DNA of 64,000 bases from an uncultured Deferribacterales bacterium. Its GTDB lineage: Bacteria > Chrysiogenota > Deferribacteres > Deferribacterales > Mucispirillaceae. Made by a program: the position numbers and the translations under genes. The DNA lies in NCBI GenBank assembly GCA_947853665.1, contig CANTXF010000025.1:1-64000 (forward strand). The letters run 5' to 3'. Below the pieces are notes generated by a model. That model was not told the DNA's origin. It saw only the letters and a program-made list of their open reading frames with translations, and made no database searches. Positions 1 through 64,000 of this stretch are shown here, piece by piece. The first letter of the stretch is position 1. Every line of letters begins with the position of its first letter.

Positions 1-186
1 GAGGAGGCGGTGCCAAGAAGCCACTCTCGTGCCGGGTTCGGAACAAACGGTTCCGCAGGCTTCCACTGCCAGACGAGCTGTCAGCTTCCTTATGGAAGCT
101 GGAAGAACACGCCTGCCAAAAACTGCATAGTGTGTCATAAGACAAGGCCCGTACTTTCAACAGGCGCTTTACACGCATTGCAATAA
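1..186 (+). CDS. C-terminal end of a c-type cytochrome (partial)
   Basis: An open frame enters from the left edge and ends at TAA 184-186, giving 61 residues with no start in the window. It contains one canonical haem-c attachment motif, CIVCH, about 20 residues from the end. Upstream there are further Cys and His residues (FHCQTSC) that could belong to another haem or a metal site. The motif implies export and covalent haem attachment in the periplasm. The protein may be multihaem, but the N-terminal part is missing, so neither haem count nor family can be given. A strong hairpin terminator follows 27 bp after the stop. Confidence 0.6.
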   Translation, partial: EEAVPRSHSRAGFGTNGSAGFHCQTSCQLPYGSWKNTPAKNCIVCHKTRPVLSTGALHALQ

Positions 187-212
187 TTTTCCATTTATTC
201 TATATTAAACTG

Positions 213-249
213 AAATCCTCCGGTTTGCCATACAAACCGGAGGGATTTT
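213..249 (+). terminator. Rho-independent terminator after the cytochrome gene
   Basis: The inverted repeat CCTCCGGTTTG / CAAACCGGAGG has a 5-nt loop, flanking A/T pairs and is followed by GATTTT. It closes the upstream cytochrome transcription unit and separates it from the LuxR-type regulator. Confidence 0.8.
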
Positions 250-286
250 CCCGTTTCCTATCCGCATAAAATATCCGGTGGTATAT

Positions 287-1354
287 ATGTACGAGTATTT
301 AAAAGATTTTAATACTTTTTACGACACGTATATCCGGCTCCACAACTATACAGTGGATATGAACGGCGATTTCAGCGAGAATGCCGATCTTTATACCAAC
401 AAAGATATGATAAGAGACACTCACGGCAGTGTTTCTTCCGTATATATCAAGATAATAGAGCATTACGGCGGAATGGTCGATTACGTGTCTCTCATGTATG
501 ACGACAGGTCCCTTTTTGATGAAATATCCGCTACCGTTTCAAAGCATTTCAGCAGCGGAGCGAGGCTCGAATATTTAATTTCAGGTATTAATCTGCTTAA
601 CGCCTGTTTTTTCGAGATGACTATCGCTTCCGGTATGCCATGCGATGAAAAAATAATTATGCTGGAGAACCTCAGAAAAATATCCGGCGCTTACAACGTG
701 GTTGCGGTCAGTATATGGTCGTCTCTGGAATCCAAGCGTAACGAAGAATTTATAAACAGCCGCAACGAGCGCCTATATCTTGAGCTGGAACGTTTCAGCA
801 GGTATATAGATTCGCGCAGTTCCATAATAATGTTCATAGACGATGAGGGAAGGCTCCTGAGGGCTAATAAAGCGGCCAAAAAGTATTTTGCTGTTATGGA
901 GGATTTCAGGCGTTACAATATTATGGATATTCTTGATTACCATTTTATCCCCTTTGAGGTGTTTATAAGCAAATACAACCAGAAAGAGCTTAAACCCGTC
1001 CGCCTGATGAACGGCGAAAAATTCGATATAGGCGTTTTTCCTCTCATATATAAAGATGGGCGTCCTTCCGAATACGTGGTAACTTTAAAGAATATGGCCA
1101 GATTAAAACGGGGGGGGGACGGCCATTTGTCAGAGGCCGCTCCCTTACGGGAAAACGATATAAAGGGCATGCTTACGCAAACGGAAGAGAATATATGCCG
1201 TCTTATAGAAAAGGGCCTTTCGTCAAAGGAAATAGCTTCTTCCATGAATATATCGGTCGATACGGTAAAAACCCACCGCAGAAATATAAGGAAAAAGCTC
1301 AATCTGCGCAAAACGGGCCAGAATATGTATATTTACCTTAATAAAAAAAGCTGA
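287..1354 (+). CDS. PAS-domain LuxR/GerE-family transcriptional regulator
   Basis: This 355-residue protein has a helical N-terminal region of about 160 residues with no family I recognise. A PAS-like segment follows at about 175-275 (SIIMFIDDEGRLLRANKAA onwards). The C-terminal GerE/LuxR helix-turn-helix covers the last 60 residues (LTQTEENICRLIEKGLSSKEI..TVKTHRRNIRKKL), so it should bind DNA in response to a signal sensed by the PAS region. An in-frame GTG at 278 is possible, but ATG 287 is better placed behind GGTGG. A run of nine G (1110-1118) lies exactly in the linker between PAS and HTH. Slippage there would remove the DNA-binding domain. No partner gene is evident. The preceding cytochrome unit is terminated before it. 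Confidence 0.8.
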   Translation: MYEYLKDFNTFYDTYIRLHNYTVDMNGDFSENADLYTNKDMIRDTHGSVSSVYIKIIEHYGGMVDYVSLMYDDRSLFDEISATVSKHFSSGARLEYLISGINLLNACFFEMTIASGMPCDEKIIMLENLRKISGAYNVVAVSIWSSLESKRNEEFINSRNERLYLELERFSRYIDSRSSIIMFIDDEGRLLRANKAAKKYFAVMEDFRRYNIMDILDYHFIPFEVFISKYNQKELKPVRLMNGEKFDIGVFPLIYKDGRPSEYVVTLKNMARLKRGGDGHLSEAAPLRENDIKGMLTQTEENICRLIEKGLSSKEIASSMNISVDTVKTHRRNIRKKLNLRKTGQNMYIYLNKKS

Positions 1355-1373
1355 ACGCCGCGCCGTTATGTGC

Positions 1374-1402
1374 TTGACATTCTTTTTTTAGTGTTTTATA
1401 TT
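1374..1402 (+). promoter_or_regulatory. Sigma-70-type promoter of the tRNA-Thr gene
   Basis: TTGACA at 1374-1379 and TATATT at 1397-1402 are separated by 17 bp. This is near-consensus and lies 15 bp upstream of the tRNA 5' end. Confidence 0.8.
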
Positions 1403-1417
1403 TCTCACTCAATAATC

Positions 1418-1489
1418 GCCACTGTAGCTCAATGGTAGAGCAGCTCATTCGTAATGAGCAGGTTGTCAGTTCAATCCTGACCAGTGGCT
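1418..1489 (+). tRNA. tRNA-Thr (anticodon CGU)
   Basis: The cloverleaf is complete. The acceptor arms GCCACTG and CAGTGGC pair fully, followed by discriminator T. The D-arm is GCTCAATGGTAGAGC. The anticodon stem GCTCA/TGAGC holds the loop TTCGTAA, so the anticodon is CGT and reads ACG. The T-arm contains GTTCAATCC. CCA is not encoded. It is a single gene preceded by its own strong promoter. Confidence 0.95.
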
Positions 1490-1719
1490 TTTCTTCGGTT
1501 TTCTATTCTTCTTTCGGCAATTTTTCATATTTTCCGTCAGTTTTCTCCGCTTTATCCTGTATATCTTTAAAAACTGCAAAAAAATTCAGTATCTTTACTG
1601 ATCGCGTAAATTAGGTTATTTTTTTATCGTCCCGTATTTTATATATATTAAACGGATCCAGCCGGAAAATACGCTCCAGCTTTTTGCGGTACGGTTGTAA
1701 TTTGAATATGGAGTTGCTT

Positions 1720-2142
1720 ATGAGTAAAATTTTATGTTTTATTTCTTTATTTTTAATAGCCGGCGTTTCAGCTTCGGCGGCGGAAGTCAAGCTTACGGTG
1801 GACAATATAGAAAACGGCGGCGGCAACATCATGGTAGGGTTTTGCAGCGGTATAGAAGAATTTTCGGAAGAAAAACCGGCCAAAAGTCTTTCTTTTATTT
1901 TTCCGGCGAAACCCGGAGCTATAACGGAGACCGTTTCCGTGCCTGAAGGCAGTTATGCTGTAATTGTTTATCACGATTCAAATGGCGACGGAACTCTGAA
2001 CAAGGGCTTTATGGGAAAACCCTTGGAAAAATACGGTTTTTCCAATAATATTTTCGGGCCTTTCGGCAGGAAGCCGGCTTTTGAAAAAGCGCTCGTTGTA
2101 ATAGGCGGGGAAGGCGGAAGCATTCATATAAGCCTGCGCTGA
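1720..2142 (+). CDS. Exported DUF2141-family protein
   Basis: This is a 140-residue protein with an N-terminal signal peptide (MSKILCFISLFLIAGVSASAA). The mature part shows the typical DUF2141 pattern: a beta-rich start (VKLTVDNIENGGGNIMVGF), then YAVIVYHDSNGDGTLNKGF and GKPLEKYGFSNN. The family is periplasmic or surface-located and has no established biochemical role. ATG 1720 was chosen because GGAG stands 6 bp upstream and the signal peptide starts there, although an upstream TTG extends the frame. It is monocistronic as far as can be seen. Confidence 0.8.
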   Translation: MSKILCFISLFLIAGVSASAAEVKLTVDNIENGGGNIMVGFCSGIEEFSEEKPAKSLSFIFPAKPGAITETVSVPEGSYAVIVYHDSNGDGTLNKGFMGKPLEKYGFSNNIFGPFGRKPAFEKALVVIGGEGGSIHISLR

Positions 2143-2290
2143 CGCGGCCGGACGGAGTGATGTTTATAAAAATGTCCGCCGGTTATGCAATAGACGGCAG
2201 AAAAAAGTTTCGCCTGCGAAGCTCCAGGATATATAATACATAAAGCCCGAAAATACGGGCGCATATTTAAATATCTTTCGGAGGCGTCAG

Positions 2291-2650
2291 ATGTTCGGCG
2301 ATTTCTGGTCTTTTATCCAGACCTTAGTGCTTATTCTCGTAAGCTGTTTCATTTACTTCATACCGTATATGGTGGCAAGTTACAGACGGAGCCGCAACAC
2401 ATTGTGGGTTTTTATAATAAACCTCTTTTTCGGCTGGTCCCTCATAGGCTGGGTAGCGGCCCTTATAATGGCTTTTATGGGAGATACTTATCAGATAGGT
2501 CAGTGCCCTTATTGTATGTCCTATATTAATTCCAAAGCCAGAAAATGCCCTTTCTGCTGCGAATGGCTCGACGCGGAGGGCGGCGGCAATGTTAAAAATA
2601 ACGCCGCAGCGGAGGATACGGCAAAAGCTGCTCCAGAGGCGGAGCGGTAA
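2291..2650 (+). CDS. Small membrane protein: superinfection-immunity-like domain plus zinc ribbon
   Basis: The 119-residue protein has two hydrophobic segments (about residues 5-25 and 38-60). The segment YRRSRNTLWVFIINLFFGWS and the following LIGWVAALIMAF resemble the phage-T4-Imm-like superinfection immunity family. It is followed by a cytoplasmic CPYC..CPFC pair (two CxxC about 15 residues apart), which looks like a small zinc ribbon, and a polar Ala/Glu-rich tail. GGAGG at 2280 sets the start. Most chromosomal members of this family are uncharacterised, and nothing here shows phage origin. A six-base-loop hairpin (GCCCG/CGGGC, about 2245-2260) lies in the leader. Confidence 0.65.
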   Translation: MFGDFWSFIQTLVLILVSCFIYFIPYMVASYRRSRNTLWVFIINLFFGWSLIGWVAALIMAFMGDTYQIGQCPYCMSYINSKARKCPFCCEWLDAEGGGNVKNNAAAEDTAKAAPEAER

Positions 2651-2700
2651 GTAATATCTATTTGCTAGTGTTCCATAACGGCTAATGGGGAGAGGACGGC

Positions 2701-4416
2701 TTACGCCGTTCCTTCCCTCATTTCCGCGCGTATGCGTCTGCGCTCGGATTCTATCTGCTCCTCGGTGGCTCCGAATTCCCTCATAAGAAACATGGACATT
2801 GCTATCGCCACTTCCCCCTCGCCGGAAAAAACGGTGGCGTCGGCGGAGTTTTTAAGGTTTTTCGCGTCTCTGAGAAATGCCGCGTTTATCACAAGCATAA
2901 TATCCGGATTTATTTCTTTGGCGGCTTTTGAAACGGTTTTTGCGTCTATACTGCTGGACGTTATTATTATACCCCGCGCTTTATCCGCCCCGGCGTGCAT
3001 AAGCACTTCGTGCTGGCCGGCGTCTCCGTGTATAACGTGCAGGCCCTCGGAGCGCAGTTTTTTTACAGTGTCTATATTCATTTCTATAACTGCCACTTCC
3101 ATCTGGTTCTGGCGCAGTATACGGCTTACGTTTCGTCCTACGGGGCCGTACCCTATAACTATTATCCGTTCCATGTCATCGCCGGGTTCAGGTATGCCGT
3201 TTTCCTCCGTAAGGGGGGACACTCTGTTTTTCCAGAGGCCCTTTTTTTCGAGCCACGCGCTGAACGGCGCTATACGCCTGTAAATAAGCGGGTTAATAGT
3301 TATGGATATTATGGCCGCGGCTATAATGGCGTTATTTGCTTCCGACGGCATAAGGCCGTAGCTTATGGCCATAGCCGCAAGTATAAAGGAGAATTCCCCA
3401 ATTTGAGCGAGGGCGGCGGCAACGCTCAAAGCCTGTTTCATGGGTCTTTTAAAGAGAAGCACCACAGCCGTGGCTGCAAGAGGCTTACCTATTATTACGA
3501 GAGCCGTGGTCGTAAGTATAAGGGGCCAGTCCGTTATGATCGAGGACGGGTCGAAAAGCATACCGACGGATACGAAAAAAAGCACGGCAAAAGCGTCCCG
3601 CATGGGCAGAGCTTCGGAAGCGGCCCTCGCGCTGAAATCCGACTGGCCTACGACCATTCCCGCAAGAAAAGCTCCCAATGCCATGGACGCGCCGAAAAAT
3701 TTAGCCGACCCGACCGCGATACCCAGAGCGAGAGCAAGCACCGCCAGGGTAAAAAGATCTCTTGTTCCTGTGCGGGCCACATATCCGAGAAATAGCGGTA
3801 TCAGCTTTTGCCCTACTATAAGCGTAAAGGCTACCAGTGCGCCTATTTTTACAATTGTTACCCCCAGGGCCGGCAGCAGGGAGCCGCCTTCGCTTCCCAT
3901 GGTCACTACGGGCAAAAGAACCAGAGCCAGTATGGTAAAAAGATCCTCCACCACAAGCCAGCCTATCGCCACATGGCCTGTGGGCGTGTGCATGGCGTTA
4001 TTGTCCGAAAGCACCCGTGTCAGCACCACGGTGCTGGCTACGGATATTGCCACGCCGAATATGGCGCCTGCCTGCCATGTCCAGCCGAAAAAATGAGTGG
4101 CGAGCATTCCCAGGCCGGTGGAAGCGGCAATCTGCACTATCGCTCCAGGCAGGGCTATTTTCTGAACGGCTATCAAATCCTTAAGATGAAAATGCAGCCC
4201 CACGCCGAACATAAGCAGAATAACGCCTATTTCGGCAAACTGGGCTGCCATTTCCGAATTGGCTACGTATCCAGGAGAAAAAGGGCCAACAAGTATTCCC
4301 GCCAGCAGGTAGCCCACAAGGGGGGACATTTTCAGCTTTTGAGTAATGAATCCCAGCAGAAGGGCCGCCGTAAGGCCGCCGGTAAGGGTAAGTATCAGGT
4401 CGATATTGTGGGGCAT
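2701..4416 (-). CDS. Kef/YbaL-type cation:proton antiporter with TrkA-N domain
   Basis: This 571-residue inner-membrane transporter of the CPA2 family should exchange K+ or Na+ for H+. Residues of about 1-385 form the hydrophobic Na_H_Exchanger domain (about 12 segments, including GYLLAGILVGPFSPGY and GAFLAGMVVGQSD). A RCK/TrkA-N Rossmann domain follows from about 415 (IIVIGYGPVGRNV), a site where nucleotide could gate the channel. The length and GFG-like nucleotide motif match YbaL/RosB better than KefC. There is no KefF/KefG-type ancillary gene beside it. AAGGAG precedes ATG at 4416. The gene stands alone and converges on the upstream small membrane protein gene. Confidence 0.85.
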   Translation of the reverse strand: MPHNIDLILTLTGGLTAALLLGFITQKLKMSPLVGYLLAGILVGPFSPGYVANSEMAAQFAEIGVILLMFGVGLHFHLKDLIAVQKIALPGAIVQIAASTGLGMLATHFFGWTWQAGAIFGVAISVASTVVLTRVLSDNNAMHTPTGHVAIGWLVVEDLFTILALVLLPVVTMGSEGGSLLPALGVTIVKIGALVAFTLIVGQKLIPLFLGYVARTGTRDLFTLAVLALALGIAVGSAKFFGASMALGAFLAGMVVGQSDFSARAASEALPMRDAFAVLFFVSVGMLFDPSSIITDWPLILTTTALVIIGKPLAATAVVLLFKRPMKQALSVAAALAQIGEFSFILAAMAISYGLMPSEANNAIIAAAIISITINPLIYRRIAPFSAWLEKKGLWKNRVSPLTEENGIPEPGDDMERIIVIGYGPVGRNVSRILRQNQMEVAVIEMNIDTVKKLRSEGLHVIHGDAGQHEVLMHAGADKARGIIITSSSIDAKTVSKAAKEINPDIMLVINAAFLRDAKNLKNSADATVFSGEGEVAIAMSMFLMREFGATEEQIESERRRIRAEMREGTA

Positions 4417-4447
4417 TTGTTCTCCTTAGTATTTAAATTAAAAATTG

Positions 4448-4700
4448 CAGCTATACCCTTGTATAGATTAAAGCAAAGTTATGGAAAATAATTATCATAT
4501 CTGCTCTTAAGGCATCAAAAATATTCATGATCATACCTGCGCGGCAAGGCAAACTCAAGGGGCAAAAGACCATCAAAGAGCGCTTTGCCAAACGCTCCGG
4601 GTAAGATTATTCATTGCCGCCGCAAGCCGTGGTATTATAAATATTCTCCATAACTATCTGCGTTAGGGAATAGCCGCTTTAAAAATAAACCGCTTCTAAA
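4448..4700. repeat. Dispersed ~250-bp intergenic element, copy 1 (core in inverted orientation)
   Basis: This copy fills most of the 444-bp gap between the antiporter and LpxR-like genes. The left flank (CAGCTATACC...AAAGTTATGG) and right flank (TATCTGCGTTAGGGAATAG...) match those of copy 3 at 51350-51600 in the same orientation. The 177-bp core 4478-4654, bounded by GTTATGG and CCATAAC arms, matches copy 3 only as its reverse complement. For example GCGCGGCAAGGCAAACT at about 4540 equals the complement of AGTTTGCCTTGCCGCGC at about 51478. I see no convincing gene inside. Confidence 0.7.
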
Positions 4701-4860
4701 GTTATATAAAAAAAATCCGTTTCGGCAAGCAATATAAGCGGCTTCTCAAATTTTGCGCGTTTCGTTGATATTTATGTTGCATTTTATATCGAATCGTGGA
4801 TATATACCTTTGCATAATTATTCCAATACATTGATGTCAAACTGGTATTTTAGATAAAAT

Positions 4861-5907
4861 ATGAAAATACGTTTCATGTCCGCCGCTTCGGCGTTATACT
4901 GCGCCGCGCTTTTTCTGCTGCTTCATGCGCCGGTTTACGCAGGCGGCTTTTTCGGCGGCGGCGAAGAAGTGGTTCCTTACGATAAGTTTATCATAAGTCT
5001 TTTAAGCGAAAATGACGCTTATTTCGATTCTATGGTAGATAAATATTATTCGGCCGGAACGCGGATAGGCTTTACCTCCAGCGAAATGGATTTTGCCGGG
5101 GAAGCCGCGGAAAAGCACCCGTGGCTGGCCGCCATAGGTAAACTCGGACTTGCGGCGAAGCCCCGGGTAACCAAATTCAATATATATCTTAATCAGGAAA
5201 TATATACTCCGAAAGACAAGGTGGAATTCCCCGACGAAAAAGACAGGCCTTACGCCGGGTATCTCTATCTTTCTCTTGGCCTTACCAACAGAAATAACGA
5301 TATGGAAGAGCATCTGTGGCTTGATGTAGGCATAGTTGGCCCCGCGTCCCTCGCTCAGCAGACGCAGGATTTCATACACCTTATGGTAAACCACAATTCC
5401 GCTCTGCCGGGCTGGGGCACGCAGCTCGATAATGAACCGGCTTTAAATATTCATTACCAGATAACTAGAAAATATAATCTTTTCGTAAGCAAATATTTTT
5501 CTTCCGACACACTCCTTACGGCCGACACTGCTCTGGGAAACGTGGATATACACCTGGGAGCCGATATGCGGCTTCGTTTCGGGTATAATCTCGAAGCGGA
5601 TTTCGGGGTGCCTAAAGTGAATATGTCGTATAACGCTTCCGCGCCGCACAGCAACGATTTCAGCGTGTATATATTCGGCGGCGCGGGAGGCCGCATAGTG
5701 GGCAGGAACATTTTTTTAAGCGGCAATACATTCAGCGGAGGCACGGGCCTGCGGGTGAACCCCTTTATATACGATTTTGAGTTCGGAGCCGCCATACTTT
5801 TTAAAGGTTTTCGCATAAGCTATATCTATACCTATAAAAGCAAAGAATTTACAACCCAGGATACCGGCACAAACGTAGGCTCCATTCTCCTTGATATGGC
5901 GTTTTAG
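4861..5907 (+). CDS. LpxR-like lipid A 3'-O-deacylase (DUF2219), outer membrane
   Basis: This 348-residue exported protein begins with a signal peptide of about 27 residues (ending APVYAGG). Family landmarks are an N-terminal ENDAYFDS segment (Asn-Asp active-site pair in LpxR), DKYYSAGTRIGF, DRPYAGYLYLSLGL, LDVGIVGPAS, a conserved His in QDFIHLMVN, and GWGTQLDNEPAL. The remainder alternates amphipathic strands expected for a 12-strand barrel. LpxR removes the 3' acyloxyacyl chain of lipid A, so this points to an LPS-bearing outer membrane. No Shine-Dalgarno is visible. A -10-like TAAAAT (4855-4860) touches the ATG, so a leaderless message or a start at ATG 4876 is possible. Confidence 0.8.
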   Translation: MKIRFMSAASALYCAALFLLLHAPVYAGGFFGGGEEVVPYDKFIISLLSENDAYFDSMVDKYYSAGTRIGFTSSEMDFAGEAAEKHPWLAAIGKLGLAAKPRVTKFNIYLNQEIYTPKDKVEFPDEKDRPYAGYLYLSLGLTNRNNDMEEHLWLDVGIVGPASLAQQTQDFIHLMVNHNSALPGWGTQLDNEPALNIHYQITRKYNLFVSKYFSSDTLLTADTALGNVDIHLGADMRLRFGYNLEADFGVPKVNMSYNASAPHSNDFSVYIFGGAGGRIVGRNIFLSGNTFSGGTGLRVNPFIYDFEFGAAILFKGFRISYIYTYKSKEFTTQDTGTNVGSILLDMAF

Positions 5908-5927
5908 CGCGTCTTTGGCCACCCCGT

Positions 5928-5956
5928 TTGACATGAAACCCCGTCTATGATATAAA
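5928..5956 (+). promoter_or_regulatory. Sigma-70-type promoter in the lpxR-cbiA gap
   Basis: TTGACA 5928-5933 and TATAAA 5951-5956 have a 17-bp spacer, which predicts a start near 5963. It points toward the cobalamin genes, but a terminator follows only about 90 nt downstream. Confidence 0.6.
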
Positions 5957-5962
5957 GCGCTG

Positions 5963-6051
5963 TTTACAGGCCGCGCCTGATGAGCGTGAAATGTGGCTGC
6001 AGCCATCTGCCGGACAGTCCTGCCGCCCGTTGCTGCGGGCCGGTATTTTTT
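5963..6051 (+). ncRNA. Candidate short terminated transcript upstream of the cobalamin operon
   Basis: The promoter at 5928-5956 and a hairpin plus T-run at 6021-6051 (TGCC-GCCCG / CGGGC-c-GGTA, then TTTTTT) bound an RNA of about 89 nt. Inside it lies a TGGC-TGCA-GCCA hairpin. Just before the terminator is TGCCGGACAGTCCTGCC, which loosely resembles a B12-box. The RNA is too short for a complete known cobalamin riboswitch. It could be a small RNA or an attenuated leader. The rest of the 408-bp gap (6052-6315) holds no gene I can support. Confidence 0.35.
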
Positions 6052-6315
6052 ATGGCCGTTTCCTAAAGCCGCGTCTGATACGGTTGTATAATTATAACGG
6101 CCGCTTATGCGCTTTCGCTGTTATCCGGTTTGCGCTTAGCGTGTCGGAAAATAACCGGGCCGCCGCTCTATGTTTGCAAGATAATACGCGCCGCTCAGGT
6201 TTTTATAACACGGCGGGTAAAACGGTGCTAATTCTTCCTCGGGGGAATCTGGCTTAAAAAATTACATGAACTATGAAAATTATCTATTCTTTTTATATAA
6301 TATCCGGCGGCCGTG

Positions 6316-7665
6316 ATGAATAAATCCGCGCCGAGAATAATGATTGCCGGAACGGTAAGCGGCTGCGGCAAAACGTCCGTGGCCTGCGGTATAATGAACG
6401 CCTTTGTCTCTGAAGGAGTCAGGGTGTCGCCCTTTAAATGCGGTCCGGATTATATAGACCCTATGTTTCATAAAAAAGCCTCGGGAGTATCTTCCTGTAA
6501 CCTTGACGTTTATATGTGCGGGAAAGGCGCAGTAAAAAGACTGCTGGCGGAGGAAAGCCGGGATGCGGATATTTCCGTTATAGAAGGCGTAATGGGTTTT
6601 TACGACGGTATGGCGGGCCGTGGCTTTTTCGCTTCTTCCCACGAGGTTTCCGTTCTGACAGACACGCCTGTTATACTTACCGTCAACTGCCGGGGGCGGC
6701 TTCTTTCGGCTGCCGCGGAAATAGAGGGATTTAAAAATTTCGCTCCCAATAATATTAAAGGCGTGATTCTTAACGGGGCTTCAAAATCTTTCCTTGAGCT
6801 TTACAGGGGAGAGATAGAAAGCAGAACGGGCCTTAAGGTTCTCGGTTGTTTTCCCAGAGTTTCAGGGGCGGAAATAGAAAGCCGCCGCCTGGGCCTTGTC
6901 GCAGCGGGAGAAATAGGGAATATTGAAGAAAAAACCGCCCAGCTTGGCTGCGCCGCTGTGGAATCACTTGATATGGCGGGTATTTTTTCACTTGCGCGCT
7001 CCGCCCCTTCTTTAACGTACGATCCGCTCCCGGAGCGGCATTTAGGTTTCTGCCGCGTGGGCGTGGCCTATGACGCCGCTTTCTGCTTCTATTATGATTA
7101 TAACATACGTCTGCTTGAGAAGCTGGGGGCGCAAATCGCCTGGTTTTCGCCTATGAAGGACGAAGCTCTGCCGGAAGGACTGTCCGGCGTAATTTTCGGC
7201 GGAGGGTACCCCGAGCTTTACGCTAAAGAGCTTTCCGGAAATAAAAAGTTTATTGAGAGCGTTAAGGCCGCCCTGTCTTCGGGCATGCCTGTCCTGGCCG
7301 AATGCGGCGGGTTCGTCTATCTTCAGGAAAGTCTGGACGGCGCGCCGATGGCGGGGGCGATACCGGGCGAAGCCCGCATGACGGAAAGCCTGCGCCGTTT
7401 CGGATATATGGAAATGACAGCTCTAAAGGATAATTTGCTTTGCCGGGCGGGAGAAAAAATAAGGGCTCACGAATTTCACTATTCGGACAGCTCGCTGAAC
7501 GGGAATGCTTTCAGGGCGGATAAAGCGTCCGGCAAAAACTCCTGGGAATGTGTGTACGCGGAGGGAAATATTTTTGCCGGTTATCCCCATATACATTTTG
7601 CCGGAAAGGAATTTCTGGCGGAAAACTTTATAAGCGCCTGTATGGAATACGGCGGCCGCCTGTGA
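6316..7665 (+). CDS. cbiA: Cobyrinate a,c-diamide synthase
   Basis: This enzyme amidates the a and c side chains of cobyrinate with glutamine and ATP, the first late step of cobalamin synthesis. The protein has 449 residues. The N-terminal ATPase domain begins IMIAGTVSGCGKTSVACGI (P-loop) and contains KCGPDYIDPMFH. The C-terminal class I glutamine amidotransferase has its nucleophile Cys in LAECGGFVYLQ (near 330), and its His is in the HIHFAG/EFHYS region. It heads a run of coupled genes, and cobU begins inside its stop codon. A GTG at 6313 directly precedes ATG 6316 and either could be used. No clear Shine-Dalgarno is visible. A TATAAT at 6296-6301 would give a very short leader. Confidence 0.93.
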   Translation: MNKSAPRIMIAGTVSGCGKTSVACGIMNAFVSEGVRVSPFKCGPDYIDPMFHKKASGVSSCNLDVYMCGKGAVKRLLAEESRDADISVIEGVMGFYDGMAGRGFFASSHEVSVLTDTPVILTVNCRGRLLSAAAEIEGFKNFAPNNIKGVILNGASKSFLELYRGEIESRTGLKVLGCFPRVSGAEIESRRLGLVAAGEIGNIEEKTAQLGCAAVESLDMAGIFSLARSAPSLTYDPLPERHLGFCRVGVAYDAAFCFYYDYNIRLLEKLGAQIAWFSPMKDEALPEGLSGVIFGGGYPELYAKELSGNKKFIESVKAALSSGMPVLAECGGFVYLQESLDGAPMAGAIPGEARMTESLRRFGYMEMTALKDNLLCRAGEKIRAHEFHYSDSSLNGNAFRADKASGKNSWECVYAEGNIFAGYPHIHFAGKEFLAENFISACMEYGGRL

Positions 7666-8177
7666 TAGTAACTGTAACCGGCGTGGCTTCAAGCGGCAAA
7701 TCGGAAACGGCTGAAAATATCGCCGTAAAATTAGGCGGCAGAAAGGGATATTTCGCCGCCATGAAGCCTTACGGAAAAGAAGGCAGGCTGAGGATAGAGC
7801 GGCACAGGGCGCAGCGCTCGGGCAAAGGCTTTGCAACGGTTGAGCTGTGGCGGGGATTCTGCGCCTTTCAGCCGGGTATATTCGACACCGCGCTTATAGA
7901 ATGTGTGCCCAATATGCTTGCCAATATGTTTTTCGATGAAAAAATAAACGACTGGCAGGCCGCGGTTTCAAGGATAGAAACAATTGCCGGCAGCGTGAAA
8001 AATACAGTGATAGTAACGGGAGACGTTTTTTTCGAGCCTAATTTTTATGAAAGGGAAACCGCCGCATATATGGAAGCTCTGGGGAAAATAAACGTAAGGC
8101 TTGCGCGTATTTCCGACGCGGTAATAGAATCCGTGGCGGGAATACCGGTTTATCTTAAGGGCGGCCCAGTATTATGA
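7662..8177 (+). CDS. cobU: CobU-like adenosylcobinamide kinase / guanylyltransferase, paralogue 1
   Basis: This 171-residue protein has an N-terminal P-loop (VTGVASSGKSE) and the RIERHRAQR segment that corresponds to the guanylylated-His region of CobU. The weaker ECVPNMLANM stands where CobU has DCLT. The usual VSNEVG signature is replaced by IVTGDVF. The C-terminus ends GIPVYLKG as in the family. It would phosphorylate adenosylcobinamide and load GMP. GTG 7662 overlaps the cbiA stop (GTGA) and avoids a spurious 38-residue extension. A second, shorter CobU homologue lies two genes downstream, so the two may divide or share the job. Confidence 0.75.
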   Translation: MIVTVTGVASSGKSETAENIAVKLGGRKGYFAAMKPYGKEGRLRIERHRAQRSGKGFATVELWRGFCAFQPGIFDTALIECVPNMLANMFFDEKINDWQAAVSRIETIAGSVKNTVIVTGDVFFEPNFYERETAAYMEALGKINVRLARISDAVIESVAGIPVYLKGGPVL

Positions 8178-8947
8178 AAAATATGATTAAGGGTATGATT
8201 GTGTGCTTTTCCATGTATTCGGTTTTTCCCATGCCGGAAATCAGGTGGGAAAAGCCCTCCGTAAAATATGTTTTTTGCTTTTTACCTTTGGTTGGGGCCT
8301 TTATAGGCGCTGCTGAGGCGCTTTGGTTTGTATTTTCCTCACGGTTCGCTCTGGGGGCGCCTCTTTACGGCGCAGTTGCCGCCGCTTTGCCCTTTGCCGT
8401 TACGGGCGGCATACACATGGACGGTTATATCGATGTGTGGGACGCCCTTTCGTCCCACGAAGGGGAGGAGAAAATGCGCCGGATACTGAAAGACCCCCAT
8501 GTGGGCGCTTTCGGCGTTCTCCATACGGCGGTTTACTGTATGCTGCTTTTCGGCGTTTTCTGCGAATTTTATTCGCGCGGAGGTTCGCTTCTTTTCTTAT
8601 TTCTCCTGTTTCCTCTCAGCAGGGCTTTGGGAGGGCTTGCGCCAGTTACCGTGCCTTCGTCCTCCAAATCCGGGCTTCTTTATCTTTTTTCCGGCAGGTC
8701 GGATAAAAAATCGGTTATTGTCATCTTATCTGTTTATATTATAATAATTTTTGCAGTATTGCTTCTGTATGAAGGTACTGCCGCGTTTTTGGCGGCTGTT
8801 TCGATATGCGCCGCCGGTTATGTTTTATTCCGCAGGCTTTGTATCGTGAAATTCGGAGGAATTTCCGGGGATTTGGCAGGTTTTTTTATTCAGGCTCTTG
8901 AATTGCCCCTGATAGCCGCGGCGGCGTTTGCCGGAGGGTGGTTATGA
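8174..8947 (+). CDS. cobS: Adenosylcobinamide-GDP ribazoletransferase (cobalamin synthase)
   Basis: CobS joins adenosylcobinamide-GDP to alpha-ribazole in the inner membrane. The 257-residue protein is strongly hydrophobic with six or so membrane segments. It shows family landmarks FSMYSVFPMPEIRWE, GGIHMDGYIDVWDALSSHEGEEKMRRILKDPHVGAFGV (an Asp-rich active-site loop) and FGGISGDLAGFFIQALEL. ATGA overlaps both the preceding cobU stop and, at the other end, the start of the second cobU-like gene, so translation is coupled through the cluster. Confidence 0.93.
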   Translation: MKNMIKGMIVCFSMYSVFPMPEIRWEKPSVKYVFCFLPLVGAFIGAAEALWFVFSSRFALGAPLYGAVAAALPFAVTGGIHMDGYIDVWDALSSHEGEEKMRRILKDPHVGAFGVLHTAVYCMLLFGVFCEFYSRGGSLLFLFLLFPLSRALGGLAPVTVPSSSKSGLLYLFSGRSDKKSVIVILSVYIIIIFAVLLLYEGTAAFLAAVSICAAGYVLFRRLCIVKFGGISGDLAGFFIQALELPLIAAAAFAGGWL

Positions 8948-9324
8948 TTCTTGTTATAGGCGGCGCTTTTCAGGGTAAGCTGAAATACGTATCCGATAAA
9001 TTTTCCCTGACGCCGGAGGATATAGACGACGGCTCCTTATGTTCCGTGGACGGTTTTTCAGGCGCCAGGTGTCTTAATAATTTTCATCTTTTAGCCTTCC
9101 GCCTGGCTTCTGAGGGAAAAGACGCGGAAGATTTTTTGAAAAATATCCGCTATGAAATAATCATATCCGATGAAACCGGCGGCGGGATAGTGCCGGCCGA
9201 CGAAAAAAGCAGGAGAATGCGCGAAATATCCGGAAGGCTCTTGTGCCGCCTGGCTGAAACCGCCGATTCCGTTATAAGAGTACACTGCGGAATACCCGTC
9301 GCCATAAAAGGAGCTCTGCCATGA
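8944..9324 (+). CDS. Short CobU-like protein, paralogue 2
   Basis: This 126-residue protein begins MILVIGGAFQGKLKYV, a modified P-loop of the CobU type. It ends with a well-conserved CobU C-terminus: IIISDETGGGIVPADEKSRRMREISGRLLCRLAETADSV, then GIPVAIKG. The middle part with the guanylylated His (R..RH) is missing. ATG 8944 overlaps the cobS stop and has GGAGGG 6 bp upstream, so it is preferred to GTG 8938. Paralogue 1 keeps the His region but has lost the VSNEVG motif, and this one keeps the ISDETG equivalent. The pair therefore looks complementary. Function is inferred from homology and context only. Confidence 0.65.
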   Translation: MILVIGGAFQGKLKYVSDKFSLTPEDIDDGSLCSVDGFSGARCLNNFHLLAFRLASEGKDAEDFLKNIRYEIIISDETGGGIVPADEKSRRMREISGRLLCRLAETADSVIRVHCGIPVAIKGALP

Positions 9325-9914
9325 AGCTGGCATTTATGCTGCTGCGCCACGGAAAGACCGTTTCAAACATTATGGGCCGTTACACCGGCCGCGAGGACGA
9401 CCCTTTATGCCAGGAGGGCAGAAACGAACTTGAAAGACTGGCGGAAAATTTTGACGGCCGCGGTTTGCCGGATATTCTTTTTTCAAGCCCCATGAAGCGG
9501 TGCATGGAAACTTCCGCCATATTGTTTCCCGGTATGAAACCTGTCGTCGTGGATGATCTTAAGGAAATAGATTTCGGCGTTTTCGAGGGAAAAACTTATC
9601 GAGAGCTTGAAGCCTGCCCGGAATTCCGCATTTTTAACGAAAGCGGCTGGAAAGGCCCGATACCCGGAGGGGAGAACCCGGAAGATTTTAATAAGCGCTG
9701 TCTTAAAGGGTTTAAAGAGGCCGTTTCCTATATGCTTGAAAAAAACGTTTCCAACGGAGCGGCCGTATGTCACGGAGGGGTTATAATGTCCCTTTGTTCT
9801 TCTCTCCTGAGGGAGCCTGGCAGTTTTTACGACTATTATGTGGAAAACGGGCGCGGGTATGAAACCGTTTACGATACGGTTTCCGGCTTTATGGAAATAA
9901 TGGGCAAAATATAA
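9321..9914 (+). CDS. cobC: Histidine phosphatase, probable alpha-ribazole phosphatase
   Basis: This 197-residue enzyme of the phosphoglycerate-mutase-like superfamily carries LLRHGKT near the N-terminus (phospho-accepting His), SSPMKRCMETS, EIDFGVFEGKTYREL and the second catalytic His in VCHGGVIMS. In cobalamin clusters this family removes the 5'-phosphate from alpha-ribazole phosphate or from adenosylcobalamin phosphate. ATG overlaps the stop of the preceding gene (ATGA) and GGAG is upstream. The family is broad, but the position between cobS/cobU and cbiB makes the CobC role likely. Confidence 0.85.
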   Translation: MKLAFMLLRHGKTVSNIMGRYTGREDDPLCQEGRNELERLAENFDGRGLPDILFSSPMKRCMETSAILFPGMKPVVVDDLKEIDFGVFEGKTYRELEACPEFRIFNESGWKGPIPGGENPEDFNKRCLKGFKEAVSYMLEKNVSNGAAVCHGGVIMSLCSSLLREPGSFYDYYVENGRGYETVYDTVSGFMEIMGKI

Positions 9915-9919
9915 ACGCT

Positions 9920-10873
9920 ATGAATATCGGCTTCCTGGTTTTTATCGCTTTCGCGGCCGATCTGGCGTTCGGTGACCCGGAACGTTTTCCTCATCCCGTC
10001 AGGCTTATGGGAAAAGCCGTTTCGTCGGGAGAAAGGCTCATAAGGGGAGCTTTGCCGGAAACGCCTTTCTGGGAGACTGCTGGCGGATGGGTTCTGGTTG
10101 TTTTTGTCGCGGCGTTAAGCTTTATTCTGCCGTGGGTTTTTCTCCATATGCTGGGGCTTTTATGGGAGCCTTTAAAATGGGCCGCAGAGGCTTTTTTCTG
10201 CTGGCAGATATTTGCCGCCGGGTCTCTTAAAAAGGCTGCCTGCGGCGTTTATAGCGATATGATTTCGGGCGGGCTTTCGGCGGCCAGAAAAAGCCTTTCC
10301 ATGATAGTGGGCCGCGATACGGCGGAGCTTGACGAAGAGGGCGTTTCTAAAGCCGCGGTTGAGACCGTGGCTGAAAATACGTCGGACGGAGTGATAGCTC
10401 CCATGATATTTATGCTGATAGGGGGCGCGCCCTTGGGTTTTTTGTACAAAAGCATAAATACTATGGATTCCATGATAGGCTATAAAAACGAAAAATATTT
10501 GTATTTCGGCAGGGCGGCGGCCAGACTGGACGACGCGGCCAACTTTATACCCGCAAGAATCACGGCCGCTTTATACGTCATTGCGGCGGCCCTGCTCAGG
10601 CTGGATTGGAAAAGCTCCCTTAAAACATGGCTTAGAGACGGAGGCAATCACTCAAGCCCTAACAGTGGACGGCCGGAAGCCGCCTGCGCCGGCGCTTTGA
10701 ATATAGAGCTCGGAGGCCCGGCAAGCTATTTCGGCAGGCTTTGCCCCAAGCCTTTTATTGGCCGGGGATTGGGAAAAGCGCGTCCGCCCCATATTCTTAA
10801 ATCGGCGGATATGCTTATTGTTTCGTCGGTTTTGGGTATATTTATATTTTGCGGCGTAAGGGTGCTTGTTTGA
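9920..10873 (+). CDS. cbiB: Adenosylcobinamide-phosphate synthase
   Basis: CbiB condenses adenosylcobyrate with (R)-1-aminopropan-2-ol phosphate. The 317-residue membrane protein shows DLAFGDPERFPHPVRLMGKAV at the start. It also has RDTAELDEEGVSKAAVETVAENTSDGVIAPM and the Asn/Asp-rich INTMDSMIGYKNEKYLYFGRAAARLDDAANF, followed by SPNSGRPEAACAGALNI. All are standard CbiB landmarks. It sits 5 bp after cobC, and its stop overlaps the TTG start of the aminotransferase gene that supplies its substrate. Confidence 0.93.
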   Translation: MNIGFLVFIAFAADLAFGDPERFPHPVRLMGKAVSSGERLIRGALPETPFWETAGGWVLVVFVAALSFILPWVFLHMLGLLWEPLKWAAEAFFCWQIFAAGSLKKAACGVYSDMISGGLSAARKSLSMIVGRDTAELDEEGVSKAAVETVAENTSDGVIAPMIFMLIGGAPLGFLYKSINTMDSMIGYKNEKYLYFGRAAARLDDAANFIPARITAALYVIAAALLRLDWKSSLKTWLRDGGNHSSPNSGRPEAACAGALNIELGGPASYFGRLCPKPFIGRGLGKARPPHILKSADMLIVSSVLGIFIFCGVRVLV

Positions 10874-11928
10874 GTAAAATATACAGGCACGGAGGCAACG
10901 TTTACGAATACGAAAGAAATACGGGCTTTCGCCCCGTTGATTTTTCGGCCAATATAAACCCTCTAGGCATGCCTGACGGAGCGGCGGAAGCGTATGCCGA
11001 CGCTTTTGCCGGCTGTGTCAACTATCCTGATCCGGCCTGTTCGTCCCTCAAGGAGGCCGTCGCATATTATGAAAATGTGCCCCTTTCCTATCTTATGTGC
11101 GGCTGCGGCGCGGACGGGCTTCTTTTTCGCATATGCTACGGCCTTAAGCCTAAAAAGGCCATTTTGACGGCCCCGTCTTTTACCGAGTACGAAAAGGCTC
11201 TTAGAGCGGCGGGCTCCGCCGTGGATTATCATTTCCTTTCGGAGAGGGACGGCTTTTGCCTGACGGAAAATATACTGAGCGATATTCCGGGGCACGATAT
11301 TTTTATAATGGCTAATCCCGATAATCCCGTGGGAAATATTGCAGAGCGCGGGCTTCTTGAAAAAATAGTTTCCGTATGCCGCCGGGAAAACTGCGTTTTT
11401 CTGGCGGACGAATGCTTTATAGACTTTACCGAAAAAGCCTGCTCTTCCAAAATTTTTCTGAAGGATTTTTCCAACGTTATCGTTTTAAAGGCTTTTACCA
11501 AAATGTTTGCCATGCCCGGCCTGCGTCTGGGCTATCTTATGACTGCCAACGAAGATTTTACCGGGCTTTTCGAAGCGGCGGGTCAGCACTGGAGCGTGTC
11601 TTATCCCGCCGCCGTGTGCGGGGAGGCGGTTCTTAGGGATAAGGACTTTCCGGAAAAAACCAGAAAGTATGTCGCAGATCAGAGCGCTTTTCTTAAAAGG
11701 GCTCTTGCTTCCTCCGGTTTTAAGATTTACGGCTCCGAAGCCAATTTCATTTTTTTCAGGTCGTCCATTTACGACCTTGATAAAAGACTGGAAAAAGAAG
11801 GTTTTATGATACGCGAATGTTCCGATTATAAAGGGCTGGGTCCCGGCTTTTACCGCATAGCGGTAAAAACCGCATCCGATAACGCGGCCCTGATAGAAGC
11901 CGTTGAAAGGTGTGTGAAGCATGGCTGA
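10870..11928 (+). CDS. cobD: PLP-dependent threonine-phosphate decarboxylase-like (CobD)
   Basis: This 352-residue protein is a class I/II aminotransferase-fold enzyme of the HisC-like subgroup. It starts [13 protein letters not shown] and has [28 protein letters not shown] and the PLP lysine in [18 protein letters not shown]. CobD makes aminopropanol phosphate for CbiB, which fits its place between cbiB and cbiP. TTG 10870 overlaps the cbiB TGA. The first clear family residues follow at once, so the upstream TTG 10849 is not needed. A histidinol-phosphate aminotransferase is the alternative on sequence alone. Confidence 0.88.
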
Positions 11929-13372
11929 ATCCATAATGATACAGGGAACTGCCTCCAACGTGGGCAAAAGCCTTATAACTGCGGGCCTTTGCCGTCTTTT
12001 TACGCAGGACGGTTATAAAACCGCTCCTTTTAAGGCCCAGAATATGGCTCTTAATTCTTTTGTTACTTCTGACGGCCTAGAGCTTGGCAGAGCCCAGGCG
12101 GTTCAGGCGGAGGCTGCCATGAAAGAGCCGGACTGGCGCATGAACCCGGTTCTGCTGAAACCTACCGGGGACATGGGTTCCCAGGTAATAGTAAACGGGG
12201 AAGTGCGCGGAAATATGACGGCTTCGGAATATTTTAAATACAGAAAGGAGCTCATTCCGGAAATAAAGGCGGCTTACGAAAGCCTTGCTTCCGAAAACGA
12301 TATAATAGTTATCGAAGGCGCTGGAAGCCCTGCGGAAATAAATCTTAAAAAGGACGATATAGCCAACATGGGAGCCGCCGAGATAGCTGGCGCTCCGGTA
12401 TTGCTTGCGGGAGATATAGACAGAGGCGGCGTTTTCGCTTCCCTGTACGGTACGGTAACGCTTCTTGATGAAAAGGAAAGAGCCAGAATAAAAGGCGTTA
12501 TAATAAATAAATTCAGGGGAGATAAAAAGATACTGGAGCCCGGTTTGAAAATGCTTGAGGACCTTATACATATTCCAGTTATCGGTACCGTGCCTTACGC
12601 GGACGTATATATAGACGATGAGGACAGCCTAAGCCACCGTCTTTACGGCGGGGAAGGCGGAGCCGTGGATGTGGCCGTGATAAAACTGCCGCATATTTCC
12701 AATTTTACGGATTTTAACGCTTTCAGCCTTATAGAGGGAATAGGTGTAAGATACGTTTCCGATATCAGACGTCTGGGCGAACCGGATTTTATTATAATAC
12801 CCGGGTCAAAAAATACCGTCGGCGATCTGGAATGGCTGAGGGCCAGCGGTTTCGACGGGGCGATAAAAAAGCACGCCGCTTCCGGAAAGCCTCTTATGGG
12901 TATATGCGGAGGGTTTCAGATGCTTGCGGGCAGAATATCGGACCCTGCCGGGGCGGAATCCGGCGGTGAAACCTGCGGGCTGGGCTTCTTCGACGCCGCC
13001 ACCGTGTTTGCCGGAGGCAAGACACGCCGGAGAGTAAGCGGAGTAGTGGAAGGAGTTACTGGCATATTCAAAGGTTTTAACGGCAATCCCTTCGAGGGTT
13101 ATGAGATACATATGGGGGTAACTGAGACCGGGGCCTATCCTATTGTCTGCGCAGGTAACGTTTACGGGACTTACGTTCATGGAATATTCGACCGGGCGGA
13201 AATATTAAAAGCTGCGGCGGAGGCTCTTTTTGCGGCCAAAGGGCTGTCTTTTGCGGCGGAAGCGCCTGACTGGCGCGCTTATAAAAACGCACAGTACGAC
13301 AAACTGGCGTCTCTGTTAAGGGAAAATCTATGTACGGACCTTTTATACGAAATAATTAAAGAGGGCGTTTGA
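11921..13372 (+). CDS. cbiP: Adenosylcobyric acid synthase (glutamine-hydrolysing)
   Basis: CbiP (CobQ) amidates side chains b, d, e and g. The 483-residue protein has an N-terminal ATPase domain ([54 protein letters not shown]). A C-terminal triad amidotransferase domain carries the nucleophile Cys in [13 protein letters not shown] near residue 328 and a His in GTYVHGIFD. The ATG lies inside the end of cobD (8-bp overlap). A GCCC/GGGC-type hairpin (13395-13417) follows the stop, so this may be the last gene of the tightly coupled run. Confidence 0.94.
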
Positions 13373-13394
13373 TATGGAAATAGCAAAACTTTAC

Positions 13395-13417
13395 AAAGCC
13401 CGGAAACACTGGGCTTT
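13395..13417 (+). other. Hairpin between cbiP and cobT
   Basis: AAAGCCC and GGGCTTT pair perfectly around a 9-nt loop. There is no T-run, so it is a weak or partial terminator or a message-stabilising stem. The remaining 13418-13626 stretch contains only a doubtful 51-codon frame. Confidence 0.45.
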
Positions 13418-13626
13418 AATGTAATATGCCGGAGCCAGGCTTATCGAAATGGACGCGCCTGAAGCCGCCGGTAACGGACGTTTTTTTTCAGGTATAAATA
13501 AAACCTCCCGCGCTTATGTCGGCGCTAAGGCTTTTTGCTTTAATCAGATAAGGCAGGAACGGAAGCAGCATGGCCGCGGTAATAATAAACGCCATGATTT
13601 ATAAGGCGTTTCCCGAGAGAAGGCAC

Positions 13627-14709
13627 ATGAAGGATATACTGAATCTTTTAGAAAATATAAGAGGGCTTGACAAAACCGCCGTTCTTCTTGCGGAGGAAAG
13701 GCAGAGAAATCTTTATAAGCCTATGGGTAGTCTGGGCGTTCTTGAAGATATAAGCGTGCGCCTTGCGGGTATTACTGGCCGGATAAAAAATTCCGTGGAC
13801 AGAAAGGCTCTTTTTCTTTTCGGCGCCGATAACGGCATATATGAAGAAGGCGTTTCCGGTTCTCCCAGAGAACTTACGCGCATACTTATGGAAAATTACG
13901 CCGATGATAAAAACTGCGGTATAAACGTTATATGCCGCAATTACGGCGTGGATTTGAGAATAGTGAATATGGGCGTTTCCGGCTGCCGTGGAAGGCCCGG
14001 CATGGACGACAGGGCGCTTATGCCGGAGGGAACCTATAATTTTGCCCGCCGTCCCGCCATGGACGCCGATATTGCCGTTAAAGCAGTTAATATAGGGGCT
14101 GATTACGCTTTTTTCGCAAAAGACTCAGGCTATGATATAATAGGCGGCGGAGAGGTCGGCATGGGCAATACCACTACCGCGGCGGCATGCGTTATGGCGG
14201 CCTGCGGCTTTATGGACGCCGATATTGCCGTAGGCCGGGGCGGGGGCTTATCCGACGAGGCTTTTGACAAAAAGAAAAAAGTGATTTCTGAAGCCCTGGC
14301 AAGATATTCCCTTAAAAAAGACGACCCCTTGGGGATATTGTGCGCCGTAGGAGGTCTTGATATAGCCGCCATGACCGGATTATATCTCGGGGCGGCTTAT
14401 TGCAGGCTTCCTATTGTGATGGACGGCCTTATTTCCGCCGCTGCTGCGCTGCTTGCATACAGGTTTTCCTCTTTAAGTGCGGATTTTATGATACCGTCGC
14501 ACATCTCCGCAGAGCCTGCTTACTCTGTTGCCGTTAAGGAACTGGGGCTTAAACCGTTTCTTGCCCTCGATATGCGATTGGGGGAGGGCAGCGGCTGCCC
14601 CATAGCTATGGGCGTTATGGAGACCGCCTGCGCCGTTATGAACGAAATGGCTACTTTTGAGGAAATGAAAGTAGGCCAGGAATACAGAAAAAATATTAAA
14701 ATGAAATAA
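13627..14709 (+). CDS. cobT: Nicotinate-nucleotide:dimethylbenzimidazole phosphoribosyltransferase
   Basis: CobT makes alpha-ribazole phosphate, the lower-ligand precursor used by CobS. From ATG 13627 the protein has 360 residues, the usual CobT size. It starts with the expected LDKTAVLLAEERQRNLYKPMGSLGVLEDISVRLAGI. Further landmarks are LFLFGADNGIYEEGVS, GGGEVGMGNTTTAAA, GRGGGLSDEAFDKKK, ILCAVGGLDIAAMTGLYLGAA and the C-terminal DMRLGEGSGCPIAMGVMETA. GAGAAGG just upstream supports 13627 over ATG 13570. It lies 254 bp after cbiP, so it may have its own promoter. A bidirectional terminator follows. Confidence 0.92.
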   Translation: MKDILNLLENIRGLDKTAVLLAEERQRNLYKPMGSLGVLEDISVRLAGITGRIKNSVDRKALFLFGADNGIYEEGVSGSPRELTRILMENYADDKNCGINVICRNYGVDLRIVNMGVSGCRGRPGMDDRALMPEGTYNFARRPAMDADIAVKAVNIGADYAFFAKDSGYDIIGGGEVGMGNTTTAAACVMAACGFMDADIAVGRGGGLSDEAFDKKKKVISEALARYSLKKDDPLGILCAVGGLDIAAMTGLYLGAAYCRLPIVMDGLISAAAALLAYRFSSLSADFMIPSHISAEPAYSVAVKELGLKPFLALDMRLGEGSGCPIAMGVMETACAVMNEMATFEEMKVGQEYRKNIKMK

Positions 14710-14728
14710 TTATACGTTGGATGAGACG

Positions 14729-14763
14729 AAAAAGCCTCCGGTTTTTGCCGGAGGCTTTTTTTA
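14729..14763. terminator. Bidirectional terminator between cobT and nhaC
   Basis: AAAGCCTCCGG / CCGGAGGCTTT with a 5-nt loop is flanked by A-run and T-run, so it serves both convergent genes. Its right arm overlaps the nhaC stop codon. Confidence 0.85.
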
Positions 14764-16278
14764 AGCGTTTTTAAGCTGTTTTTCCGACCTTATGTGCAGA
14801 ATTTTAAGCGAAGCCAGCAGCAGAATCAACGATGAGCCGAGAGTAATGAAAATGTTGGTCGTGAACCCGGCCACTACAAATCCGGCGAAAGAGCACGCCG
14901 CCACAAGCATGGCGTATGGCATCTGGGTGGTTACGTGGTCTATATGGTTACATCGTGCCGCCGTGGACGATAATATGGTGGTATCCGATATCGGGGAGCA
15001 GTGATCGCCGAATATGGAGCCTGCCAGAGTGGCCGAAAGGCTTATTATCGTAAGGTGAGGCGCTACGGACTGGCAAACTACCACGATTATCGGTATCAGA
15101 ATTCCGAACGTACCCCAGGAAGTGCCTATGGAGAAGGAAAGCAGAGCGGCTACTATAAATATTATGGCGGGTATGAGGGCCACCGGCATGTTGGAAGATT
15201 CCACTATACCGCTTACGTAAGGCCCGGCGGAAAGAACCGTGCATATGCCTTTTATAGCCCAAGCCATGGTTAATATCATACAGGCTGGAACCATTGATTT
15301 TACTCCCATGGCTATGCCGTCCATAAATATGCGGAAATTTATTATTTTTCTTGGTATAAAAAGAAGGAAGGCGACGATCAGTGCGCCGAAACCGCCCAGA
15401 ACAAGCGACTTGCTGGCGTTCGTATTGCCGAAACCGTCAAACAGCGTCATTCCGCCTTTAAAATAGCCTCCAGTATAAAGCATGGCCAGTATGGTAAAAA
15501 TTATTAAAGCGATTATAGGTATTATCAAATCGTATACCCTGCCTCTGGGAGAGCCTTCCACCATGGCAAGTTCGTCTTTGATTTCGTAGCGGTTTTCCTT
15601 GCCGCCGCTTACTTCCTGCTTTTCAAAACGGGCCATCGGGCCGAAATCCAGGTTAAATACGGAAAGGAACACTACCATTATAAGAGTAAGTATGGCGTAA
15701 AGATTATATGGTATTGTGGAAACGAATGCGGACATACCGTCAAGCCCCGTGTCGGACATATAAGATATTACTGAGGCGGCCCAGGACGAAACGGGGGCTA
15801 TTATGCATACCGGAGCCGCCGTGGCGTCTATAAGATAGGCCAGCTTTACCCTGGACACATTGTTCTTTTCCGTTACGGGCCTCATTACAGTGCCTACTGT
15901 TAGGCAGTTGAAATAGTCGTCGATAAAGATTATCGCTCCAAGCGCGGAAGTTGAAAGCTGGGCTCCGGCTTTCGTTTTTATTTTTTTGGACGCCCAGTCT
16001 CCGTAGGCCTTTGAGCCTCCCGCAAGGGTTATTACCGCTACCAGGGCTCCAAGAATACTCAGAAATATTATCATCATAACGTCGAATTCGGACGCCATTA
16101 CGGTAAAGGTCTGGTCCAGGGCCGTAACTACGTTTCCGCCTGTATGAAAGGCGTAAATGAGGGCTCCGGCTATTATGCCGATAATGAGGGACGATATTAC
16201 GTCCTTATAAATAAGCGCCAGTGAAATTGCGATAATAGGGGGCAGTATGGATAGAAAACCTACGTTAATTGGCTCCAT
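14761..16278 (-). CDS. nhaC: NhaC-family Na+/H+ antiporter
   Basis: This 505-residue inner-membrane protein has about 12 hydrophobic segments. Landmarks include GFLSILPPIIAISLALIYKDV at the start, a conserved FIDDYFNCLTVGTVMRPVTEKNNVSR, APVSSWAASVISYM, FSIGTSWGTFGILIPI and SIFGDHCSPISDTTILSSTAA. These fit the NhaC/YheL-type family, which exchanges Na+ (sometimes malate/lactate-coupled) for protons. It is monocistronic, lies downstream of the sigma-54 activator gene, and is one of several Na+-linked transporters in the window (NhaB, PutP). Confidence 0.85.
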   Translation of the reverse strand: MEPINVGFLSILPPIIAISLALIYKDVISSLIIGIIAGALIYAFHTGGNVVTALDQTFTVMASEFDVMMIIFLSILGALVAVITLAGGSKAYGDWASKKIKTKAGAQLSTSALGAIIFIDDYFNCLTVGTVMRPVTEKNNVSRVKLAYLIDATAAPVCIIAPVSSWAASVISYMSDTGLDGMSAFVSTIPYNLYAILTLIMVVFLSVFNLDFGPMARFEKQEVSGGKENRYEIKDELAMVEGSPRGRVYDLIIPIIALIIFTILAMLYTGGYFKGGMTLFDGFGNTNASKSLVLGGFGALIVAFLLFIPRKIINFRIFMDGIAMGVKSMVPACMILTMAWAIKGICTVLSAGPYVSGIVESSNMPVALIPAIIFIVAALLSFSIGTSWGTFGILIPIIVVVCQSVAPHLTIISLSATLAGSIFGDHCSPISDTTILSSTAARCNHIDHVTTQMPYAMLVAACSFAGFVVAGFTTNIFITLGSSLILLLASLKILHIRSEKQLKNA

Positions 16279-16362
16279 ATGATAACCGTCCTGTTATATT
16301 GTCGATAGAAGATGTTATTATATAATCAAAGAGTTATCAATATATTTCCCTTTACGGCCGCT

Positions 16363-17907
16363 TCATTTTTCGACATGCATTTCCGTTACGTACCATTCGG
16401 GAGTTATTCCAAGGCGGCGTATTTTATAATGTATTACTCTGGGCGATAAGCTGAGGTCTCTTGCGGCGGCGGACATGTTGCCGTTATTGCGTTTAAGGGA
16501 TTCGACGATAAGCTCTCTTTCGTAAGAATTTACAAGAGTACCTAAGGACGCGTTTCCCTCTGGCAGCAGCTCCGTTCCGGACGCTTTGCCGGTTTGGAGG
16601 GAAGGTGGCAGATTATATCCGTGGATACATTCGTCCGAAGCGATGAGGACGGCCCTCTCCATGCAGTTTTCGAGCTCGCGCACGTTGCCCGGCCAATGGT
16701 AGCTCATCAACATATTTATTGCCGGCGTCGAAAGGCGCTTTACATTTTTGCCGTATTTAAGGTTGTATTTTTCTATGAAATGTTCCGCCAGCAGTATTAT
16801 ATCGCTGCGTCTTTTATTCAGGTCAGGCATTATTATCGGGAATATATTAAGCCTGTAATAAAGGTCCTCCCTGAACTTCCCTTCAGCCATAAGTTTTTCT
16901 AGATTGCGGCTTGTGGCCGCCAGGAAACGGACGTTGGAGCGTAGTTCTGCGCTGCTGCCCAGCCTTGAAAATGTTCTTTCCTGTATGAATCTCAGTAGTT
17001 TTACCTGGGCCATAAGGCTGAGATCTCCTATTTCATCAAGAAACAGGGTCCCGCCGTTTGCAGCCTCCGCTCTGCCTATACGCCTTGAAACGGCTCCTGT
17101 AAAGGCCCCTTTTTCATAGCCGAAAAGCTCGCTTTCCACGAGATTTTCCGGCAGGGCGGCGCAGTTAAGTGTAACGAAAGGCTTGTCCTTTCTGCCGCTT
17201 AGCTCTACTATGGCCCTTGCCACAAGCTCCTTGCCGGTGCCGGAGCTTCCTCTTATAAGAACCGTGGCGTCGCTGGGCGCTACCTGCCTTATAAGCTCGT
17301 ATATGTTTCTCATACTGCTGCAGTTGCCTATAATTTCCGTCGTGTTGCCCTTAAGCATACTGCGCAGCTGTCTGTTTTCTTCAAGCAGGGATTCTTTTTC
17401 CTCGTGTTCTTTGAGACTTGCGGCTACTGCTTCCGCGGTAATATTGCCGATTATTTCAAGCAGGCTCATGTCCTGTTCCAGGTCAGTGTCGTCTTTTACA
17501 AGCCTGTCTATGGATAACGTGCCCACAACCCTTTCCAGATGTATTATCGGCACGCATATAAACGCGATCCTGTCTTTTCCGCCGCGCGTTCCGGTTCTGT
17601 TAAGAAAACGTTTGTCCTTTGAAATGTCCGGTATAAGGTGAGGGCGGCCGGTTTCCGCCACATGGCCAGTTATGCCTTCCCCCAGCTTATATACGCCTTT
17701 ATGTTTTTCCGCGTCGCTTATACCGTGGGATGCCTCTATGGTCAGTACGCTTCCGCGCAGCAGCGTGAAGGTGCCCCTGAGCATGCCCATTTGCTCGTTA
17801 AGAACTTGTAATATTTTTTCAAGCAGCTTATCAGCGTTCTTTTCATGGACTATCGCGCGGCTTATTTCCCCAAGTACGGTTATTTCCGTTCTTAATTTGT
17901 TTTTCAT
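16363..17907 (-). CDS. Sigma-54-dependent transcriptional activator (GAF-AAA+-Fis HTH, NifA class)
   Basis: This 514-residue enhancer-binding protein has a GAF sensor at about residues 5-160. An AAA+ domain at about 190-430 has Walker A RGSSGTGKELVARAI, the sigma-54 contact loop GAFTGA (near 262), Walker B GGTLFLDEIGDLS and the second region of homology WPGNVRELENCMERAV. A Fis-type HTH occupies the last 60 residues (NMSAAARDLSLSPRVIHYKIRRLGI). Its order and GAF domain resemble NifA, but no nif genes are present. It is the last gene of the gltB-gltD-dapF-dapL run, and ATGA overlaps the dapL stop. Sigma-54 promoter-like sequences precede gltB and glnN, so it may control nitrogen assimilation and its own operon. 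Confidence 0.9.
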   Translation of the reverse strand: MKNKLRTEITVLGEISRAIVHEKNADKLLEKILQVLNEQMGMLRGTFTLLRGSVLTIEASHGISDAEKHKGVYKLGEGITGHVAETGRPHLIPDISKDKRFLNRTGTRGGKDRIAFICVPIIHLERVVGTLSIDRLVKDDTDLEQDMSLLEIIGNITAEAVAASLKEHEEKESLLEENRQLRSMLKGNTTEIIGNCSSMRNIYELIRQVAPSDATVLIRGSSGTGKELVARAIVELSGRKDKPFVTLNCAALPENLVESELFGYEKGAFTGAVSRRIGRAEAANGGTLFLDEIGDLSLMAQVKLLRFIQERTFSRLGSSAELRSNVRFLAATSRNLEKLMAEGKFREDLYYRLNIFPIIMPDLNKRRSDIILLAEHFIEKYNLKYGKNVKRLSTPAINMLMSYHWPGNVRELENCMERAVLIASDECIHGYNLPPSLQTGKASGTELLPEGNASLGTLVNSYERELIVESLKRNNGNMSAAARDLSLSPRVIHYKIRRLGITPEWYVTEMHVEK

Positions 17908-19136
17908 GCCAGTTTTTTTATTATTCTTGTTACGGCTTCGGCCGTAGCTTGCTTATCTCCGAAGGCGGTAAGCCTGAAGTACCCTTCCCCGCAGGGCCCG
18001 AATCCCACGCCGGGAGTTCCGACTACCTGGCATTTTTCAAGAAGAGTCTCCAGAAAATCCATGGATTTTACACCGTCAGGCAGCTTCCACCATATATATG
18101 GCGCGTTTTCTCCCCCGTAAACCTCGTATCCCGCTTTTCTGAGGCCATTTAGTATTATGGCGGCGTTATCCATATAATAATCCGTAAGCTTTGCGGTCTC
18201 GGCGGCGCCTTCTTCAGAATATACGGCTTCCGCTCCCCGTTGAACTATATACGAAACGCCGTTGAATTTAGTACTCTGACGCCTGTTCCACATGCTGTTG
18301 AGAGATATTTTGCATCCGTCCGGTCCGTAGCCCTTAAGCTCTTTCGGCACTACGGTAAAAGCGCACCGCAGACCTGTGAAGCCGGCCGTTTTGGAGAAAG
18401 ATTTGAATTCTATGGCAGTTTTTTTGGCTCCGGGTATTTCGTATATGCTTTTAGGAAGCTCCGGGTTTCTGATATACGCGCTGTAAGCGCTGTCATATAA
18501 TATAACGGCTTTATTGCGTTCGGCGTAATCCACCCATTTTGCAAGCTCGTCTTTTGTCAGGGCGGTTCCCGTAGGATTATTCGGAGAACATAAATATATG
18601 AGTCCAGGGACTTCGGCCGGAAGCTCAGGGCAGAAATTATTTTCTTTGACGGAGGGAAGATATATTACGCCTTCGAACCGTCCGTCCACTCCCATATTTC
18701 CCGTGCGGCCCGCCATAACGTTGCTGTCAAGATACACCGGGTATACGGGGTCGCATATAGCTGGCCTGCATTTGATGTCAAATATTTCCTGAATGTTGCC
18801 CACATCGCATTTTGAGCCGTCGCTTATAAATATTTCGTCCTCTTCGACGCTTATGCCTAATGGGGCATATTCGCCGTTTATAACGGCTTTTATGAGGAAC
18901 GGATAGCCCTGCTCGGGCCCGTATCCGCGGAAAGTTTCTTTTGACGCCATATCGTCCACCGCTTTATGCATGGCTTTTATAACCTGCGGCGTTATGGGCT
19001 GCGTGACGTCTCCTATACCTAGTTTTATTATATCCGCCTTCGGATTTTTCACAAGGTAGGCATCAACCCGTTTTTTTATATCTGCAAACAGATAATTGCC
19101 AGGAAGTTTAAGATAGTTATAGTTGACCTCGCTCAT
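17904..19136 (-). CDS. dapL: LL-diaminopimelate aminotransferase
   Basis: DapL converts tetrahydrodipicolinate directly to LL-diaminopimelate using glutamate, bypassing succinylated intermediates. The 410-residue PLP enzyme begins with the typical YLKLPGNYLFADIKKRVDAY and KLGIGDVTQPI. It contains FISDGSKCDVGNIQ, DPVYPVYLDSNVMAG, YLCSPNNPTGTAL and the PLP-lysine segment EFKSFSKTAGFTGLRCAF. Its product is the substrate of the adjacent dapF. It is in an operon with glutamate synthase, which makes its amino donor. Confidence 0.95.
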   Translation of the reverse strand: MSEVNYNYLKLPGNYLFADIKKRVDAYLVKNPKADIIKLGIGDVTQPITPQVIKAMHKAVDDMASKETFRGYGPEQGYPFLIKAVINGEYAPLGISVEEDEIFISDGSKCDVGNIQEIFDIKCRPAICDPVYPVYLDSNVMAGRTGNMGVDGRFEGVIYLPSVKENNFCPELPAEVPGLIYLCSPNNPTGTALTKDELAKWVDYAERNKAVILYDSAYSAYIRNPELPKSIYEIPGAKKTAIEFKSFSKTAGFTGLRCAFTVVPKELKGYGPDGCKISLNSMWNRRQSTKFNGVSYIVQRGAEAVYSEEGAAETAKLTDYYMDNAAIILNGLRKAGYEVYGGENAPYIWWKLPDGVKSMDFLETLLEKCQVVGTPGVGFGPCGEGYFRLTAFGDKQATAEAVTRIIKKLA

Positions 19137-19177
19137 TCAATTGCTCCGCTGTTTGTTTTATTGTAACGCGTTAAGTA

Positions 19178-19993
19178 TTATTGATTCAAGATAAAATTAT
19201 TATTAAATACGCCGCTGCATATTTCATCCGCCGGTCCGGTCATATAAAGCCTGCCGTTTTCCGGTGAAAATTCTACCAGCAGCTCTCCGTTGTCCAGAAG
19301 AACGCTTATATTGTTTTCAGTTATTCCTGATAAAGCTCCGGCTGCCGCGGCGGCGCAGCTGCTTATGCCGCAGTCCTCTATCTGGCCGTCGAAAGCCCGC
19401 CATACTTTCATGCGCACGAGAGCGCCGCTTATTTTCTCCGCAAATTCTATGCGGCTTCCTTCTGCAATGCCGTCCATCGATGCAAGTTCCGATGCGTTTT
19501 CGAGGTTTATGCTTCTTATATCGCCTACAAAGATTACTGTGTGGTTTCCGTGAAGAAACAGGGAGACGGCTTCGTATTTTTTCCCGCATAGCGGTATGCT
19601 CACCTTCGCAGCTAGTTTTCCGCCGGATAAAGGAAGAGGGGAGCCTATATCGGTTTTTATCAGTCTGCCGCCCAGTATTTCTGGGTATATGGTTCCGAAA
19701 GCGGTTATGAGTTTGAAAACGCCGCTTTTTATCAGTCCGCTTTTTTTTATATGCATACTTGCGCATCTTACGGCGTTGCCGCAAAAAGCCGTTTTCTCTC
19801 CGTCGGGTCCGTAGGTCTTCATTTCAAAAACCTCCGCGCCTTTCTGACTAAGCGTCACGAATCCGTCCGCTCCGATTCCCTGCTTTCTGTTGCATACGGC
19901 TCTGGAAACGGGCGCATAATCCCCGGTTTCGTTTTTGTCCAGCACCGTTATTATAAAATCGCTTCCCAACCCTCTCCATTTGGAAAATTTCAT
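19178..19993 (-). CDS. dapF: Diaminopimelate epimerase
   Basis: DapF converts LL- to meso-diaminopimelate for peptidoglycan and lysine. The 271-residue protein starts MKFSKWRGLGSDFI and has both catalytic cysteines. The first is in AFCGNAVRCASMH (FCGNAxR motif) and the second in EDCGISSCAAAAAGAL, where GxSSCA is clear. ATG 19993 follows an in-frame TTG and lies 3 bp after the gltD stop, so the genes are likely coupled. dapL follows 41 bp downstream. Confidence 0.92.
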   Translation of the reverse strand: MKFSKWRGLGSDFIITVLDKNETGDYAPVSRAVCNRKQGIGADGFVTLSQKGAEVFEMKTYGPDGEKTAFCGNAVRCASMHIKKSGLIKSGVFKLITAFGTIYPEILGGRLIKTDIGSPLPLSGGKLAAKVSIPLCGKKYEAVSLFLHGNHTVIFVGDIRSINLENASELASMDGIAEGSRIEFAEKISGALVRMKVWRAFDGQIEDCGISSCAAAAAGALSGITENNISVLLDNGELLVEFSPENGRLYMTGPADEICSGVFNNNFILNQ

Positions 19994-19996
19994 CAA

Positions 19997-21391
19997 TTAC
20001 GCTCCACGTATCAGATAATCGTGTACTTTAGAGGCTATAAGGCGGCTGTCGGCTATCGCCTTTACCACCAGGGATTGTCCCGTCCGAGCGTCTCCGCAGG
20101 CGAATATACCGCGTTCCGGTGCGCCCGGCAGAACTCCTCTTCCAGTGATTTCAAGCTCCAGTTCCTCCGCCGGGCCTGTGGGAGAAACTCCGGCAAAGCC
20201 CATGGCCAGCAATACAAGATCGGCTTTAACTGTTTTTGCGGAGCCTTCCGTTTCCCGGAATCTTAAAGGCTTTCCTTCGGCCGATATTTCCCATTCCAAG
20301 GAAGTTGTTTCCACTCCAGATACGGCACCGTTCACGCCGGTAAAAGATTTTATCATACTGCTCCATAAGCGCGTTCCTCCCTCATTATGGCTTGAAGAGG
20401 TTTTGAGCTGATATGGCCAGTCTGGCCACGGGGTGGAATATGAACGCTTTTCCGGCGGTTCTGGCATTATATCCATCTGGACGACGGATTTAGCTTTCTG
20501 GCGCAGTGCGGTGCCCACGCAGTCGCTGCCTGTGTCTCCTCCGCCTATTATTACCACGTCCTTTCCTTCAGCCGATATGCCGGTATTTTTACATTCGCCG
20601 CTTACCGCTCTATTTTGCGAGCTTAAATAATCCAATGCAAAATGTATATTTTTGAAGGTCCTTCCGGGAACGTTCAAATCTCTTGCCAAGGTTGTGCCGA
20701 CGGCAACTACCACCGCATCGAAGGTTCTGCGCAGGTAAGCCGCCGACACGTCTTTTCCTATTTCTGTTCCGCATCGGAATTTTACGCCGGAAAGCTTCAT
20801 CAACTCCAGTCTTCTGTCTATTATATCCTTATCCATTTTAAAATCCGGTATTCCGTAGCGCATAAGACCGCCGGCTTTGTCATTTTTTTCAAATACGGTA
20901 GCGGAATGGCCCAGGGAGTTAAGAAGCTGAGCCATAGCGAGCCCGGCTGGGCCGCTTCCTATTACTGCGACTTTTTTACCGGTGCTTTCCGCGCGTTTCG
21001 CTATTTCCGCATAACCGCGCTCGAAAGCGGTTTCAACGACAGCTTTTTCAAGCTGCCTTATCATAACTGATTCGCAGTCTATGTTTCTGGTACACGCGTT
21101 TTCACAAGGAGCCGGACATACGCGGCTTGTAAATTCCGGAAAACAGCTGGTTGAGCTTAATATCTTCCAGGCAAGCTGCCATTGGTCTTTTTTTACCGCC
21201 GCGTTTATTTCGGGTATCACGTTTCCCAGTGGGCATCCAATGCCGTGGCAGAAAGGAGTACCGCATTCCATACAGCGACCCGACTGGGCGGAAAGCTCTT
21301 CATGTGTAAGCCGTCTCTCCACTTCGCCCCAATCTTCAAGCCTGACCGATACCGGCCTTGTTATATCATTTATCCTGTTTATATTATTCAT
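19997..21391 (-). CDS. gltD: Glutamate synthase, small subunit
   Basis: GltD supplies electrons from NADPH to the large subunit. The 464-residue flavoprotein has N-terminal iron-sulfur cysteines (CMECGTPFCHGIGCPLGN and CFPEFTSRVCPAPCENACT). These are followed by an FAD Rossmann motif (VAVIGSGPAGLAMAQ) and an NADPH motif (VVIIGGGDTGSDCVG). The C-terminus ends with GIFACGDARTGQSLVVKAI. ATG 21391 lies behind GAGAGGAG and overlaps the last codons of gltB by 8 bp, so subunit synthesis is coupled. Confidence 0.95.
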   Translation of the reverse strand: MNNINRINDITRPVSVRLEDWGEVERRLTHEELSAQSGRCMECGTPFCHGIGCPLGNVIPEINAAVKKDQWQLAWKILSSTSCFPEFTSRVCPAPCENACTRNIDCESVMIRQLEKAVVETAFERGYAEIAKRAESTGKKVAVIGSGPAGLAMAQLLNSLGHSATVFEKNDKAGGLMRYGIPDFKMDKDIIDRRLELMKLSGVKFRCGTEIGKDVSAAYLRRTFDAVVVAVGTTLARDLNVPGRTFKNIHFALDYLSSQNRAVSGECKNTGISAEGKDVVIIGGGDTGSDCVGTALRQKAKSVVQMDIMPEPPEKRSYSTPWPDWPYQLKTSSSHNEGGTRLWSSMIKSFTGVNGAVSGVETTSLEWEISAEGKPLRFRETEGSAKTVKADLVLLAMGFAGVSPTGPAEELELEITGRGVLPGAPERGIFACGDARTGQSLVVKAIADSRLIASKVHDYLIRGA

Positions 21392-24300
21392 GCCCGCTCC
21401 TCTCTGAAGCATACCTCTCGTTTTTCATATCCGCCGCGCTCCCGCCTGTTTTCTTTGCAGAGTTTAATGCCTGCCTGTATTCCACAGGAAACACCTTTAC
21501 GAATTTTTCCCGGTAGTCGTCCCAGTTTTCCAATATAACGGCGGCTTTTGGGCTGTCGGTGCATTCAAGGTGCTCTTTAAGCATAGAAAGCAGTTCCGCT
21601 TCGTCTTCCGAATTTCTTTCGATATTTTCAAGGTCTACCGTTCCCATATTGCAACGCAGGTCAAAATCGTTGTTTTCGTCGAGAACGTAGGCCAGCCCGC
21701 CCGTCATTCCGGCTCCGAAATTTACTCCGGTAGGGCCCAGAACGGCTACGCGGCCGCCGGTCATATATTCGCAGCCATGATCGCCCAGGCCTTCTACAAC
21801 TATGGTAAGTCCGCTGTTTCGTATGGCGAATCGCTCTCCCGCTTGTCCGTTGATAAAGATTTTACCTTTGGTTCCTCCGTATCCTGCCACATTTCCCGCT
21901 ATTACGTTTTCGGCAGGGTCGAATCCGGCGTTCTCTGGCGGTCTGATGATTATTTTGCCGCCGGAGAGTCCTTTCCCTACAAAATCGTTGGCCTGGCCTT
22001 TCAGTATAAAGGTTACTCCCGGAGCGAGAAACGCTCCGAAACTCTGTCCTGCGCACCCTGTAAAATTTATTTTTACAGTGTCTTCCTTAAGGCCTCCTGC
22101 GCCGTGTTTTAAAGCTATCCTGTGGGAAAGTTCGGTACCTGCCGCTCTGTCCGTATTTTTCAGGGAAAGAGAAAGCTCTGTTTTTTTGCCTTTTTCAACG
22201 GCTTCTTTGAGAAAAGGCAGAAGATGTTTTCTGTCGTAATTTTTTAATTCTTTCTTACATGATCCGGCAAAGCGTATCTCTTTTCCGTTGACTGTTTCGA
22301 AAATTTTTGAAAAATCCAGATTTTTGGATTTATAAAAATTTACGGCCTTGTTCATTTTCAGCAGGTCGCTGCGGCCTATGGCTTCGTCCAGGCTCCTGAG
22401 TCCCAGCTTTGCCAGGTTTTCCCTTACTTCCTCGGCTACAAACCGCAGGAAATTCTCTATATATTCCGGCTTTCCGGAGAAGCGCCTTCTTAACTCCGGG
22501 TCTTGTGTCGCAATTCCCGCTGGGCAGCTGTTATCATGACATTTCCTCATCATTATGCAGCCCAGGCATACTAGTATTGTTGTGGCAAATCCAAATTCTT
22601 CCGCCCCAAGAAGGGCAGCTATAACCACATCTCTGCCGGTTTTTATCTGACCGTCCACTTGCAGCCTTACCCTGCCTCTCAGATTATTCAGAACGAGCGT
22701 TTGCTGTGTTTCTGCAAGGCCGAGCTCCCATGGTATTCCGGCATGCTTTACGCTGGTTAGGGGTGCGGCTCCCGTGCCTCCGTCATGGCCGCTTATCAGT
22801 ATTGCGTCGGAATGGGCTTTCGCAACTCCTGCCGCAATGGTGCCTACTCCGACTTCCGAAACAAGTTTGACTGATATCCTGGCTTCCGGATTCGAATTGC
22901 GCAGATCATATATGAGCTGGGCCAAATCTTCTATCGAATATATGTCGTGATGCGGAGGCGGCGATATGAGGCTTACGTTGGGCATCGAATGCCTTAGCCT
23001 TGCTATAAAGTCGTCCACCTTGTGTCCGGGGAGCTGCCCTCCTTCTCCCGGTTTTGCTCCTTGGGCCATTTTTATCTGGAGCTCCTTCGCGTGACTTAGG
23101 TAATCTATGGTAACTCCGAAGCGACCGCTTGCAATCTGTTTTATCGCGCTGTTTTTATCTCCGTTTTTCCGATTCCCGTTCCAGCGTTCAGCGTCTTCTC
23201 CGCCTTCTCCGCAGTTGCTCATTGCTCCCAGCCTGTTCATTGCCACGGCTATGGTTTCATGCGCTTCCGGGCTTATAGCCCCCATTGACATAGCTCCCGA
23301 TACGAAGCGTTTTATTATTGAATCGGCGCTTTCCACCTCGGATATGTGCACGGGAACGCTTTGTGAAAACTCGAAAAGCCCGCGCAGCGTGCACAGGCGT
23401 TTCGCCTGGTCGTTTATCAGCCTTGCGTATTCGTTGTATTTTTCACTGTCGTTTCTTTGTACGGCTTGTCTTAATGCGGTTATGCTTTCCGGTGTCCACA
23501 GACGGTGTTCTCCGTCTTTTCTATACGCGTACTGGCCTCCGGATGGCAGCATATCTTCTTTGCTTTCGGAGTCTTTTTTTCTTTTCTTCGCTTCTTCTGC
23601 GATTTCTTCCAGCGTTATGCCGCCTATACGGCTTGCTGTGCCGGTAAAATATCTGTTTACTACGGAGCCGTCTAAGCCCACCGCTTCGAAAAGCTGCCCG
23701 GAACGGTAACTTCTCAGCGTCGATATGCCCATTTTTGACATGACCTTAAGTATTCCTTTATCTACCGCGTTTATATAATTCCCAGCCGCAGTTACCTTGT
23801 CCTTGCTTATGTTTCCGCTTTCCGACAGAAACGTGACGCATTCGAGAGCAAGATACGGATTTACGGCCGTTGCTCCATAGCCAAGCAGCAAGGCGAAATG
23901 CATTATTTCTCTGGCTTCTCCCGTTTCTATTATAAGCCCGGTTTCCGAACGCATTCCCGCATTTGAAAGAGCTTTGTTTACCGCCGCGACAGCCAGTAGC
24001 GACGGTATAGGCGTTTCTGAAGCATCCAGATTTTTATCGCTAAGTATTAGTATTGAAAAGCCGTTTCCGACTTTTTCCGTTGCGGAGCGGCAGAGACTGT
24101 CCAGAGCCGTTTGAATGTCACTGGAAAATCCTATTGAAAGCGTGGCAGCCTTGAAGCCTTCTCCGCTTACATTGCGCAGTCTGTTTATTTCGTCGTCCGT
24201 CAGTACCGGGCGAGGCAGTTTAATAAGCCTTGCGTGCTCAGGAGTTTCCGCAAGTATATTGCCTTTGTTTCCTATATAAGTGATAAGACTCATTACCAGA

Positions 24301-25847
24301 TCTTCTCTTATGGGGTCTATGGGCGGGTTGGTGACTTGCGCAAATAGCTGTTTAAAGTAGCCGAAAAGAAGCTGCGGCTTTTCGGAAAGTACGGCAAGAG
24401 CTGCGTCATTGCCCATGGAGCCCACCGGTTCCTGACCTTTTTCTGCCATCGGTTTTATTATAAGCTCCATATCCTCCCGGCTGTATCCGAAAAGTCTTTG
24501 TCTCCTGAGTATATCGGAAGAGTATTCCGAAGGTGTCACCGAAGCGAAAAGACCGTGGACGGATATTTTATTTTCATCTACCCACCGTCTGTAAGGCCGG
24601 CTGCGTGCGGCTTTCTTTTTTACCGCGTCGTCGTAAATCAGTCTGTGGTTTTCAAGGTCGCAGTATATTATTTCCCCCGGGCGAAGCCGGCCTTTCTTAA
24701 TTATTTTTTTTTCAGATATATCGAGCACTCCCGCTTCCGACGCCAGTACGAATACGTTATCGTCGGTAAGGGTATAGCGTGCGGGGCGCAGGCCGTTTCT
24801 GTCAAGAATAGCTCCGGCATTCACTCCATCTGAAAAGGCTACCGCCGCCGGCCCGTCCCACGGCTCCATAAGAGCGGAATGATATTCGAAAAATCCCCTT
24901 ACATCTCTGCTCATATGATATTTTTCTCCCCATGCCTGGGGTATCATCATAAGCATGGCGTGGCAGAGGCCGCGCCCGGATGCCACTAACAGCTCGAACA
25001 TATTGTCCAGGCATGCCGAATCGCTCTGTCCGTTTTTAATCAGAGGGAGAATTTCGGAAATACTTTCTCCCAGAAGGTCATTTTTGAAATACGGTTCTCT
25101 GCTTTTTAAGTGGTTGAGATTTCCGCGCAGAGTATTTATTTCACCGTTATGGGCAAGGTATCTGAAAGGGTGTGAAAGTTCCCATGTGGGAAAAGTATTT
25201 GTGCTGTAGCGCTGGTGTACGAGAGCCAGAGGCGATTTGAAATCAGCGCAGGCTAAATCTGGATAAAATTTTTCTATCTGCGTCGCCATTAGCAGCCCCT
25301 TATATACTATGCTTCTGGACGACATGCTGCATATATAGCAATCCGGTACGCTTTTTTCTATGGCCCTGCGCATTACGAATAAACCGCGTTCGAAGTCGTC
25401 GCCGTTTTTAAAATTTTTTCCTCCTATAAAAAGCTGGCGTATGACCGGGCATGTTTCCTTTGCCGCTGTTCCTAGCGCTGATATGTCGGTTGGAACGTTA
25501 CGCCAGAGTATTATTTCGCCTCCTCTAGTCTGTATAATTCTTTCTATTTCCGATTCCGATCCGGTTCCGCCAAAAATCATTGCTGCACCGTATTTTCCTG
25601 CAGGCGGCAGATCGGCCTTTATATTTTTTCTGAAAAATTCGTCGGGAAGTGCCGACAAAATACCGGCGCCGTCGCCTGTTTCGGAGTCGCCGCCTGTGGC
25701 CCCTCTGTGCATAAGGTTTTTTAAAACGGTAAGGCCATCCGTTATAATATTATGGTCGGGTATGTTTTTTAAATCCGCCACAAGGCCGACGCCGCAAGCG
25801 TCGTGTTCGTTTTCAAAACTATACAGACCCACATCTGATACAGCCAT
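21384..25847 (-). CDS. gltB: Glutamate synthase, large subunit
   Basis: GltB makes two glutamates from 2-oxoglutarate and glutamine. The 1487-residue protein shows the class II amidotransferase nucleophile in HDACGVGLVADLK near residue 17, implying a short propeptide that is removed. A central domain and the FMN-binding synthase domain follow (GAKPGEGGQLPGHKV, SGHDGGTGAAPLTSVKHAG). The 3Fe-4S cysteines are in CLGCIMMRKCHDNSCPAG, and the C-terminal beta-helix GXGXG domain has repeated GG motifs. It is the first gene of the leftward nitrogen operon and has a sigma-54-like promoter about 46 bp upstream. Confidence 0.96.
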   Translation of the reverse strand: MAVSDVGLYSFENEHDACGVGLVADLKNIPDHNIITDGLTVLKNLMHRGATGGDSETGDGAGILSALPDEFFRKNIKADLPPAGKYGAAMIFGGTGSESEIERIIQTRGGEIILWRNVPTDISALGTAAKETCPVIRQLFIGGKNFKNGDDFERGLFVMRRAIEKSVPDCYICSMSSRSIVYKGLLMATQIEKFYPDLACADFKSPLALVHQRYSTNTFPTWELSHPFRYLAHNGEINTLRGNLNHLKSREPYFKNDLLGESISEILPLIKNGQSDSACLDNMFELLVASGRGLCHAMLMMIPQAWGEKYHMSRDVRGFFEYHSALMEPWDGPAAVAFSDGVNAGAILDRNGLRPARYTLTDDNVFVLASEAGVLDISEKKIIKKGRLRPGEIIYCDLENHRLIYDDAVKKKAARSRPYRRWVDENKISVHGLFASVTPSEYSSDILRRQRLFGYSREDMELIIKPMAEKGQEPVGSMGNDAALAVLSEKPQLLFGYFKQLFAQVTNPPIDPIREDLVMSLITYIGNKGNILAETPEHARLIKLPRPVLTDDEINRLRNVSGEGFKAATLSIGFSSDIQTALDSLCRSATEKVGNGFSILILSDKNLDASETPIPSLLAVAAVNKALSNAGMRSETGLIIETGEAREIMHFALLLGYGATAVNPYLALECVTFLSESGNISKDKVTAAGNYINAVDKGILKVMSKMGISTLRSYRSGQLFEAVGLDGSVVNRYFTGTASRIGGITLEEIAEEAKKRKKDSESKEDMLPSGGQYAYRKDGEHRLWTPESITALRQAVQRNDSEKYNEYARLINDQAKRLCTLRGLFEFSQSVPVHISEVESADSIIKRFVSGAMSMGAISPEAHETIAVAMNRLGAMSNCGEGGEDAERWNGNRKNGDKNSAIKQIASGRFGVTIDYLSHAKELQIKMAQGAKPGEGGQLPGHKVDDFIARLRHSMPNVSLISPPPHHDIYSIEDLAQLIYDLRNSNPEARISVKLVSEVGVGTIAAGVAKAHSDAILISGHDGGTGAAPLTSVKHAGIPWELGLAETQQTLVLNNLRGRVRLQVDGQIKTGRDVVIAALLGAEEFGFATTILVCLGCIMMRKCHDNSCPAGIATQDPELRRRFSGKPEYIENFLRFVAEEVRENLAKLGLRSLDEAIGRSDLLKMNKAVNFYKSKNLDFSKIFETVNGKEIRFAGSCKKELKNYDRKHLLPFLKEAVEKGKKTELSLSLKNTDRAAGTELSHRIALKHGAGGLKEDTVKINFTGCAGQSFGAFLAPGVTFILKGQANDFVGKGLSGGKIIIRPPENAGFDPAENVIAGNVAGYGGTKGKIFINGQAGERFAIRNSGLTIVVEGLGDHGCEYMTGGRVAVLGPTGVNFGAGMTGGLAYVLDENNDFDLRCNMGTVDLENIERNSEDEAELLSMLKEHLECTDSPKAAVILENWDDYREKFVKVFPVEYRQALNSAKKTGGSAADMKNERYASERSGHE

Positions 25848-25892
25848 TATTATCGCTCCTTTTATTATGGAATCCTTTGAATATAATCAAAA

Positions 25893-25907
25893 GCAAAAAT
25901 AATGCCA
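25893..25907 (-). promoter_or_regulatory. Sigma-54 (-24/-12) promoter for the gltB operon
   Basis: On the minus strand the sequence is TGGCAT-N5-TTGC. It has GG at -24 and GC at -12 in correct spacing and departs from the TGGCAC-N5-TTGC consensus at one base. It lies about 46 bp upstream of the gltB ATG. Confidence 0.7.
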
Positions 25908-25950
25908 TATATTTTTAGCTAAAATCTATATATTTTCTAAAAAATAATTA

Positions 25951-25996
25951 TTCAAAATTGTAAAATCAATAAAAATTTTTTTACAAAATTGTAAAA
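25951..25996. promoter_or_regulatory. Paired AT-rich dyads between gltB and glnN
   Basis: A perfect 8-bp inverted repeat, TTTTACAA-AA-TTGTAAAA, occupies 25979-25996. A second copy with one changed arm (TTCAAAATTGTAAAA) occupies 25951-25965, and the matching arms lie 31 bp apart, close to three helical turns. Both lie between the two divergent sigma-54 promoters, where an activator or repressor would be expected to bind. Which protein binds them is unknown. Confidence 0.6.
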
Positions 25997-26048
25997 CGGC
26001 ATGATTATTTTTTGTAATAAACCGTCGATGTAAAAGCAAAATTTAAGT

Positions 26049-26063
26049 TGGCACATATTTTGC
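26049..26063 (+). promoter_or_regulatory. Sigma-54 (-24/-12) promoter for glnN
   Basis: TGGCAC-ATATT-TTGC is an exact match to the TGGCAC-N5-TTGC consensus. It predicts a start near 26075, about 50 bp before the glnN ATG. Confidence 0.85.
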
Positions 26064-26124
26064 CTTATATTTGCCATAGTCAATTATGACTGGATAAAAT
26101 CAGGCCATATGTAAGGAGCATATT

Positions 26125-28257
26125 ATGAGTATTTCTAAACGAGCTTTTGCCGTAGGTAAAATAGCCGATATCCGTCCGGAGGCGCCTCTCAGAGGAAAAC
26201 ATGGCGCAATGGATTTCTTCGGCGAGGATGTTTTCAACACCGCCGCTATAAATAAATATCTGCCGAAACCTGCGGCTAAGAAACTGCTGGATACCATAAA
26301 CAACGGAGCGCGGATTGATCCGGAAATAGCCGCTGATGTGGCCCACGGCATGAAGCAGTGGGCCATCGAAAGAGGGGCCACTCATTTTACCCATTGGTTT
26401 CAACCTCTTACAGGATCTACTGCCGAAAAGCACGATTCTTTTCTCGAGCTGGACGGAGGCAGGGCTATAATGTCGTTTTCGGCAAAAAACCTTATAATCG
26501 GCGAGCCGGACGCTTCCAGCTTTCCATCCGGAGGCATACGATGCACTTTCGAGGCAAGAGGGTATACGGCGTGGGACCCTACAAGCCCGGCTTTCATAAA
26601 AAGGCATGCCAACGGAGCGACCTTGTGTATCCCCACCGCTTTTTGCTCTTACACCGGGGAAGCTCTCGATAAAAAAACGCCTCTTCTGCGTTCCTGCCAG
26701 AGTCTTTCCGCAGCGGTAAAGCGACTCATGAAATGTTTCGGCCAGCCTGAAAAACGCGTTAAGATAACATTGGGCCCCGAGCAGGAATATTTTTTGATAG
26801 ATAAAAATTTTTATTTCAGCAGGCCCGATCTTTTACAGACGGGAAGAACGCTTTTCGGCGCCACTCCCCCTAAACATCAGCAGCTTGAGGACCATTATTT
26901 CGGCTCAATAAAGCAGCGCGTGCTTAATTTTATGAACGATGTGGAAGTCGAGCTGTGGAAACTCGGCATTCCCGCGAAGACCCGCCATAACGAAGTGGCT
27001 CCGGCTCAGTTCGAGCTTGCTCCCATGTTTGAGGAAGTGAATCTGGCGGTGGACCACAATATGCTTGTAATGGATGTTCTACGCCAGACGGCCGACCGCC
27101 ACGGGCTTGTCTGCCTGCTTCACGAAAAGCCTTTTGCGGGTATAAACGGTTCCGGCAAGCATAATAACTGGTCCGTTAGCTATGGAGACACGAATCTGCT
27201 GAATCCCGGTACGGACCCTCATCAGAACGCCATATTCCTTACTATGCTGTGCTGCGTGATAGAAGCCGTGGACAATCACAGCGATATTCTCAGAATGAGC
27301 GTTGCCGGAGCCGGTAACGATCACAGGCTTGGGGCCAATGAAGCGCCTCCGGCAATAATATCCGTGTATCTTGGCGATCAGCTTAGCGACGTTATCGAAC
27401 AGCTTGAAAATGGCGTTCCCACTTCAAGCCGCCATGGCGGTTTTATGAGGATAGGCGTGGACACTCTTCCCCCTCTGCCGAAAGACGCTACCGACAGAAA
27501 CAGGACCAGTCCCTTCGCTTTTACCGGTAATAAATTTGAGTTTCGCGCTCCAGGTTCCAGCCAGTCCTGCTCGGGCCCTATGACGGTGCTGAATACCATA
27601 GTGGCCGATTCTGTGGACAAAATGGCCGACAGGCTAGCAAAACTGCAGGAAAGGGATATTAACAAAGGTTTGCAGGATATTTTGAGGGATATAATAAAAA
27701 AACATAAGCGCATAATTTTTAATGGTGACGGATATACTGAGGAATGGAGGAGGGAGGCGCAAAACAGAGGCCTTCCCAACGCTGACAGCACTATGGACGC
27801 CCTGCGTGCCATAACATCCGAAAAAAACTTAAGGCTTTTTGAAAGGTACGGCGTTTACAATCAGAAAGAGCTGGAATCCCGTTTCGAAGTATTTATGGAA
27901 GAATACCACAGGCGAATAAGGATAGAGGGTGAAATTGCTCTGGATATAGCGAGAAGCATGATAATTCCCGTAGTCATACGGGAATATAAGGACGCCGTTT
28001 CCGCTTTAAAGTCCGCCGCTGATTCCGGTATTTCCGCCGGTACAGGCGGTCTGAAGCACAATATAAAAATACTTGGGGAGGGACTTGAGGATCTTACGGA
28101 GAAAACCGAAAATATGGCTGCGGCCCTCAATGGCCTCCATGAGGAGATACTTGGAGCCATGGCGGATCTGCGCCTGACGGTAGACAGACTTGAGCGCGTA
28201 ATTGCCGACGATTTGTGGCCCCTGCCAAAATACAGAGAGATGTTATTTATATATTGA
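26125..28257 (+). CDS. glnN: Type III glutamine synthetase
   Basis: This enzyme makes glutamine from glutamate, ammonia and ATP. The 710-residue length and motifs fit the large GSIII family rather than GlnA. There is an N-terminal GSIII region (GKHGAMDFFGEDVFN), then THFTHWFQPLTGSTAEKHDSF. The catalytic motifs are TLGPEQEYFLID (metal site), RHNEVAPAQFELAP, GSGKHNNWS (ATP/ammonia region), AGNDHRLGANEAPPAI and GNKFEFRAPGSS. AAGGAG precedes ATG 26125. Transcription probably starts at the sigma-54 promoter at 26049-26063, divergent from gltB, which gives a complete GS-GOGAT pair under shared control. carA follows 65 bp downstream. Confidence 0.95.
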   Translation: MSISKRAFAVGKIADIRPEAPLRGKHGAMDFFGEDVFNTAAINKYLPKPAAKKLLDTINNGARIDPEIAADVAHGMKQWAIERGATHFTHWFQPLTGSTAEKHDSFLELDGGRAIMSFSAKNLIIGEPDASSFPSGGIRCTFEARGYTAWDPTSPAFIKRHANGATLCIPTAFCSYTGEALDKKTPLLRSCQSLSAAVKRLMKCFGQPEKRVKITLGPEQEYFLIDKNFYFSRPDLLQTGRTLFGATPPKHQQLEDHYFGSIKQRVLNFMNDVEVELWKLGIPAKTRHNEVAPAQFELAPMFEEVNLAVDHNMLVMDVLRQTADRHGLVCLLHEKPFAGINGSGKHNNWSVSYGDTNLLNPGTDPHQNAIFLTMLCCVIEAVDNHSDILRMSVAGAGNDHRLGANEAPPAIISVYLGDQLSDVIEQLENGVPTSSRHGGFMRIGVDTLPPLPKDATDRNRTSPFAFTGNKFEFRAPGSSQSCSGPMTVLNTIVADSVDKMADRLAKLQERDINKGLQDILRDIIKKHKRIIFNGDGYTEEWRREAQNRGLPNADSTMDALRAITSEKNLRLFERYGVYNQKELESRFEVFMEEYHRRIRIEGEIALDIARSMIIPVVIREYKDAVSALKSAADSGISAGTGGLKHNIKILGEGLEDLTEKTENMAAALNGLHEEILGAMADLRLTVDRLERVIADDLWPLPKYREMLFIY

Positions 28258-28322
28258 TTTTTAATTTGATAACCGAATTCGCAACTATTTCAATGCGGAT
28301 TATTAAATTATTTGGGGAGTTT

Positions 28323-29423
28323 ATGTATAATTGGCGGGAAAAAAGGCTTAAAAAAGCTGTTCTGGCGCTGGAAAACGGCGAGGTTTTCAGTGGCTGGAGC
28401 TTCGGAGCGGCCGTAGACGTCAACGGGGAAGTTGTTTTTAATACGGGGATGACGGGTTATGAGGAGATTGTTTCAGACCCTTCCTACGCCGGACAATTTG
28501 TGGCTCTTACGGCGGCAGAAATCGGTAATTACGGTACTAACGCCAGGGATATGGAATCGAGAAAGTTATTTTTAAACGGACTTGTGATACAGGATTTAAA
28601 CTATCCTTCGAATTACCGCTCGGAAAAGCCTTTGGACGTTCTGCTTAAAGAATACGGAGTTCCAGGTATAGGCGGTATAGACATGCGGAGGCTTACAAAG
28701 ATTCTGCGTTCGGAAGGTACCCAGAAAGCTTTTATGCATTGTTCAGACAAAGATATGAGCGGCATGGAGTGCGTTAAAGCCGCCGGAATGTGGCGCGGTC
28801 TGGACGGCTTGGATTATGCCTCGCAGGTAAGCGTTGATAAACCGTATCTCTGGAACGAAAGCGGGGTTTTTAACGTTACGGCCGTAGATTTCGGCATCAA
28901 ATACGGCATACTGCGGCGGCTTGAGGAAAACGATATGAGGGTTACCGTCGTACCTGCCGTTACCTCTGCCGAAAATATTCTTAAAATGAAACCGGACGGT
29001 GTTGTTCTATCAAACGGCCCTGCTGATCCCGGAGCGGTTAGATACGCTATGGACTGCGTTAAGGCTCTTGTGGGAAAGGTGCCGCTTATGGGTATATGCC
29101 TGGGACACCAGCTTTTCGGAATAGCTATGGGAGCCGGATACGGCCGGCTTAAATTTGGTCATCACGGCTGCAACCATCCTGTTAAGAATCTTCTAACGGG
29201 AAATGTGGAGATAACATCCCAGAATCATAACTTTGCGCTTGAAGCCGATAGGCTTCCCTCATGCCTGGAGCTTACCCATATAAATCTGAATGACGGTACG
29301 GTTGAAGGCGTCCGGCATCGGAGTGAACCTGCTTTCGGCGTGCAGTATCACCCGGAAGCCGCTCCGGGGCCTAACGATTCCGCTTATCTTTTCGCGCATT
29401 TTAAAGAGATTATGGGGAGATAA
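28323..29423 (+). CDS. carA: Carbamoyl-phosphate synthase, small (glutaminase) subunit
   Basis: CarA hydrolyses glutamine and channels ammonia to CarB. The 366-residue protein has the N-terminal CPSase_sm domain ([35 protein letters not shown]). A C-terminal class I amidotransferase domain has Cys in [14 protein letters not shown] (near 259) and the His-Glu pair in [15 protein letters not shown] 28323 was chosen over an upstream in-frame start because GGGGAG stands 5 bp before it and the family sequence begins there. carB starts 2 bp after its stop. Confidence 0.95.
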
Positions 29424-29425
29424 AG

Positions 29426-32400
29426 GTGCCAAAGCGTACTGATATAAAAAAAATAATGCTGATAGGTTCCGGCCCGATAGTGATAGGGCAGGGCTGCGAG
29501 TTCGACTATTCCGGCGTACAGGCTTGCAAGGTTTTGAAAAAAGAGGGTTATGAGATAATTCTCGTAAATTCCAATCCGGCTACTATTATGACCGATCCGG
29601 AGTTTGCGGACAGAACTTATATAGAACCGCTGACCGCCGATATTCTTCATGAAATCATACGAAGGGAGCGGCCGGACGCTCTGCTCCCCACTCTGGGCGG
29701 TCAGACGGGGCTTAATCTGGCTATGGAGCTTCATGGCAGAGGTATTCTGAAACGATACGGTACGGAGCTTATAGGCGCTCCGGCGGAAAGCATAAATAAG
29801 GCGGAGAACAGACAGCTTTTCAAACAAACTATGCTTTCCATAGGTTTGGAACTGCCCCGTTCCGGTTCGGCTCATTCTCTTAAAACGGCTCTTGCCGTTG
29901 CGGAAGCCATAGGAAGCTGGCCTCTTATAATACGGCCGGGCTTCACTCTGGGAGGAACCGGCGGCGGAATAGCCCATAACCGCGGGGAATTTATAGATAT
30001 AGTTACAAGAGGGCTGAAAGCCAGCAAAAACACGGAGGTTCTTATAGAAGAGTCATTGCTGGGCTGGAAGGAATTTGAGATGGAGGTTATGCGCGATAAA
30101 AAGGGCGGCTCGGTAATCGTGTGCTCCATTGAAAATCTCGACCCTATGGGGATTCATACTGGCGATTCGATTACGGTTGCTCCTATACAGACGCTTACCG
30201 ATACCGAATATCAGAAAATGAGAGACGGGAGTCTGAGGGTAATGGAAGCGATAGGGGTGGAAACCGGCGGTGCCAACGTACAGTGGGCCGTTAATCCGGA
30301 AGACGGCAGACAGATTATTATAGAAATGAATCCGAGAGTGTCGCGTTCATCCGCTTTGGCTTCCAAAGCCACAGGATTTCCCATCGCTAAAATTGCTGCG
30401 CTGCTTGCTGTGGGCTATACTCTCGATGAAATATCAAACGATATTACCGGTGAGACTTCCGCCTGCTTCGAACCTGCTCTTGATTATGTAGTTACTAAAA
30501 TTCCGCGTTTTGCCTTTGAAAAATTTCCGAAGGCCGATCCCGTTTTGGGCACTCAGATGAAATCTGTCGGCGAGGCGATGGCTATCGGCAGAACTTTTAA
30601 ACAGTCCTTTCAGAAAGCCCTGCGTTCTCTGGAGACTGGCAGGGCAGGATTCGGATCGGACGGCTGTGATGAAAAATACGAGTCTTCCGACGACGGGACT
30701 CTTGAGAACGAGCTTAAAACGGCCGGATGCGACAGGGTATTTTACATAAGGTCTGCTTTTAAAAGAGGCTGGACAGTTGAAAAGATTCATGAACTTACAA
30801 AAATAGACGCTTATTTCCTGCGCAATATGGAGGAGCTTGCGGCTTTTGAAAACGAAATAGCTTCGGCCGGGGATATTTCCGGTCTTGAAAGAGACCGCGG
30901 TCTTTTTTTTCAGGCCAAGGAATTCGGTTATTCTGACAGGCAGATAGCTCATATTCTGCAATGCTCGGAGTCCGACGTGATGAAAGCCAGAAAAAATTTG
31001 GGTATCAGGCCGGTTTACTCGGTTGTGGATACCTGCGCGGGAGAATTCGAGGCAAAAACTCCTTATTATTACTCGACTTACGGCGAATATTCGGAGCCGG
31101 TAAGGCCCAGAAACGGTAGAAAATCCATAATGATATTGGGCGGCGGCCCTAACAGAATAGGCCAGGGAATAGAGTTCGACTACTGCTGTGTTCATGCGGC
31201 GTTCGCGCTTAAAAGCGCCGGTTATGAAAGCGTTATGGTAAACAGTAATCCTGAAACCGTTTCCACCGATTACGATATAAGCGACAAGCTTTATTTTGAA
31301 CCCCTTACCCTAGAGGACGTAATGAACGTTTACGAAAGGGAAAATTGCGACGGAGTGATAGTGCAGTTCGGGGGTCAGACGCCGCTTAATCTGGCAAGCA
31401 GGCTGAGCGAGGCAGGGGCTGATATAATAGGCACCAGTCCCGCAGACATAGAGCTTGCGGAGGATAGAGACTTTTTTAAAGAGCTTGCCGCCAAGCTGGG
31501 AATAAATCATCCTCCCGGCGGCATCGCTTACGGAACGGAGGATGCGGTCAGGGTCGCATCCGAAATAGGTTATCCCGTTCTTGTAAGGCCGTCTTTCGTC
31601 TTGGGCGGCAGAGGTATGGTTATAGCCTACAGAGAGGGGCATCTGCGGGAATATGTGGATAGCGCTTCTGCGGACAGCGGCGGAAAACCAATACTTATTG
31701 ACAGGTTTCTTGAGGATGCTACCGAGCTTGATGTGGACTGTATATCCGATGGGAATACCGTTGCGATAGGCGCCATTATTGAGCATGTGGAGCCTGCCGG
31801 TATACATTCGGGCGATTCGGCGGGGATTATACCGCCTGTGACAATTTCCGAGGAAGCTGAGGACAAGATCAGAGTCTACACCTGCGAGCTTGCGAAACAT
31901 CTCCGAGTATGCGGACTTATGAATATTCAGTTTGCAGTTCAAAGCGGGAAAGTCTATATTATAGAGGCGAATCCCAGAGCTTCCCGCACGGTTCCTTTTG
32001 CGAGCAAGGCGATAGGCGTGCCTATGGCGCAGCTCGCCACTAAGTGTATGCTTGGGGAAAGTCTGGGGAATCTGGGTTTTACCGAAGAGATAAAAATTCC
32101 TTACACAGCTGTTAAGGAAGCCGTGTTTCCTTTTATAAAATTTCCCGGAGCCGATGCGGTTTTGAGTCCGGAGATGCGTTCAACCGGCGAGGTTATGGGA
32201 ATAGACTGCAGCCGCGGTTTGGCCTATCTTAAATCCCAGCTTGCGGCCGGCAACGGACTGCCTGAATCCGGCGGCGTTTTCATATCTGTAAAAGACGCGG
32301 ATAAGGACGCCGCGGCGGAGATTGTAAAAGAGCTTTTCGGCATGGGCTTCGTTATTTATGCAACACGCGGCACTTCCACAATGCTTTATAATAAAGGCAT

Positions 32401-32692
32401 AAGAACGGAGGCCGTTTTCAGAATATCCGGTGGCAGGCCGAACCTGCTTGACCTTCTCGACGAAGGGAGGATACAATGGGTAATAACCACCGCTGAAGGC
32501 GGGGAAGAAGCTATGGTAGATGAAATCAGGATGCGCTCTCAGGCCATAAGCCGGGGAGTGCCTACTACCAGCACCGTTCCGGGTATGTTTTCCGCCCTTG
32601 CGGGAATAAAGGAGAAAAGGGATTTCGGGCGTCTTGAGGTTTGCTCCCTGCAGGAATACCACAGACGCCGCGGAAGGGGAGAAGCACGTTGA
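29426..32692 (+). CDS. carB: Carbamoyl-phosphate synthase, large subunit
   Basis: CarB makes carbamoyl phosphate for pyrimidines and arginine. The 1088-residue protein has two tandem ATP-grasp synthetase halves, each opening with the expected motif: [21 protein letters not shown] at the start and [19 protein letters not shown] in the second half. It ends with an MGS-like allosteric domain ([16 protein letters not shown]). The start codon is GTG 29426, close behind carA. pfkA begins inside the stop codon (TTGA). Confidence 0.96.
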
Positions 32693-33645
32693 AAAGTATA
32701 GCAGTAATGACCAGCGGCGGCGACAGTCCCGGCATGAACTGCGCCATAAGGTCGGTAGTAAGGACCGGGATAAGCCTGGGGCTTGATGTCTACGGTATCG
32801 AAGCGGGTTATAAAGGCATGATAGAAGGCGATATACGCCTTATGAAACATTCTGACGTGTCTAATATAATATCGAGAGGAGGCACGATACTCCGTACAGC
32901 CAGGAGCAAAGAGTTCATGACCGAAGAAGGCAGGGCCAGAGCCGCGGATAACCTTAAAAAGCTGGGCATAGGCGGTCTTGTCGTCATTGGCGGGGACGGC
33001 TCCCTTAAAGGTGCCAAGAGCCTTGAGGAAGGTTTCGGAATAAAGACGGCCGGTATTCCCGGTTCCATAGACAACGACCTATGCGGTACGGACCTTTCTC
33101 TGGGTACCGATACGGCTTTAAACGTTATAACGTCATGCGTCGATATGCTTAATAACACTGCCAGCTCCCACGGCAGAACTTTTATTGTTGAGGTGATGGG
33201 CAGAAACTGCGGTTATCTTGCCGTTATGTCCGCCATTGCGACTGGCGCCGACGCGGTTGTGATACCGGAAAGAAAACCGGATATGGAAAATATAGTCGCC
33301 GGGTTTAAAAAGCGTATGGCGGACGGCAAAACCAGAAACATAATGATAGTCGCCGAAGGCGCCGGTTCCGCTTACGATTACGGAAAAATAATAGAAGAAG
33401 CCGGTCTGGAAGCGAGAATATCAGTTCTGGGGCATATACAGAGAGGCGGCTCGCCGACCTGCTTCGACCGCAACCTGGGTTCCAGAATGGGCCTGGCCGC
33501 CGTGGAAGGGCTTATGGCGGGAGTTTCAGGCTTTATGACGGGGCTTAACGGCAGCGAGCTGAAACTTGTGCCTTATTCGGATGTATGCTCGGGAAATAAT
33601 ATAATCAACGACGTTACTCTGGATTTACTAAAAAGGATAGGCTGA
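32689..33645 (+). CDS. pfkA: ATP-dependent 6-phosphofructokinase
   Basis: PfkA phosphorylates fructose 6-phosphate in glycolysis. From TTG 32689 the protein has 318 residues, the standard bacterial length. It begins [19 protein letters not shown] and contains [13 protein letters not shown]. The Gly after GGD is typical of ATP- rather than pyrophosphate-dependent enzymes. Other landmarks are [27 protein letters not shown] and [22 protein letters not shown]. The TTG overlaps the carB stop and has GGGGAG upstream, so glycolytic pfkA is translated in the carAB message, an unusual pairing. A strong terminator follows. Confidence 0.94.
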
Positions 33646-33651
33646 TATAAA

Positions 33652-33678
33652 ACCCCCTTCCACGGCAGGGAAGGGGGT
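33652..33678. terminator. Terminator between pfkA and the PEBP gene
   Basis: CCCCCTTCC / GGGAAGGGGG form a stem around a short loop between the two convergent genes, with A-rich sequence on one side and TTATTTTAT on the other. Confidence 0.75.
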
Positions 33679-33686
33679 CGCTTATT

Positions 33687-34316
33687 TTATTTGGCGTAGC
33701 TCCCTTTAAGGGTATATTCGGCCAGAATATGCCCTTCCATCTGCCTGAAAAGTTCGTTCAGCCGGAAGCCTTGTTTAAGGTCCAGCATTTTGTCCAATGC
33801 GTAAACATGTATTTCGTATATATGTTCCGGATATTCGTGGGGGAATTGTTCGTCAGGAGGGTACATTCCTCCGTAGCGGCTTGAAAGCTCCTCGGATTGG
33901 CTGCCTCCCTGAACGCTTATCCAGCTGTTTACTCCCTGCACGAAATCCCGGGCCGTCCGGCTTTCGTCTTCTTTAAGCTCGGTTCTCGTTATATTAGCCG
34001 CCGTCCAGTGTATCCATGAAAAGCCTCCGGATACGGGAAACGCGTCTTTATCTTCCATAACCAGAGCGTAAGAGACGGTTCCTTCCGGAGCGTTTTCTAT
34101 TTTTAAAGGCAGGGAATACGCGGGCACTCCGTTGGCGTTGAATTCCGTACCTCTTTTGCCGTATTTATCTTCTATAATTCCGTTTTTTATTCCGGAGCTG
34201 GTTACCGTCATCTCTTTTTTTGCTGCGGCCGGTTTTTCAGTTTTACCTGCCGTGCAGCCGGCAATCATAAGCGTTGCCGCCAGAGCTGCCAGGGCGGTTT
34301 TATATTTTTTTATCAT
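33687..34316 (-). CDS. YbhB/YbcL-family (PEBP-like) lipoprotein
   Basis: From ATG 34316, behind AAGGAG, the 209-residue protein starts with a lipoprotein signal (MIKKYKTALAALAATLMIAGC, Cys acylation site). The rest matches the phosphatidylethanolamine-binding-protein fold. Landmarks are SYALVMEDKDAFPVSGGFSWIHWTAANI (ligand-site Asp and His), a GGMYPPDEQFPHEY segment and IYEIHVYALDKML. Bacterial members are of uncertain function. This one should be lipid-anchored outside the cytoplasm. A longer frame from 34394 would bury the signal sequence and is rejected. Confidence 0.85.
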   Translation of the reverse strand: MIKKYKTALAALAATLMIAGCTAGKTEKPAAAKKEMTVTSSGIKNGIIEDKYGKRGTEFNANGVPAYSLPLKIENAPEGTVSYALVMEDKDAFPVSGGFSWIHWTAANITRTELKEDESRTARDFVQGVNSWISVQGGSQSEELSSRYGGMYPPDEQFPHEYPEHIYEIHVYALDKMLDLKQGFRLNELFRQMEGHILAEYTLKGSYAK

Positions 34317-34413
34317 AAAAATTATCTCCTTGATGTTCATTGCAGGCCTGTGACGAAAGACTACCAGAAAACGCTCCCTGGGTAAATTACCCACTTTTTT
34401 GTTTGTATTTTTT

Positions 34414-34779
34414 TTAGTCTTTTATTACGCCTTTTTTAACAAGAATATCTTTTTTTCCTTCGGAAAGCATATAATCTATGCCTATTTTCTGCATTATTGT
34501 AAGAGCTTCCAATATGCGTTTTCCGGAAGGCTCCGTCAGGAAATATTCTACTTTCAGCGGATATCCGTCGAAAACCGTTTTATCCACAAAACCGGCTTCC
34601 ATAAGCTCTTTTAGCTGCTGTAACAGCATTTTCTGGTTAATGCCCGTGATATCTTTCTGCAATTTTGACAGAGAAGTGTTCCCCATGCGGAGCCGCCACA
34701 ATATTATAGGTTTCCATTTGCCTTTTATCATATCGTGTACGAGTTCCAGGGGGCATGTGAAATCGTCCCTTATCTTCAT
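34414..34779 (-). CDS. HxlR-family transcriptional regulator
   Basis: This 121-residue winged-helix protein has the typical opening FTCPLELVHDMIKGKWKPIILWRLRMG. It is followed by FSELQK-like SLSKLQKDITGINQKMLLQQLKELMEAGFVDK. The Cys near residue 9 is the conserved position used in redox sensing by several family members. It is divergent from the ABC exporter genes, so local control of that transporter is likely. A GTAC-N5-GTAC dyad lies in the gap. Confidence 0.88.
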   Translation of the reverse strand: MKIRDDFTCPLELVHDMIKGKWKPIILWRLRMGNTSLSKLQKDITGINQKMLLQQLKELMEAGFVDKTVFDGYPLKVEYFLTEPSGKRILEALTIMQKIGIDYMLSEGKKDILVKKGVIKD

Positions 34780-34855
34780 TTTTAAAAATATAACGGATTT
34801 CCCGGCATATTCAATAATTATCGTTAAATCGGTTGACGGTTTTTTATAGGTTGAT

Positions 34856-34868
34856 GTACCATAAGTAC
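34856..34868. promoter_or_regulatory. Candidate operator between hxlR-like gene and ABC exporter
   Basis: GTAC-CATAA-GTAC, preceded by two GGTTGA repeats (34831 and 34850), lies between divergent genes, where an HxlR protein would be expected to bind. No binding data exist for this sequence. Confidence 0.35.
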
Positions 34869-34883
34869 CGGCAAGGAAACGTT

Positions 34884-36605
34884 TTGAAACTTATATTATC
34901 AATGATAAAGGGGCATATAGTCCTTTTTTCTTCCGCGATATTTTTTCTTACGGCGGAAGCCGTATGCGATCTGCTTCAGCCTGCCCTGATGGCCCGTATT
35001 GTGGACGATGGCATAAAAAACGGAGACCAGGCCGCCGTTCTGCGAATAGGCGGGATAATGCTTGCCGTAGCCTTAACCGGCGCTGTCTGCGCAGTTATCA
35101 GAAATAACCTTGCCAGCCGTACCTCCCAGAAAATAGGTCGCAGGATGCGCTCCATGGTTTACGGCAAAATACTGTCGTTTTCTTTTGAAAATATAGACAG
35201 GCTTCATACGGGCTCGCTTATTACCAGAGCCACAAACGACGTGACCCAGATACAGAATTTTATAAACGGCAGCATGAGGATACTTATAAAAGCCCCGATA
35301 ATATGCGTTGGGGCCATAGTTCTCATAATTACCCAAACTCCAGCCGAGCTTCCTGTCGTCGGAGTTATCCTTCTTCTGTGCTCCGTCCTTATCGCCGGAA
35401 ATATGATAATGAGCTATCCCCGTTTCGGCAGGCTTCAGAAAAATCTGGACCGTCTCAACGACGTGAGCAGGGAATTTTTAACCTCCGTAAAGGTGGTAAA
35501 GGTTTTCGGCAGGGAGAAATTCGAGGAAGCGAAGTTTGCTTCCGCCGCAGGCGACCTTGCCGATTCCGTAGTTTCCGCCATAAAAGTTGCCGCTCTGTTC
35601 GGGCCGCTTATAAACTTTACTGTAAATATCAGCGTGGTGGTGCTTCTTTGGCTTGGCGCTGCGTCCGGCGTTTCCGGGGTGGGCGGGCTTATGGCGTCCA
35701 TCAATTATATGACGCAGATTCTTTTTTCTCTCGGTATGATTTCCGCCGTTTTGAACATAATGTCGCGGGCGGTTGCTTCCGCCGGGCGTATAAACGATAT
35801 ACTTGACGAAAAGCCTTCGATGATTTGGGCGGGTCCTTCGGAAGCGCGCGGTTTCAAAGACGCTTCCGTGGAGTTTAAAAACGTAAGCTTCCGTTACGGT
35901 TCCTCGGAAAAATACGCTCTTAAAAACGTCAGTTTTTATGCGGCTCCTGGCGAAACCATAGGTATAATAGGTTCCACCGGTTCCGGGAAAACTTCTCTGA
36001 TAAATCTTATTCCGAGGTTTTACGACGCTTCTGAGGGGCAGGTGCTGATCGGAGGAACGGACGTAAGATATGCTGATATGGAACGCCTGCGCCGCTTCGT
36101 TTCGATAGTGCCGCAGAAGGCGACGCTTTTTTCAGGAACAATAAAAGATAATCTGCTATGGGGAAACAGATCGGCTTCCTTGGAAGAAATCAAAAAGGCG
36201 GCTTCCGCGGCCGGGGCGGACGCTTTCGTATCGTCTTTTAAGGACGGATACGACACAGTTCTGGGCCGTGGCGGAGTTAATCTGTCCGGAGGGCAGAAAC
36301 AGCGTCTTTCCATAGCCAGGGCCCTTTTGAGAAAGCCGGATATACTTATTCTTGACGACAGCGCAAGCGCTCTGGACGCTTCCACCGAGCGTGAGGTTAC
36401 TAAAGGCGTAAAAAAATATTCCGAGGGCGCTACTATTTTTATCATAAGTCAGAAAATCGCCTCGGTTATGGGAGCGGATAAAATACTTGTTATGGACGGA
36501 GGCCGCCTGAGCGCCTCCGGAACCCATGAAGAGCTTATGAAAGAATGCCGCCTTTACAGGGAGATTTACGATTCGCAGATAGGAGATTCCGGTAATGGCG
36601 GATAA
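34884..36605 (+). CDS. ABC exporter half-transporter, subunit A (degenerate catalytic Glu)
   Basis: This half-transporter of about 573 residues has six membrane segments in residues of about 1-300. A nucleotide-binding domain follows with Walker A IIGSTGSGKTS, signature LSGGQKQR and Walker B ILILDDSASALD. The residue after the Walker B Asp is Asp instead of the catalytic Glu, typical of the impaired site in heterodimeric exporters. TTG 34884 behind AAGGAAA is preferred over the earlier TTG 34833. It overlaps the next gene by 11 bp. The substrate is unknown, and multidrug or lipid export are both possible. Confidence 0.85.
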   Translation: MKLILSMIKGHIVLFSSAIFFLTAEAVCDLLQPALMARIVDDGIKNGDQAAVLRIGGIMLAVALTGAVCAVIRNNLASRTSQKIGRRMRSMVYGKILSFSFENIDRLHTGSLITRATNDVTQIQNFINGSMRILIKAPIICVGAIVLIITQTPAELPVVGVILLLCSVLIAGNMIMSYPRFGRLQKNLDRLNDVSREFLTSVKVVKVFGREKFEEAKFASAAGDLADSVVSAIKVAALFGPLINFTVNISVVVLLWLGAASGVSGVGGLMASINYMTQILFSLGMISAVLNIMSRAVASAGRINDILDEKPSMIWAGPSEARGFKDASVEFKNVSFRYGSSEKYALKNVSFYAAPGETIGIIGSTGSGKTSLINLIPRFYDASEGQVLIGGTDVRYADMERLRRFVSIVPQKATLFSGTIKDNLLWGNRSASLEEIKKAASAAGADAFVSSFKDGYDTVLGRGGVNLSGGQKQRLSIARALLRKPDILILDDSASALDASTEREVTKGVKKYSEGATIFIISQKIASVMGADKILVMDGGRLSASGTHEELMKECRLYREIYDSQIGDSGNGG

Positions 36606-38397
36606 GAAAGCGGTTTCCGGGCCTCCGGGCAGGCCGGGGCATAACGCCGTGTTTATGGGCGGAGCGAAAGCCAGGGATTTTAAAGGAACTCTGCTGCGGC
36701 TGTGGAAAATGACGAAAGGCAGCCGCAAAGGTCTTTTCGCCGTTCTCGCTCTGCCGTGCCTCATGTCTGTTTCCGCAATGCTGGGGCCGTTTTTTATAGG
36801 CAGGATAATAAACGGCATAAACGGCGGCAATCCCGTGAATATGCTTATACTTGCTCTTATTTTGATATACGCCGGAGACTGGCTTATAAGACTGGCCGAT
36901 ATTTTTATAACCGCTTCCGTATCGCAGAAGCTTGTTTTTATAATAAGAAAAGAGCTTTTTGCCGCTGTTAAAAACCTTCCTGTTTCATTTTTCGACGGTG
37001 TCAGCACTGGCGATATAATGAGCCGCCTTACAAACGATATCGACAACATCAGCACTATCATATCCGAATCCATGGGCCAGCTTATGATGCTCGTGTTTAC
37101 CGTGGCGGGAGTGCTCGGAATTATGCTTTGGCTTGACTTCAGGCTTACTCTTGCCGTTCTTGCCGCTATACCGTTAGTATTTATCCTTACCAGAGTGGTG
37201 GTCGGCCGCACCAGGGTTCTTTTCAGAAGACAGCAGATAGTTTTGGGGCGGATGGGAGGCCATATAGAGGAAAGCGTTTCCGGCCTGGCTCTCGTAAAGG
37301 CCTTCGGAATGGAAAAACAGGCGGAGGAAAAGTTTGAGGACTTAAACGGCGAGCTTGCGGATGTGGGCACCAGCGCTCTTATATGGTCCGGTTATCTTAT
37401 GCCTGTAATGAACGTGATAAACAATCTGTCGTTTATATTCGTGTCCGTTGCGGGCGGCGTTATGGCCGCGAAAGGCATGGTCAGCGTGGGAGTAGTATCC
37501 AGCTTTCTGCTTTATTCGAGACAGTTTACACGCCCGGTAAACGAAATCGCGGCCATATTCAACGTATTTCAGACGGCTGTTGCCGGCGCGGAAAGGGTTA
37601 TAGAAATTTTTGACGAGGTTCCGGAGCCTCCGGATAGGCCCGGCGCCGTTCCTGTAAAAAATGCTTCGGGAAATATTGTTTTCGACGGCGTGAGTTTCGA
37701 ATATTCCCCGGGAGTTCCCGTTCTTAAAAACGTGAGCTTTTCAGTTAAGGCCGGAGAGAAGATCGCCCTTGTAGGGCCTACGGGGGCGGGAAAAACCACA
37801 GTAATAAATCTGCTTACGCGCTTTTACGACGTTACGGAAGGCCGCATACTCCTTGACGGTATAGATTTAAGGGATTACCGATTAAAGGATTTAAGGGCCT
37901 GTTTCGGAGTGGTGCTTCAGGATACGGCTCTTTTTAATATGAGCGTCGCTGATAATATCCGTTACGGCCGTGAGGGCGCTTCGGATAAGGAAGTGACCGA
38001 CGCGGCCAAAGCCGCCGGAGCCCACGATTTTATTGAAAGAACGGACGGTGGTTATTACTCTGTCATAGGGGCCGAAGGCAGCGATATGAGCCAGGGTGAG
38101 CGTCAGCTTATCGCCATAGCAAGAGCATTGCTTGCAGGCGCGTCCATACTTATTCTGGACGAAGCCACGAGCTCTGTGGACACCCGCACGGAAATGCGCA
38201 TACAAACCGCCCTGAAATCACTTACCCGCGGCAGAACTTCTTTTATCATCGCCCACAGGCTTTCAACAATAAGGGACGCCGACAGGATAATTCTTATAAA
38301 TGACGGCCGTATAGCGGAAGAGGGCACTCATGAGGAGCTTATGGCTTTGGGAGGAACCTATGCCCTTATGTATAAAACCCAGTCGGGCAGTTTGTAG
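36595..38397 (+). CDS. ABC exporter half-transporter, subunit B
   Basis: This is a 600-residue partner of the preceding gene with six membrane segments and an ATPase domain. It has Walker A LVGPTGAGKTT, canonical Walker B ILILDEATSSVD and the switch His in SFIIAHRLS. Its signature is MSQGERQL, a departure from LSGGQ. Together with subunit A (weak Walker B, good signature) the two would form one active and one degenerate ATP site, as in TM287/288 and BmrCD. The ATG lies within the end of subunit A. Confidence 0.87.
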   Translation: MADKKAVSGPPGRPGHNAVFMGGAKARDFKGTLLRLWKMTKGSRKGLFAVLALPCLMSVSAMLGPFFIGRIINGINGGNPVNMLILALILIYAGDWLIRLADIFITASVSQKLVFIIRKELFAAVKNLPVSFFDGVSTGDIMSRLTNDIDNISTIISESMGQLMMLVFTVAGVLGIMLWLDFRLTLAVLAAIPLVFILTRVVVGRTRVLFRRQQIVLGRMGGHIEESVSGLALVKAFGMEKQAEEKFEDLNGELADVGTSALIWSGYLMPVMNVINNLSFIFVSVAGGVMAAKGMVSVGVVSSFLLYSRQFTRPVNEIAAIFNVFQTAVAGAERVIEIFDEVPEPPDRPGAVPVKNASGNIVFDGVSFEYSPGVPVLKNVSFSVKAGEKIALVGPTGAGKTTVINLLTRFYDVTEGRILLDGIDLRDYRLKDLRACFGVVLQDTALFNMSVADNIRYGREGASDKEVTDAAKAAGAHDFIERTDGGYYSVIGAEGSDMSQGERQLIAIARALLAGASILILDEATSSVDTRTEMRIQTALKSLTRGRTSFIIAHRLSTIRDADRIILINDGRIAEEGTHEELMALGGTYALMYKTQSGSL

Positions 38398-38445
38398 GTA
38401 TTTTATATGTGTACAATATAGGGCTTTTACTGTAATAGATTGGAT

Positions 38446-40176
38446 ATGAAGGAGAATATACGGATATCCGTTATAAACGCGCGTGAAGTTTCCTCTTTCT
38501 TCAATATGGCGGACGAAAGCCCGGCTGTTGCCACTCTTTTAAGGCTGCTTGAGGAAAAGGGCATAAGCGCCGCTTCCTTTCCCGATACTGAAGAACGAAG
38601 CGACATACTGGGATACGAAGATAAAATAGAAGCCTTTTTAAAAGAGAATCCATCGGATATAGTCGCCTTTTCATGCTGGACCAGCGGATACGCGATGGCT
38701 GTTGATATGGCGTGCGTGGCGCGCCGGGTATGCCCCGATGCGCTTATAATGGCCGGGGGACCTCATTTTTCTTCCATTGAAGAAATAGAGACCGCTCTTA
38801 ATGCCGGGGAATTCGATATTATTTTCAGAGGGGGCGGTTCTCCCTTCGTGGATTTCTGCGCCGGATTGGCTTCCGGTGATATATCCGTGGAAAGAACACC
38901 TTCCGGTCTGTTTATAAAAGGCTGTTTTTGCGAAGACGGCCTTTGCTGTAAAAACGGCGAAGGCGCGGTTGTAATAGGAAAGCGGGGCAAACTTAAAGGC
39001 GCTGTTTCTCCCGTGCTGGAGATAAACGACGCTTATGCGGACATACGGATAATAGTAAGGGATATATGCCCTAACGGGTGCGATTACTGCGTTATAGAGC
39101 CTTCCAGCCAGATTGGGGACAGTTTCGGCGTTCTTCTTTCTTACTGCGGCTCTTTCAGTAGGTTTATAGGTTCGGAGATAAAAAAGCCAGTCCGGTTCGC
39201 TCTGGCAGATTCGGCTCCGTTTGCGGACAGGCGTAAGCTGAGGCCTCTTCTTGACGAATTTCTTAAAATATCTCCCGGAGCGTCTTTTTCGCTTTTTGCC
39301 GACCCTCAGGATATAGACGGCGATATGTTTGATATTATCGAGCGTTATAATGTTACTTCCCTTTTTTTCGGCAGGGACCGGGTAACTGAGGACAGGGTTC
39401 TCGGGCGCAGATTCAGGGGAGCGATACGTTCTCAGGCCATGCTCGACGAAGAAAGGCACAAAATAGAGGAACTGGCGGTTTTTGTATCTTCCCTGAAAAA
39501 TACGTCCGCGTGCGAAATCTATCTGGGCTACATTCTCTCCCCTTTCGAAACGGCTGAAACGTCCTTGAAAATGACGGAAGAACTTAAGTTCTTCTCCGAG
39601 TATAATCTTATTCACGGCGGTTCGGCTCTGCAAACCAACCTTTTTGTGCTGGACCCTTATCCGGGAACCGCCGTTGCTGGCCGCATGGCCGGTAAATATC
39701 TGCCTATGCGTTTTTTCAGGCATCCTTATCCCAACGTATGGACGGATGAAAACGCCGTTCATTTTCAGATGGAGCTTACGCGCCTTATACTTTCCAAACT
39801 GCTATGCAGGAGAGAGGGGGAGGAGCTTTTCGGCCCTTTTATAGATTTCGTTCACAGAATACAGCACGAAGGAAGGGCGGACGTTTCTCTCGCCTCTTCC
39901 GTTGCGGACCCGGATTTGCGGGCGCTGGCCGAATATATAATGGAGAAGGTCGCGGCGATGGGTTTTAAATACCTGCCTTCGGAGGACGCGTACGGAAATA
40001 ATATAGTAAATATGCATCTTTTAGGGTGTATGGCTCTCGTGATGCTTAACAGAAGGGACTGGTTAAAAAAGCGTCTGTTCGGCAGGGTGGAAGAAGCCGT
40101 TAAAGAAAACGACGGCATACTGCCCCTTTTGCTCAAGGATATAAAAATGATGAAGGAGAGAGCCGGAAATGGATAA
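38446..40176 (+). CDS. B12-binding-domain radical SAM protein of unknown function
   Basis: This is a 576-residue protein. Residues of about 1-150 resemble the cobalamin-binding Rossmann domain of class B radical SAM enzymes (IVAFSCWTSGYAMAVDMA, ALIMAGGPHFSSI, GEFDIIFRGGG). The radical SAM core begins at a clear CxxxCxxC (CPNGCDYC, near residues 208-215) for the 4Fe-4S cluster. Extra cysteines (GCFCEDGLCC, near 160) precede it. The last 150 residues match nothing I know. The neighbouring cobalamin cluster makes a B12 cofactor plausible. No Shine-Dalgarno is visible and TTG 38440 is an alternative start. The asparaginase gene overlaps its end by 8 bp. The substrate is unknown. Confidence 0.75.
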   Translation: MKENIRISVINAREVSSFFNMADESPAVATLLRLLEEKGISAASFPDTEERSDILGYEDKIEAFLKENPSDIVAFSCWTSGYAMAVDMACVARRVCPDALIMAGGPHFSSIEEIETALNAGEFDIIFRGGGSPFVDFCAGLASGDISVERTPSGLFIKGCFCEDGLCCKNGEGAVVIGKRGKLKGAVSPVLEINDAYADIRIIVRDICPNGCDYCVIEPSSQIGDSFGVLLSYCGSFSRFIGSEIKKPVRFALADSAPFADRRKLRPLLDEFLKISPGASFSLFADPQDIDGDMFDIIERYNVTSLFFGRDRVTEDRVLGRRFRGAIRSQAMLDEERHKIEELAVFVSSLKNTSACEIYLGYILSPFETAETSLKMTEELKFFSEYNLIHGGSALQTNLFVLDPYPGTAVAGRMAGKYLPMRFFRHPYPNVWTDENAVHFQMELTRLILSKLLCRREGEELFGPFIDFVHRIQHEGRADVSLASSVADPDLRALAEYIMEKVAAMGFKYLPSEDAYGNNIVNMHLLGCMALVMLNRRDWLKKRLFGRVEEAVKENDGILPLLLKDIKMMKERAGNG

Positions 40177-41143
40177 GGGCGTGGTAGTGTTTGCGGCCGG
40201 CGGAACCATCGCCATGAAATATGATGAAAAACTGAACGGTCTGACGCCGGCCCTTACCGGCAGAGAGCTGGTGGAGGCCGTTCCCGGTCTTGAAGGCGTT
40301 TGTCCCGTGGAAGTAAGGGAATTTTCTCTTGAGCCCAGCTCGCGGATAACTCCTGCCGTAATGATGAGGCTGGCGCGGTATATAGACGAGGCTCTTTCAG
40401 ACAGGAACGTATGCGGGGCTGTCGTTACCCACGGCACGGATACTCTTGAGGAGACCGCTTATTTTCTGGACCTTTATATAGATTCCGAAAAACCGGTGTG
40501 CGTTACCGGGGCTATGAGAAGCGGCGCGGACGTTTCTCCCGACGGAGCGAGAAACATATTGGACGCCGTAAGAACCGCCGCTTCTCCGGACGCTCGCAAT
40601 ATGGGAACGCTGGTCGTGATGAACGAAGAAATACACGCGGCCGGATACGCCGTTAAAACCCATTCGGCCAATCCTAAAACCTTCGCTTCTCCCTTTTGGG
40701 GGCCTTTGGGCTATGCGGACGCGGATAGGGTGATCTTTAACAGGAAACCGTTTTCAAGAACGAATATCCGTCCTGATAAAGCCGAAGCCGACGTGCCTCT
40801 TATAAAGCTTTATACGGGAATGGACAATGCCGTATTAGACTTTTTGCTGGATAAGGGCGCGGACGGCTTGGTAATAGAGGCTTTCGGCAGAGGCAATATG
40901 TCGGACGTGCACGTGCCCGCAGTTAAAAGGTTCATTGATAAAGGGCTTCCTGTTGTATTATGCACAAGGGCGCATGGTGGACGCGTTCTTGGTTCTTACG
41001 CTTACGACGGCGGTGGAAAGCGGCTTATTGATATGGGGGTAATTTCCGCCGACAGTCTGCCTGCCGCTAAAGCTAGGCTTAAACTGATACTTGCTCTTGG
41101 TATAACGGAGGATGTATCGAAAATAGCGGCGTATTTTAACTGA
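40169..41143 (+). CDS. L-asparaginase, cytoplasmic type
   Basis: This 324-residue enzyme hydrolyses asparagine to aspartate and ammonia. The first catalytic Thr lies in VVFAAGGTIAMKY and the second in VVTHGTDTLEETAYFL. CVTGAMRSGADVSPDG and GTLVVMNEEIHAAGYAVKTH follow the family. There is no signal peptide, so it should act in the cytoplasm. It overlaps the radical SAM gene, which suggests a shared role or at least shared expression. An isoaspartyl-peptide or glutaminase activity cannot be excluded. Confidence 0.88.
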   Translation: MDKGVVVFAAGGTIAMKYDEKLNGLTPALTGRELVEAVPGLEGVCPVEVREFSLEPSSRITPAVMMRLARYIDEALSDRNVCGAVVTHGTDTLEETAYFLDLYIDSEKPVCVTGAMRSGADVSPDGARNILDAVRTAASPDARNMGTLVVMNEEIHAAGYAVKTHSANPKTFASPFWGPLGYADADRVIFNRKPFSRTNIRPDKAEADVPLIKLYTGMDNAVLDFLLDKGADGLVIEAFGRGNMSDVHVPAVKRFIDKGLPVVLCTRAHGGRVLGSYAYDGGGKRLIDMGVISADSLPAAKARLKLILALGITEDVSKIAAYFN

Positions 41144-41220
41144 ACATTACGTAAGCCCGGCCAAAGCTTAAAGGTTTAGAAAACGGGAAAAGGATAGTTC
41201 CGGAAAAGACGGACGGTATA

Positions 41221-41252
41221 AAAAAAGCCCGGATTTCCGGGCAGAGTTTTTC
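41221..41252. terminator. Bidirectional terminator after the asparaginase gene
   Basis: GCCCGG-ATTT-CCGGGC follows a run of seven A and precedes AGAGTTTTT. It lies between two convergent genes, with its right edge at the DUF364 stop. Confidence 0.75.
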
Positions 41253-42000
41253 AGCGGTTTTTTCTTATATAGGATATTGACTTTCCGAGGCTTCTTATGC
41301 ACGCCCCTTCGGAAAACATATCCATCGCCCTGCCAGGCTCCGTGATAATGGAACCGGCCAGCACGTCCACGCCGTGGGCGTAAACAAGATCGTTTATTGG
41401 AGTGCTGGGCCCAACCAGAAAAACAGCAGCTTTTTCCGCAAGCTCGAGGAGTCTGGGAAGGGTTTTATTGATTATGGTTACCGCCGTCGTAAAAAGGAAG
41501 TCCTGTTCCGGCAGAATATATTCGCAGGCCGGGTCGGGAAAGTCCGTTCCGGAAGGTTTTCTTTCCAGCACGCTTAATTTGCAGAATCCCGCAAGTTTTT
41601 CTATGTTTGGAAAGTGGCCCACTACCGTTACCGCTTTTCCCCTGATTTCATTTTCTACCAGATCGAATATACTTGTCGCTCCTTCTTTTTCGGAAGTGTT
41701 TTTGAGCAGAGCGCCGTGTCTGGAGGGACTGTTGTTGAAAGCGTTAACGGCGGCGAGGCCCAGGGATGCTTCGTGAAAATCCCACGACCTTATATATGAG
41801 GCCAGCTCTCTTAGCTTCATACCGGCCATTCTGCCAGTAAGGGGCGTAGACGGCATAATATCGTGCATACGCATGGCAAGGCCGACCGAGCCTTCCGACT
41901 TTATGGCTATCCATCTGGCTCCGACAACGCATCTTTCAACTTTCATATCGCCCGGAACGGAGTCTATCAGCTCTTCGTACAGCTTCCATTTGGAATTCAT
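41251..42000 (-). CDS. DUF364 (putative heavy-metal-chelation domain) protein
   Basis: This 249-residue protein has an N-terminal DUF4213-like half (MKVERCVVGARWIAIKSEGSVGLAM) and a C-terminal DUF364 half. The latter has VTVVGHFPNIEKL, LERKPSGTDFPDPACEYILPEQDFLFTTAVTIINKTLPRLL, VFLVGPSTPI and YAHGVDVLAGS. The fold is enolase-N/Rossmann-like and was proposed to chelate metal, but the reaction is unknown. ATG 42000 lies 1 bp after the FmdE stop, so the two are coupled. The surrounding genes hint at molybdenum, tungsten or another metal. Confidence 0.75.
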   Translation of the reverse strand: MNSKWKLYEELIDSVPGDMKVERCVVGARWIAIKSEGSVGLAMRMHDIMPSTPLTGRMAGMKLRELASYIRSWDFHEASLGLAAVNAFNNSPSRHGALLKNTSEKEGATSIFDLVENEIRGKAVTVVGHFPNIEKLAGFCKLSVLERKPSGTDFPDPACEYILPEQDFLFTTAVTIINKTLPRLLELAEKAAVFLVGPSTPINDLVYAHGVDVLAGSIITEPGRAMDMFSEGACIRSLGKSISYIRKNR

Positions 42001-42001
42001 G

Positions 42002-42553
42002 TTATACCGTCCTGTAGTAGGCGCCTTCGGCACAGGCTTTACACAGGCTTTCACCATTTATTTCGACGTCTTTCGCATCCAGCACCGTTTCCCCGCAGCG
42101 GGCGCACTTTACTTTTCTTCTGGGTTTTCCCGGAAGGTCGTTTTCCGATATATCTATTTCGATTTTCTGCGAAGCGAACAGGTCCTCGTCTTTATATTTT
42201 GACCAGAAATCCACAAGATCCGCTCCTTCCGGCGGATAGTCGTTGTTTATCGGATATACTCTTACGGCTTCCTTGGTAGGGATATAATAAAAGGACATGG
42301 CAAGCTTTCCGTAGTTTATATGCTTCATCCTGCGTCTGCCGAGAGTTGCTCCGGTTACCGCATAAGCGGCATCGGCCGCGCATCTGTCGGACTCCACAAA
42401 TACGAGCAGGTCTCTCATCTTTGCGGGGTCTCTTTCAAGAAGCCCCATTTTTTCAAGGCCGTATCTTGCCATGCGTACTCCCAGAATCTGCCCGGAGCAG
42501 AGATGGCCGTGATATTTTACGGCTGTATCAAGATCTTCCTTAAATGTTTTCAT
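42002..42553 (-). CDS. FmdE-like protein with C-terminal zinc finger
   Basis: This 183-residue protein begins with the FmdE motif YHGHLCSGQILGVRMA (family form HGHxCPG). It includes VESDRCAADAAYAVTGATLGRR and ends in a four-Cys zinc ribbon (CARCGETV..CKACAEG). FmdE was named from formylmethanofuran dehydrogenase operons. Bacterial homologues often sit beside molybdenum or tungsten transport genes and their biochemistry is open. AAGGAGG precedes ATG 42553. A divergent solute-binding protein gene shares the 154-bp upstream region, which contains TATATAACG (42582-42590), a weak ModE-like half-site. Confidence 0.8.
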   Translation of the reverse strand: MKTFKEDLDTAVKYHGHLCSGQILGVRMARYGLEKMGLLERDPAKMRDLLVFVESDRCAADAAYAVTGATLGRRRMKHINYGKLAMSFYYIPTKEAVRVYPINNDYPPEGADLVDFWSKYKDEDLFASQKIEIDISENDLPGKPRRKVKCARCGETVLDAKDVEINGESLCKACAEGAYYRTV

Positions 42554-42707
42554 ATTTCCTCCTTGATTTTGTATAAGTTTATATATAACGTAACATGTAA
42601 TGTCAATTCGTATGATTATTTTTTTTATTATATGGTTATAAAGCAATTGCGAAGCGAAAATCTTTATTATATATAATTTTATATAAAAAGTGTTTCCGGA
42701 GCTGCCT

Positions 42708-43721
42708 ATGAAAAAGGTTTTATTTCTGTTTATCGCTTTAGTTTTTTCTTTTAACTCTCTGGCTTTTGAGGCTGTTGTGCCTGAAGGCCTTTCCCTTTCT
42801 GATGATTCCAAAATATACGGAGCTACTTTTCCCAGCACTTTTCTGCTTTATATATTCGCTCCAGAGATGCTTGCCGGGTGGAACGGCCCTTTTTATGAAC
42901 ATGAGAAAAAATATATAGATGAAAAGTATAAAAACCTTCCCATGCTTGGAGGCTGGTGGGAAGGCGGCCGCTCGCCCAATAAGGAGACCCTTATCAACGC
43001 CGGGATCGGAGCCGCTTTTGTTTTCGACATGAACGAATCTTTCGCGTCTAAAACTGCCGAACTGTTCGACGATATAAATATTCCGTGCGTAATTCTTAAT
43101 ACTGACAGAATGGACGATTACGGCCCGCTTTTTACAACATTGGGAAAAATTCTGCATAAAGAGGAAAAAGGCCGCGTAACGGCGGAGTATGTAAAGGAAA
43201 GCCTTGCGCGTGTAGACGCTATGACGGCAGATATCAAAGAAAATGAGAAAAAGAAAGTATATCTTGCTTTAGACAACAACGGGCTTAAAACAAGGTGCGC
43301 CGAATCGGCCGGGTCCGAGCTGATTTCAAGGGCCGGAGGCATAAACGTATATAAATGCGGGGGAAAGCCGGACGGCCTTTATCAGGACGCATCAATGGAG
43401 CAGATTATAGTTTTTGACCCGGACGTAATAGTTGCGGTAAGAAAGGAGTTTTATGACTCCGTTAAAAAGGATAGACGCTGGAGCAAGCTTCGGGCCGTAA
43501 AAAACGGGAACGTTATTCTGATGCCGAGGGAGCCTTTCAGTTGGCTGGATAAACCCGCCACGTTTATGAGATTTATAGCCGTTCAGTATCTTGCGTGCGG
43601 TCTTTATCCGGAAAGGTGCGATGTGGATATTAAAAAGGAAACGGCCCGTTTTCTGGAGATATTTATGGATTATAAAGCTTCTCCCGAAAGACTGGACGAT
43701 ATTTTGAACCAGGCCGGTTAA
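42708..43721 (+). CDS. ABC-transporter solute-binding protein (BtuF/FepB type)
   Basis: This 337-residue exported protein has a signal peptide (MKKVLFLFIALVFSFNSLAF). The fold follows the helical-backbone class III binding proteins for cobalamin, siderophores or metal oxyanions. Landmarks are AGIGAAFVFDMN, FDDINIPCVILNTD, ISRAGGINVY and IIVFDPDVIVAVRKEFYDSV, then RWSKLRAVKNGNVILMPREPFSWLDKPA. ATG 42708 was chosen because CCGGAG and the signal peptide fit it. No permease or ATPase gene is adjacent, so its transporter lies elsewhere. Divergence from FmdE and DUF364 suggests a metal ligand, but this is inference. Confidence 0.8.
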   Translation: MKKVLFLFIALVFSFNSLAFEAVVPEGLSLSDDSKIYGATFPSTFLLYIFAPEMLAGWNGPFYEHEKKYIDEKYKNLPMLGGWWEGGRSPNKETLINAGIGAAFVFDMNESFASKTAELFDDINIPCVILNTDRMDDYGPLFTTLGKILHKEEKGRVTAEYVKESLARVDAMTADIKENEKKKVYLALDNNGLKTRCAESAGSELISRAGGINVYKCGGKPDGLYQDASMEQIIVFDPDVIVAVRKEFYDSVKKDRRWSKLRAVKNGNVILMPREPFSWLDKPATFMRFIAVQYLACGLYPERCDVDIKKETARFLEIFMDYKASPERLDDILNQAG

Positions 43722-43833
43722 AAACAGTCAGGTTTAACGGCCTTTATACAATATTTATAAACGTGATATTTGAAATTGATTAAGCCGGCCGTATTTGTTC
43801 GCCGGTTTTGAGAGATACGCGGTATTTCTGCGT

Positions 43834-44334
43834 TTAAAAAAGTTTATCGAACGCAATTTTTTCACTGTTATCGAATCGTATCGTTCCGCAATATGTAAAA
43901 CCGTTTTTGTTAAGGATATGTCTCATCTTTTTGTTATCACTATCCGTATCTACCCGGAAATAATTTATTCCGCGTTTTTTGCTCATTTGTTCTACAAGCT
44001 GAAATATTAGATTACTTATTCCCTTTCCTCTGGCGTTTTCCGCAAGGGCCATTCTGTGGACTACCACATATTTTTCTGACGAGCTCCATTTGCCGTTTAT
44101 ATTATCGTAGGCCGCTTCCCCGTCATAATCGATACACAGGTACCCTAAAATGGTTTTATCTTCCGCTATAAAGAAACCTTTTTGAGATAAAATATCTTGT
44201 TTAATGCACGTATAATCCGGGTAGCCCGTTTGCCATTGGTCTATTCCCTGCTCTTTCAAATGCTTTTTTGCCATATTGATGATCGCAACGGCTGTTTGTA
44301 TTTCTTCCGATGAAGCCGCCCTTAATTTTATCAT
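43834..44334 (-). CDS. GNAT-family N-acetyltransferase (1)
   Basis: This 166-residue protein has the GNAT core: a beta4-alpha3 segment VVHRMALAENARGKGISNLIFQLVEQ (acetyl-CoA pyrophosphate loop ARGKG) and RVDTDSDNKKMRHILNKNGFTYCG. The substrate is unknown. It is followed in the same direction as another, unrelated GNAT gene 61 bp upstream. Confidence 0.82.
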   Translation of the reverse strand: MIKLRAASSEEIQTAVAIINMAKKHLKEQGIDQWQTGYPDYTCIKQDILSQKGFFIAEDKTILGYLCIDYDGEAAYDNINGKWSSSEKYVVVHRMALAENARGKGISNLIFQLVEQMSKKRGINYFRVDTDSDNKKMRHILNKNGFTYCGTIRFDNSEKIAFDKLF

Positions 44335-44395
44335 TTTATTTTCCCTTAATTTAACACCGCCGTATCCTGCTTACTGCCGTTTTTAAATATGTTTT

Positions 44396-44893
44396 TTAGT
44401 CTAGTCCAGCTTCCATAATGTAATCGTCCATATAGAAGCCGCCTCCTATACTGTCTTTAACGGCTTCAGTTATCTCAAAGCCCATAGCTTTGTATATCTC
44501 CACTGACGGGTTGCGTTTGTTTACGTGCAGCCATATTGCTGAAAGCCCGTTTTCCTCCGCCATATTTTTCATTATGCCGAATGCGGTTCTGGCAAGGCCC
44601 AGTCCTCTTGCGTCTTTCCTTATATATAGCTTGGAGAGGAACATTTTACCTTTCGGTTTGTTAATATCCACCGCGAAATAACCGCACGGCGTTTCATTCC
44701 TATATATAATATTATATACTGTGCCGTTTTCGATTTGTTCTTTAACGGCCTTTTCGCTCTGGAATTTATCCAGCATATATTCCACCTGTTCGGGGCCTGT
44801 TATCGGCACGTAATGCTCCGTGTATATTTCTTTCGCCAGAGACGCTACGGTTTTAATGTCTTCTTCGGAATACGCGCGTACTATTCTGTTCAT
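44396..44893 (-). CDS. GNAT-family N-acetyltransferase (2)
   Basis: This 165-residue protein has MFLSKLYIRKDARGLGLARTAFGIMKNMAEENGL (CoA-binding loop) and WLHVNKRNPSVEIYKAMGFEITEAV, both clear GNAT motifs. ATG 44893 follows GGCGGAG, so an upstream extension from 44920 is not needed. The substrate is unknown. Its 5' side borders dispersed repeat copy 2. Confidence 0.82.
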   Translation of the reverse strand: MNRIVRAYSEEDIKTVASLAKEIYTEHYVPITGPEQVEYMLDKFQSEKAVKEQIENGTVYNIIYRNETPCGYFAVDINKPKGKMFLSKLYIRKDARGLGLARTAFGIMKNMAEENGLSAIWLHVNKRNPSVEIYKAMGFEITEAVKDSIGGGFYMDDYIMEAGLD

Positions 44894-44933
44894 TATTGTA
44901 TCTCCGCCTGTTGTCATCAATATATTTAAAACG

Positions 44934-45140
44934 CATCTATACCATTATATGCAGCATAGCAAGGCGTGGGAAATGTTTATAATACGGCGGCTTGCGTCCG
45001 TCAATCAGGAATGGAACCGACGCGTTGGGTAAATAACCGTTTGAGGGCTTGACCCGGGTTCGCTTTGCCTCGGAGCCGCTGTTATAATCATTTTCCGTTC
45101 ATTATCTGCCTTATTGGATAGTCATATTTAAAAATATTTC
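44934..45140. repeat. Dispersed intergenic element, copy 2 (diverged)
   Basis: This copy fills most of the 369-bp gap before moeA. Its flanks (TCTATACCATTATATG at left, ATTATCTGCCTTATTGGATAG at right) and the GTGGGAAATGTTTATAATAC arm align with copy 3. The core segment GCGTTGGGTAAATAACCGTTTGAGGG matches the GCGTTTGGCAAGACACTGTT region in the same orientation. The core is shorter (about 138 bp) and more diverged. It contains no gene I can support. Confidence 0.55.
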
Positions 45141-45201
45141 CTTACGAAGGAAAAGTAAACTGCAAATATACCGTAATACTTTATTGTATCTGACGTTCGT
45201 G

Positions 45202-45229
45202 TTGACTTGAGCGTCTTATCTGTTATTAT
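45202..45229 (+). promoter_or_regulatory. Sigma-70-type promoter for moeA-mobA
   Basis: TTGACT 45202-45207 and TATTAT 45224-45229 are separated by 16 bp, 33 bp upstream of the moeA ATG, which also has GGGCGGGG as ribosome site. Confidence 0.55.
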
Positions 45230-45262
45230 TTCTGAAAAATATTTAAATCGGGCGGGGTTGTT

Positions 45263-46480
45263 ATGCTGGAAACCGGGCAAGCCGTGGATATTGTCTTAAA
45301 GGATGTTTATAAGCTGGGAACGGAACGCGTTTCCATATTTGAGGCTTTGGGCAGAGTTATTGCGGAGCCGGTTAAGGCCAGGCGTGATCTTCCGGCCCGC
45401 GATATGTCCGCGATGGACGGATACGCGATTATTTCGTCCGACACGGACGGGGCTCCCGTAAAGCTTAAAGTAAAGGGCGTTATACCTGCCGGCAGTATCG
45501 ACGGTTCGCTTTCAGTGGAAAGCGGTTCCTGTTACAGAATAATGACGGGGGCTTTCGTTCCCGCCGGAGCAGACGCCGTAATACAGCACGAGCTTACCGA
45601 TAACGGTATGGAAACCGTTACTGTAAACGGCCCGGTTAAAAAAGGCTTCTGTATAAGATGCAGAGGCGAGGATATGGAATCTGGCGGCGTTATAGACAGA
45701 ACCGGGGAGCGCGTTACTCCGTATCACATAGCCAGATACGTTTCGGCGGGCGTATTTTTTGTTTCCGTGTACAGAAAGCCCAAGGTCGCGGTAATTTCCA
45801 CCGGCAGTGAAATAGCCGACCCGGGAGAACAGGATTCTCCTCTCAAAACTTTTGATTCCAACGGCCCCCTTATAAAAGCCATGCTCAGGGAGTACGGGGC
45901 GGAGGCGTCCTATCTGGGGGTGGTGCCGGACAGCCGCGAGGAGCTTGTGAAGATGTTTACTTCTCTCAAAGGCTACGATATGGTCGTTACTTCGGCCGGC
46001 ATATCGGCAGGCGATTTTGATTTTATGAATATAATAGCCGATCAACTTGGTATTAAATGGCAGTTCGATACCGTAAATCAGAAACCGGGCATGCATATGT
46101 CTTTCGGGCGCATGGGCGATACTTTAGTATTCGCCTGCCCGGGAAATCCGGTAAGCGCCATGTTCTGCACCTATTATTATGTGAAGCCGGCAGTTCTTAA
46201 AATGTCCGGAGTCAAGGATTATACTAACGTTCCGGTTATTGCAAGGCTGGGCGAGACCGTTTTTAAGAAAAAAGGCCGTGTTCAGTTCGACAGGGTAAAG
46301 CTCGTGGTCGAGAACGGCGTTTTGACGGCTTATCCCTTCGGATCTCAGGACTCCCACAGAATAGAGTCTATGGTATACGCCAACGCTTTCGCCAGGTTTG
46401 ATAATTCCATGATAGGAGAAATTCCGGCAGGCTCCGAAATCGAAATCTACGTATTTAATCCTGAGCAGGTTCTCGGATGA
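45263..46480 (+). CDS. moeA: Molybdopterin molybdenumtransferase
   Basis: MoeA inserts molybdate into adenylylated molybdopterin. The 405-residue protein has the expected DLPARDMSAMDGYAI near residue 45, IMTGAFVPAGADAVIQHE, and RCRGEDM. It has a MoeA/MogA-type domain with VAVISTGSEI, FDSNGPLIKAML, VVTSAGISAGDFDF and FACPGNPVSAMFCTYYY, plus the small C-terminal beta domain. Its stop overlaps the start of mobA (ATGA). Together the pair completes cofactor maturation for molybdoenzymes not seen in this window. Confidence 0.93.
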   Translation: MLETGQAVDIVLKDVYKLGTERVSIFEALGRVIAEPVKARRDLPARDMSAMDGYAIISSDTDGAPVKLKVKGVIPAGSIDGSLSVESGSCYRIMTGAFVPAGADAVIQHELTDNGMETVTVNGPVKKGFCIRCRGEDMESGGVIDRTGERVTPYHIARYVSAGVFFVSVYRKPKVAVISTGSEIADPGEQDSPLKTFDSNGPLIKAMLREYGAEASYLGVVPDSREELVKMFTSLKGYDMVVTSAGISAGDFDFMNIIADQLGIKWQFDTVNQKPGMHMSFGRMGDTLVFACPGNPVSAMFCTYYYVKPAVLKMSGVKDYTNVPVIARLGETVFKKKGRVQFDRVKLVVENGVLTAYPFGSQDSHRIESMVYANAFARFDNSMIGEIPAGSEIEIYVFNPEQVLG

Positions 46481-47094
46481 GCGCCGGGGCAGGCAGTTTT
46501 TCGTTTGCCGTAATGTCGGGAGGGGAAGGCAGGCGTTTCGGATCGGATAAAACCAAAGCGCGCCTGCTCGGTAAGCCCCTTTATATGTATGCTCTTGAAA
46601 TAGGCATGTCTCTTACCGACGACGTTATGCTTGTTTCGAGAGACCCTCTTAAGTATGAGCCTTTTTTGGAAGGGGTTAAATATCTGGCCGACGAGTATCC
46701 TAACCAGTGCCCCATGGCCGGGATGATGACGGCAGCAAAGCACGCCTCCTGCGGCCGAGTTTTCATACTTTCCGCCGACGCTCCTTTATTTTCTTCGCGC
46801 CTTGCAGCCTATATTGCGGAAAAGGGCGCCGGCCGGGACGCGGCTATTCCTGTAATCGGCGGGAAAAATTATAATCTTGCCGCCGTTTATTCCGTTTCCA
46901 TGCTTAAAAGCTTTGAAATCTGCTATAACAAAGGGATTTACAGACTTACCGACTGTTACGGAAACAACGACGTAATATTTCTCGGAGAGCGTGATATGCC
47001 GGATTATATCGCGGCGGAGCATAGCTTTCTGAATATCAATACCGTTAAAGATCTGGAACTGGCAGAGCATATCCTCTCTCTTAAAAACTCCTGA
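46477..47094 (+). CDS. mobA: Molybdenum cofactor guanylyltransferase
   Basis: MobA attaches GMP to molybdenum cofactor to form the MGD dinucleotide used by DMSO-reductase-family enzymes. The 205-residue protein shows a nucleotidyltransferase opening VMSGGEGRRFGSDKTKARLLGKPL and SADAPLF (metal-binding Asp). NLAAVYSVSML and NINTVKDLELAE close to the end also fit. The loop is GGEGRRFGSDK rather than the usual GGxSxRMGxDK. Overlap with moeA supports the assignment. Confidence 0.88.
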   Translation: MSAGAGSFSFAVMSGGEGRRFGSDKTKARLLGKPLYMYALEIGMSLTDDVMLVSRDPLKYEPFLEGVKYLADEYPNQCPMAGMMTAAKHASCGRVFILSADAPLFSSRLAAYIAEKGAGRDAAIPVIGGKNYNLAAVYSVSMLKSFEICYNKGIYRLTDCYGNNDVIFLGERDMPDYIAAEHSFLNINTVKDLELAEHILSLKNS

Positions 47095-47204
47095 CATAAA
47101 ATATTCAATTTACGTTTACCTATACATTTGACCATATAAAATTCTTCAAATATTATTAGCAATATACAAATAAGTAAAAAGCATGAAAAAAAATAGTATT
47201 TTAA

Positions 47205-47220
47205 CTTATTTATAAATAAG
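47205..47220. promoter_or_regulatory. Perfect 16-bp palindrome upstream of the HTH/zinc-ribbon gene
   Basis: CTTATTTATAAATAAG reads the same on both strands and ends 27 bp before the -35 box at 47248. A partial copy (CAAATAAGTAAA) occurs at about 47168. It is a plausible operator. Confidence 0.45.
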
Positions 47221-47247
47221 AATATTATCGGTTTGTAAAAAAGATGT

Positions 47248-47276
47248 TTGACAAGGTTGGTTGAATGCGGTACACT
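47248..47276 (+). promoter_or_regulatory. Sigma-70-type promoter for the HTH/zinc-ribbon gene
   Basis: TTGACA 47248-47253 and TACACT 47271-47276 have a 17-bp spacer. The leader of about 55 nt carries a strong AAGGAGGT ribosome site, which suggests high expression. Confidence 0.75.
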
Positions 47277-47336
47277 TTCTTAAAATAACAGGTAAAATGT
47301 TTACATAAAGCAAAAAAGAAAGGAGGTATTTTATCT

Positions 47337-47894
47337 ATGGCTTCCGTAAAACAGAAGAATATTAAAGCTTACGACAAGCTTATGAAGGAACTGGATACTA
47401 TACTGAACGAAAAACGTATATCTTATGCGCAGTTTGCAATTAAAATAGGCATGCAGACGGTCGCTTTTTATAATCGCTATAAAATTTACGGTTTTCAATT
47501 GGAAGATATGGTAAGGTTTGTGGCCTTTGCGAAAGAGCTTCCGCCGAATATGATTAAGTGTATAAGATGTTCCAGAGAATTTCTGCCAAAGGCCAAAAGC
47601 GTTAAGCGGGCTTTCTGCGAGGAATGCAGGGAAGAGCTGCGCAAAAAGGAATCGGCCGGCGACAGTCTTAAATTCCGTTATCCCGCCTGGGTTAACTCCA
47701 TAAGCGACCCGGAAGTCAAAAAGCTTGTGGAGCAGGAATTCCATATAGACGAAGACACGGCTCTCGAAATGTCGAAAGCCGACGGAGCGGAAGAGGCTAA
47801 AATGATACGCGCCGAGCGTTGGCAGGAGCCTTCTTCTTATTATACTTCCCTGTTTTCAAGTATAAGCGCCTTAATGTCTAAAGGCCGTCATTAA
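47337..47894 (+). CDS. Unrecognised protein with HTH-like N-terminus and CxxC..CxxC zinc motif
   Basis: I do not recognise this 185-residue protein. Residues of about 5-75 look like an all-helical, XRE-like unit (AYDKLMKELDTILNEKRISYAQFAIKIGMQTVAFYNRYKIYG). CIRC (about 79-82) and CEEC (about 98-101) could bind one zinc, and the C-terminal 80 residues are charged and helical. A near-consensus promoter, an upstream palindrome and a strong ribosome site suggest a well-expressed, possibly self-regulating DNA-binding protein. It stands alone between mobA and ddh. A regulator of neighbouring genes is only a guess. Confidence 0.6.
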   Translation: MASVKQKNIKAYDKLMKELDTILNEKRISYAQFAIKIGMQTVAFYNRYKIYGFQLEDMVRFVAFAKELPPNMIKCIRCSREFLPKAKSVKRAFCEECREELRKKESAGDSLKFRYPAWVNSISDPEVKKLVEQEFHIDEDTALEMSKADGAEEAKMIRAERWQEPSSYYTSLFSSISALMSKGRH

Positions 47895-48058
47895 CCGCCT
47901 GAGGCGGCAGTCTGCTGGATGGATCGGCAGATTGCGGCTTCGGGGGCGGCAGCCTGTCCCTTTTCCGTTCTTTTAACAACGCATTTCTTGAATAAAATTA
48001 TCGTTTATGTTATAAAATAATCCGAAATGAATGAAAAAGATTAAAACAGGTGGTTTGC

Positions 48059-48982
48059 ATGGAAAAAATCAAAGTATCGGTCCACGGACTCGGCAATATC
48101 GGCAAATATGTAATCGAAGCGATTGAAGCGTCTCCTGATATGGAGTGTATAGGCGTCGTAAGACGCGCCAAATCCATTGGAACCAATAAGCTGGATCTTC
48201 GCGGATGCGGGGAGTATCCTTCTCTCGCGGAGCTGGAGGCAGCTAAAGGAAAGCCTCAGGCCGCGCTTATATGCACTCCTTCCCGCCACGCCTTTGAGGA
48301 TGATTCTTTATATATTCAGCGCGGCATAAATACTGTGGACAGCTTCGATATACACGAAGATATAGCTTCCATGGTCGAAAAACTCGGCGTTATAGCGAAA
48401 AGCAATAAATGCACGGCGATCACCGCCGCCGGATGGGATCCCGGCACGGATTCCGTTTTCAGGGCGCTGTTTCAGGCTATGGTTCCCGTCGGCACTACCT
48501 TTACGAATTTCGGAAGGGGCCGTTCCATGGGGCATTCGGCCGCGGCAAGGGCGATAGAAGGCGTTTCTGACGCCGTATCCATAACTATCCCCATCGGCGG
48601 GGGGAGGCACTCGAGGCTGGTTTACGTAGTTCTGGAAAAAGGGGAAACTCTGGAGCGCGTAAAAGAACGCATAGCCGCAGACGATTATTTTTCAAAGGAT
48701 CCTCTTGAAGTGCGCAGCGTGCCTACAAGCGGAGAGCTTGCGCTTGTTTGCGACGCTTCCCACGGAGTTCTTATGGAGCGTACTGGAGCGTCCGGCCTTA
48801 CCGCCAATCAGAAGCTTTCTTTTGATATGAGGATAGATAACCCGGCCCTTACGGCCCAGATAATGGTTTCCTGCGCTAGGGCTTCCACCCGCCTTGAACC
48901 GGGGTGCTACACTATGATAGATATTCCGCCCGTGGCTCTTCTTAACGGCGACAGAATGTCCCTTATCAAGAAGCTCGTGTGA
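48059..48982 (+). CDS. ddh: meso-Diaminopimelate dehydrogenase
   Basis: Ddh reductively aminates tetrahydrodipicolinate with NADPH and ammonia to give meso-diaminopimelate in one step. The 307-residue protein has a Rossmann start KVSVHGLGNIGKYVIEAI and LICTPSRHAFEDDSLYIQRGINTVDSFDIH. It continues with ITAAGWDPGTDSVFRALF, NFGRGRSMGHSAAARAI and a C-terminal CYTMIDIPPVALL. ATG 48059 is preferred over GTG 48050 because AGGTGG lies 5 bp before it. The window also has DapL and DapF, so two routes to the same product coexist. A strong terminator follows. Confidence 0.92.
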   Translation: MEKIKVSVHGLGNIGKYVIEAIEASPDMECIGVVRRAKSIGTNKLDLRGCGEYPSLAELEAAKGKPQAALICTPSRHAFEDDSLYIQRGINTVDSFDIHEDIASMVEKLGVIAKSNKCTAITAAGWDPGTDSVFRALFQAMVPVGTTFTNFGRGRSMGHSAAARAIEGVSDAVSITIPIGGGRHSRLVYVVLEKGETLERVKERIAADDYFSKDPLEVRSVPTSGELALVCDASHGVLMERTGASGLTANQKLSFDMRIDNPALTAQIMVSCARASTRLEPGCYTMIDIPPVALLNGDRMSLIKKLV

Positions 48983-48991
48983 CGATTTTTT

Positions 48992-49024
48992 GGGGAAAGC
49001 CTGGAGGCTTTCCCCGTGTTTTTT
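48992..49024 (+). terminator. Rho-independent terminator after ddh
   Basis: GGGGAAAGCC / GGCTTTCCCC with a 4-nt loop is followed by GTGTTTTTT. Confidence 0.9.
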
Positions 49025-49077
49025 ACCGTCAAATAAACTGTTGACTTTAATCTTCCCCATATTTACCCTATAAAATC

Positions 49078-49857
49078 ATGGGCGATTTATTCAGGCTTGA
49101 TTCCGTTTCACAATATTTTACTGCTTCCGGCGGCATATTTAAAAAAGGCGCCATGTTTGCGGCCGTTGACGGCGTCTCTTTTACCGTAAAAAAAGGACGC
49201 AGCCTGGGGATCGTGGGGGAATCGGGCAGCGGAAAAACTACCATAGCCCGTATGATGTGCGGAGTATACGAGCCTGACGGAGGCGTAATATCGTATAACG
49301 GGATTCCGCTTAACGAATTGTCCGTGGAAGACCGCGGCATATACCGTAAAAACGTTCAGATGGTGTTTCAGGACCCATATAACAGCCTTAATCCTAAACT
49401 TAAAATCGGAAGCGCTGTTTCGGACGGTATAAAGCGCTATATTACCCGCGATAAACATGAAATAAAAAAACGCCTTTTTTCGTTAATGGACATGGTAGGG
49501 CTACCTGCCGCCTATCTTGAAAGGTACCCTCACGAATTTTCCGGCGGCCAGAGGCAGCGCATATCTATCGCAAGAGCCTTGTCCCTCGAGCCGGAGCTTA
49601 TAATAGCTGACGAACCGGTAAGCTCGCTGGATGTTTCCGTGCAGGCCCAGATACTGAATCTTATGAGCTTTCTCAAAAGCCGCGGCGTAACTTTTATTTT
49701 GATTTCTCACAGCCTTGCGGTGGTGTCTTTTTTGTGCGACGATATAGCGGTAATGCGCCGGGGCAGACTTGTGGAGTACGGAGAAACCATGAAAATACTT
49801 AAAACCCCGGCTTCCGATTACACTAAAAACCTTTTGGCCGCTTCCGTCGGTTTTTAA
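49078..49857 (+). CDS. OppF/DppF-type peptide-transporter ATPase, without partners
   Basis: This 259-residue ABC ATPase has the OppF-like start LFRLDSVSQYF..GGIFKKGAMFAAVDGVSFTVKKG, Walker A GESGSGKTT, signature FSGGQRQRISIARAL and Walker B LIIADEPVSSLDVSVQ. It lacks the C-terminal oligopeptide extension and is shorter than most OppF proteins. No binding protein, permease or OppD gene is adjacent, so it must serve a transporter encoded elsewhere or be a remnant. There is no Shine-Dalgarno. TATAAA lies 4 bp before the ATG, so a leaderless message is possible. cysS starts 38 bp after it. Confidence 0.8.
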   Translation: MGDLFRLDSVSQYFTASGGIFKKGAMFAAVDGVSFTVKKGRSLGIVGESGSGKTTIARMMCGVYEPDGGVISYNGIPLNELSVEDRGIYRKNVQMVFQDPYNSLNPKLKIGSAVSDGIKRYITRDKHEIKKRLFSLMDMVGLPAAYLERYPHEFSGGQRQRISIARALSLEPELIIADEPVSSLDVSVQAQILNLMSFLKSRGVTFILISHSLAVVSFLCDDIAVMRRGRLVEYGETMKILKTPASDYTKNLLAASVGF

Positions 49858-49895
49858 CGCCGCGGTTTGGCAAACGGCACATTTACGGAGATAAA

Positions 49896-51323
49896 ATGAT
49901 AACTGTCTATAATTCCATGACGTCTAAAAAAGAGGAGTTTATTCCCATAAAGGAAGGAAAGGCCGGCATATACGTATGCGGCGTAACGGTTTACGATTAT
50001 ACCCACATCGGCCATGCCCGCAGTTCCGTAGTTTTCGACGTTATACGCAGAGTCTTTATACATAACGGGTATGAAGTAACCTTCGTTAAAAACTTTACAG
50101 ATATTGACGATAAAATAATAAAGAGAGCCAACGAGTGGGGAGAAAACTGGAAGGAGCTTTCCGAAAGGTTTATAAAAGAGCATGATAAGGATATGGACAG
50201 CCTTTTTATCTTGCGCCCCGATTATACGCCCAGAGCTACCGATTATATAGATAAAATGATAGACTACTGCGTGCGGTTGATTGATAGCGGCCATGCCTAT
50301 GCCGCAGACGGCGACGTTTATTTCCGCGTGGAAAGTTTCCCGGAATACGGAAAACTTTCCAAACGCAACCTTGACGATATGGTTGCCGGAGCCAGGGTGG
50401 ACGTTAACGACAAAAAAGAAAATCCTCTTGACTTTGCGCTTTGGAAATCTGCAAAGCCCGGAGAGCCTTCCTGGGATTGCCCGTGGGGAAAGGGCCGTCC
50501 CGGCTGGCATATCGAATGCAGCGTTATGAGCGAATCCATACTTGGAGCCCGCATAGATATACACGGGGGCGGCCAAGACCTTATTTTTCCTCACCATGAA
50601 AACGAGATCGCCCAGTCTGAGTCAGTGTCGTGTTCGGTCTTTGCCAACTACTGGATACATAACGGCTTCGTTAATATTAATAAAGAGAAGATGTCGAAAT
50701 CTTTAAATAATTTTTTTACAATAAGGGAAGTTCTTGAAAAGGTTACTGACCCGGAAACTCTGCGTTTCCTTTTCCTTACCACTCATTACAGGCAGCCTCT
50801 CGAATATTCGGAGGATAAGCTTAAAGAATCCGGGGCGGCTCTTAACAGAATATACACTTTTTACGACGAGCTGGACCGTACGCCCGGCTCTAAAAGCGGT
50901 AAAGATATCAGAAGCGCGGTAAAGGAGCTTTCGGAAAATTTCGTCAGGGAATTCGACTCCGCTATGAACGACGATTTTAACACGCCTAAGGCCGTTGCGG
51001 CCCTGTTTGAAGCAGTGCGGCTTGCCAATACGGTAATAGCTTCAAAGCCTTCCGTGGAGACGGTTACGGAGCTTAAAAAGGCTGCCGGAAGCATTAAAAC
51101 CGCGGTAAACGGCGTTTTGGGTATTCTTAATTACACGCCTTCCGAATGGTTCAGGATGCATTTGAGCATACCGGAGGAAAAGGTTATCGAGCTTATACAA
51201 AAGCGAAGCGAAGCCAGAACCGCTAAGGACTTTGCCGCAGCGGACGCCGTAAGGAACGAGCTTGCGGAGCATGGCGTAGAACTGCTGGATACTCCTACGG
51301 GAACAAGATACAGAACGAGATAA
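49896..51323 (+). CDS. cysS: Cysteinyl-tRNA synthetase
   Basis: CysS charges tRNA-Cys. The 475-residue class I enzyme has zinc-ligand Cys28 in IYVCGVTVYDYTHIGH and the HIGH motif at residues 37-40. It also has the second zinc region HIECSVMS, GGGQDLIFPHHENEIAQSES, the KMSKS loop (KEKMSKSLNNF), and a C-terminal anticodon-binding domain. GGAG lies before ATG 49896. The gene ends with no clear terminator before repeat copy 3. Confidence 0.96.
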   Translation: MITVYNSMTSKKEEFIPIKEGKAGIYVCGVTVYDYTHIGHARSSVVFDVIRRVFIHNGYEVTFVKNFTDIDDKIIKRANEWGENWKELSERFIKEHDKDMDSLFILRPDYTPRATDYIDKMIDYCVRLIDSGHAYAADGDVYFRVESFPEYGKLSKRNLDDMVAGARVDVNDKKENPLDFALWKSAKPGEPSWDCPWGKGRPGWHIECSVMSESILGARIDIHGGGQDLIFPHHENEIAQSESVSCSVFANYWIHNGFVNINKEKMSKSLNNFFTIREVLEKVTDPETLRFLFLTTHYRQPLEYSEDKLKESGAALNRIYTFYDELDRTPGSKSGKDIRSAVKELSENFVREFDSAMNDDFNTPKAVAALFEAVRLANTVIASKPSVETVTELKKAAGSIKTAVNGVLGILNYTPSEWFRMHLSIPEEKVIELIQKRSEARTAKDFAAADAVRNELAEHGVELLDTPTGTRYRTR

Positions 51324-51349
51324 AAGGCCGTTTGCCGTATTTTGTTTCA

Positions 51350-51600
51350 CAGCTGTACCATTGCGTATATTAATGTAAAGTTATGGGAAATATTTATAAT
51401 ACGGAGACTTATAGCGGCAATAAATAATAAGGCTAAAAGCGTTTGGCAAGACACTGTTTGATGGGCAAACTCTCTTTAGTTTGCCTTGCCGCGCAGGTCA
51501 TATTATGAATGTTTTTGACGGCTAAAGAACATTATTATAATTATTTGCCATTACTATCTATGTTAAGGGATAATCGCCTTTTGTTTTAAGCTCCGTTTAA
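51350..51600. repeat. Dispersed intergenic element, copy 3
   Basis: This is the reference copy of the family and occupies most of the 423-bp gap after cysS. Left flank: CAGCTGTACC...AAAGTTATGG. The arms GTTATGGGAAATATTTATAAT and its imperfect complement ATTATAATTATTTGCCATTAC bound a 175-bp core (51380-51554). The right flank starts TATCTATGTTAAGGGATAAT. Inside, GGCAAACT/AGTTTGCC form a hairpin with a 6-nt loop. The remainder to 51746 shows nothing else. Confidence 0.7.
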
Positions 51601-51746
51601 CGTTTATACCGTAGGGCAATCGTTTTACGTCGGCATTTTTCGGAGCCGGCCGCAGACTGCGCGCGATATAGCCTGTTATGCGGGTAAACGGCGGTATTTT
51701 GTAAGGGCGGACATGGTTTTTTTATTCATATAACTGCGGCAATAGT

Positions 51747-52430
51747 ATGTCATATATAAATGTAGAATCTTTTAATCTCGTGCGGGAAAATAACGCTGTA
51801 ACTCCCAATTATGATTTAAACGGGCGTGAAATAAGAATAGCGCTTTATTTTACGTTAACTGGCGAAGTTATAATTGTCGGAGAGTTTGATAATAATTATA
51901 TTTATTGGCTTTCTGTAACGAAGACCTGCGATACGGAAATAAACGGGAGAATATTCGACCGCGTGGCCTGCGGCGTATATAAATACGTATCCAATACTTA
52001 CCTAGCGCTTAAGGAGAAAGGGCTCGATTACGGTGTTACCCGTCGTTCCTATGCTGCCGTTATTAAAAGAAGGGCCGACGGAAAGGGAGGGTGGCAAACC
52101 CCTTTCGGCCATTATTACGGAGACGGCGATACGTCTGAACACGGCGGATATTTCGCTAATGACGTGAGCGTTTTTTTATCCAACCTTATAAAAAAGTGTA
52201 ATATCAGGGAAGCGGGAGGGCTTTATAAGGCCGTGCTGGAAAAATACGCGGATTATATTGCTTCCGTTGACTTTATGGATTACGGCTCAAAAGTTGAGCC
52301 GGTTTTAGAACTCCTCGCTAAAGAAGAATATCTTATTGTGTCTCCTAATAAAGATATACGCGAGGCGTATATCCGGTGCCGCGATTTATGCTATGAAAAA
52401 TATAACGCCTATATGACTGCCGTTCGATAA
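51747..52430 (+). CDS. Unrecognised 227-residue protein
   Basis: I do not recognise this protein. It has no signal peptide or membrane segment. The N-terminal half looks beta-rich (EIRIALYFTLTGEVIIVGEF, YIYWLSV). A central Gly-rich stretch GYFANDV is preceded by HYYGDGDTSEHGG, with His and Asp that could bind metal. The C-terminal part is helical with two late Cys (RCRDLC). It directly follows repeat copy 3 and is closed by a strong terminator at 52589. The flanking repeat and the lack of relatives leave acquired origin possible. Confidence 0.6.
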   Translation: MSYINVESFNLVRENNAVTPNYDLNGREIRIALYFTLTGEVIIVGEFDNNYIYWLSVTKTCDTEINGRIFDRVACGVYKYVSNTYLALKEKGLDYGVTRRSYAAVIKRRADGKGGWQTPFGHYYGDGDTSEHGGYFANDVSVFLSNLIKKCNIREAGGLYKAVLEKYADYIASVDFMDYGSKVEPVLELLAKEEYLIVSPNKDIREAYIRCRDLCYEKYNAYMTAVR

Positions 52431-52588
52431 TTTGCCTTTCTCTTTAATGCTTCTGAAGCGGTTTTTTCTTAAACGCCAGTTTTTGTCCGTATATTAAACC
52501 GCATCCGGCCGATTGTAGAAAAGGCTGGATAAGAAGCAATACCATGCGTCCGCTTCCTTTTACGATAAAAGCGCGGCGCGGAAAAAAT

Positions 52589-52630
52589 AAAAACGCGGAT
52601 AAGCCTATTATTTCTCTTACCCGCGTTTTT
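52589..52630. terminator. Bidirectional terminator between the unknown gene and gdhA
   Basis: AAAAACGCGG-A-TAAG pairs with CTTA-C-CCGCGTTTTT to give a 14-bp stem with one mismatch and a 12-nt loop, A-run on one side and T-run on the other. Confidence 0.85.
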
Positions 52631-52673
52631 AAGCCTGAAACCAAAATTTTTTAATGCGGCTTCTTTAAAAGTT

Positions 52674-54047
<1,374 letters not shown>

Positions 54048-54049
54048 TT

Positions 54050-54079
54050 ATTCTAACATATCACAATATTTTAAGTCAA
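54050..54079 (-). promoter_or_regulatory. Sigma-70-type promoter for gdhA
   Basis: On the minus strand TTGACT (54079-54074) and TAGAAT (54055-54050) are separated by 18 bp. The leader of about 25 nt carries AAAGGAGAGG before the ATG at 54023. Confidence 0.7.
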
Positions 54080-54111
54080 TATTTAGCAGAATGGATTAAT
54101 ATAGTAAATAT

Positions 54112-54140
54112 AAAAAGGCCGGCTTTTAAGCCGGCCTTAA
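54112..54140 (-). terminator. Terminator after nhaB
   Basis: AAGGCCGGC-TTTTAA-GCCGGCCTT is a perfect stem with an A/T-rich exit, downstream of nhaB on the minus strand. Confidence 0.8.
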
Positions 54141-54147
54141 GAATTTC

Positions 54148-55641
54148 TTATAAAAAGAAATATGTGGCCAGAAGGCCGGTAGCTGTCATAGTAACGGTGT
54201 AGGGCAGGGCCAGCTTAAGCATTTCCACATAGGATAGCCTTATTACCGGGGCGAGGGCGGAAGTCAGCAGGAACAGGAACGCCGCCTGCCCGTTAGGCGT
54301 GGCCACCGACGGGATATTGGTACCCATATTCGTGGCGACCGCCAGCTTTTCAAACTGCTCGAGACTGATTATACCAGCATCGAAAGCGCTTTTGGCTTCG
54401 TTTATATATACCGTAGCCACAAACACGTTGTCGCTTATAGCCGAAAGTATGCCGTTGGCCGCGAAAAAGGACACCAGCTGTTCTTTTCCGCTAAGAGAAA
54501 GAACGTAGGATATAAGGGGTTTAAAAAGTTCCTGGCTGCCTATTACGGCCACTATAGTAAAAAATACCACGAGAAGGGACGTAAACGGCATGGTTTCCAC
54601 AAACGCTTTTCCGAAATCGTGCTCTTCCGTTACCCCGGTGAAAGAGGATATGAGTATTATCACGCTCAGACCTATAAGGCCTACTTCCGCAAGGTGAAAG
54701 GCCAACGCAAATATCAGGAGGATTGCTACAGCGCCTTTTACCGCGAATCTTGCTATCGTCCTTCCGTCCATATTGGCTTTCGACCTTGCCACGTCATCTT
54801 CCAGAACCTTGCGCACTCTGTCAGGTATTTTGTATCCGTATCCTAAAATTCCGGTAACTTCGACGAGAAGGCAGGTTAAAAGCCCCACGCAGAATACGGG
54901 GACAGATATTTCAAAACATTTCTTAAAAAATGTTACGAAGTCCCAGTTCATAACGTGACCGATCAGAAGATTCTGAGGCTCTCCCACAAGAGTAAGCGCT
55001 CCGCCTAGAGCCGTGCCGACCGCGGCGTGCATCATAAGGTTTCTCAGGAAGCCCCTGAATTGATCCAGGTCTTTCCTGTCTTCATCTTTTATTCCTGAAT
55101 CGTCGTTTACGGGAAGATCCCCAGAGGAGGCGTATCTATGATATATGCCGTAAAATCCGTATGCGACCGCTATAATTACAGCCGTAACTGTCAGCGCATC
55201 CAGAAACGCCGAAAGAAAAGCTCCCATAAAACAAAATATAAGCGAAAGAGCTATCTTTGATTTTATACCTACCAGCAGCCTTGAAAATATGAAGAGCAGA
55301 AATTCCTTCATAAAATATATGCCGGCGACCATAAACATAAGCAGCAGTATTACGGGAAGATTCTGTGTCACTTCTTCATAAACTTTGCCTGGAGTCGTCA
55401 TTCCTATTATTACGGCTTCAAGGGCCAGCAGGCCTCCCGACGGCAGCGGATAGCATTTAAGAGAAAGCGCCAGAGTGGCTATAAATTCAGCTATCAGACA
55501 CCAGCCCGCAACAAAAGGGCCTACCGTGTAAAACAGCACCGGGTTTAAAATAAGAAACCCGATTATCATGTTTTTGTACCATTTCGGAGCCGTTCCAAGA
55601 AAGTTAAGTCTGAACGCGCTCCCCAAACCCAGTTCGCTCAT
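54148..55641 (-). CDS. nhaB: NhaB-type Na+/H+ antiporter
   Basis: This 497-residue inner-membrane antiporter starts [30 protein letters not shown], typical of NhaB. It contains [59 protein letters not shown] (conserved transport region), [25 protein letters not shown] and [17 protein letters not shown], and ends VAVTMGTNIPS-like [22 protein letters not shown]. It exports Na+ for H+. It is a single gene between gdhA and panD. Confidence 0.93.
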
Positions 55642-55754
55642 AAAAAGCCTCCAAAGATACCTGATTAATGATTATTAAAAATCCACTGTATGATAAACTG
55701 TAATATAATCTTTTTTTTATCTCAATATTATTTTAATATCCGCATTTAACGAAG

Positions 55755-56186
55755 TCAGTATATTTTTATGTCGAAGTCCCATGGAGCGCCTTTTTCGCCG
55801 GGTATACGCAGATCGTACGTAAGTATTTCGTCTATGGCGTTTATTTTTTTGTCATGTTTGAAGGTTACCACTTTGGGTTTTCGCTTTCCAAGCTCGTCGG
55901 GGGTAACGTTGCGCCAGCTTGTTATAATGACTTCGTCTCCCACCTGGCAGCTTCTGGCTGCGGCTCCGTTAAGGCATACCGTTCCGCTTCCGGCTTTTCC
56001 GGGCAGAACGTAGGTGCTTATTCTGGCTCCGCTCATTTTGTTCCAGATATATACGAATTCCAGCGGAATAAAACCCGCGGCTTTTAAAATATCCTCGTCT
56101 ATGGTGACGCTTCCGTGGTAATTAAGGGCGCTTTCGGTAACTTTTATCCCGTGCAGCTTTCCGGCGACGATTTCAATAAGTTCCAT
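55755..56186 (-). CDS. panD: Aspartate 1-decarboxylase
   Basis: PanD makes beta-alanine for pantothenate. The 143-residue protoenzyme shows GKLHGIKVTESALNYHGSVTID with the self-cleavage site between Gly and Ser, IWNKMSGARISTYVL (the Arg and Tyr used in catalysis), and LNGAAARSCQVGDEVIITSW. The C-terminal tail is about 15 residues longer than the usual 126-residue enzyme and unlike it. There are no other pan genes nearby. Confidence 0.9.
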   Translation of the reverse strand: MELIEIVAGKLHGIKVTESALNYHGSVTIDEDILKAAGFIPLEFVYIWNKMSGARISTYVLPGKAGSGTVCLNGAAARSCQVGDEVIITSWRNVTPDELGKRKPKVVTFKHDKKINAIDEILTYDLRIPGEKGAPWDFDIKIY

Positions 56187-56341
56187 AACGCGATCCTCCC
56201 GTTTTATTTTTTTACTCCCGCGCAGAAAACTGCCGCGCGGTTTAAAAATTTTTCATAAGTCTAAAACATAAATTCATTGAAATAAAGCGTAAATTCATTA
56301 ATACTACAAAAATCCATTTTGCTTTTCGGGAGAATATTTTT

Positions 56342-57115
56342 ATGGAAACTTTCGCCGATTTTCCGGTTTATATTCTGGCTATTCTTATGGGAGTGTCGTT
56401 TTTTGCTGGTTTTATTGACAGCGTTGCAGGCGGCGGAGGTCTTGTTATGATTCCCGCTTTGCTGCTTGCGGGGCTTCCGGCCCAGTATGCCCTGGGAACG
56501 AATAAACTTGTCGCCATATGCGGCACCGGCACGGCGCTTATAAATTTTATCAGGAGCGGAAAGGTTATTTGGAGAATAGCTCTTTTAGGCCTTGTGTGCT
56601 CGCTTATAGGTTCGGTTATCGGGACTAATGCCATATTGCTTTTCGATGAAAAGACCGTTACTAAAATCATAATGTGGATACTTCCTTTTACGGCGGTAGT
56701 AACGTTTCTGCCGAAGAAACATATTAAAAGCGAATTTTCGGAATTTACTAAAAAAGACGTATATTTTTTAGGCCCTTTAATATGTTTTGTAATAGGTTTT
56801 TACGACGGTTTTTTCGGCCCCGGCGCGGGTACTTTTCTGATAATCGCCTTTTATGCCGTATTGGGTATGAATATAGTAAACGCTTCCGCGGTAGCCAAAG
56901 TGATAAATCTTTCATCCGGAATAGGGGCGTTTATAACTTTCGCGCTGGCCGGCAAAGTGCTTTATGGGGTTGGCCTGCCTCTTATCGCGGCGAATATTCT
57001 CGGAGGATACGCGGGCAGCAGAATGGCCATAAAAAAGGGCCATTCCTTTGTGAGAATAATGATAATTCTCGTTTTTATCGTAATGTTCGTATCGCTTTTG
57101 ATTAAATTTTTATAA
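56342..57115 (+). CDS. TauE/SafE-family (DUF81) membrane permease
   Basis: This 257-residue inner-membrane protein has about eight hydrophobic segments with the two-repeat TauE pattern. The N-terminal repeat FFAGFIDSVAGGGGLVMIPALLLAGLPAQYALGTNKL is followed by the second repeat FVIGFYDGFFGPGAGTFLIIAFYAVLGMNIVNASAVAKVINLSS. The family exports or imports sulfonates, sulfite or related anions. The substrate here is not indicated by context. GGGAG precedes ATG 56342. Confidence 0.88.
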   Translation: METFADFPVYILAILMGVSFFAGFIDSVAGGGGLVMIPALLLAGLPAQYALGTNKLVAICGTGTALINFIRSGKVIWRIALLGLVCSLIGSVIGTNAILLFDEKTVTKIIMWILPFTAVVTFLPKKHIKSEFSEFTKKDVYFLGPLICFVIGFYDGFFGPGAGTFLIIAFYAVLGMNIVNASAVAKVINLSSGIGAFITFALAGKVLYGVGLPLIAANILGGYAGSRMAIKKGHSFVRIMIILVFIVMFVSLLIKFL

Positions 57116-57251
57116 TATATTAAAAAACGGCGGCTTATACCTCTGTTTTTTATATTATTTTGTTGATGGCGGTTGCAACTTTATAAACTTTTCTTTACTA
57201 TAGAAATATATAAAATTTTAAAGCGGGTACCGCGAAGGGGGATTCTGCAAA

Positions 57252-58742
57252 ATGAACAACGGCATGACATATTTTACGTTCGTGGTATATTTTGCCGCTC
57301 TTGTGGCCATAGGTCTTTACTTTTATACCAGGTCGAAAAGGCTTGAGGATTATCTGCTTGGCGGCAGAGGCATGGGAAGCTGGGTAACGGCCCTTTCCGC
57401 CCAGGCCAGCGATATGAGCGGCTGGCTGCTTATGGGGCTTCCCGGAGCTATTTATCTTTTCGGCATCAATCAGGCGTGGATAGCCGTCGGCCTTATGCTG
57501 GGTACCCTCCTGAACTGGCTTCTAGTAGCGGCTAGGCTAAGGCTTTATACGGCCGCCACCGGTTCTCTTACCATGTCTTCTTTTTTCGATAAGCGCTTTA
57601 AAGACCCTACGAATCTTCTGCGCATAATATCTTCTATAGTTATATTACTGTTTTTTACTGTGTATGCCGCCGCCGGTCTCGTCGGAGTGGGCAAGCTTTT
57701 CGAATCCATGTTTAATATGAATTACACGCTGGCCGTGCTTATCGGAACGGCTATTATGGTATTTTATACCTTACTGGGCGGCTTTATGGCCGTCTGCTGG
57801 ACGGATTTGCTCCAGGGGCTTTTAATGGTATTCGCAATAGTGGTAATGCCTTTTATCGCCTATTCTAATATAGACCCGTCCGTAATGACCGCCGCTTACG
57901 AAGCCAAACCGACCGCTTTTCAGCTTATGCCGGAAGGTTCTCTTTCGGTGGCATTGCTTGCCATAATATCAAGCGCCGCATGGGGTGTCGGTTATTTCGG
58001 GCAGCCTCATATTCTCGTAAGGTTTATGAGCGTAAAATCCGTTGCCATATTGCCCCGGTCTATATCCATAGCGATGGTATGGGTTATAATATCTCTTACC
58101 GGAGCGGTCGTTATCGGCCTTCTTGCCATTCCTCTTTACAGCAGTCTGCCTGCCGGAGATCAGGAAAAAGTGCTTATATTTATGATAAGGGATTTTGTGA
58201 ACCCTTATTTCGCTGGGGTGCTGCTGGCCGCAATACTCGCTGCTATAATGTCCACTATTTCTTCGCAGCTTCTCGTATCTTCCTCCACCCTTTCCGAAGA
58301 CATTTACGCGAGTATCATCAATAAAAAAGCGTCTGACAGGCAGCTCCTTTTTATTAACAGAATATGTGTTGTGGTTATTTTTATGATTTCGTTTTTTCTT
58401 GCCATGGATAGGGACAGCAATATTTTCAGCCTTGTTACTTTTGCCTGGGGCGGTTTCGGCTCGGCTTTCGGGCCGGTGGTTCTTATGGCCCTTTATTCCA
58501 GAAAAACTACATGGTATTCCGCTCTTGCGGGCATGATAACGGGCACGGTGGTTATGCTCTGTTGGTATGCGGTAGGGTGGGGAGCGTCCATGTATGAGAT
58601 AGTGCCCGGTTTTATCTCCAATATGGCGATGATTCTTTTCGTAAATCGCTTTTGGCCGAATAAAGACCCGGAAATAGCCGCTCAGTTTGACGAAGTAAGG
58701 CACAACGCCAAAATAAAACATACGCCGGAAACGGCGCAGTAA
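57252..58742 (+). CDS. putP: Na+/proline symporter
   Basis: This 496-residue solute:sodium symporter has about 13 membrane segments. Landmarks are FVVYFAALVAIGLYFYTRSKRLEDYLLGGRGMGSWVTALSAQASDMSGWLLMGLPGAIY and FDKRFKDPTNLLRIIS. They continue with ISSAAWGVGYFGQPHILVRFMSV and AILAAIMSTISSQLLVSSSTLSEDIYA. These fit PutP, which takes up proline with Na+. No putA is adjacent. It stands alone with a terminator behind it. Other amino acid or osmolyte substrates are possible in this family. Confidence 0.88.
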   Translation: MNNGMTYFTFVVYFAALVAIGLYFYTRSKRLEDYLLGGRGMGSWVTALSAQASDMSGWLLMGLPGAIYLFGINQAWIAVGLMLGTLLNWLLVAARLRLYTAATGSLTMSSFFDKRFKDPTNLLRIISSIVILLFFTVYAAAGLVGVGKLFESMFNMNYTLAVLIGTAIMVFYTLLGGFMAVCWTDLLQGLLMVFAIVVMPFIAYSNIDPSVMTAAYEAKPTAFQLMPEGSLSVALLAIISSAAWGVGYFGQPHILVRFMSVKSVAILPRSISIAMVWVIISLTGAVVIGLLAIPLYSSLPAGDQEKVLIFMIRDFVNPYFAGVLLAAILAAIMSTISSQLLVSSSTLSEDIYASIINKKASDRQLLFINRICVVVIFMISFFLAMDRDSNIFSLVTFAWGGFGSAFGPVVLMALYSRKTTWYSALAGMITGTVVMLCWYAVGWGASMYEIVPGFISNMAMILFVNRFWPNKDPEIAAQFDEVRHNAKIKHTPETAQ

Positions 58743-58747
58743 AGTAT

Positions 58748-58773
58748 AAGGCCGGATGTTTCCGGCCTTTTTT
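58748..58773 (+). terminator. Rho-independent terminator after putP
   Basis: AAGGCCGGA / TCCGGCC with a short loop is followed by TTTTTT, 5 bp after the stop codon. Confidence 0.85.
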
Positions 58774-58929
58774 ATTTGGGATGGGGCAGCCGCCTGACTT
58801 TCGTATAAACACTGTGAAGGCTGGCATTTTTATCACGGAGAGCAACCCGTCTGCCAGGCGGGCGGTTATGGTTCCTTATAAATGCCGAACGGCCGGAGGA
58901 TGCGTAATAGAAAACCATCCGCCGATCCA

Positions 58930-59117
58930 AAAACGGGACGCGCTCAATTTGGTCGCGTCGTTTTCTGCACACGGAGCGGAGCGTAGCCAAAACGGGACGC
59001 GTTCAATTTGGTCGCGTCGTTTTAAAGCAAGCTCGGAGCAGAAACATCCGCATTAAATAAGGCGGATATTTTTTATCCGACAAAACTGGACGCGCATAAT
59101 TTGCCGCACGCCGTTTT
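58930..59117. repeat. Three short palindromic direct repeats in a gene-poor region
   Basis: The 58775-59410 stretch has no convincing gene. It carries 35-bp units at 58930-58964 and 58989-59023 that differ at one position, and a diverged 36-bp unit at 59082-59117. Each begins AAAACnGGACGCG, has a core like CAATTTGG, and ends in CG(n)CGTTTT-like sequence that pairs back to the start, so every unit is an imperfect hairpin. Unit spacing is 59 and 93 bp. Confidence 0.6.
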
Positions 59118-59161
59118 ATGTGTTCATTATAAGGATCGTTCTGGCGGGTAAATCCGTGGTT

Positions 59162-59368
59162 TTATCTTCTTAAAATATGCCTGAGGGCCTTTTTGGTAAG
59201 TTTCTTTATCGTTGGGTCGCAAGCCGCTTTTTTATAATTATTCCCCGCAAAGCGGCGCTGATTTATGGAACGGTATGGCTGTGTTCCGCTTTTTTCACCT
59301 AGCTTTTTACCGGTAGAATAGGCCGGATATACTTTACCGCGCGGGCGGTTAAAAACGCGGATTATATC
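59162..59368 (-). pseudogene. Basic open frame without a start codon (possible remnant)
   Basis: A 68-codon frame between two stops on the minus strand encodes a Lys/Arg-rich stretch ending LTKKALRHILRR. No ATG, GTG or TTG lies in it. It might be the 3' remnant of a lost gene or chance. It sits beside the short palindromic repeats. Confidence 0.2.
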
Positions 59369-59407
59369 TTATCTGTAAAAGTTACGAATAAATCCGGCGC
59401 GGCGCAT

Positions 59408-59439
59408 AAAAAAGCCTCCGCAAAAATGCGGAGGCTTTT
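59408..59439. terminator. Terminator after the triheme cytochrome gene
   Basis: AAGCCTCCGCA / TGCGGAGGCTT with a short A-rich loop, A-run on one side and T-run on the other, lies 29 bp beyond the cytochrome stop. Confidence 0.85.
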
Positions 59440-59467
59440 AACTTGAATAAGTTAAATATTTAACCGA

Positions 59468-59812
59468 TTATTTGCCGGTGTGGCATTTGGTGCAGACCTT
59501 TTTAACGGGATCTTTAGGCTGCTCTTTGTGGCATCCCCAGCACCATGCGTGGGCGGCGTTTTTATCGTTGTTGCCTTTAATATCGCCAGCCAGAGTGATT
59601 TTATCGCCGCCTTCAGCGGATTTGTGGCAGGAATCACACTTGAGGTTTTTCGAGTGCACTTCGTGTTTGAAGAACACCGCTTTTTGTTTGCCTTCAACGC
59701 CCCAAGTGGTTTTCAGGTCGATTACTTGCTTGTCTGCGGGTACCGTCTGAGCAAATACCACGGCGGAAAAAGCAAGAATCAGCATTGCTACGAATACAGA
59801 TACTTTTTTCAT
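59468..59812 (-). CDS. Small triheme cytochrome c (c3/c7-type)
   Basis: This 114-residue exported protein has a signal peptide (MKKVSVFVAMLILAFSAVVFAQ). Three haem-c motifs, CDSCH, CWGCH and CTKCH, lie in the last 60 residues. Extra His residues (FFKHEVHSK and AAHAW) can serve as distal ligands. The size and spacing fit class III cytochromes of the c7/c3 type, which carry electrons in the periplasm. It differs from the partial cytochrome at the left edge. It is monocistronic, and ATG 59812 lies behind AAGGAG. Confidence 0.88.
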   Translation of the reverse strand: MKKVSVFVAMLILAFSAVVFAQTVPADKQVIDLKTTWGVEGKQKAVFFKHEVHSKNLKCDSCHKSAEGGDKITLAGDIKGNNDKNAAHAWCWGCHKEQPKDPVKKVCTKCHTGK

Positions 59813-59882
59813 ACTTTTTTCTCCTTAGAATACACAGGTATGTTCTAATAAAGCCATTTGAAAGATTTGTCAATAATATTTA

Positions 59883-60455
59883 TTATCTTATTTTAACGAT
59901 TTGTCCACCGGATAAGTCTATTATTTGTGAACTGCGTCCGGTTTCAGCCTTTCCGTTGATAAAAAGTGAGATTTTATCGCCGAAAAACGTTAAAATATTT
60001 TCCATATCGTTTAATGCCGGTTCTTTATTTATGTTTACGCTTGTTGCCGTAACGGGTTCTCCGAAAATTTCCAGCGCTTCTCTAATCCATGGAACATCCG
60101 GTATGCGAACGGCTACCGTGCCGTTTTTGCAATAAATATCCGGAATACCGGGTTTGCTTTTAACTATATAAGTATAGGGGCCAGGCCATTTGGAAAGGTA
60201 TTCTTCCGCCTGTTCCCCCATATCAGTAAAATCCGCTATTTGTTCCGCCTGCTTTAACGAACCGGCAAGGATGGGAAAGGGGAATCCGCCTGGTCTGCGC
60301 TTTATTGAGAATATTTTTTTATTTGCTTCCACAGAACTAAGCGGTGCCCCTATACCGTAGATGGTATCGGTCGGGAAAACCGCCGGAGCGTTTATTTCGG
60401 CGGATTTTTTCAATACTGTAAGCATGGCTCCGGCGGAAGCCGCCATTATCAGCAT
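59883..60455 (-). CDS. Sua5/YciO/YrdC-family protein, probable threonylcarbamoyl-AMP synthase
   Basis: This protein of 190 residues has FPTDTIYGIGAPL near the start, KKIFSIKRRPGGFPFPILAG and WPGPYTYIV. It continues with TVAVRIPDVPWIREALEIFGEPVTATSVNINKEPA, matching YrdC/TsaC. TsaC makes the threonylcarbamoyl-AMP used for t6A in tRNAs. The start overlaps the purE stop (TAATG), so it is translated as the last gene of the pur cluster. A start at an internal Met (MLTVLKKS) is also possible. Confidence 0.82.
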   Translation of the reverse strand: MLIMAASAGAMLTVLKKSAEINAPAVFPTDTIYGIGAPLSSVEANKKIFSIKRRPGGFPFPILAGSLKQAEQIADFTDMGEQAEEYLSKWPGPYTYIVKSKPGIPDIYCKNGTVAVRIPDVPWIREALEIFGEPVTATSVNINKEPALNDMENILTFFGDKISLFINGKAETGRSSQIIDLSGGQIVKIR

Positions 60456-60955
60456 TATTTGCCCAGAATATTCCGGAGGCTCTCATCGTCCCGGATTACG
60501 GCGTCCCTCATTGTTTCGCGGTATTTTTCAAGTTTTTCATACACCGCTTTATCGCTTCTCGCAGCTATCTGGCAGGCGAAAAGGGCGGCGTTTTTCGCTC
60601 CTGCTTTTCCTATGGCCATAGTGGCTACGGGTATTCCTCCCGGCATCTGTACGGATGAAAGCAGGCTGTCCATACCGCCTAAAGCGGTTGCTGCGATAGG
60701 CACCGCGATTACAGGCACATTTGTTTTAGACGCTACAACGCCTGCAAGATGGGCCGCGGCTCCGGCAAAGGCCGCTATGGCCACATAGCCTTTTTTATCG
60801 GCGTCTTCCGCCCAGCGCACGGTTCTTTCCGGGGTTCTGTGAGCGGATGATACCGTAACGTCGTATTCCATTCCGAAGGCGTCGAGAGTGTTCATACACT
60901 CCTTAACTATATCTATATCCGATTTACTTCCCATTATAAGGCCGACTTTAGCCAT
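60455..60955 (-). CDS. purE: N5-carboxyaminoimidazole ribonucleotide mutase
   Basis: This 166-residue class I PurE has MGSKSDIDIVKECMNTLDAFGMEYDVTVSSAHRTP, AIAAFAGAAAHLAGVVAS and PVIAVPIAATALGGMDSLLSSVQMPGGIPVATMAIGKAGAKNAAL, all standard. It rearranges N5-CAIR to CAIR in purine synthesis, and purK is not in the window. It lies 12 bp after purD. Confidence 0.94.
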   Translation of the reverse strand: MAKVGLIMGSKSDIDIVKECMNTLDAFGMEYDVTVSSAHRTPERTVRWAEDADKKGYVAIAAFAGAAAHLAGVVASKTNVPVIAVPIAATALGGMDSLLSSVQMPGGIPVATMAIGKAGAKNAALFACQIAARSDKAVYEKLEKYRETMRDAVIRDDESLRNILGK

Positions 60956-60967
60956 TATTCACCTGTC

Positions 60968-62251
60968 TTAATGTTTTTTAAAAGCCTTCGCCGCTATATC
61001 GCGGCGATAATGCATATTTTCAAAGCGTATCAAATTGCACGCTCCGTAAGCCTTGTCTACGGCCGTTTTTAAATCTTTTGCCGTGGCCGTTACGCATAAC
61101 ACTCGGCCTCCGCTGGTCAGAAGTCTGCCGTCTTCCGAATATTTTGTTCCGGCATGAAATACCTTGATTCCTTCGATTTTATCCGCCTGCTCTATACCCG
61201 TTATTTCGTATCCGTTTTTATATGATTTCGGATACCCGCCGGAGGTAAGCACAACGCATACCGCCGGGTCGTCGGAGGTTTCAAGGCGGGCTTTTTCGAG
61301 GTTTCCTTCCGTTGCTGCCTTAAAAGCGTCCGTCAGACCGCTTTTTATTCTTGATAAAACCACCTGGCATTCAGGGTCTCCGAAACGGCAGTTGAATTCG
61401 ACCACTTTTATATCGGAGCCGTTTATCATAAGGCCGGCGTATATTATGCCTTTATATATGATTTTCCGTTTTGCCAGCTCCCTTATCATAGGATAGGCTA
61501 TTTCTTCCGTAACGCGGCGGAACATATCGTCTTTTATGACGGGGGCGGGGGTGTAAGCTCCCATTCCTCCGGTATTGGGGCCTTTGTCTCCGTCGTAAAC
61601 GGCTTTGTGGTCCTGGCTTATTACAAGCGGGAGGATAGTTTTTCCGTCCGTAAGGGCCAGATATGTGGCTTCCTCACCGGCCATAAAATCTTCTATTACT
61701 ACTGAACTGCCGGATTCTCCGAATAGCCCGTCTATAAATATTTCTTTAAGGGCGGTTACCGCTTCTTCTGCGGTCTGCGCCACAGTAACGCCTTTTCCGG
61801 CAGCCAGCCCGTCGGCTTTTACCACTATTGGGGCGCCTTTTTCCTCCACGTAAGCCTTTGCCGTTTCAAAATCGGTAAATTTCATATAATTTGCCGTAGG
61901 TATGCCGGCGGCTTTCATTACGTCTTTTGCAAAGGCTTTGGATGCTTCTATTTCCGCCCCTGCCTTAGACGGGCCGAATACGGCGAGACCGGCTTTCTCG
62001 AATTCGTCCGCAATGCCTTTTGAAAGAGGCTCCTCAGGGCCTACGACGGTAAGGTCTATACGATTATTTTTGGCAAAATCCAGCAGGGCCGGTATGTCGT
62101 TATATTTAATATCGACGTTTACGCATTTATTTTCCGCCGCCGTTCCACCGTTTCCGGGCGCCACGAAAACCTTTTCCACCGAGCTTTCTCCGGCAAGCTT
62201 CCACGCGATTGCGTGTTCCCTGCCTCCTGAGCCGATAACAAGCACCTTCAT
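60968..62251 (-). CDS. purD: Phosphoribosylamine-glycine ligase
   Basis: PurD makes GAR. The 427-residue ATP-grasp enzyme starts VLVIGSGGREHAIAWKL and has VVGPEEPLSKGIADEF. It also contains the ATP-grasp segment PIVVKADGLAAGKGVTVA, GPNTGGMGAYTPAPV and EFNCRFGDPECQVVL, all typical. It lies 3 bp after purH and precedes purE. Confidence 0.95.
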   Translation of the reverse strand: MKVLVIGSGGREHAIAWKLAGESSVEKVFVAPGNGGTAAENKCVNVDIKYNDIPALLDFAKNNRIDLTVVGPEEPLSKGIADEFEKAGLAVFGPSKAGAEIEASKAFAKDVMKAAGIPTANYMKFTDFETAKAYVEEKGAPIVVKADGLAAGKGVTVAQTAEEAVTALKEIFIDGLFGESGSSVVIEDFMAGEEATYLALTDGKTILPLVISQDHKAVYDGDKGPNTGGMGAYTPAPVIKDDMFRRVTEEIAYPMIRELAKRKIIYKGIIYAGLMINGSDIKVVEFNCRFGDPECQVVLSRIKSGLTDAFKAATEGNLEKARLETSDDPAVCVVLTSGGYPKSYKNGYEITGIEQADKIEGIKVFHAGTKYSEDGRLLTSGGRVLCVTATAKDLKTAVDKAYGACNLIRFENMHYRRDIAAKAFKKH

Positions 62252-62254
62252 GGA

Positions 62255-63817
62255 TTAATGCCTGAAATGCCTTACGCCGGTAAATACCATGGCTATCCCG
62301 TGTTCGTCGGCCGCGTCTATTACTTCCGCGTCTCTTACCGACCCTCCAGGGGACACTATGGCGGTTATGCCGAAGGCTGCGGCCGCGTCTATATTATCCC
62401 TGAAAGGGAAAAATGCGTCGGAAGCCATTACCGCGCCTTTTACGGCGTCTTTTCCGAAAGCGTCTTCCGCTTTCATCGCGGCTATTTTGGTAGAGTCTAT
62501 ACGGCTCATCTGGCCCGCTCCTATACCTATGGACGCGGTGCCTTTCACATAAACTATGGCGTTGGATTTTACGTGTTTAGCCACTTTCCAGGCAAATTCC
62601 ATGGCTTTAAGCTCTTCCGGAGTGGGTTTGCGTTTCGTGGGGACGGGAAGTCCGTCGAAATTGTCAAATTTATGGAGATCCCTGTCCTGCAGCAGATATC
62701 CGCCGGTAACCTTTTTTACGTCGTATTCTTTGCTGCGCCCTTCGAATTGCTTCATTACCATAAGACGTATGCTCGGTTTTTTGGCCAGAAGCTCCAGAGC
62801 TTCGTCGGTAAAAGACGGAGCCGCCACGGCTTCAAGAAATATTTTTGAAAGATGCCCGGCCACTTTAATATCCACTTCTCTGTTAACGCCCACTATACCG
62901 CCGTAAGCGCTTACCGGGTCGCATGCGAGAGCGTTTTCGTAGGCTTTTTCAAGGGTTTCCCCTTCCGCCACTCCGCATGGGTTATTGTGTTTTATTATTA
63001 CCACCGCCGGATTGTCGAATTCCTTTACAAGCTCGCAGGCGGAATTTATATCCACAATATTGTTGAAAGAAAGCTCTTTTCCATGGAGCTGTTCCGCGTA
63101 GCATACCCCCGTTTCCGCCATCAGAGGCTCTCTGTAAAAGGCCGAATCCTGATGGGGATTTTCGCCGTAGCGCATAGTCTGCACCAGCCTTCCTCCGACG
63201 GTAAATTCCTCGCGGAATCTTAGGCCGAATTTGCGGCCCAGAAAATTTGATATTACGCTGTCGTAAAGAGCCGTATGGCTGAAAGCCTTTGCGGCAAGCA
63301 CCTGTCTCGTCTCAAGGGAGGGAAATCCCGCCAGTTTCATTTCCTGCAGCACTTTTCCGTAATCGTTGGGGGAAACTATAACCGTAACGTAATTGTGGTT
63401 TTTTGCGGCGCTGCGTATCATAGCCGGGCCGCCTATGTCTATATTTTCTATTATATCTTCCAGGGTGGATTCTTTTTTTGCCGCGACTGTTTCAAAGGGA
63501 TATAGGTTTACGGCGACTATGTCGATATTCTCTATACCGTATTCGGCGGCTATTTTCCTGTGGGTTTCGTTATCCCTTATATTTAATATGCCGCCGTGAA
63601 TTTTGGGGTTCAGTGTTTTTACGCGTCCGTCGAATATTTCCGGAAATCCGGTAAAATCCGAGACTTCTGTAACCGGGACTCCGGCGTGTTTTAGCGCTTT
63701 TGCCGTGCCTCCCGTGGAAAGTATTTTGACTCCCAGTTCATTAAGGCCTTTGGCAAATTCTACGATGCCGGTCTTGTCCGATACGCTCAATAAGGCATAT
63801 TCAGGCGTGTTTTTCAT
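62255..63817 (-). CDS. purH: Bifunctional AICAR transformylase / IMP cyclohydrolase
   Basis: PurH performs the last two steps to IMP. The 520-residue protein has the MGS-like IMP cyclohydrolase domain at the start (ALLSVSDKTGIVEFAKGLNELGVKILSTGGTAKAL, RVKTLNPKIHGGIL). The AICAR transformylase domain has HNNPCGVAEG, KSNAIVYVKG and FPFRDNIDAAAAFGITAIVSPGGSVRD. It is the first gene of purH-purD-purE-yrdC. The 183 bp upstream carry a divergent TTGACA (63978-63983) facing right out of the window. Confidence 0.96.
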   Translation of the reverse strand: MKNTPEYALLSVSDKTGIVEFAKGLNELGVKILSTGGTAKALKHAGVPVTEVSDFTGFPEIFDGRVKTLNPKIHGGILNIRDNETHRKIAAEYGIENIDIVAVNLYPFETVAAKKESTLEDIIENIDIGGPAMIRSAAKNHNYVTVIVSPNDYGKVLQEMKLAGFPSLETRQVLAAKAFSHTALYDSVISNFLGRKFGLRFREEFTVGGRLVQTMRYGENPHQDSAFYREPLMAETGVCYAEQLHGKELSFNNIVDINSACELVKEFDNPAVVIIKHNNPCGVAEGETLEKAYENALACDPVSAYGGIVGVNREVDIKVAGHLSKIFLEAVAAPSFTDEALELLAKKPSIRLMVMKQFEGRSKEYDVKKVTGGYLLQDRDLHKFDNFDGLPVPTKRKPTPEELKAMEFAWKVAKHVKSNAIVYVKGTASIGIGAGQMSRIDSTKIAAMKAEDAFGKDAVKGAVMASDAFFPFRDNIDAAAAFGITAIVSPGGSVRDAEVIDAADEHGIAMVFTGVRHFRH

Positions 63818-64000
63818 CGCTTGGTCCCTCTTTACAGTCTTTCAGATTTATTTTTTGCTGTTGCATACGGCTTATATTAAACAGGACGCCGATTTCCCGC
63901 CGATACCCGCGGGATTTTATTAAAAACTAGCTCATAAAGTTTTAAAAATCAACAAGAAGTTGCCGCGGGAAAAGTTATTGACATATGCCCGTAAAAGGAT

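What the first reader, a model, noticed from the sequence alone, without database searches (positions are those of the whole stretch)
4478..4654. Core of an intergenic repeat is inverted relative to its flanks
Copies at 4448-4700 and 51350-51600 share flanks on both sides in the same orientation: CAGCT[A/G]TACC and AAAGTTATGG on the left, CTATCT..GTTA..GG on the right. The ~175-bp core between the GTTATGG..CCAT[A/T]AC arms is reverse-complemented in one copy. A 17-bp exact match (GCGCGGCAAGGCAAACT against its complement) anchors this. The cores differ by only 2 bp in length. This is the pattern left by inversion at short inverted repeats and could be a small DNA switch or a mobile element with a recombining core.
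Basis: partly seen in the sequence, partly recalled or inferred. Interest (0 to 1): 0.72.

Follow-up and report, generated by a model that had tools for sequence, protein, structure and literature searches.

The report
MITE family with inverted-core subfamily
The two repeats are copies of a small parasitic DNA element that lacks its own transposase and occurs about 110 times in this gut bacterium's genome; in about ten copies the middle was flipped relative to the ends, most likely once or a few times long ago, and the flipped form then spread by transposition, so it looks like a fossil rearrangement and not a working genetic switch.

Summary
The copies at 4446-4678 and 51348-51578 share both outer ends in the same orientation, while the ~178-bp core is reverse-complemented (opposite-strand core E 1.5e-27; same-strand ends E 1.5e-8 and 9.6e-5).

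The whole ~232-bp unit, ends plus core, is one MITE-like element. It has terminal inverted repeats and an exact 8-bp AT-rich target-site duplication at both copies. About 110 copies or fragments were found in this 2.43-Mb genome, an uncultured relative of Mucispirillum. None was found in 39 relatives, 84,980 GTDB genomes (exact pattern) or IMG/VR (exact pattern).

Of 69 copies with both ends typed, 57 are P-core-Q, 10 are the inverted Q-core-P form (including 4446-4678) and 2 are P-core-P. Five inverted copies have perfect 8/8 duplications. Eight of ten share a Q-end variant absent from all 57 normal copies, and three share one internal deletion. This points to one or a few ancestral inversions at the short inner inverted repeat (AGTTATGG/CCATAACT), then amplification by transposition.

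No resolvase-family recombinase was found, and no evidence of ongoing switching. The mobilising transposase was not found. It is a new member of a known kind (bacterial MITEs); core inversion has precedents. Interest is modest.

The parts
4446..4678 (+). Complete MITE copy of the inverted form (Q-core-P); the finding's copy
   Evidence: Bounded by identical 8-mers; ends typed Q (28.0 vs 10.6) and P (26.0 vs 14.6)
4438..4445 (.). Left target-site duplication TTAAAAAT
   Evidence: 8/8 identical to 4679-4686
4679..4686 (.). Right target-site duplication TTAAAAAT
   Evidence: 8/8 identical to 4438-4445
4477..4655 (+). Core, AGTTATGG...CCATAACT, inverted relative to the ends when compared with the common form
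   Evidence: Core HMM 151 bits on + against 30 on -; opposite-strand match to 51379-51555
51348..51578 (-). Complete MITE copy of the common form (P-core-Q read on the - strand)
   Evidence: Bounded by identical 8-mers; ends typed P (21.0 vs 10.8) and Q (29.0 vs 9.0)
51340..51347 (.). Target-site duplication TTTTGTTT
   Evidence: 8/8 identical to 51579-51586
51579..51586 (.). Target-site duplication TTTTGTTT
   Evidence: 8/8 identical to 51340-51347
51379..51555 (-). Core of the common-form copy
   Evidence: Core HMM 160 bits on - against 30 on +
44967..45088 (-). Degenerate copy of the same family (partial core, weak P and Q ends)
   Evidence: Core HMM 51 bits, E 2.1e-14
59110..59250 (+). Very degenerate copy of the same family
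   Evidence: Core HMM 26.5 bits, E 6.8e-7

Best explanation
Ends and core together form one ~230-bp non-autonomous transposable element (MITE) that inserts into AT-rich intergenic DNA with an 8-bp target duplication, mobilised in trans by an unidentified transposase. The common form is P-core-Q. P (GGCGGCTATCCCCTAACGYAGAT) and the reverse complement of Q (CGCAGCTATACCCTTACGYAGATTAATGTAA) are similar but distinguishable terminal inverted repeats, each followed inward by AGTTATGG and a further arm of ~15-17 nt. In one or a few ancestral copies the segment between the inner arms was inverted, which swapped the two end types relative to the core. The likely route is exchange or polymerase template switching between the short inverted-repeat arms of the folded element. 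The rearranged form kept functional ends and transposed; at least ten copies exist, one of them 4446-4678. Shown: the inverted arrangement, the family, the 8-bp duplications around both forms, the shared derived characters of the inverted copies. Inferred: the transposase, the inversion mechanism, the number of inversion events.
For: About 110 copies or fragments in the assembly. 8-bp duplications just outside P and Q: 23 of 61 copies have at least 7/8 identity against 0.9 expected from re-paired flanks, with length 8 standing out. Five inverted copies have perfect 8/8 duplications (C25:4477, C34:76791, C39:9803, C27:9380, C5:13739). TTAAAG in the Q end of 8/10 inverted and 0/57 normal copies; the same internal deletion in C13:1976, C27:9380 and C61:2756. 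Inverted copies cluster on the core tree (5 changes against 9.5 for shuffled labels, 0 of 500 as low), and one clade is not rejected (p-AU 0.169). P-core-P copy C26:12104, whose two ends share the rare CTGACAGCGGAT form, shows exchange between ends. Template switching is known to cause both spacer inversion and arm homogenisation at short inverted repeats (PMC8604942).
Against: No transposase with matching ends was found, and three candidate families are absent. The core tree is weakly supported and its best topology needs 5 changes, so several independent inversions are possible. A permutation test for general homogenisation of the two arms was mixed, so the template-switching step is inferred only.
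Confidence: 0.83

Rival explanations
1. Active invertible DNA switch: a site-specific recombinase flips the core between the GTTATGG/CCATAAC arms at many loci.
For: Core inverted between short inverted repeats. Four tyrosine-recombinase domains in the assembly, one ~470 bp from an element copy.
Against: Orientation follows ancestry: 8/10 inverted copies share a Q-end variant seen in 0/57 normal copies, and three share a deletion. Label clusters on the core tree. No PF00239 hit. Only 10 of 69 typed copies are inverted. One copy near one of four recombinases is unremarkable with ~110 copies in 2.43 Mb.
Confidence: 0.06
2. Nested insertion: the core is a separate element that inserted in either orientation into a site within another repeat made of P and Q.
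For: Would give conserved flanks with the core in either orientation.
Against: Target duplications lie outside P and Q, none was seen at the core edges. Of 39 P-end matches all but one adjoin a core; the exception (C67:24371) is a copy truncated inside the core. No empty P-Q repeat was seen.
Confidence: 0.03
3. Inversions arose independently in place at several loci by homologous exchange between the arms, with little later spread, as reported for Correia elements.
For: The best core tree needs 5 changes and scatters inverted copies. C39:9803 and C5:13739 lack the TTAAAG variant. Correia elements are reported to invert in Neisseria (PMC10969869).
Against: Shared TTAAAG variant and shared deletion in most inverted copies; one clade is not rejected (p-AU 0.169).
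Confidence: 0.12
4. Assembly artefact: the assembler joined wrong ends or flipped cores at a dispersed repeat.
For: The genome is a 68-contig draft and many contigs end in copies of this element.
Against: Five inverted copies in mid-contig have identical 8-bp duplications on both sides, which chimeric joins would destroy. Inverted copies carry their own diagnostic variants. Exact repeats shared by the two arms are only about 8-10 bp.
Confidence: 0.03

Closest known systems
Bacterial MITEs such as Chunjie of Geobacter uraniireducens (235 bp)
   Same: Size, terminal inverted repeats, direct repeats at the target, mostly intergenic, dozens of complete and partial copies in one genome (PMC10969869)
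   Different: No sequence comparison was made; an inverted-core subfamily with distinguishable ends is not described in the passages read
Correia repeat enclosed elements (Neisseria)
   Same: Short high-copy intergenic MITE reported to undergo inversion (PMC10969869 citing Elbeyioglu et al. 2017)
   Different: Here the flip is of the core relative to its own ends and follows ancestry; no in-place flipping was shown. Own knowledge: Correia elements target TA, not an 8-bp site
Spacer inversion and arm homogenisation at short inverted repeats by polymerase template switching
   Same: Predicts both rearrangements seen, core inversion (QP) and like-ended copies (PP) (PMC8604942)
   Different: Described there for spacers of a few bases in yeast genes; here the spacer is ~160 bp and the event ancestral, so the mechanism is inferred only

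Membership tests
MITE | Short (<500 bp), no coding capacity, many dispersed copies | tested here: met
   ~232 bp; about 110 copies or fragments; no copy convincingly inside a long ORF
MITE | Terminal inverted repeats | tested here: met
   P and rc(Q) consensus agree at 26 of 31 aligned sites
MITE | Target-site duplication | tested here: met
   8 bp; 23 of 61 at 7/8 or better against 0.9 expected
MITE | Ends shared with an autonomous insertion sequence whose transposase mobilises it | tested here: inconclusive
   No matching parent in the draft assembly; PF01610, PF12762 and PF01609 absent; other families untested
Invertible DNA switch (site-specific inversion) | Same locus found in both orientations | not testable with these tools
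   One assembly only; no reads; no match in other collections
Invertible DNA switch (site-specific inversion) | Dedicated recombinase linked to the invertible segment | tested here: inconclusive
   PF00239 absent; four PF00589 hits, one ~470 bp from a copy, with no further link
Invertible DNA switch (site-specific inversion) | Orientation independent of ancestry of copies | tested here: not met
   TTAAAG in 8/10 inverted and 0/57 normal copies; label clusters on core tree
Correia element | Sequence relationship to Correia ends | not tested
   Considered as a parallel only
Known structured RNA family (Rfam) | Covariance-model match | tested here: not met
   Only a tRNA at 1418-1489 in the window; stem changes mostly one-sided

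The most novel reading that the evidence does not exclude
Core inversion in this MITE family is recurrent and still going on, driven by a host or unidentified recombination activity at the AGTTATGG arms, so that many intergenic sites can flip a small cassette and perhaps alter neighbouring transcription.
Probability: 0.06. Interest if true: 0.65.

Novelty: new member of a known kind. Interest (0 to 1): 0.28.

Why it matters
It adds a high-copy MITE family in an uncultured lineage near Mucispirillum, not detected elsewhere, and a clean case in which an internal inversion left transposition-competent ends and founded a subfamily. Because P and Q ends can be told apart, the family records end exchange (QP, PP) that symmetric MITEs would hide, so it could be used to estimate how often inverted-repeat elements flip or homogenise. 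It also warns that a core inverted against its flanks in a repeat need not mean a switch.

Tried and rejected
Nested insertion of the core into a P-Q repeat: rejected, duplications lie outside P/Q and no empty P-Q site was seen. Assembly chimera: rejected by perfect duplications at inverted copies. Autonomous parent at C67:24371, where a P end lacks a full core: only a truncated copy. Serine recombinase and ISL3, IS1595 and DDE_Tnp_1 transposases: absent. Structured RNA: no Rfam match, few compensatory changes. Outward promoter: TTGACN and TATAAT face outward in the left arm of 29 of 71 copies, but 26 of these have a 14-15-nt spacer, short for a sigma-70 promoter, and scans at the two copies were near or modestly above shuffles; no claim made. 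Exact arm pattern in GTDB and IMG/VR: no match; diverged relatives would be missed. General arm homogenisation by permutation: mixed, no excess at arm positions 9-30, excess at 31-60, none at the outer ends.

Full report
OBSERVATION. The core 4477-4655 matches 51379-51555 on the opposite strand (E 1.5e-27). The left (4448-4499) and right (4633-4680) ends match on the same strand (E 1.5e-8 and 9.6e-5). Sequence inspection with the duplication analysis sets the true limits: 4446-4678 flanked by TTAAAAAT twice, and 51348-51578 flanked by TTTTGTTT twice.

THE FAMILY. Searching the window's own assembly (G000; 2.43 Mb, 68 contigs, 97% complete; window = C25:1-64000) with each copy gave dozens of matches. 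An arm pattern with up to 3 mismatches matched 183 times, with none for the reversed control, and a core-interior pattern 68 times. Regions around the listed hits were fetched. A core HMM built from 42 copies finds 110 non-overlapping copies or fragments, four of them in this window (4477, 44967, 51379, 59110). No copy lies convincingly inside a long ORF. Many contigs end within a copy, as expected of a dispersed repeat.

ANATOMY. The common form is P-core-Q. P is GGCGGCTATCCCCTAACGYAGAT; the other end read from outside is CGCAGCTATACCCTTACGYAGATTAATGTAA. The two ends agree at 26 of 31 aligned sites, so they are terminal inverted repeats that can still be told apart. Both are followed inward by AGTTATGG and a further arm of 15-17 nt. 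The whole element is a long imperfect foldback (z -4.1 for the 4446 copy; -2.4 and -0.6 for the two strands of the 51348 copy). Changes in the conserved stems mostly break pairs on one side, and the paired fraction barely exceeds shuffles (87.6% versus 86.9%). The copies therefore look like decaying insertions and not a maintained RNA.

TRANSPOSITION. The 8-mers just outside P and Q are direct repeats: 23 of 61 copies have at least 7/8 identity against 0.9 expected when flanks are re-paired among copies, and length 8 stands out from all lengths 4 to 16. The duplications are AT-rich. Ends and core thus moved together as one unit.

INVERTED FORM. Ends and core strand could be typed in 69 copies: 57 P-core-Q, 10 Q-core-P, 2 P-core-P (with strict margins 49, 10 and 2). 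The finding's copy is one of the ten Q-core-P. Five of the ten have perfect 8/8 duplications (C25:4477, C34:76791, C39:9803, C27:9380, C5:13739), so the inverted form was inserted as such, or inverted without disturbing its borders. Two facts show that it was copied after inversion. Eight of ten carry TTAAAG in the Q end, a variant found in none of 57 normal copies, and three (C13:1976, C27:9380, C61:2756) share the same deletion of the left inner arm. On a tree of cores without the terminal 9 columns, the inverted copies cluster (5 changes, 9.5 for shuffled labels, 0 of 500 as low), and holding them in one clade is not rejected (p-AU 0.169). Branch support is weak with 160 columns, so one origin and a few origins are both possible; C39:9803 and C5:13739, which lack TTAAAG, are candidates for a second origin or an early branch.

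MECHANISM. The breakpoints lie between the distinguishable outer ends and the inner arms, i.e. at or near AGTTATGG/CCATAACT. Template switching between inverted-repeat arms inverts spacers and homogenises arms (PMC8604942). The P-core-P copy C26:12104, whose two ends share the rare CTGACAGCGGAT form, fits copying of one arm from the other. A family-wide test for arm homogenisation was mixed, so this step is inferred. No PF00239 recombinase is detectable. Four tyrosine-recombinase domains exist; one is about 470 bp from a copy, but with ~110 copies in 2.43 Mb that is unremarkable.

DISTRIBUTION AND ORIGIN. The element was not found in 39 relatives, 14 of them of the same family, in GTDB r220 by exact pattern, where records of the own genome may be left out, or in IMG/VR by exact pattern. 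The P end is absent from 15 relatives. CysS from the window is 71-72% identical to Mucispirillum and about 50% or less to anything else, so the host is probably a Mucispirillum-related lineage (inference). No transposase of the ISL3, IS1595 or DDE_Tnp_1 families is in the assembly; the parent may be lost, unassembled, or of a family not tested.

COMPARISON. The unit meets the defining features of a MITE that could be tested (size, copy number, terminal repeats, target duplication). Chunjie of Geobacter is similar in size and behaviour, and Correia elements are reported to invert (PMC10969869). The inverted-core subfamily is a variation with precedents. As a DNA switch it fails the one test possible here, since orientation follows ancestry; polymorphism at a locus could not be tested.

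Noticed in passing
C26:12104-12275 and C26:13123-13276 (own genome): Two neighbouring copies about 1 kb apart in opposite orientation both carry P-type ends at both sides; the first has the rare CTGACAGCGGAT form at both ends, as if one arm had been copied from the other.
   Followed up: partly
C33:23380-23539 (own genome): The right end is a patchwork: outermost 13 nt P-type (GGCGGCTATCCCC), the rest Q-type, suggesting short-patch exchange between ends.
   Followed up: no
core of the family, e.g. 51379-51555: The left arm of 29 of 71 copies holds outward TTGACN and TATAAT, mostly 14-15 nt apart; too close for a standard sigma-70 promoter, but recurrent.
   Followed up: partly
C10:67300-67812 and C10:68281-68422 (own genome): A 307-aa tyrosine recombinase ORF lies about 470 bp from a truncated element copy; probably chance given ~110 copies.
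   Followed up: partly
ends of C5, C10, C12, C15, C16, C17, C24, C34, C36, C59, C60, C63, C66 and others: Many contigs end inside a copy, several pairs at the same core position, which suggests that some copies share identical stretches and may be recent.
   Followed up: no
   Followed up: yes
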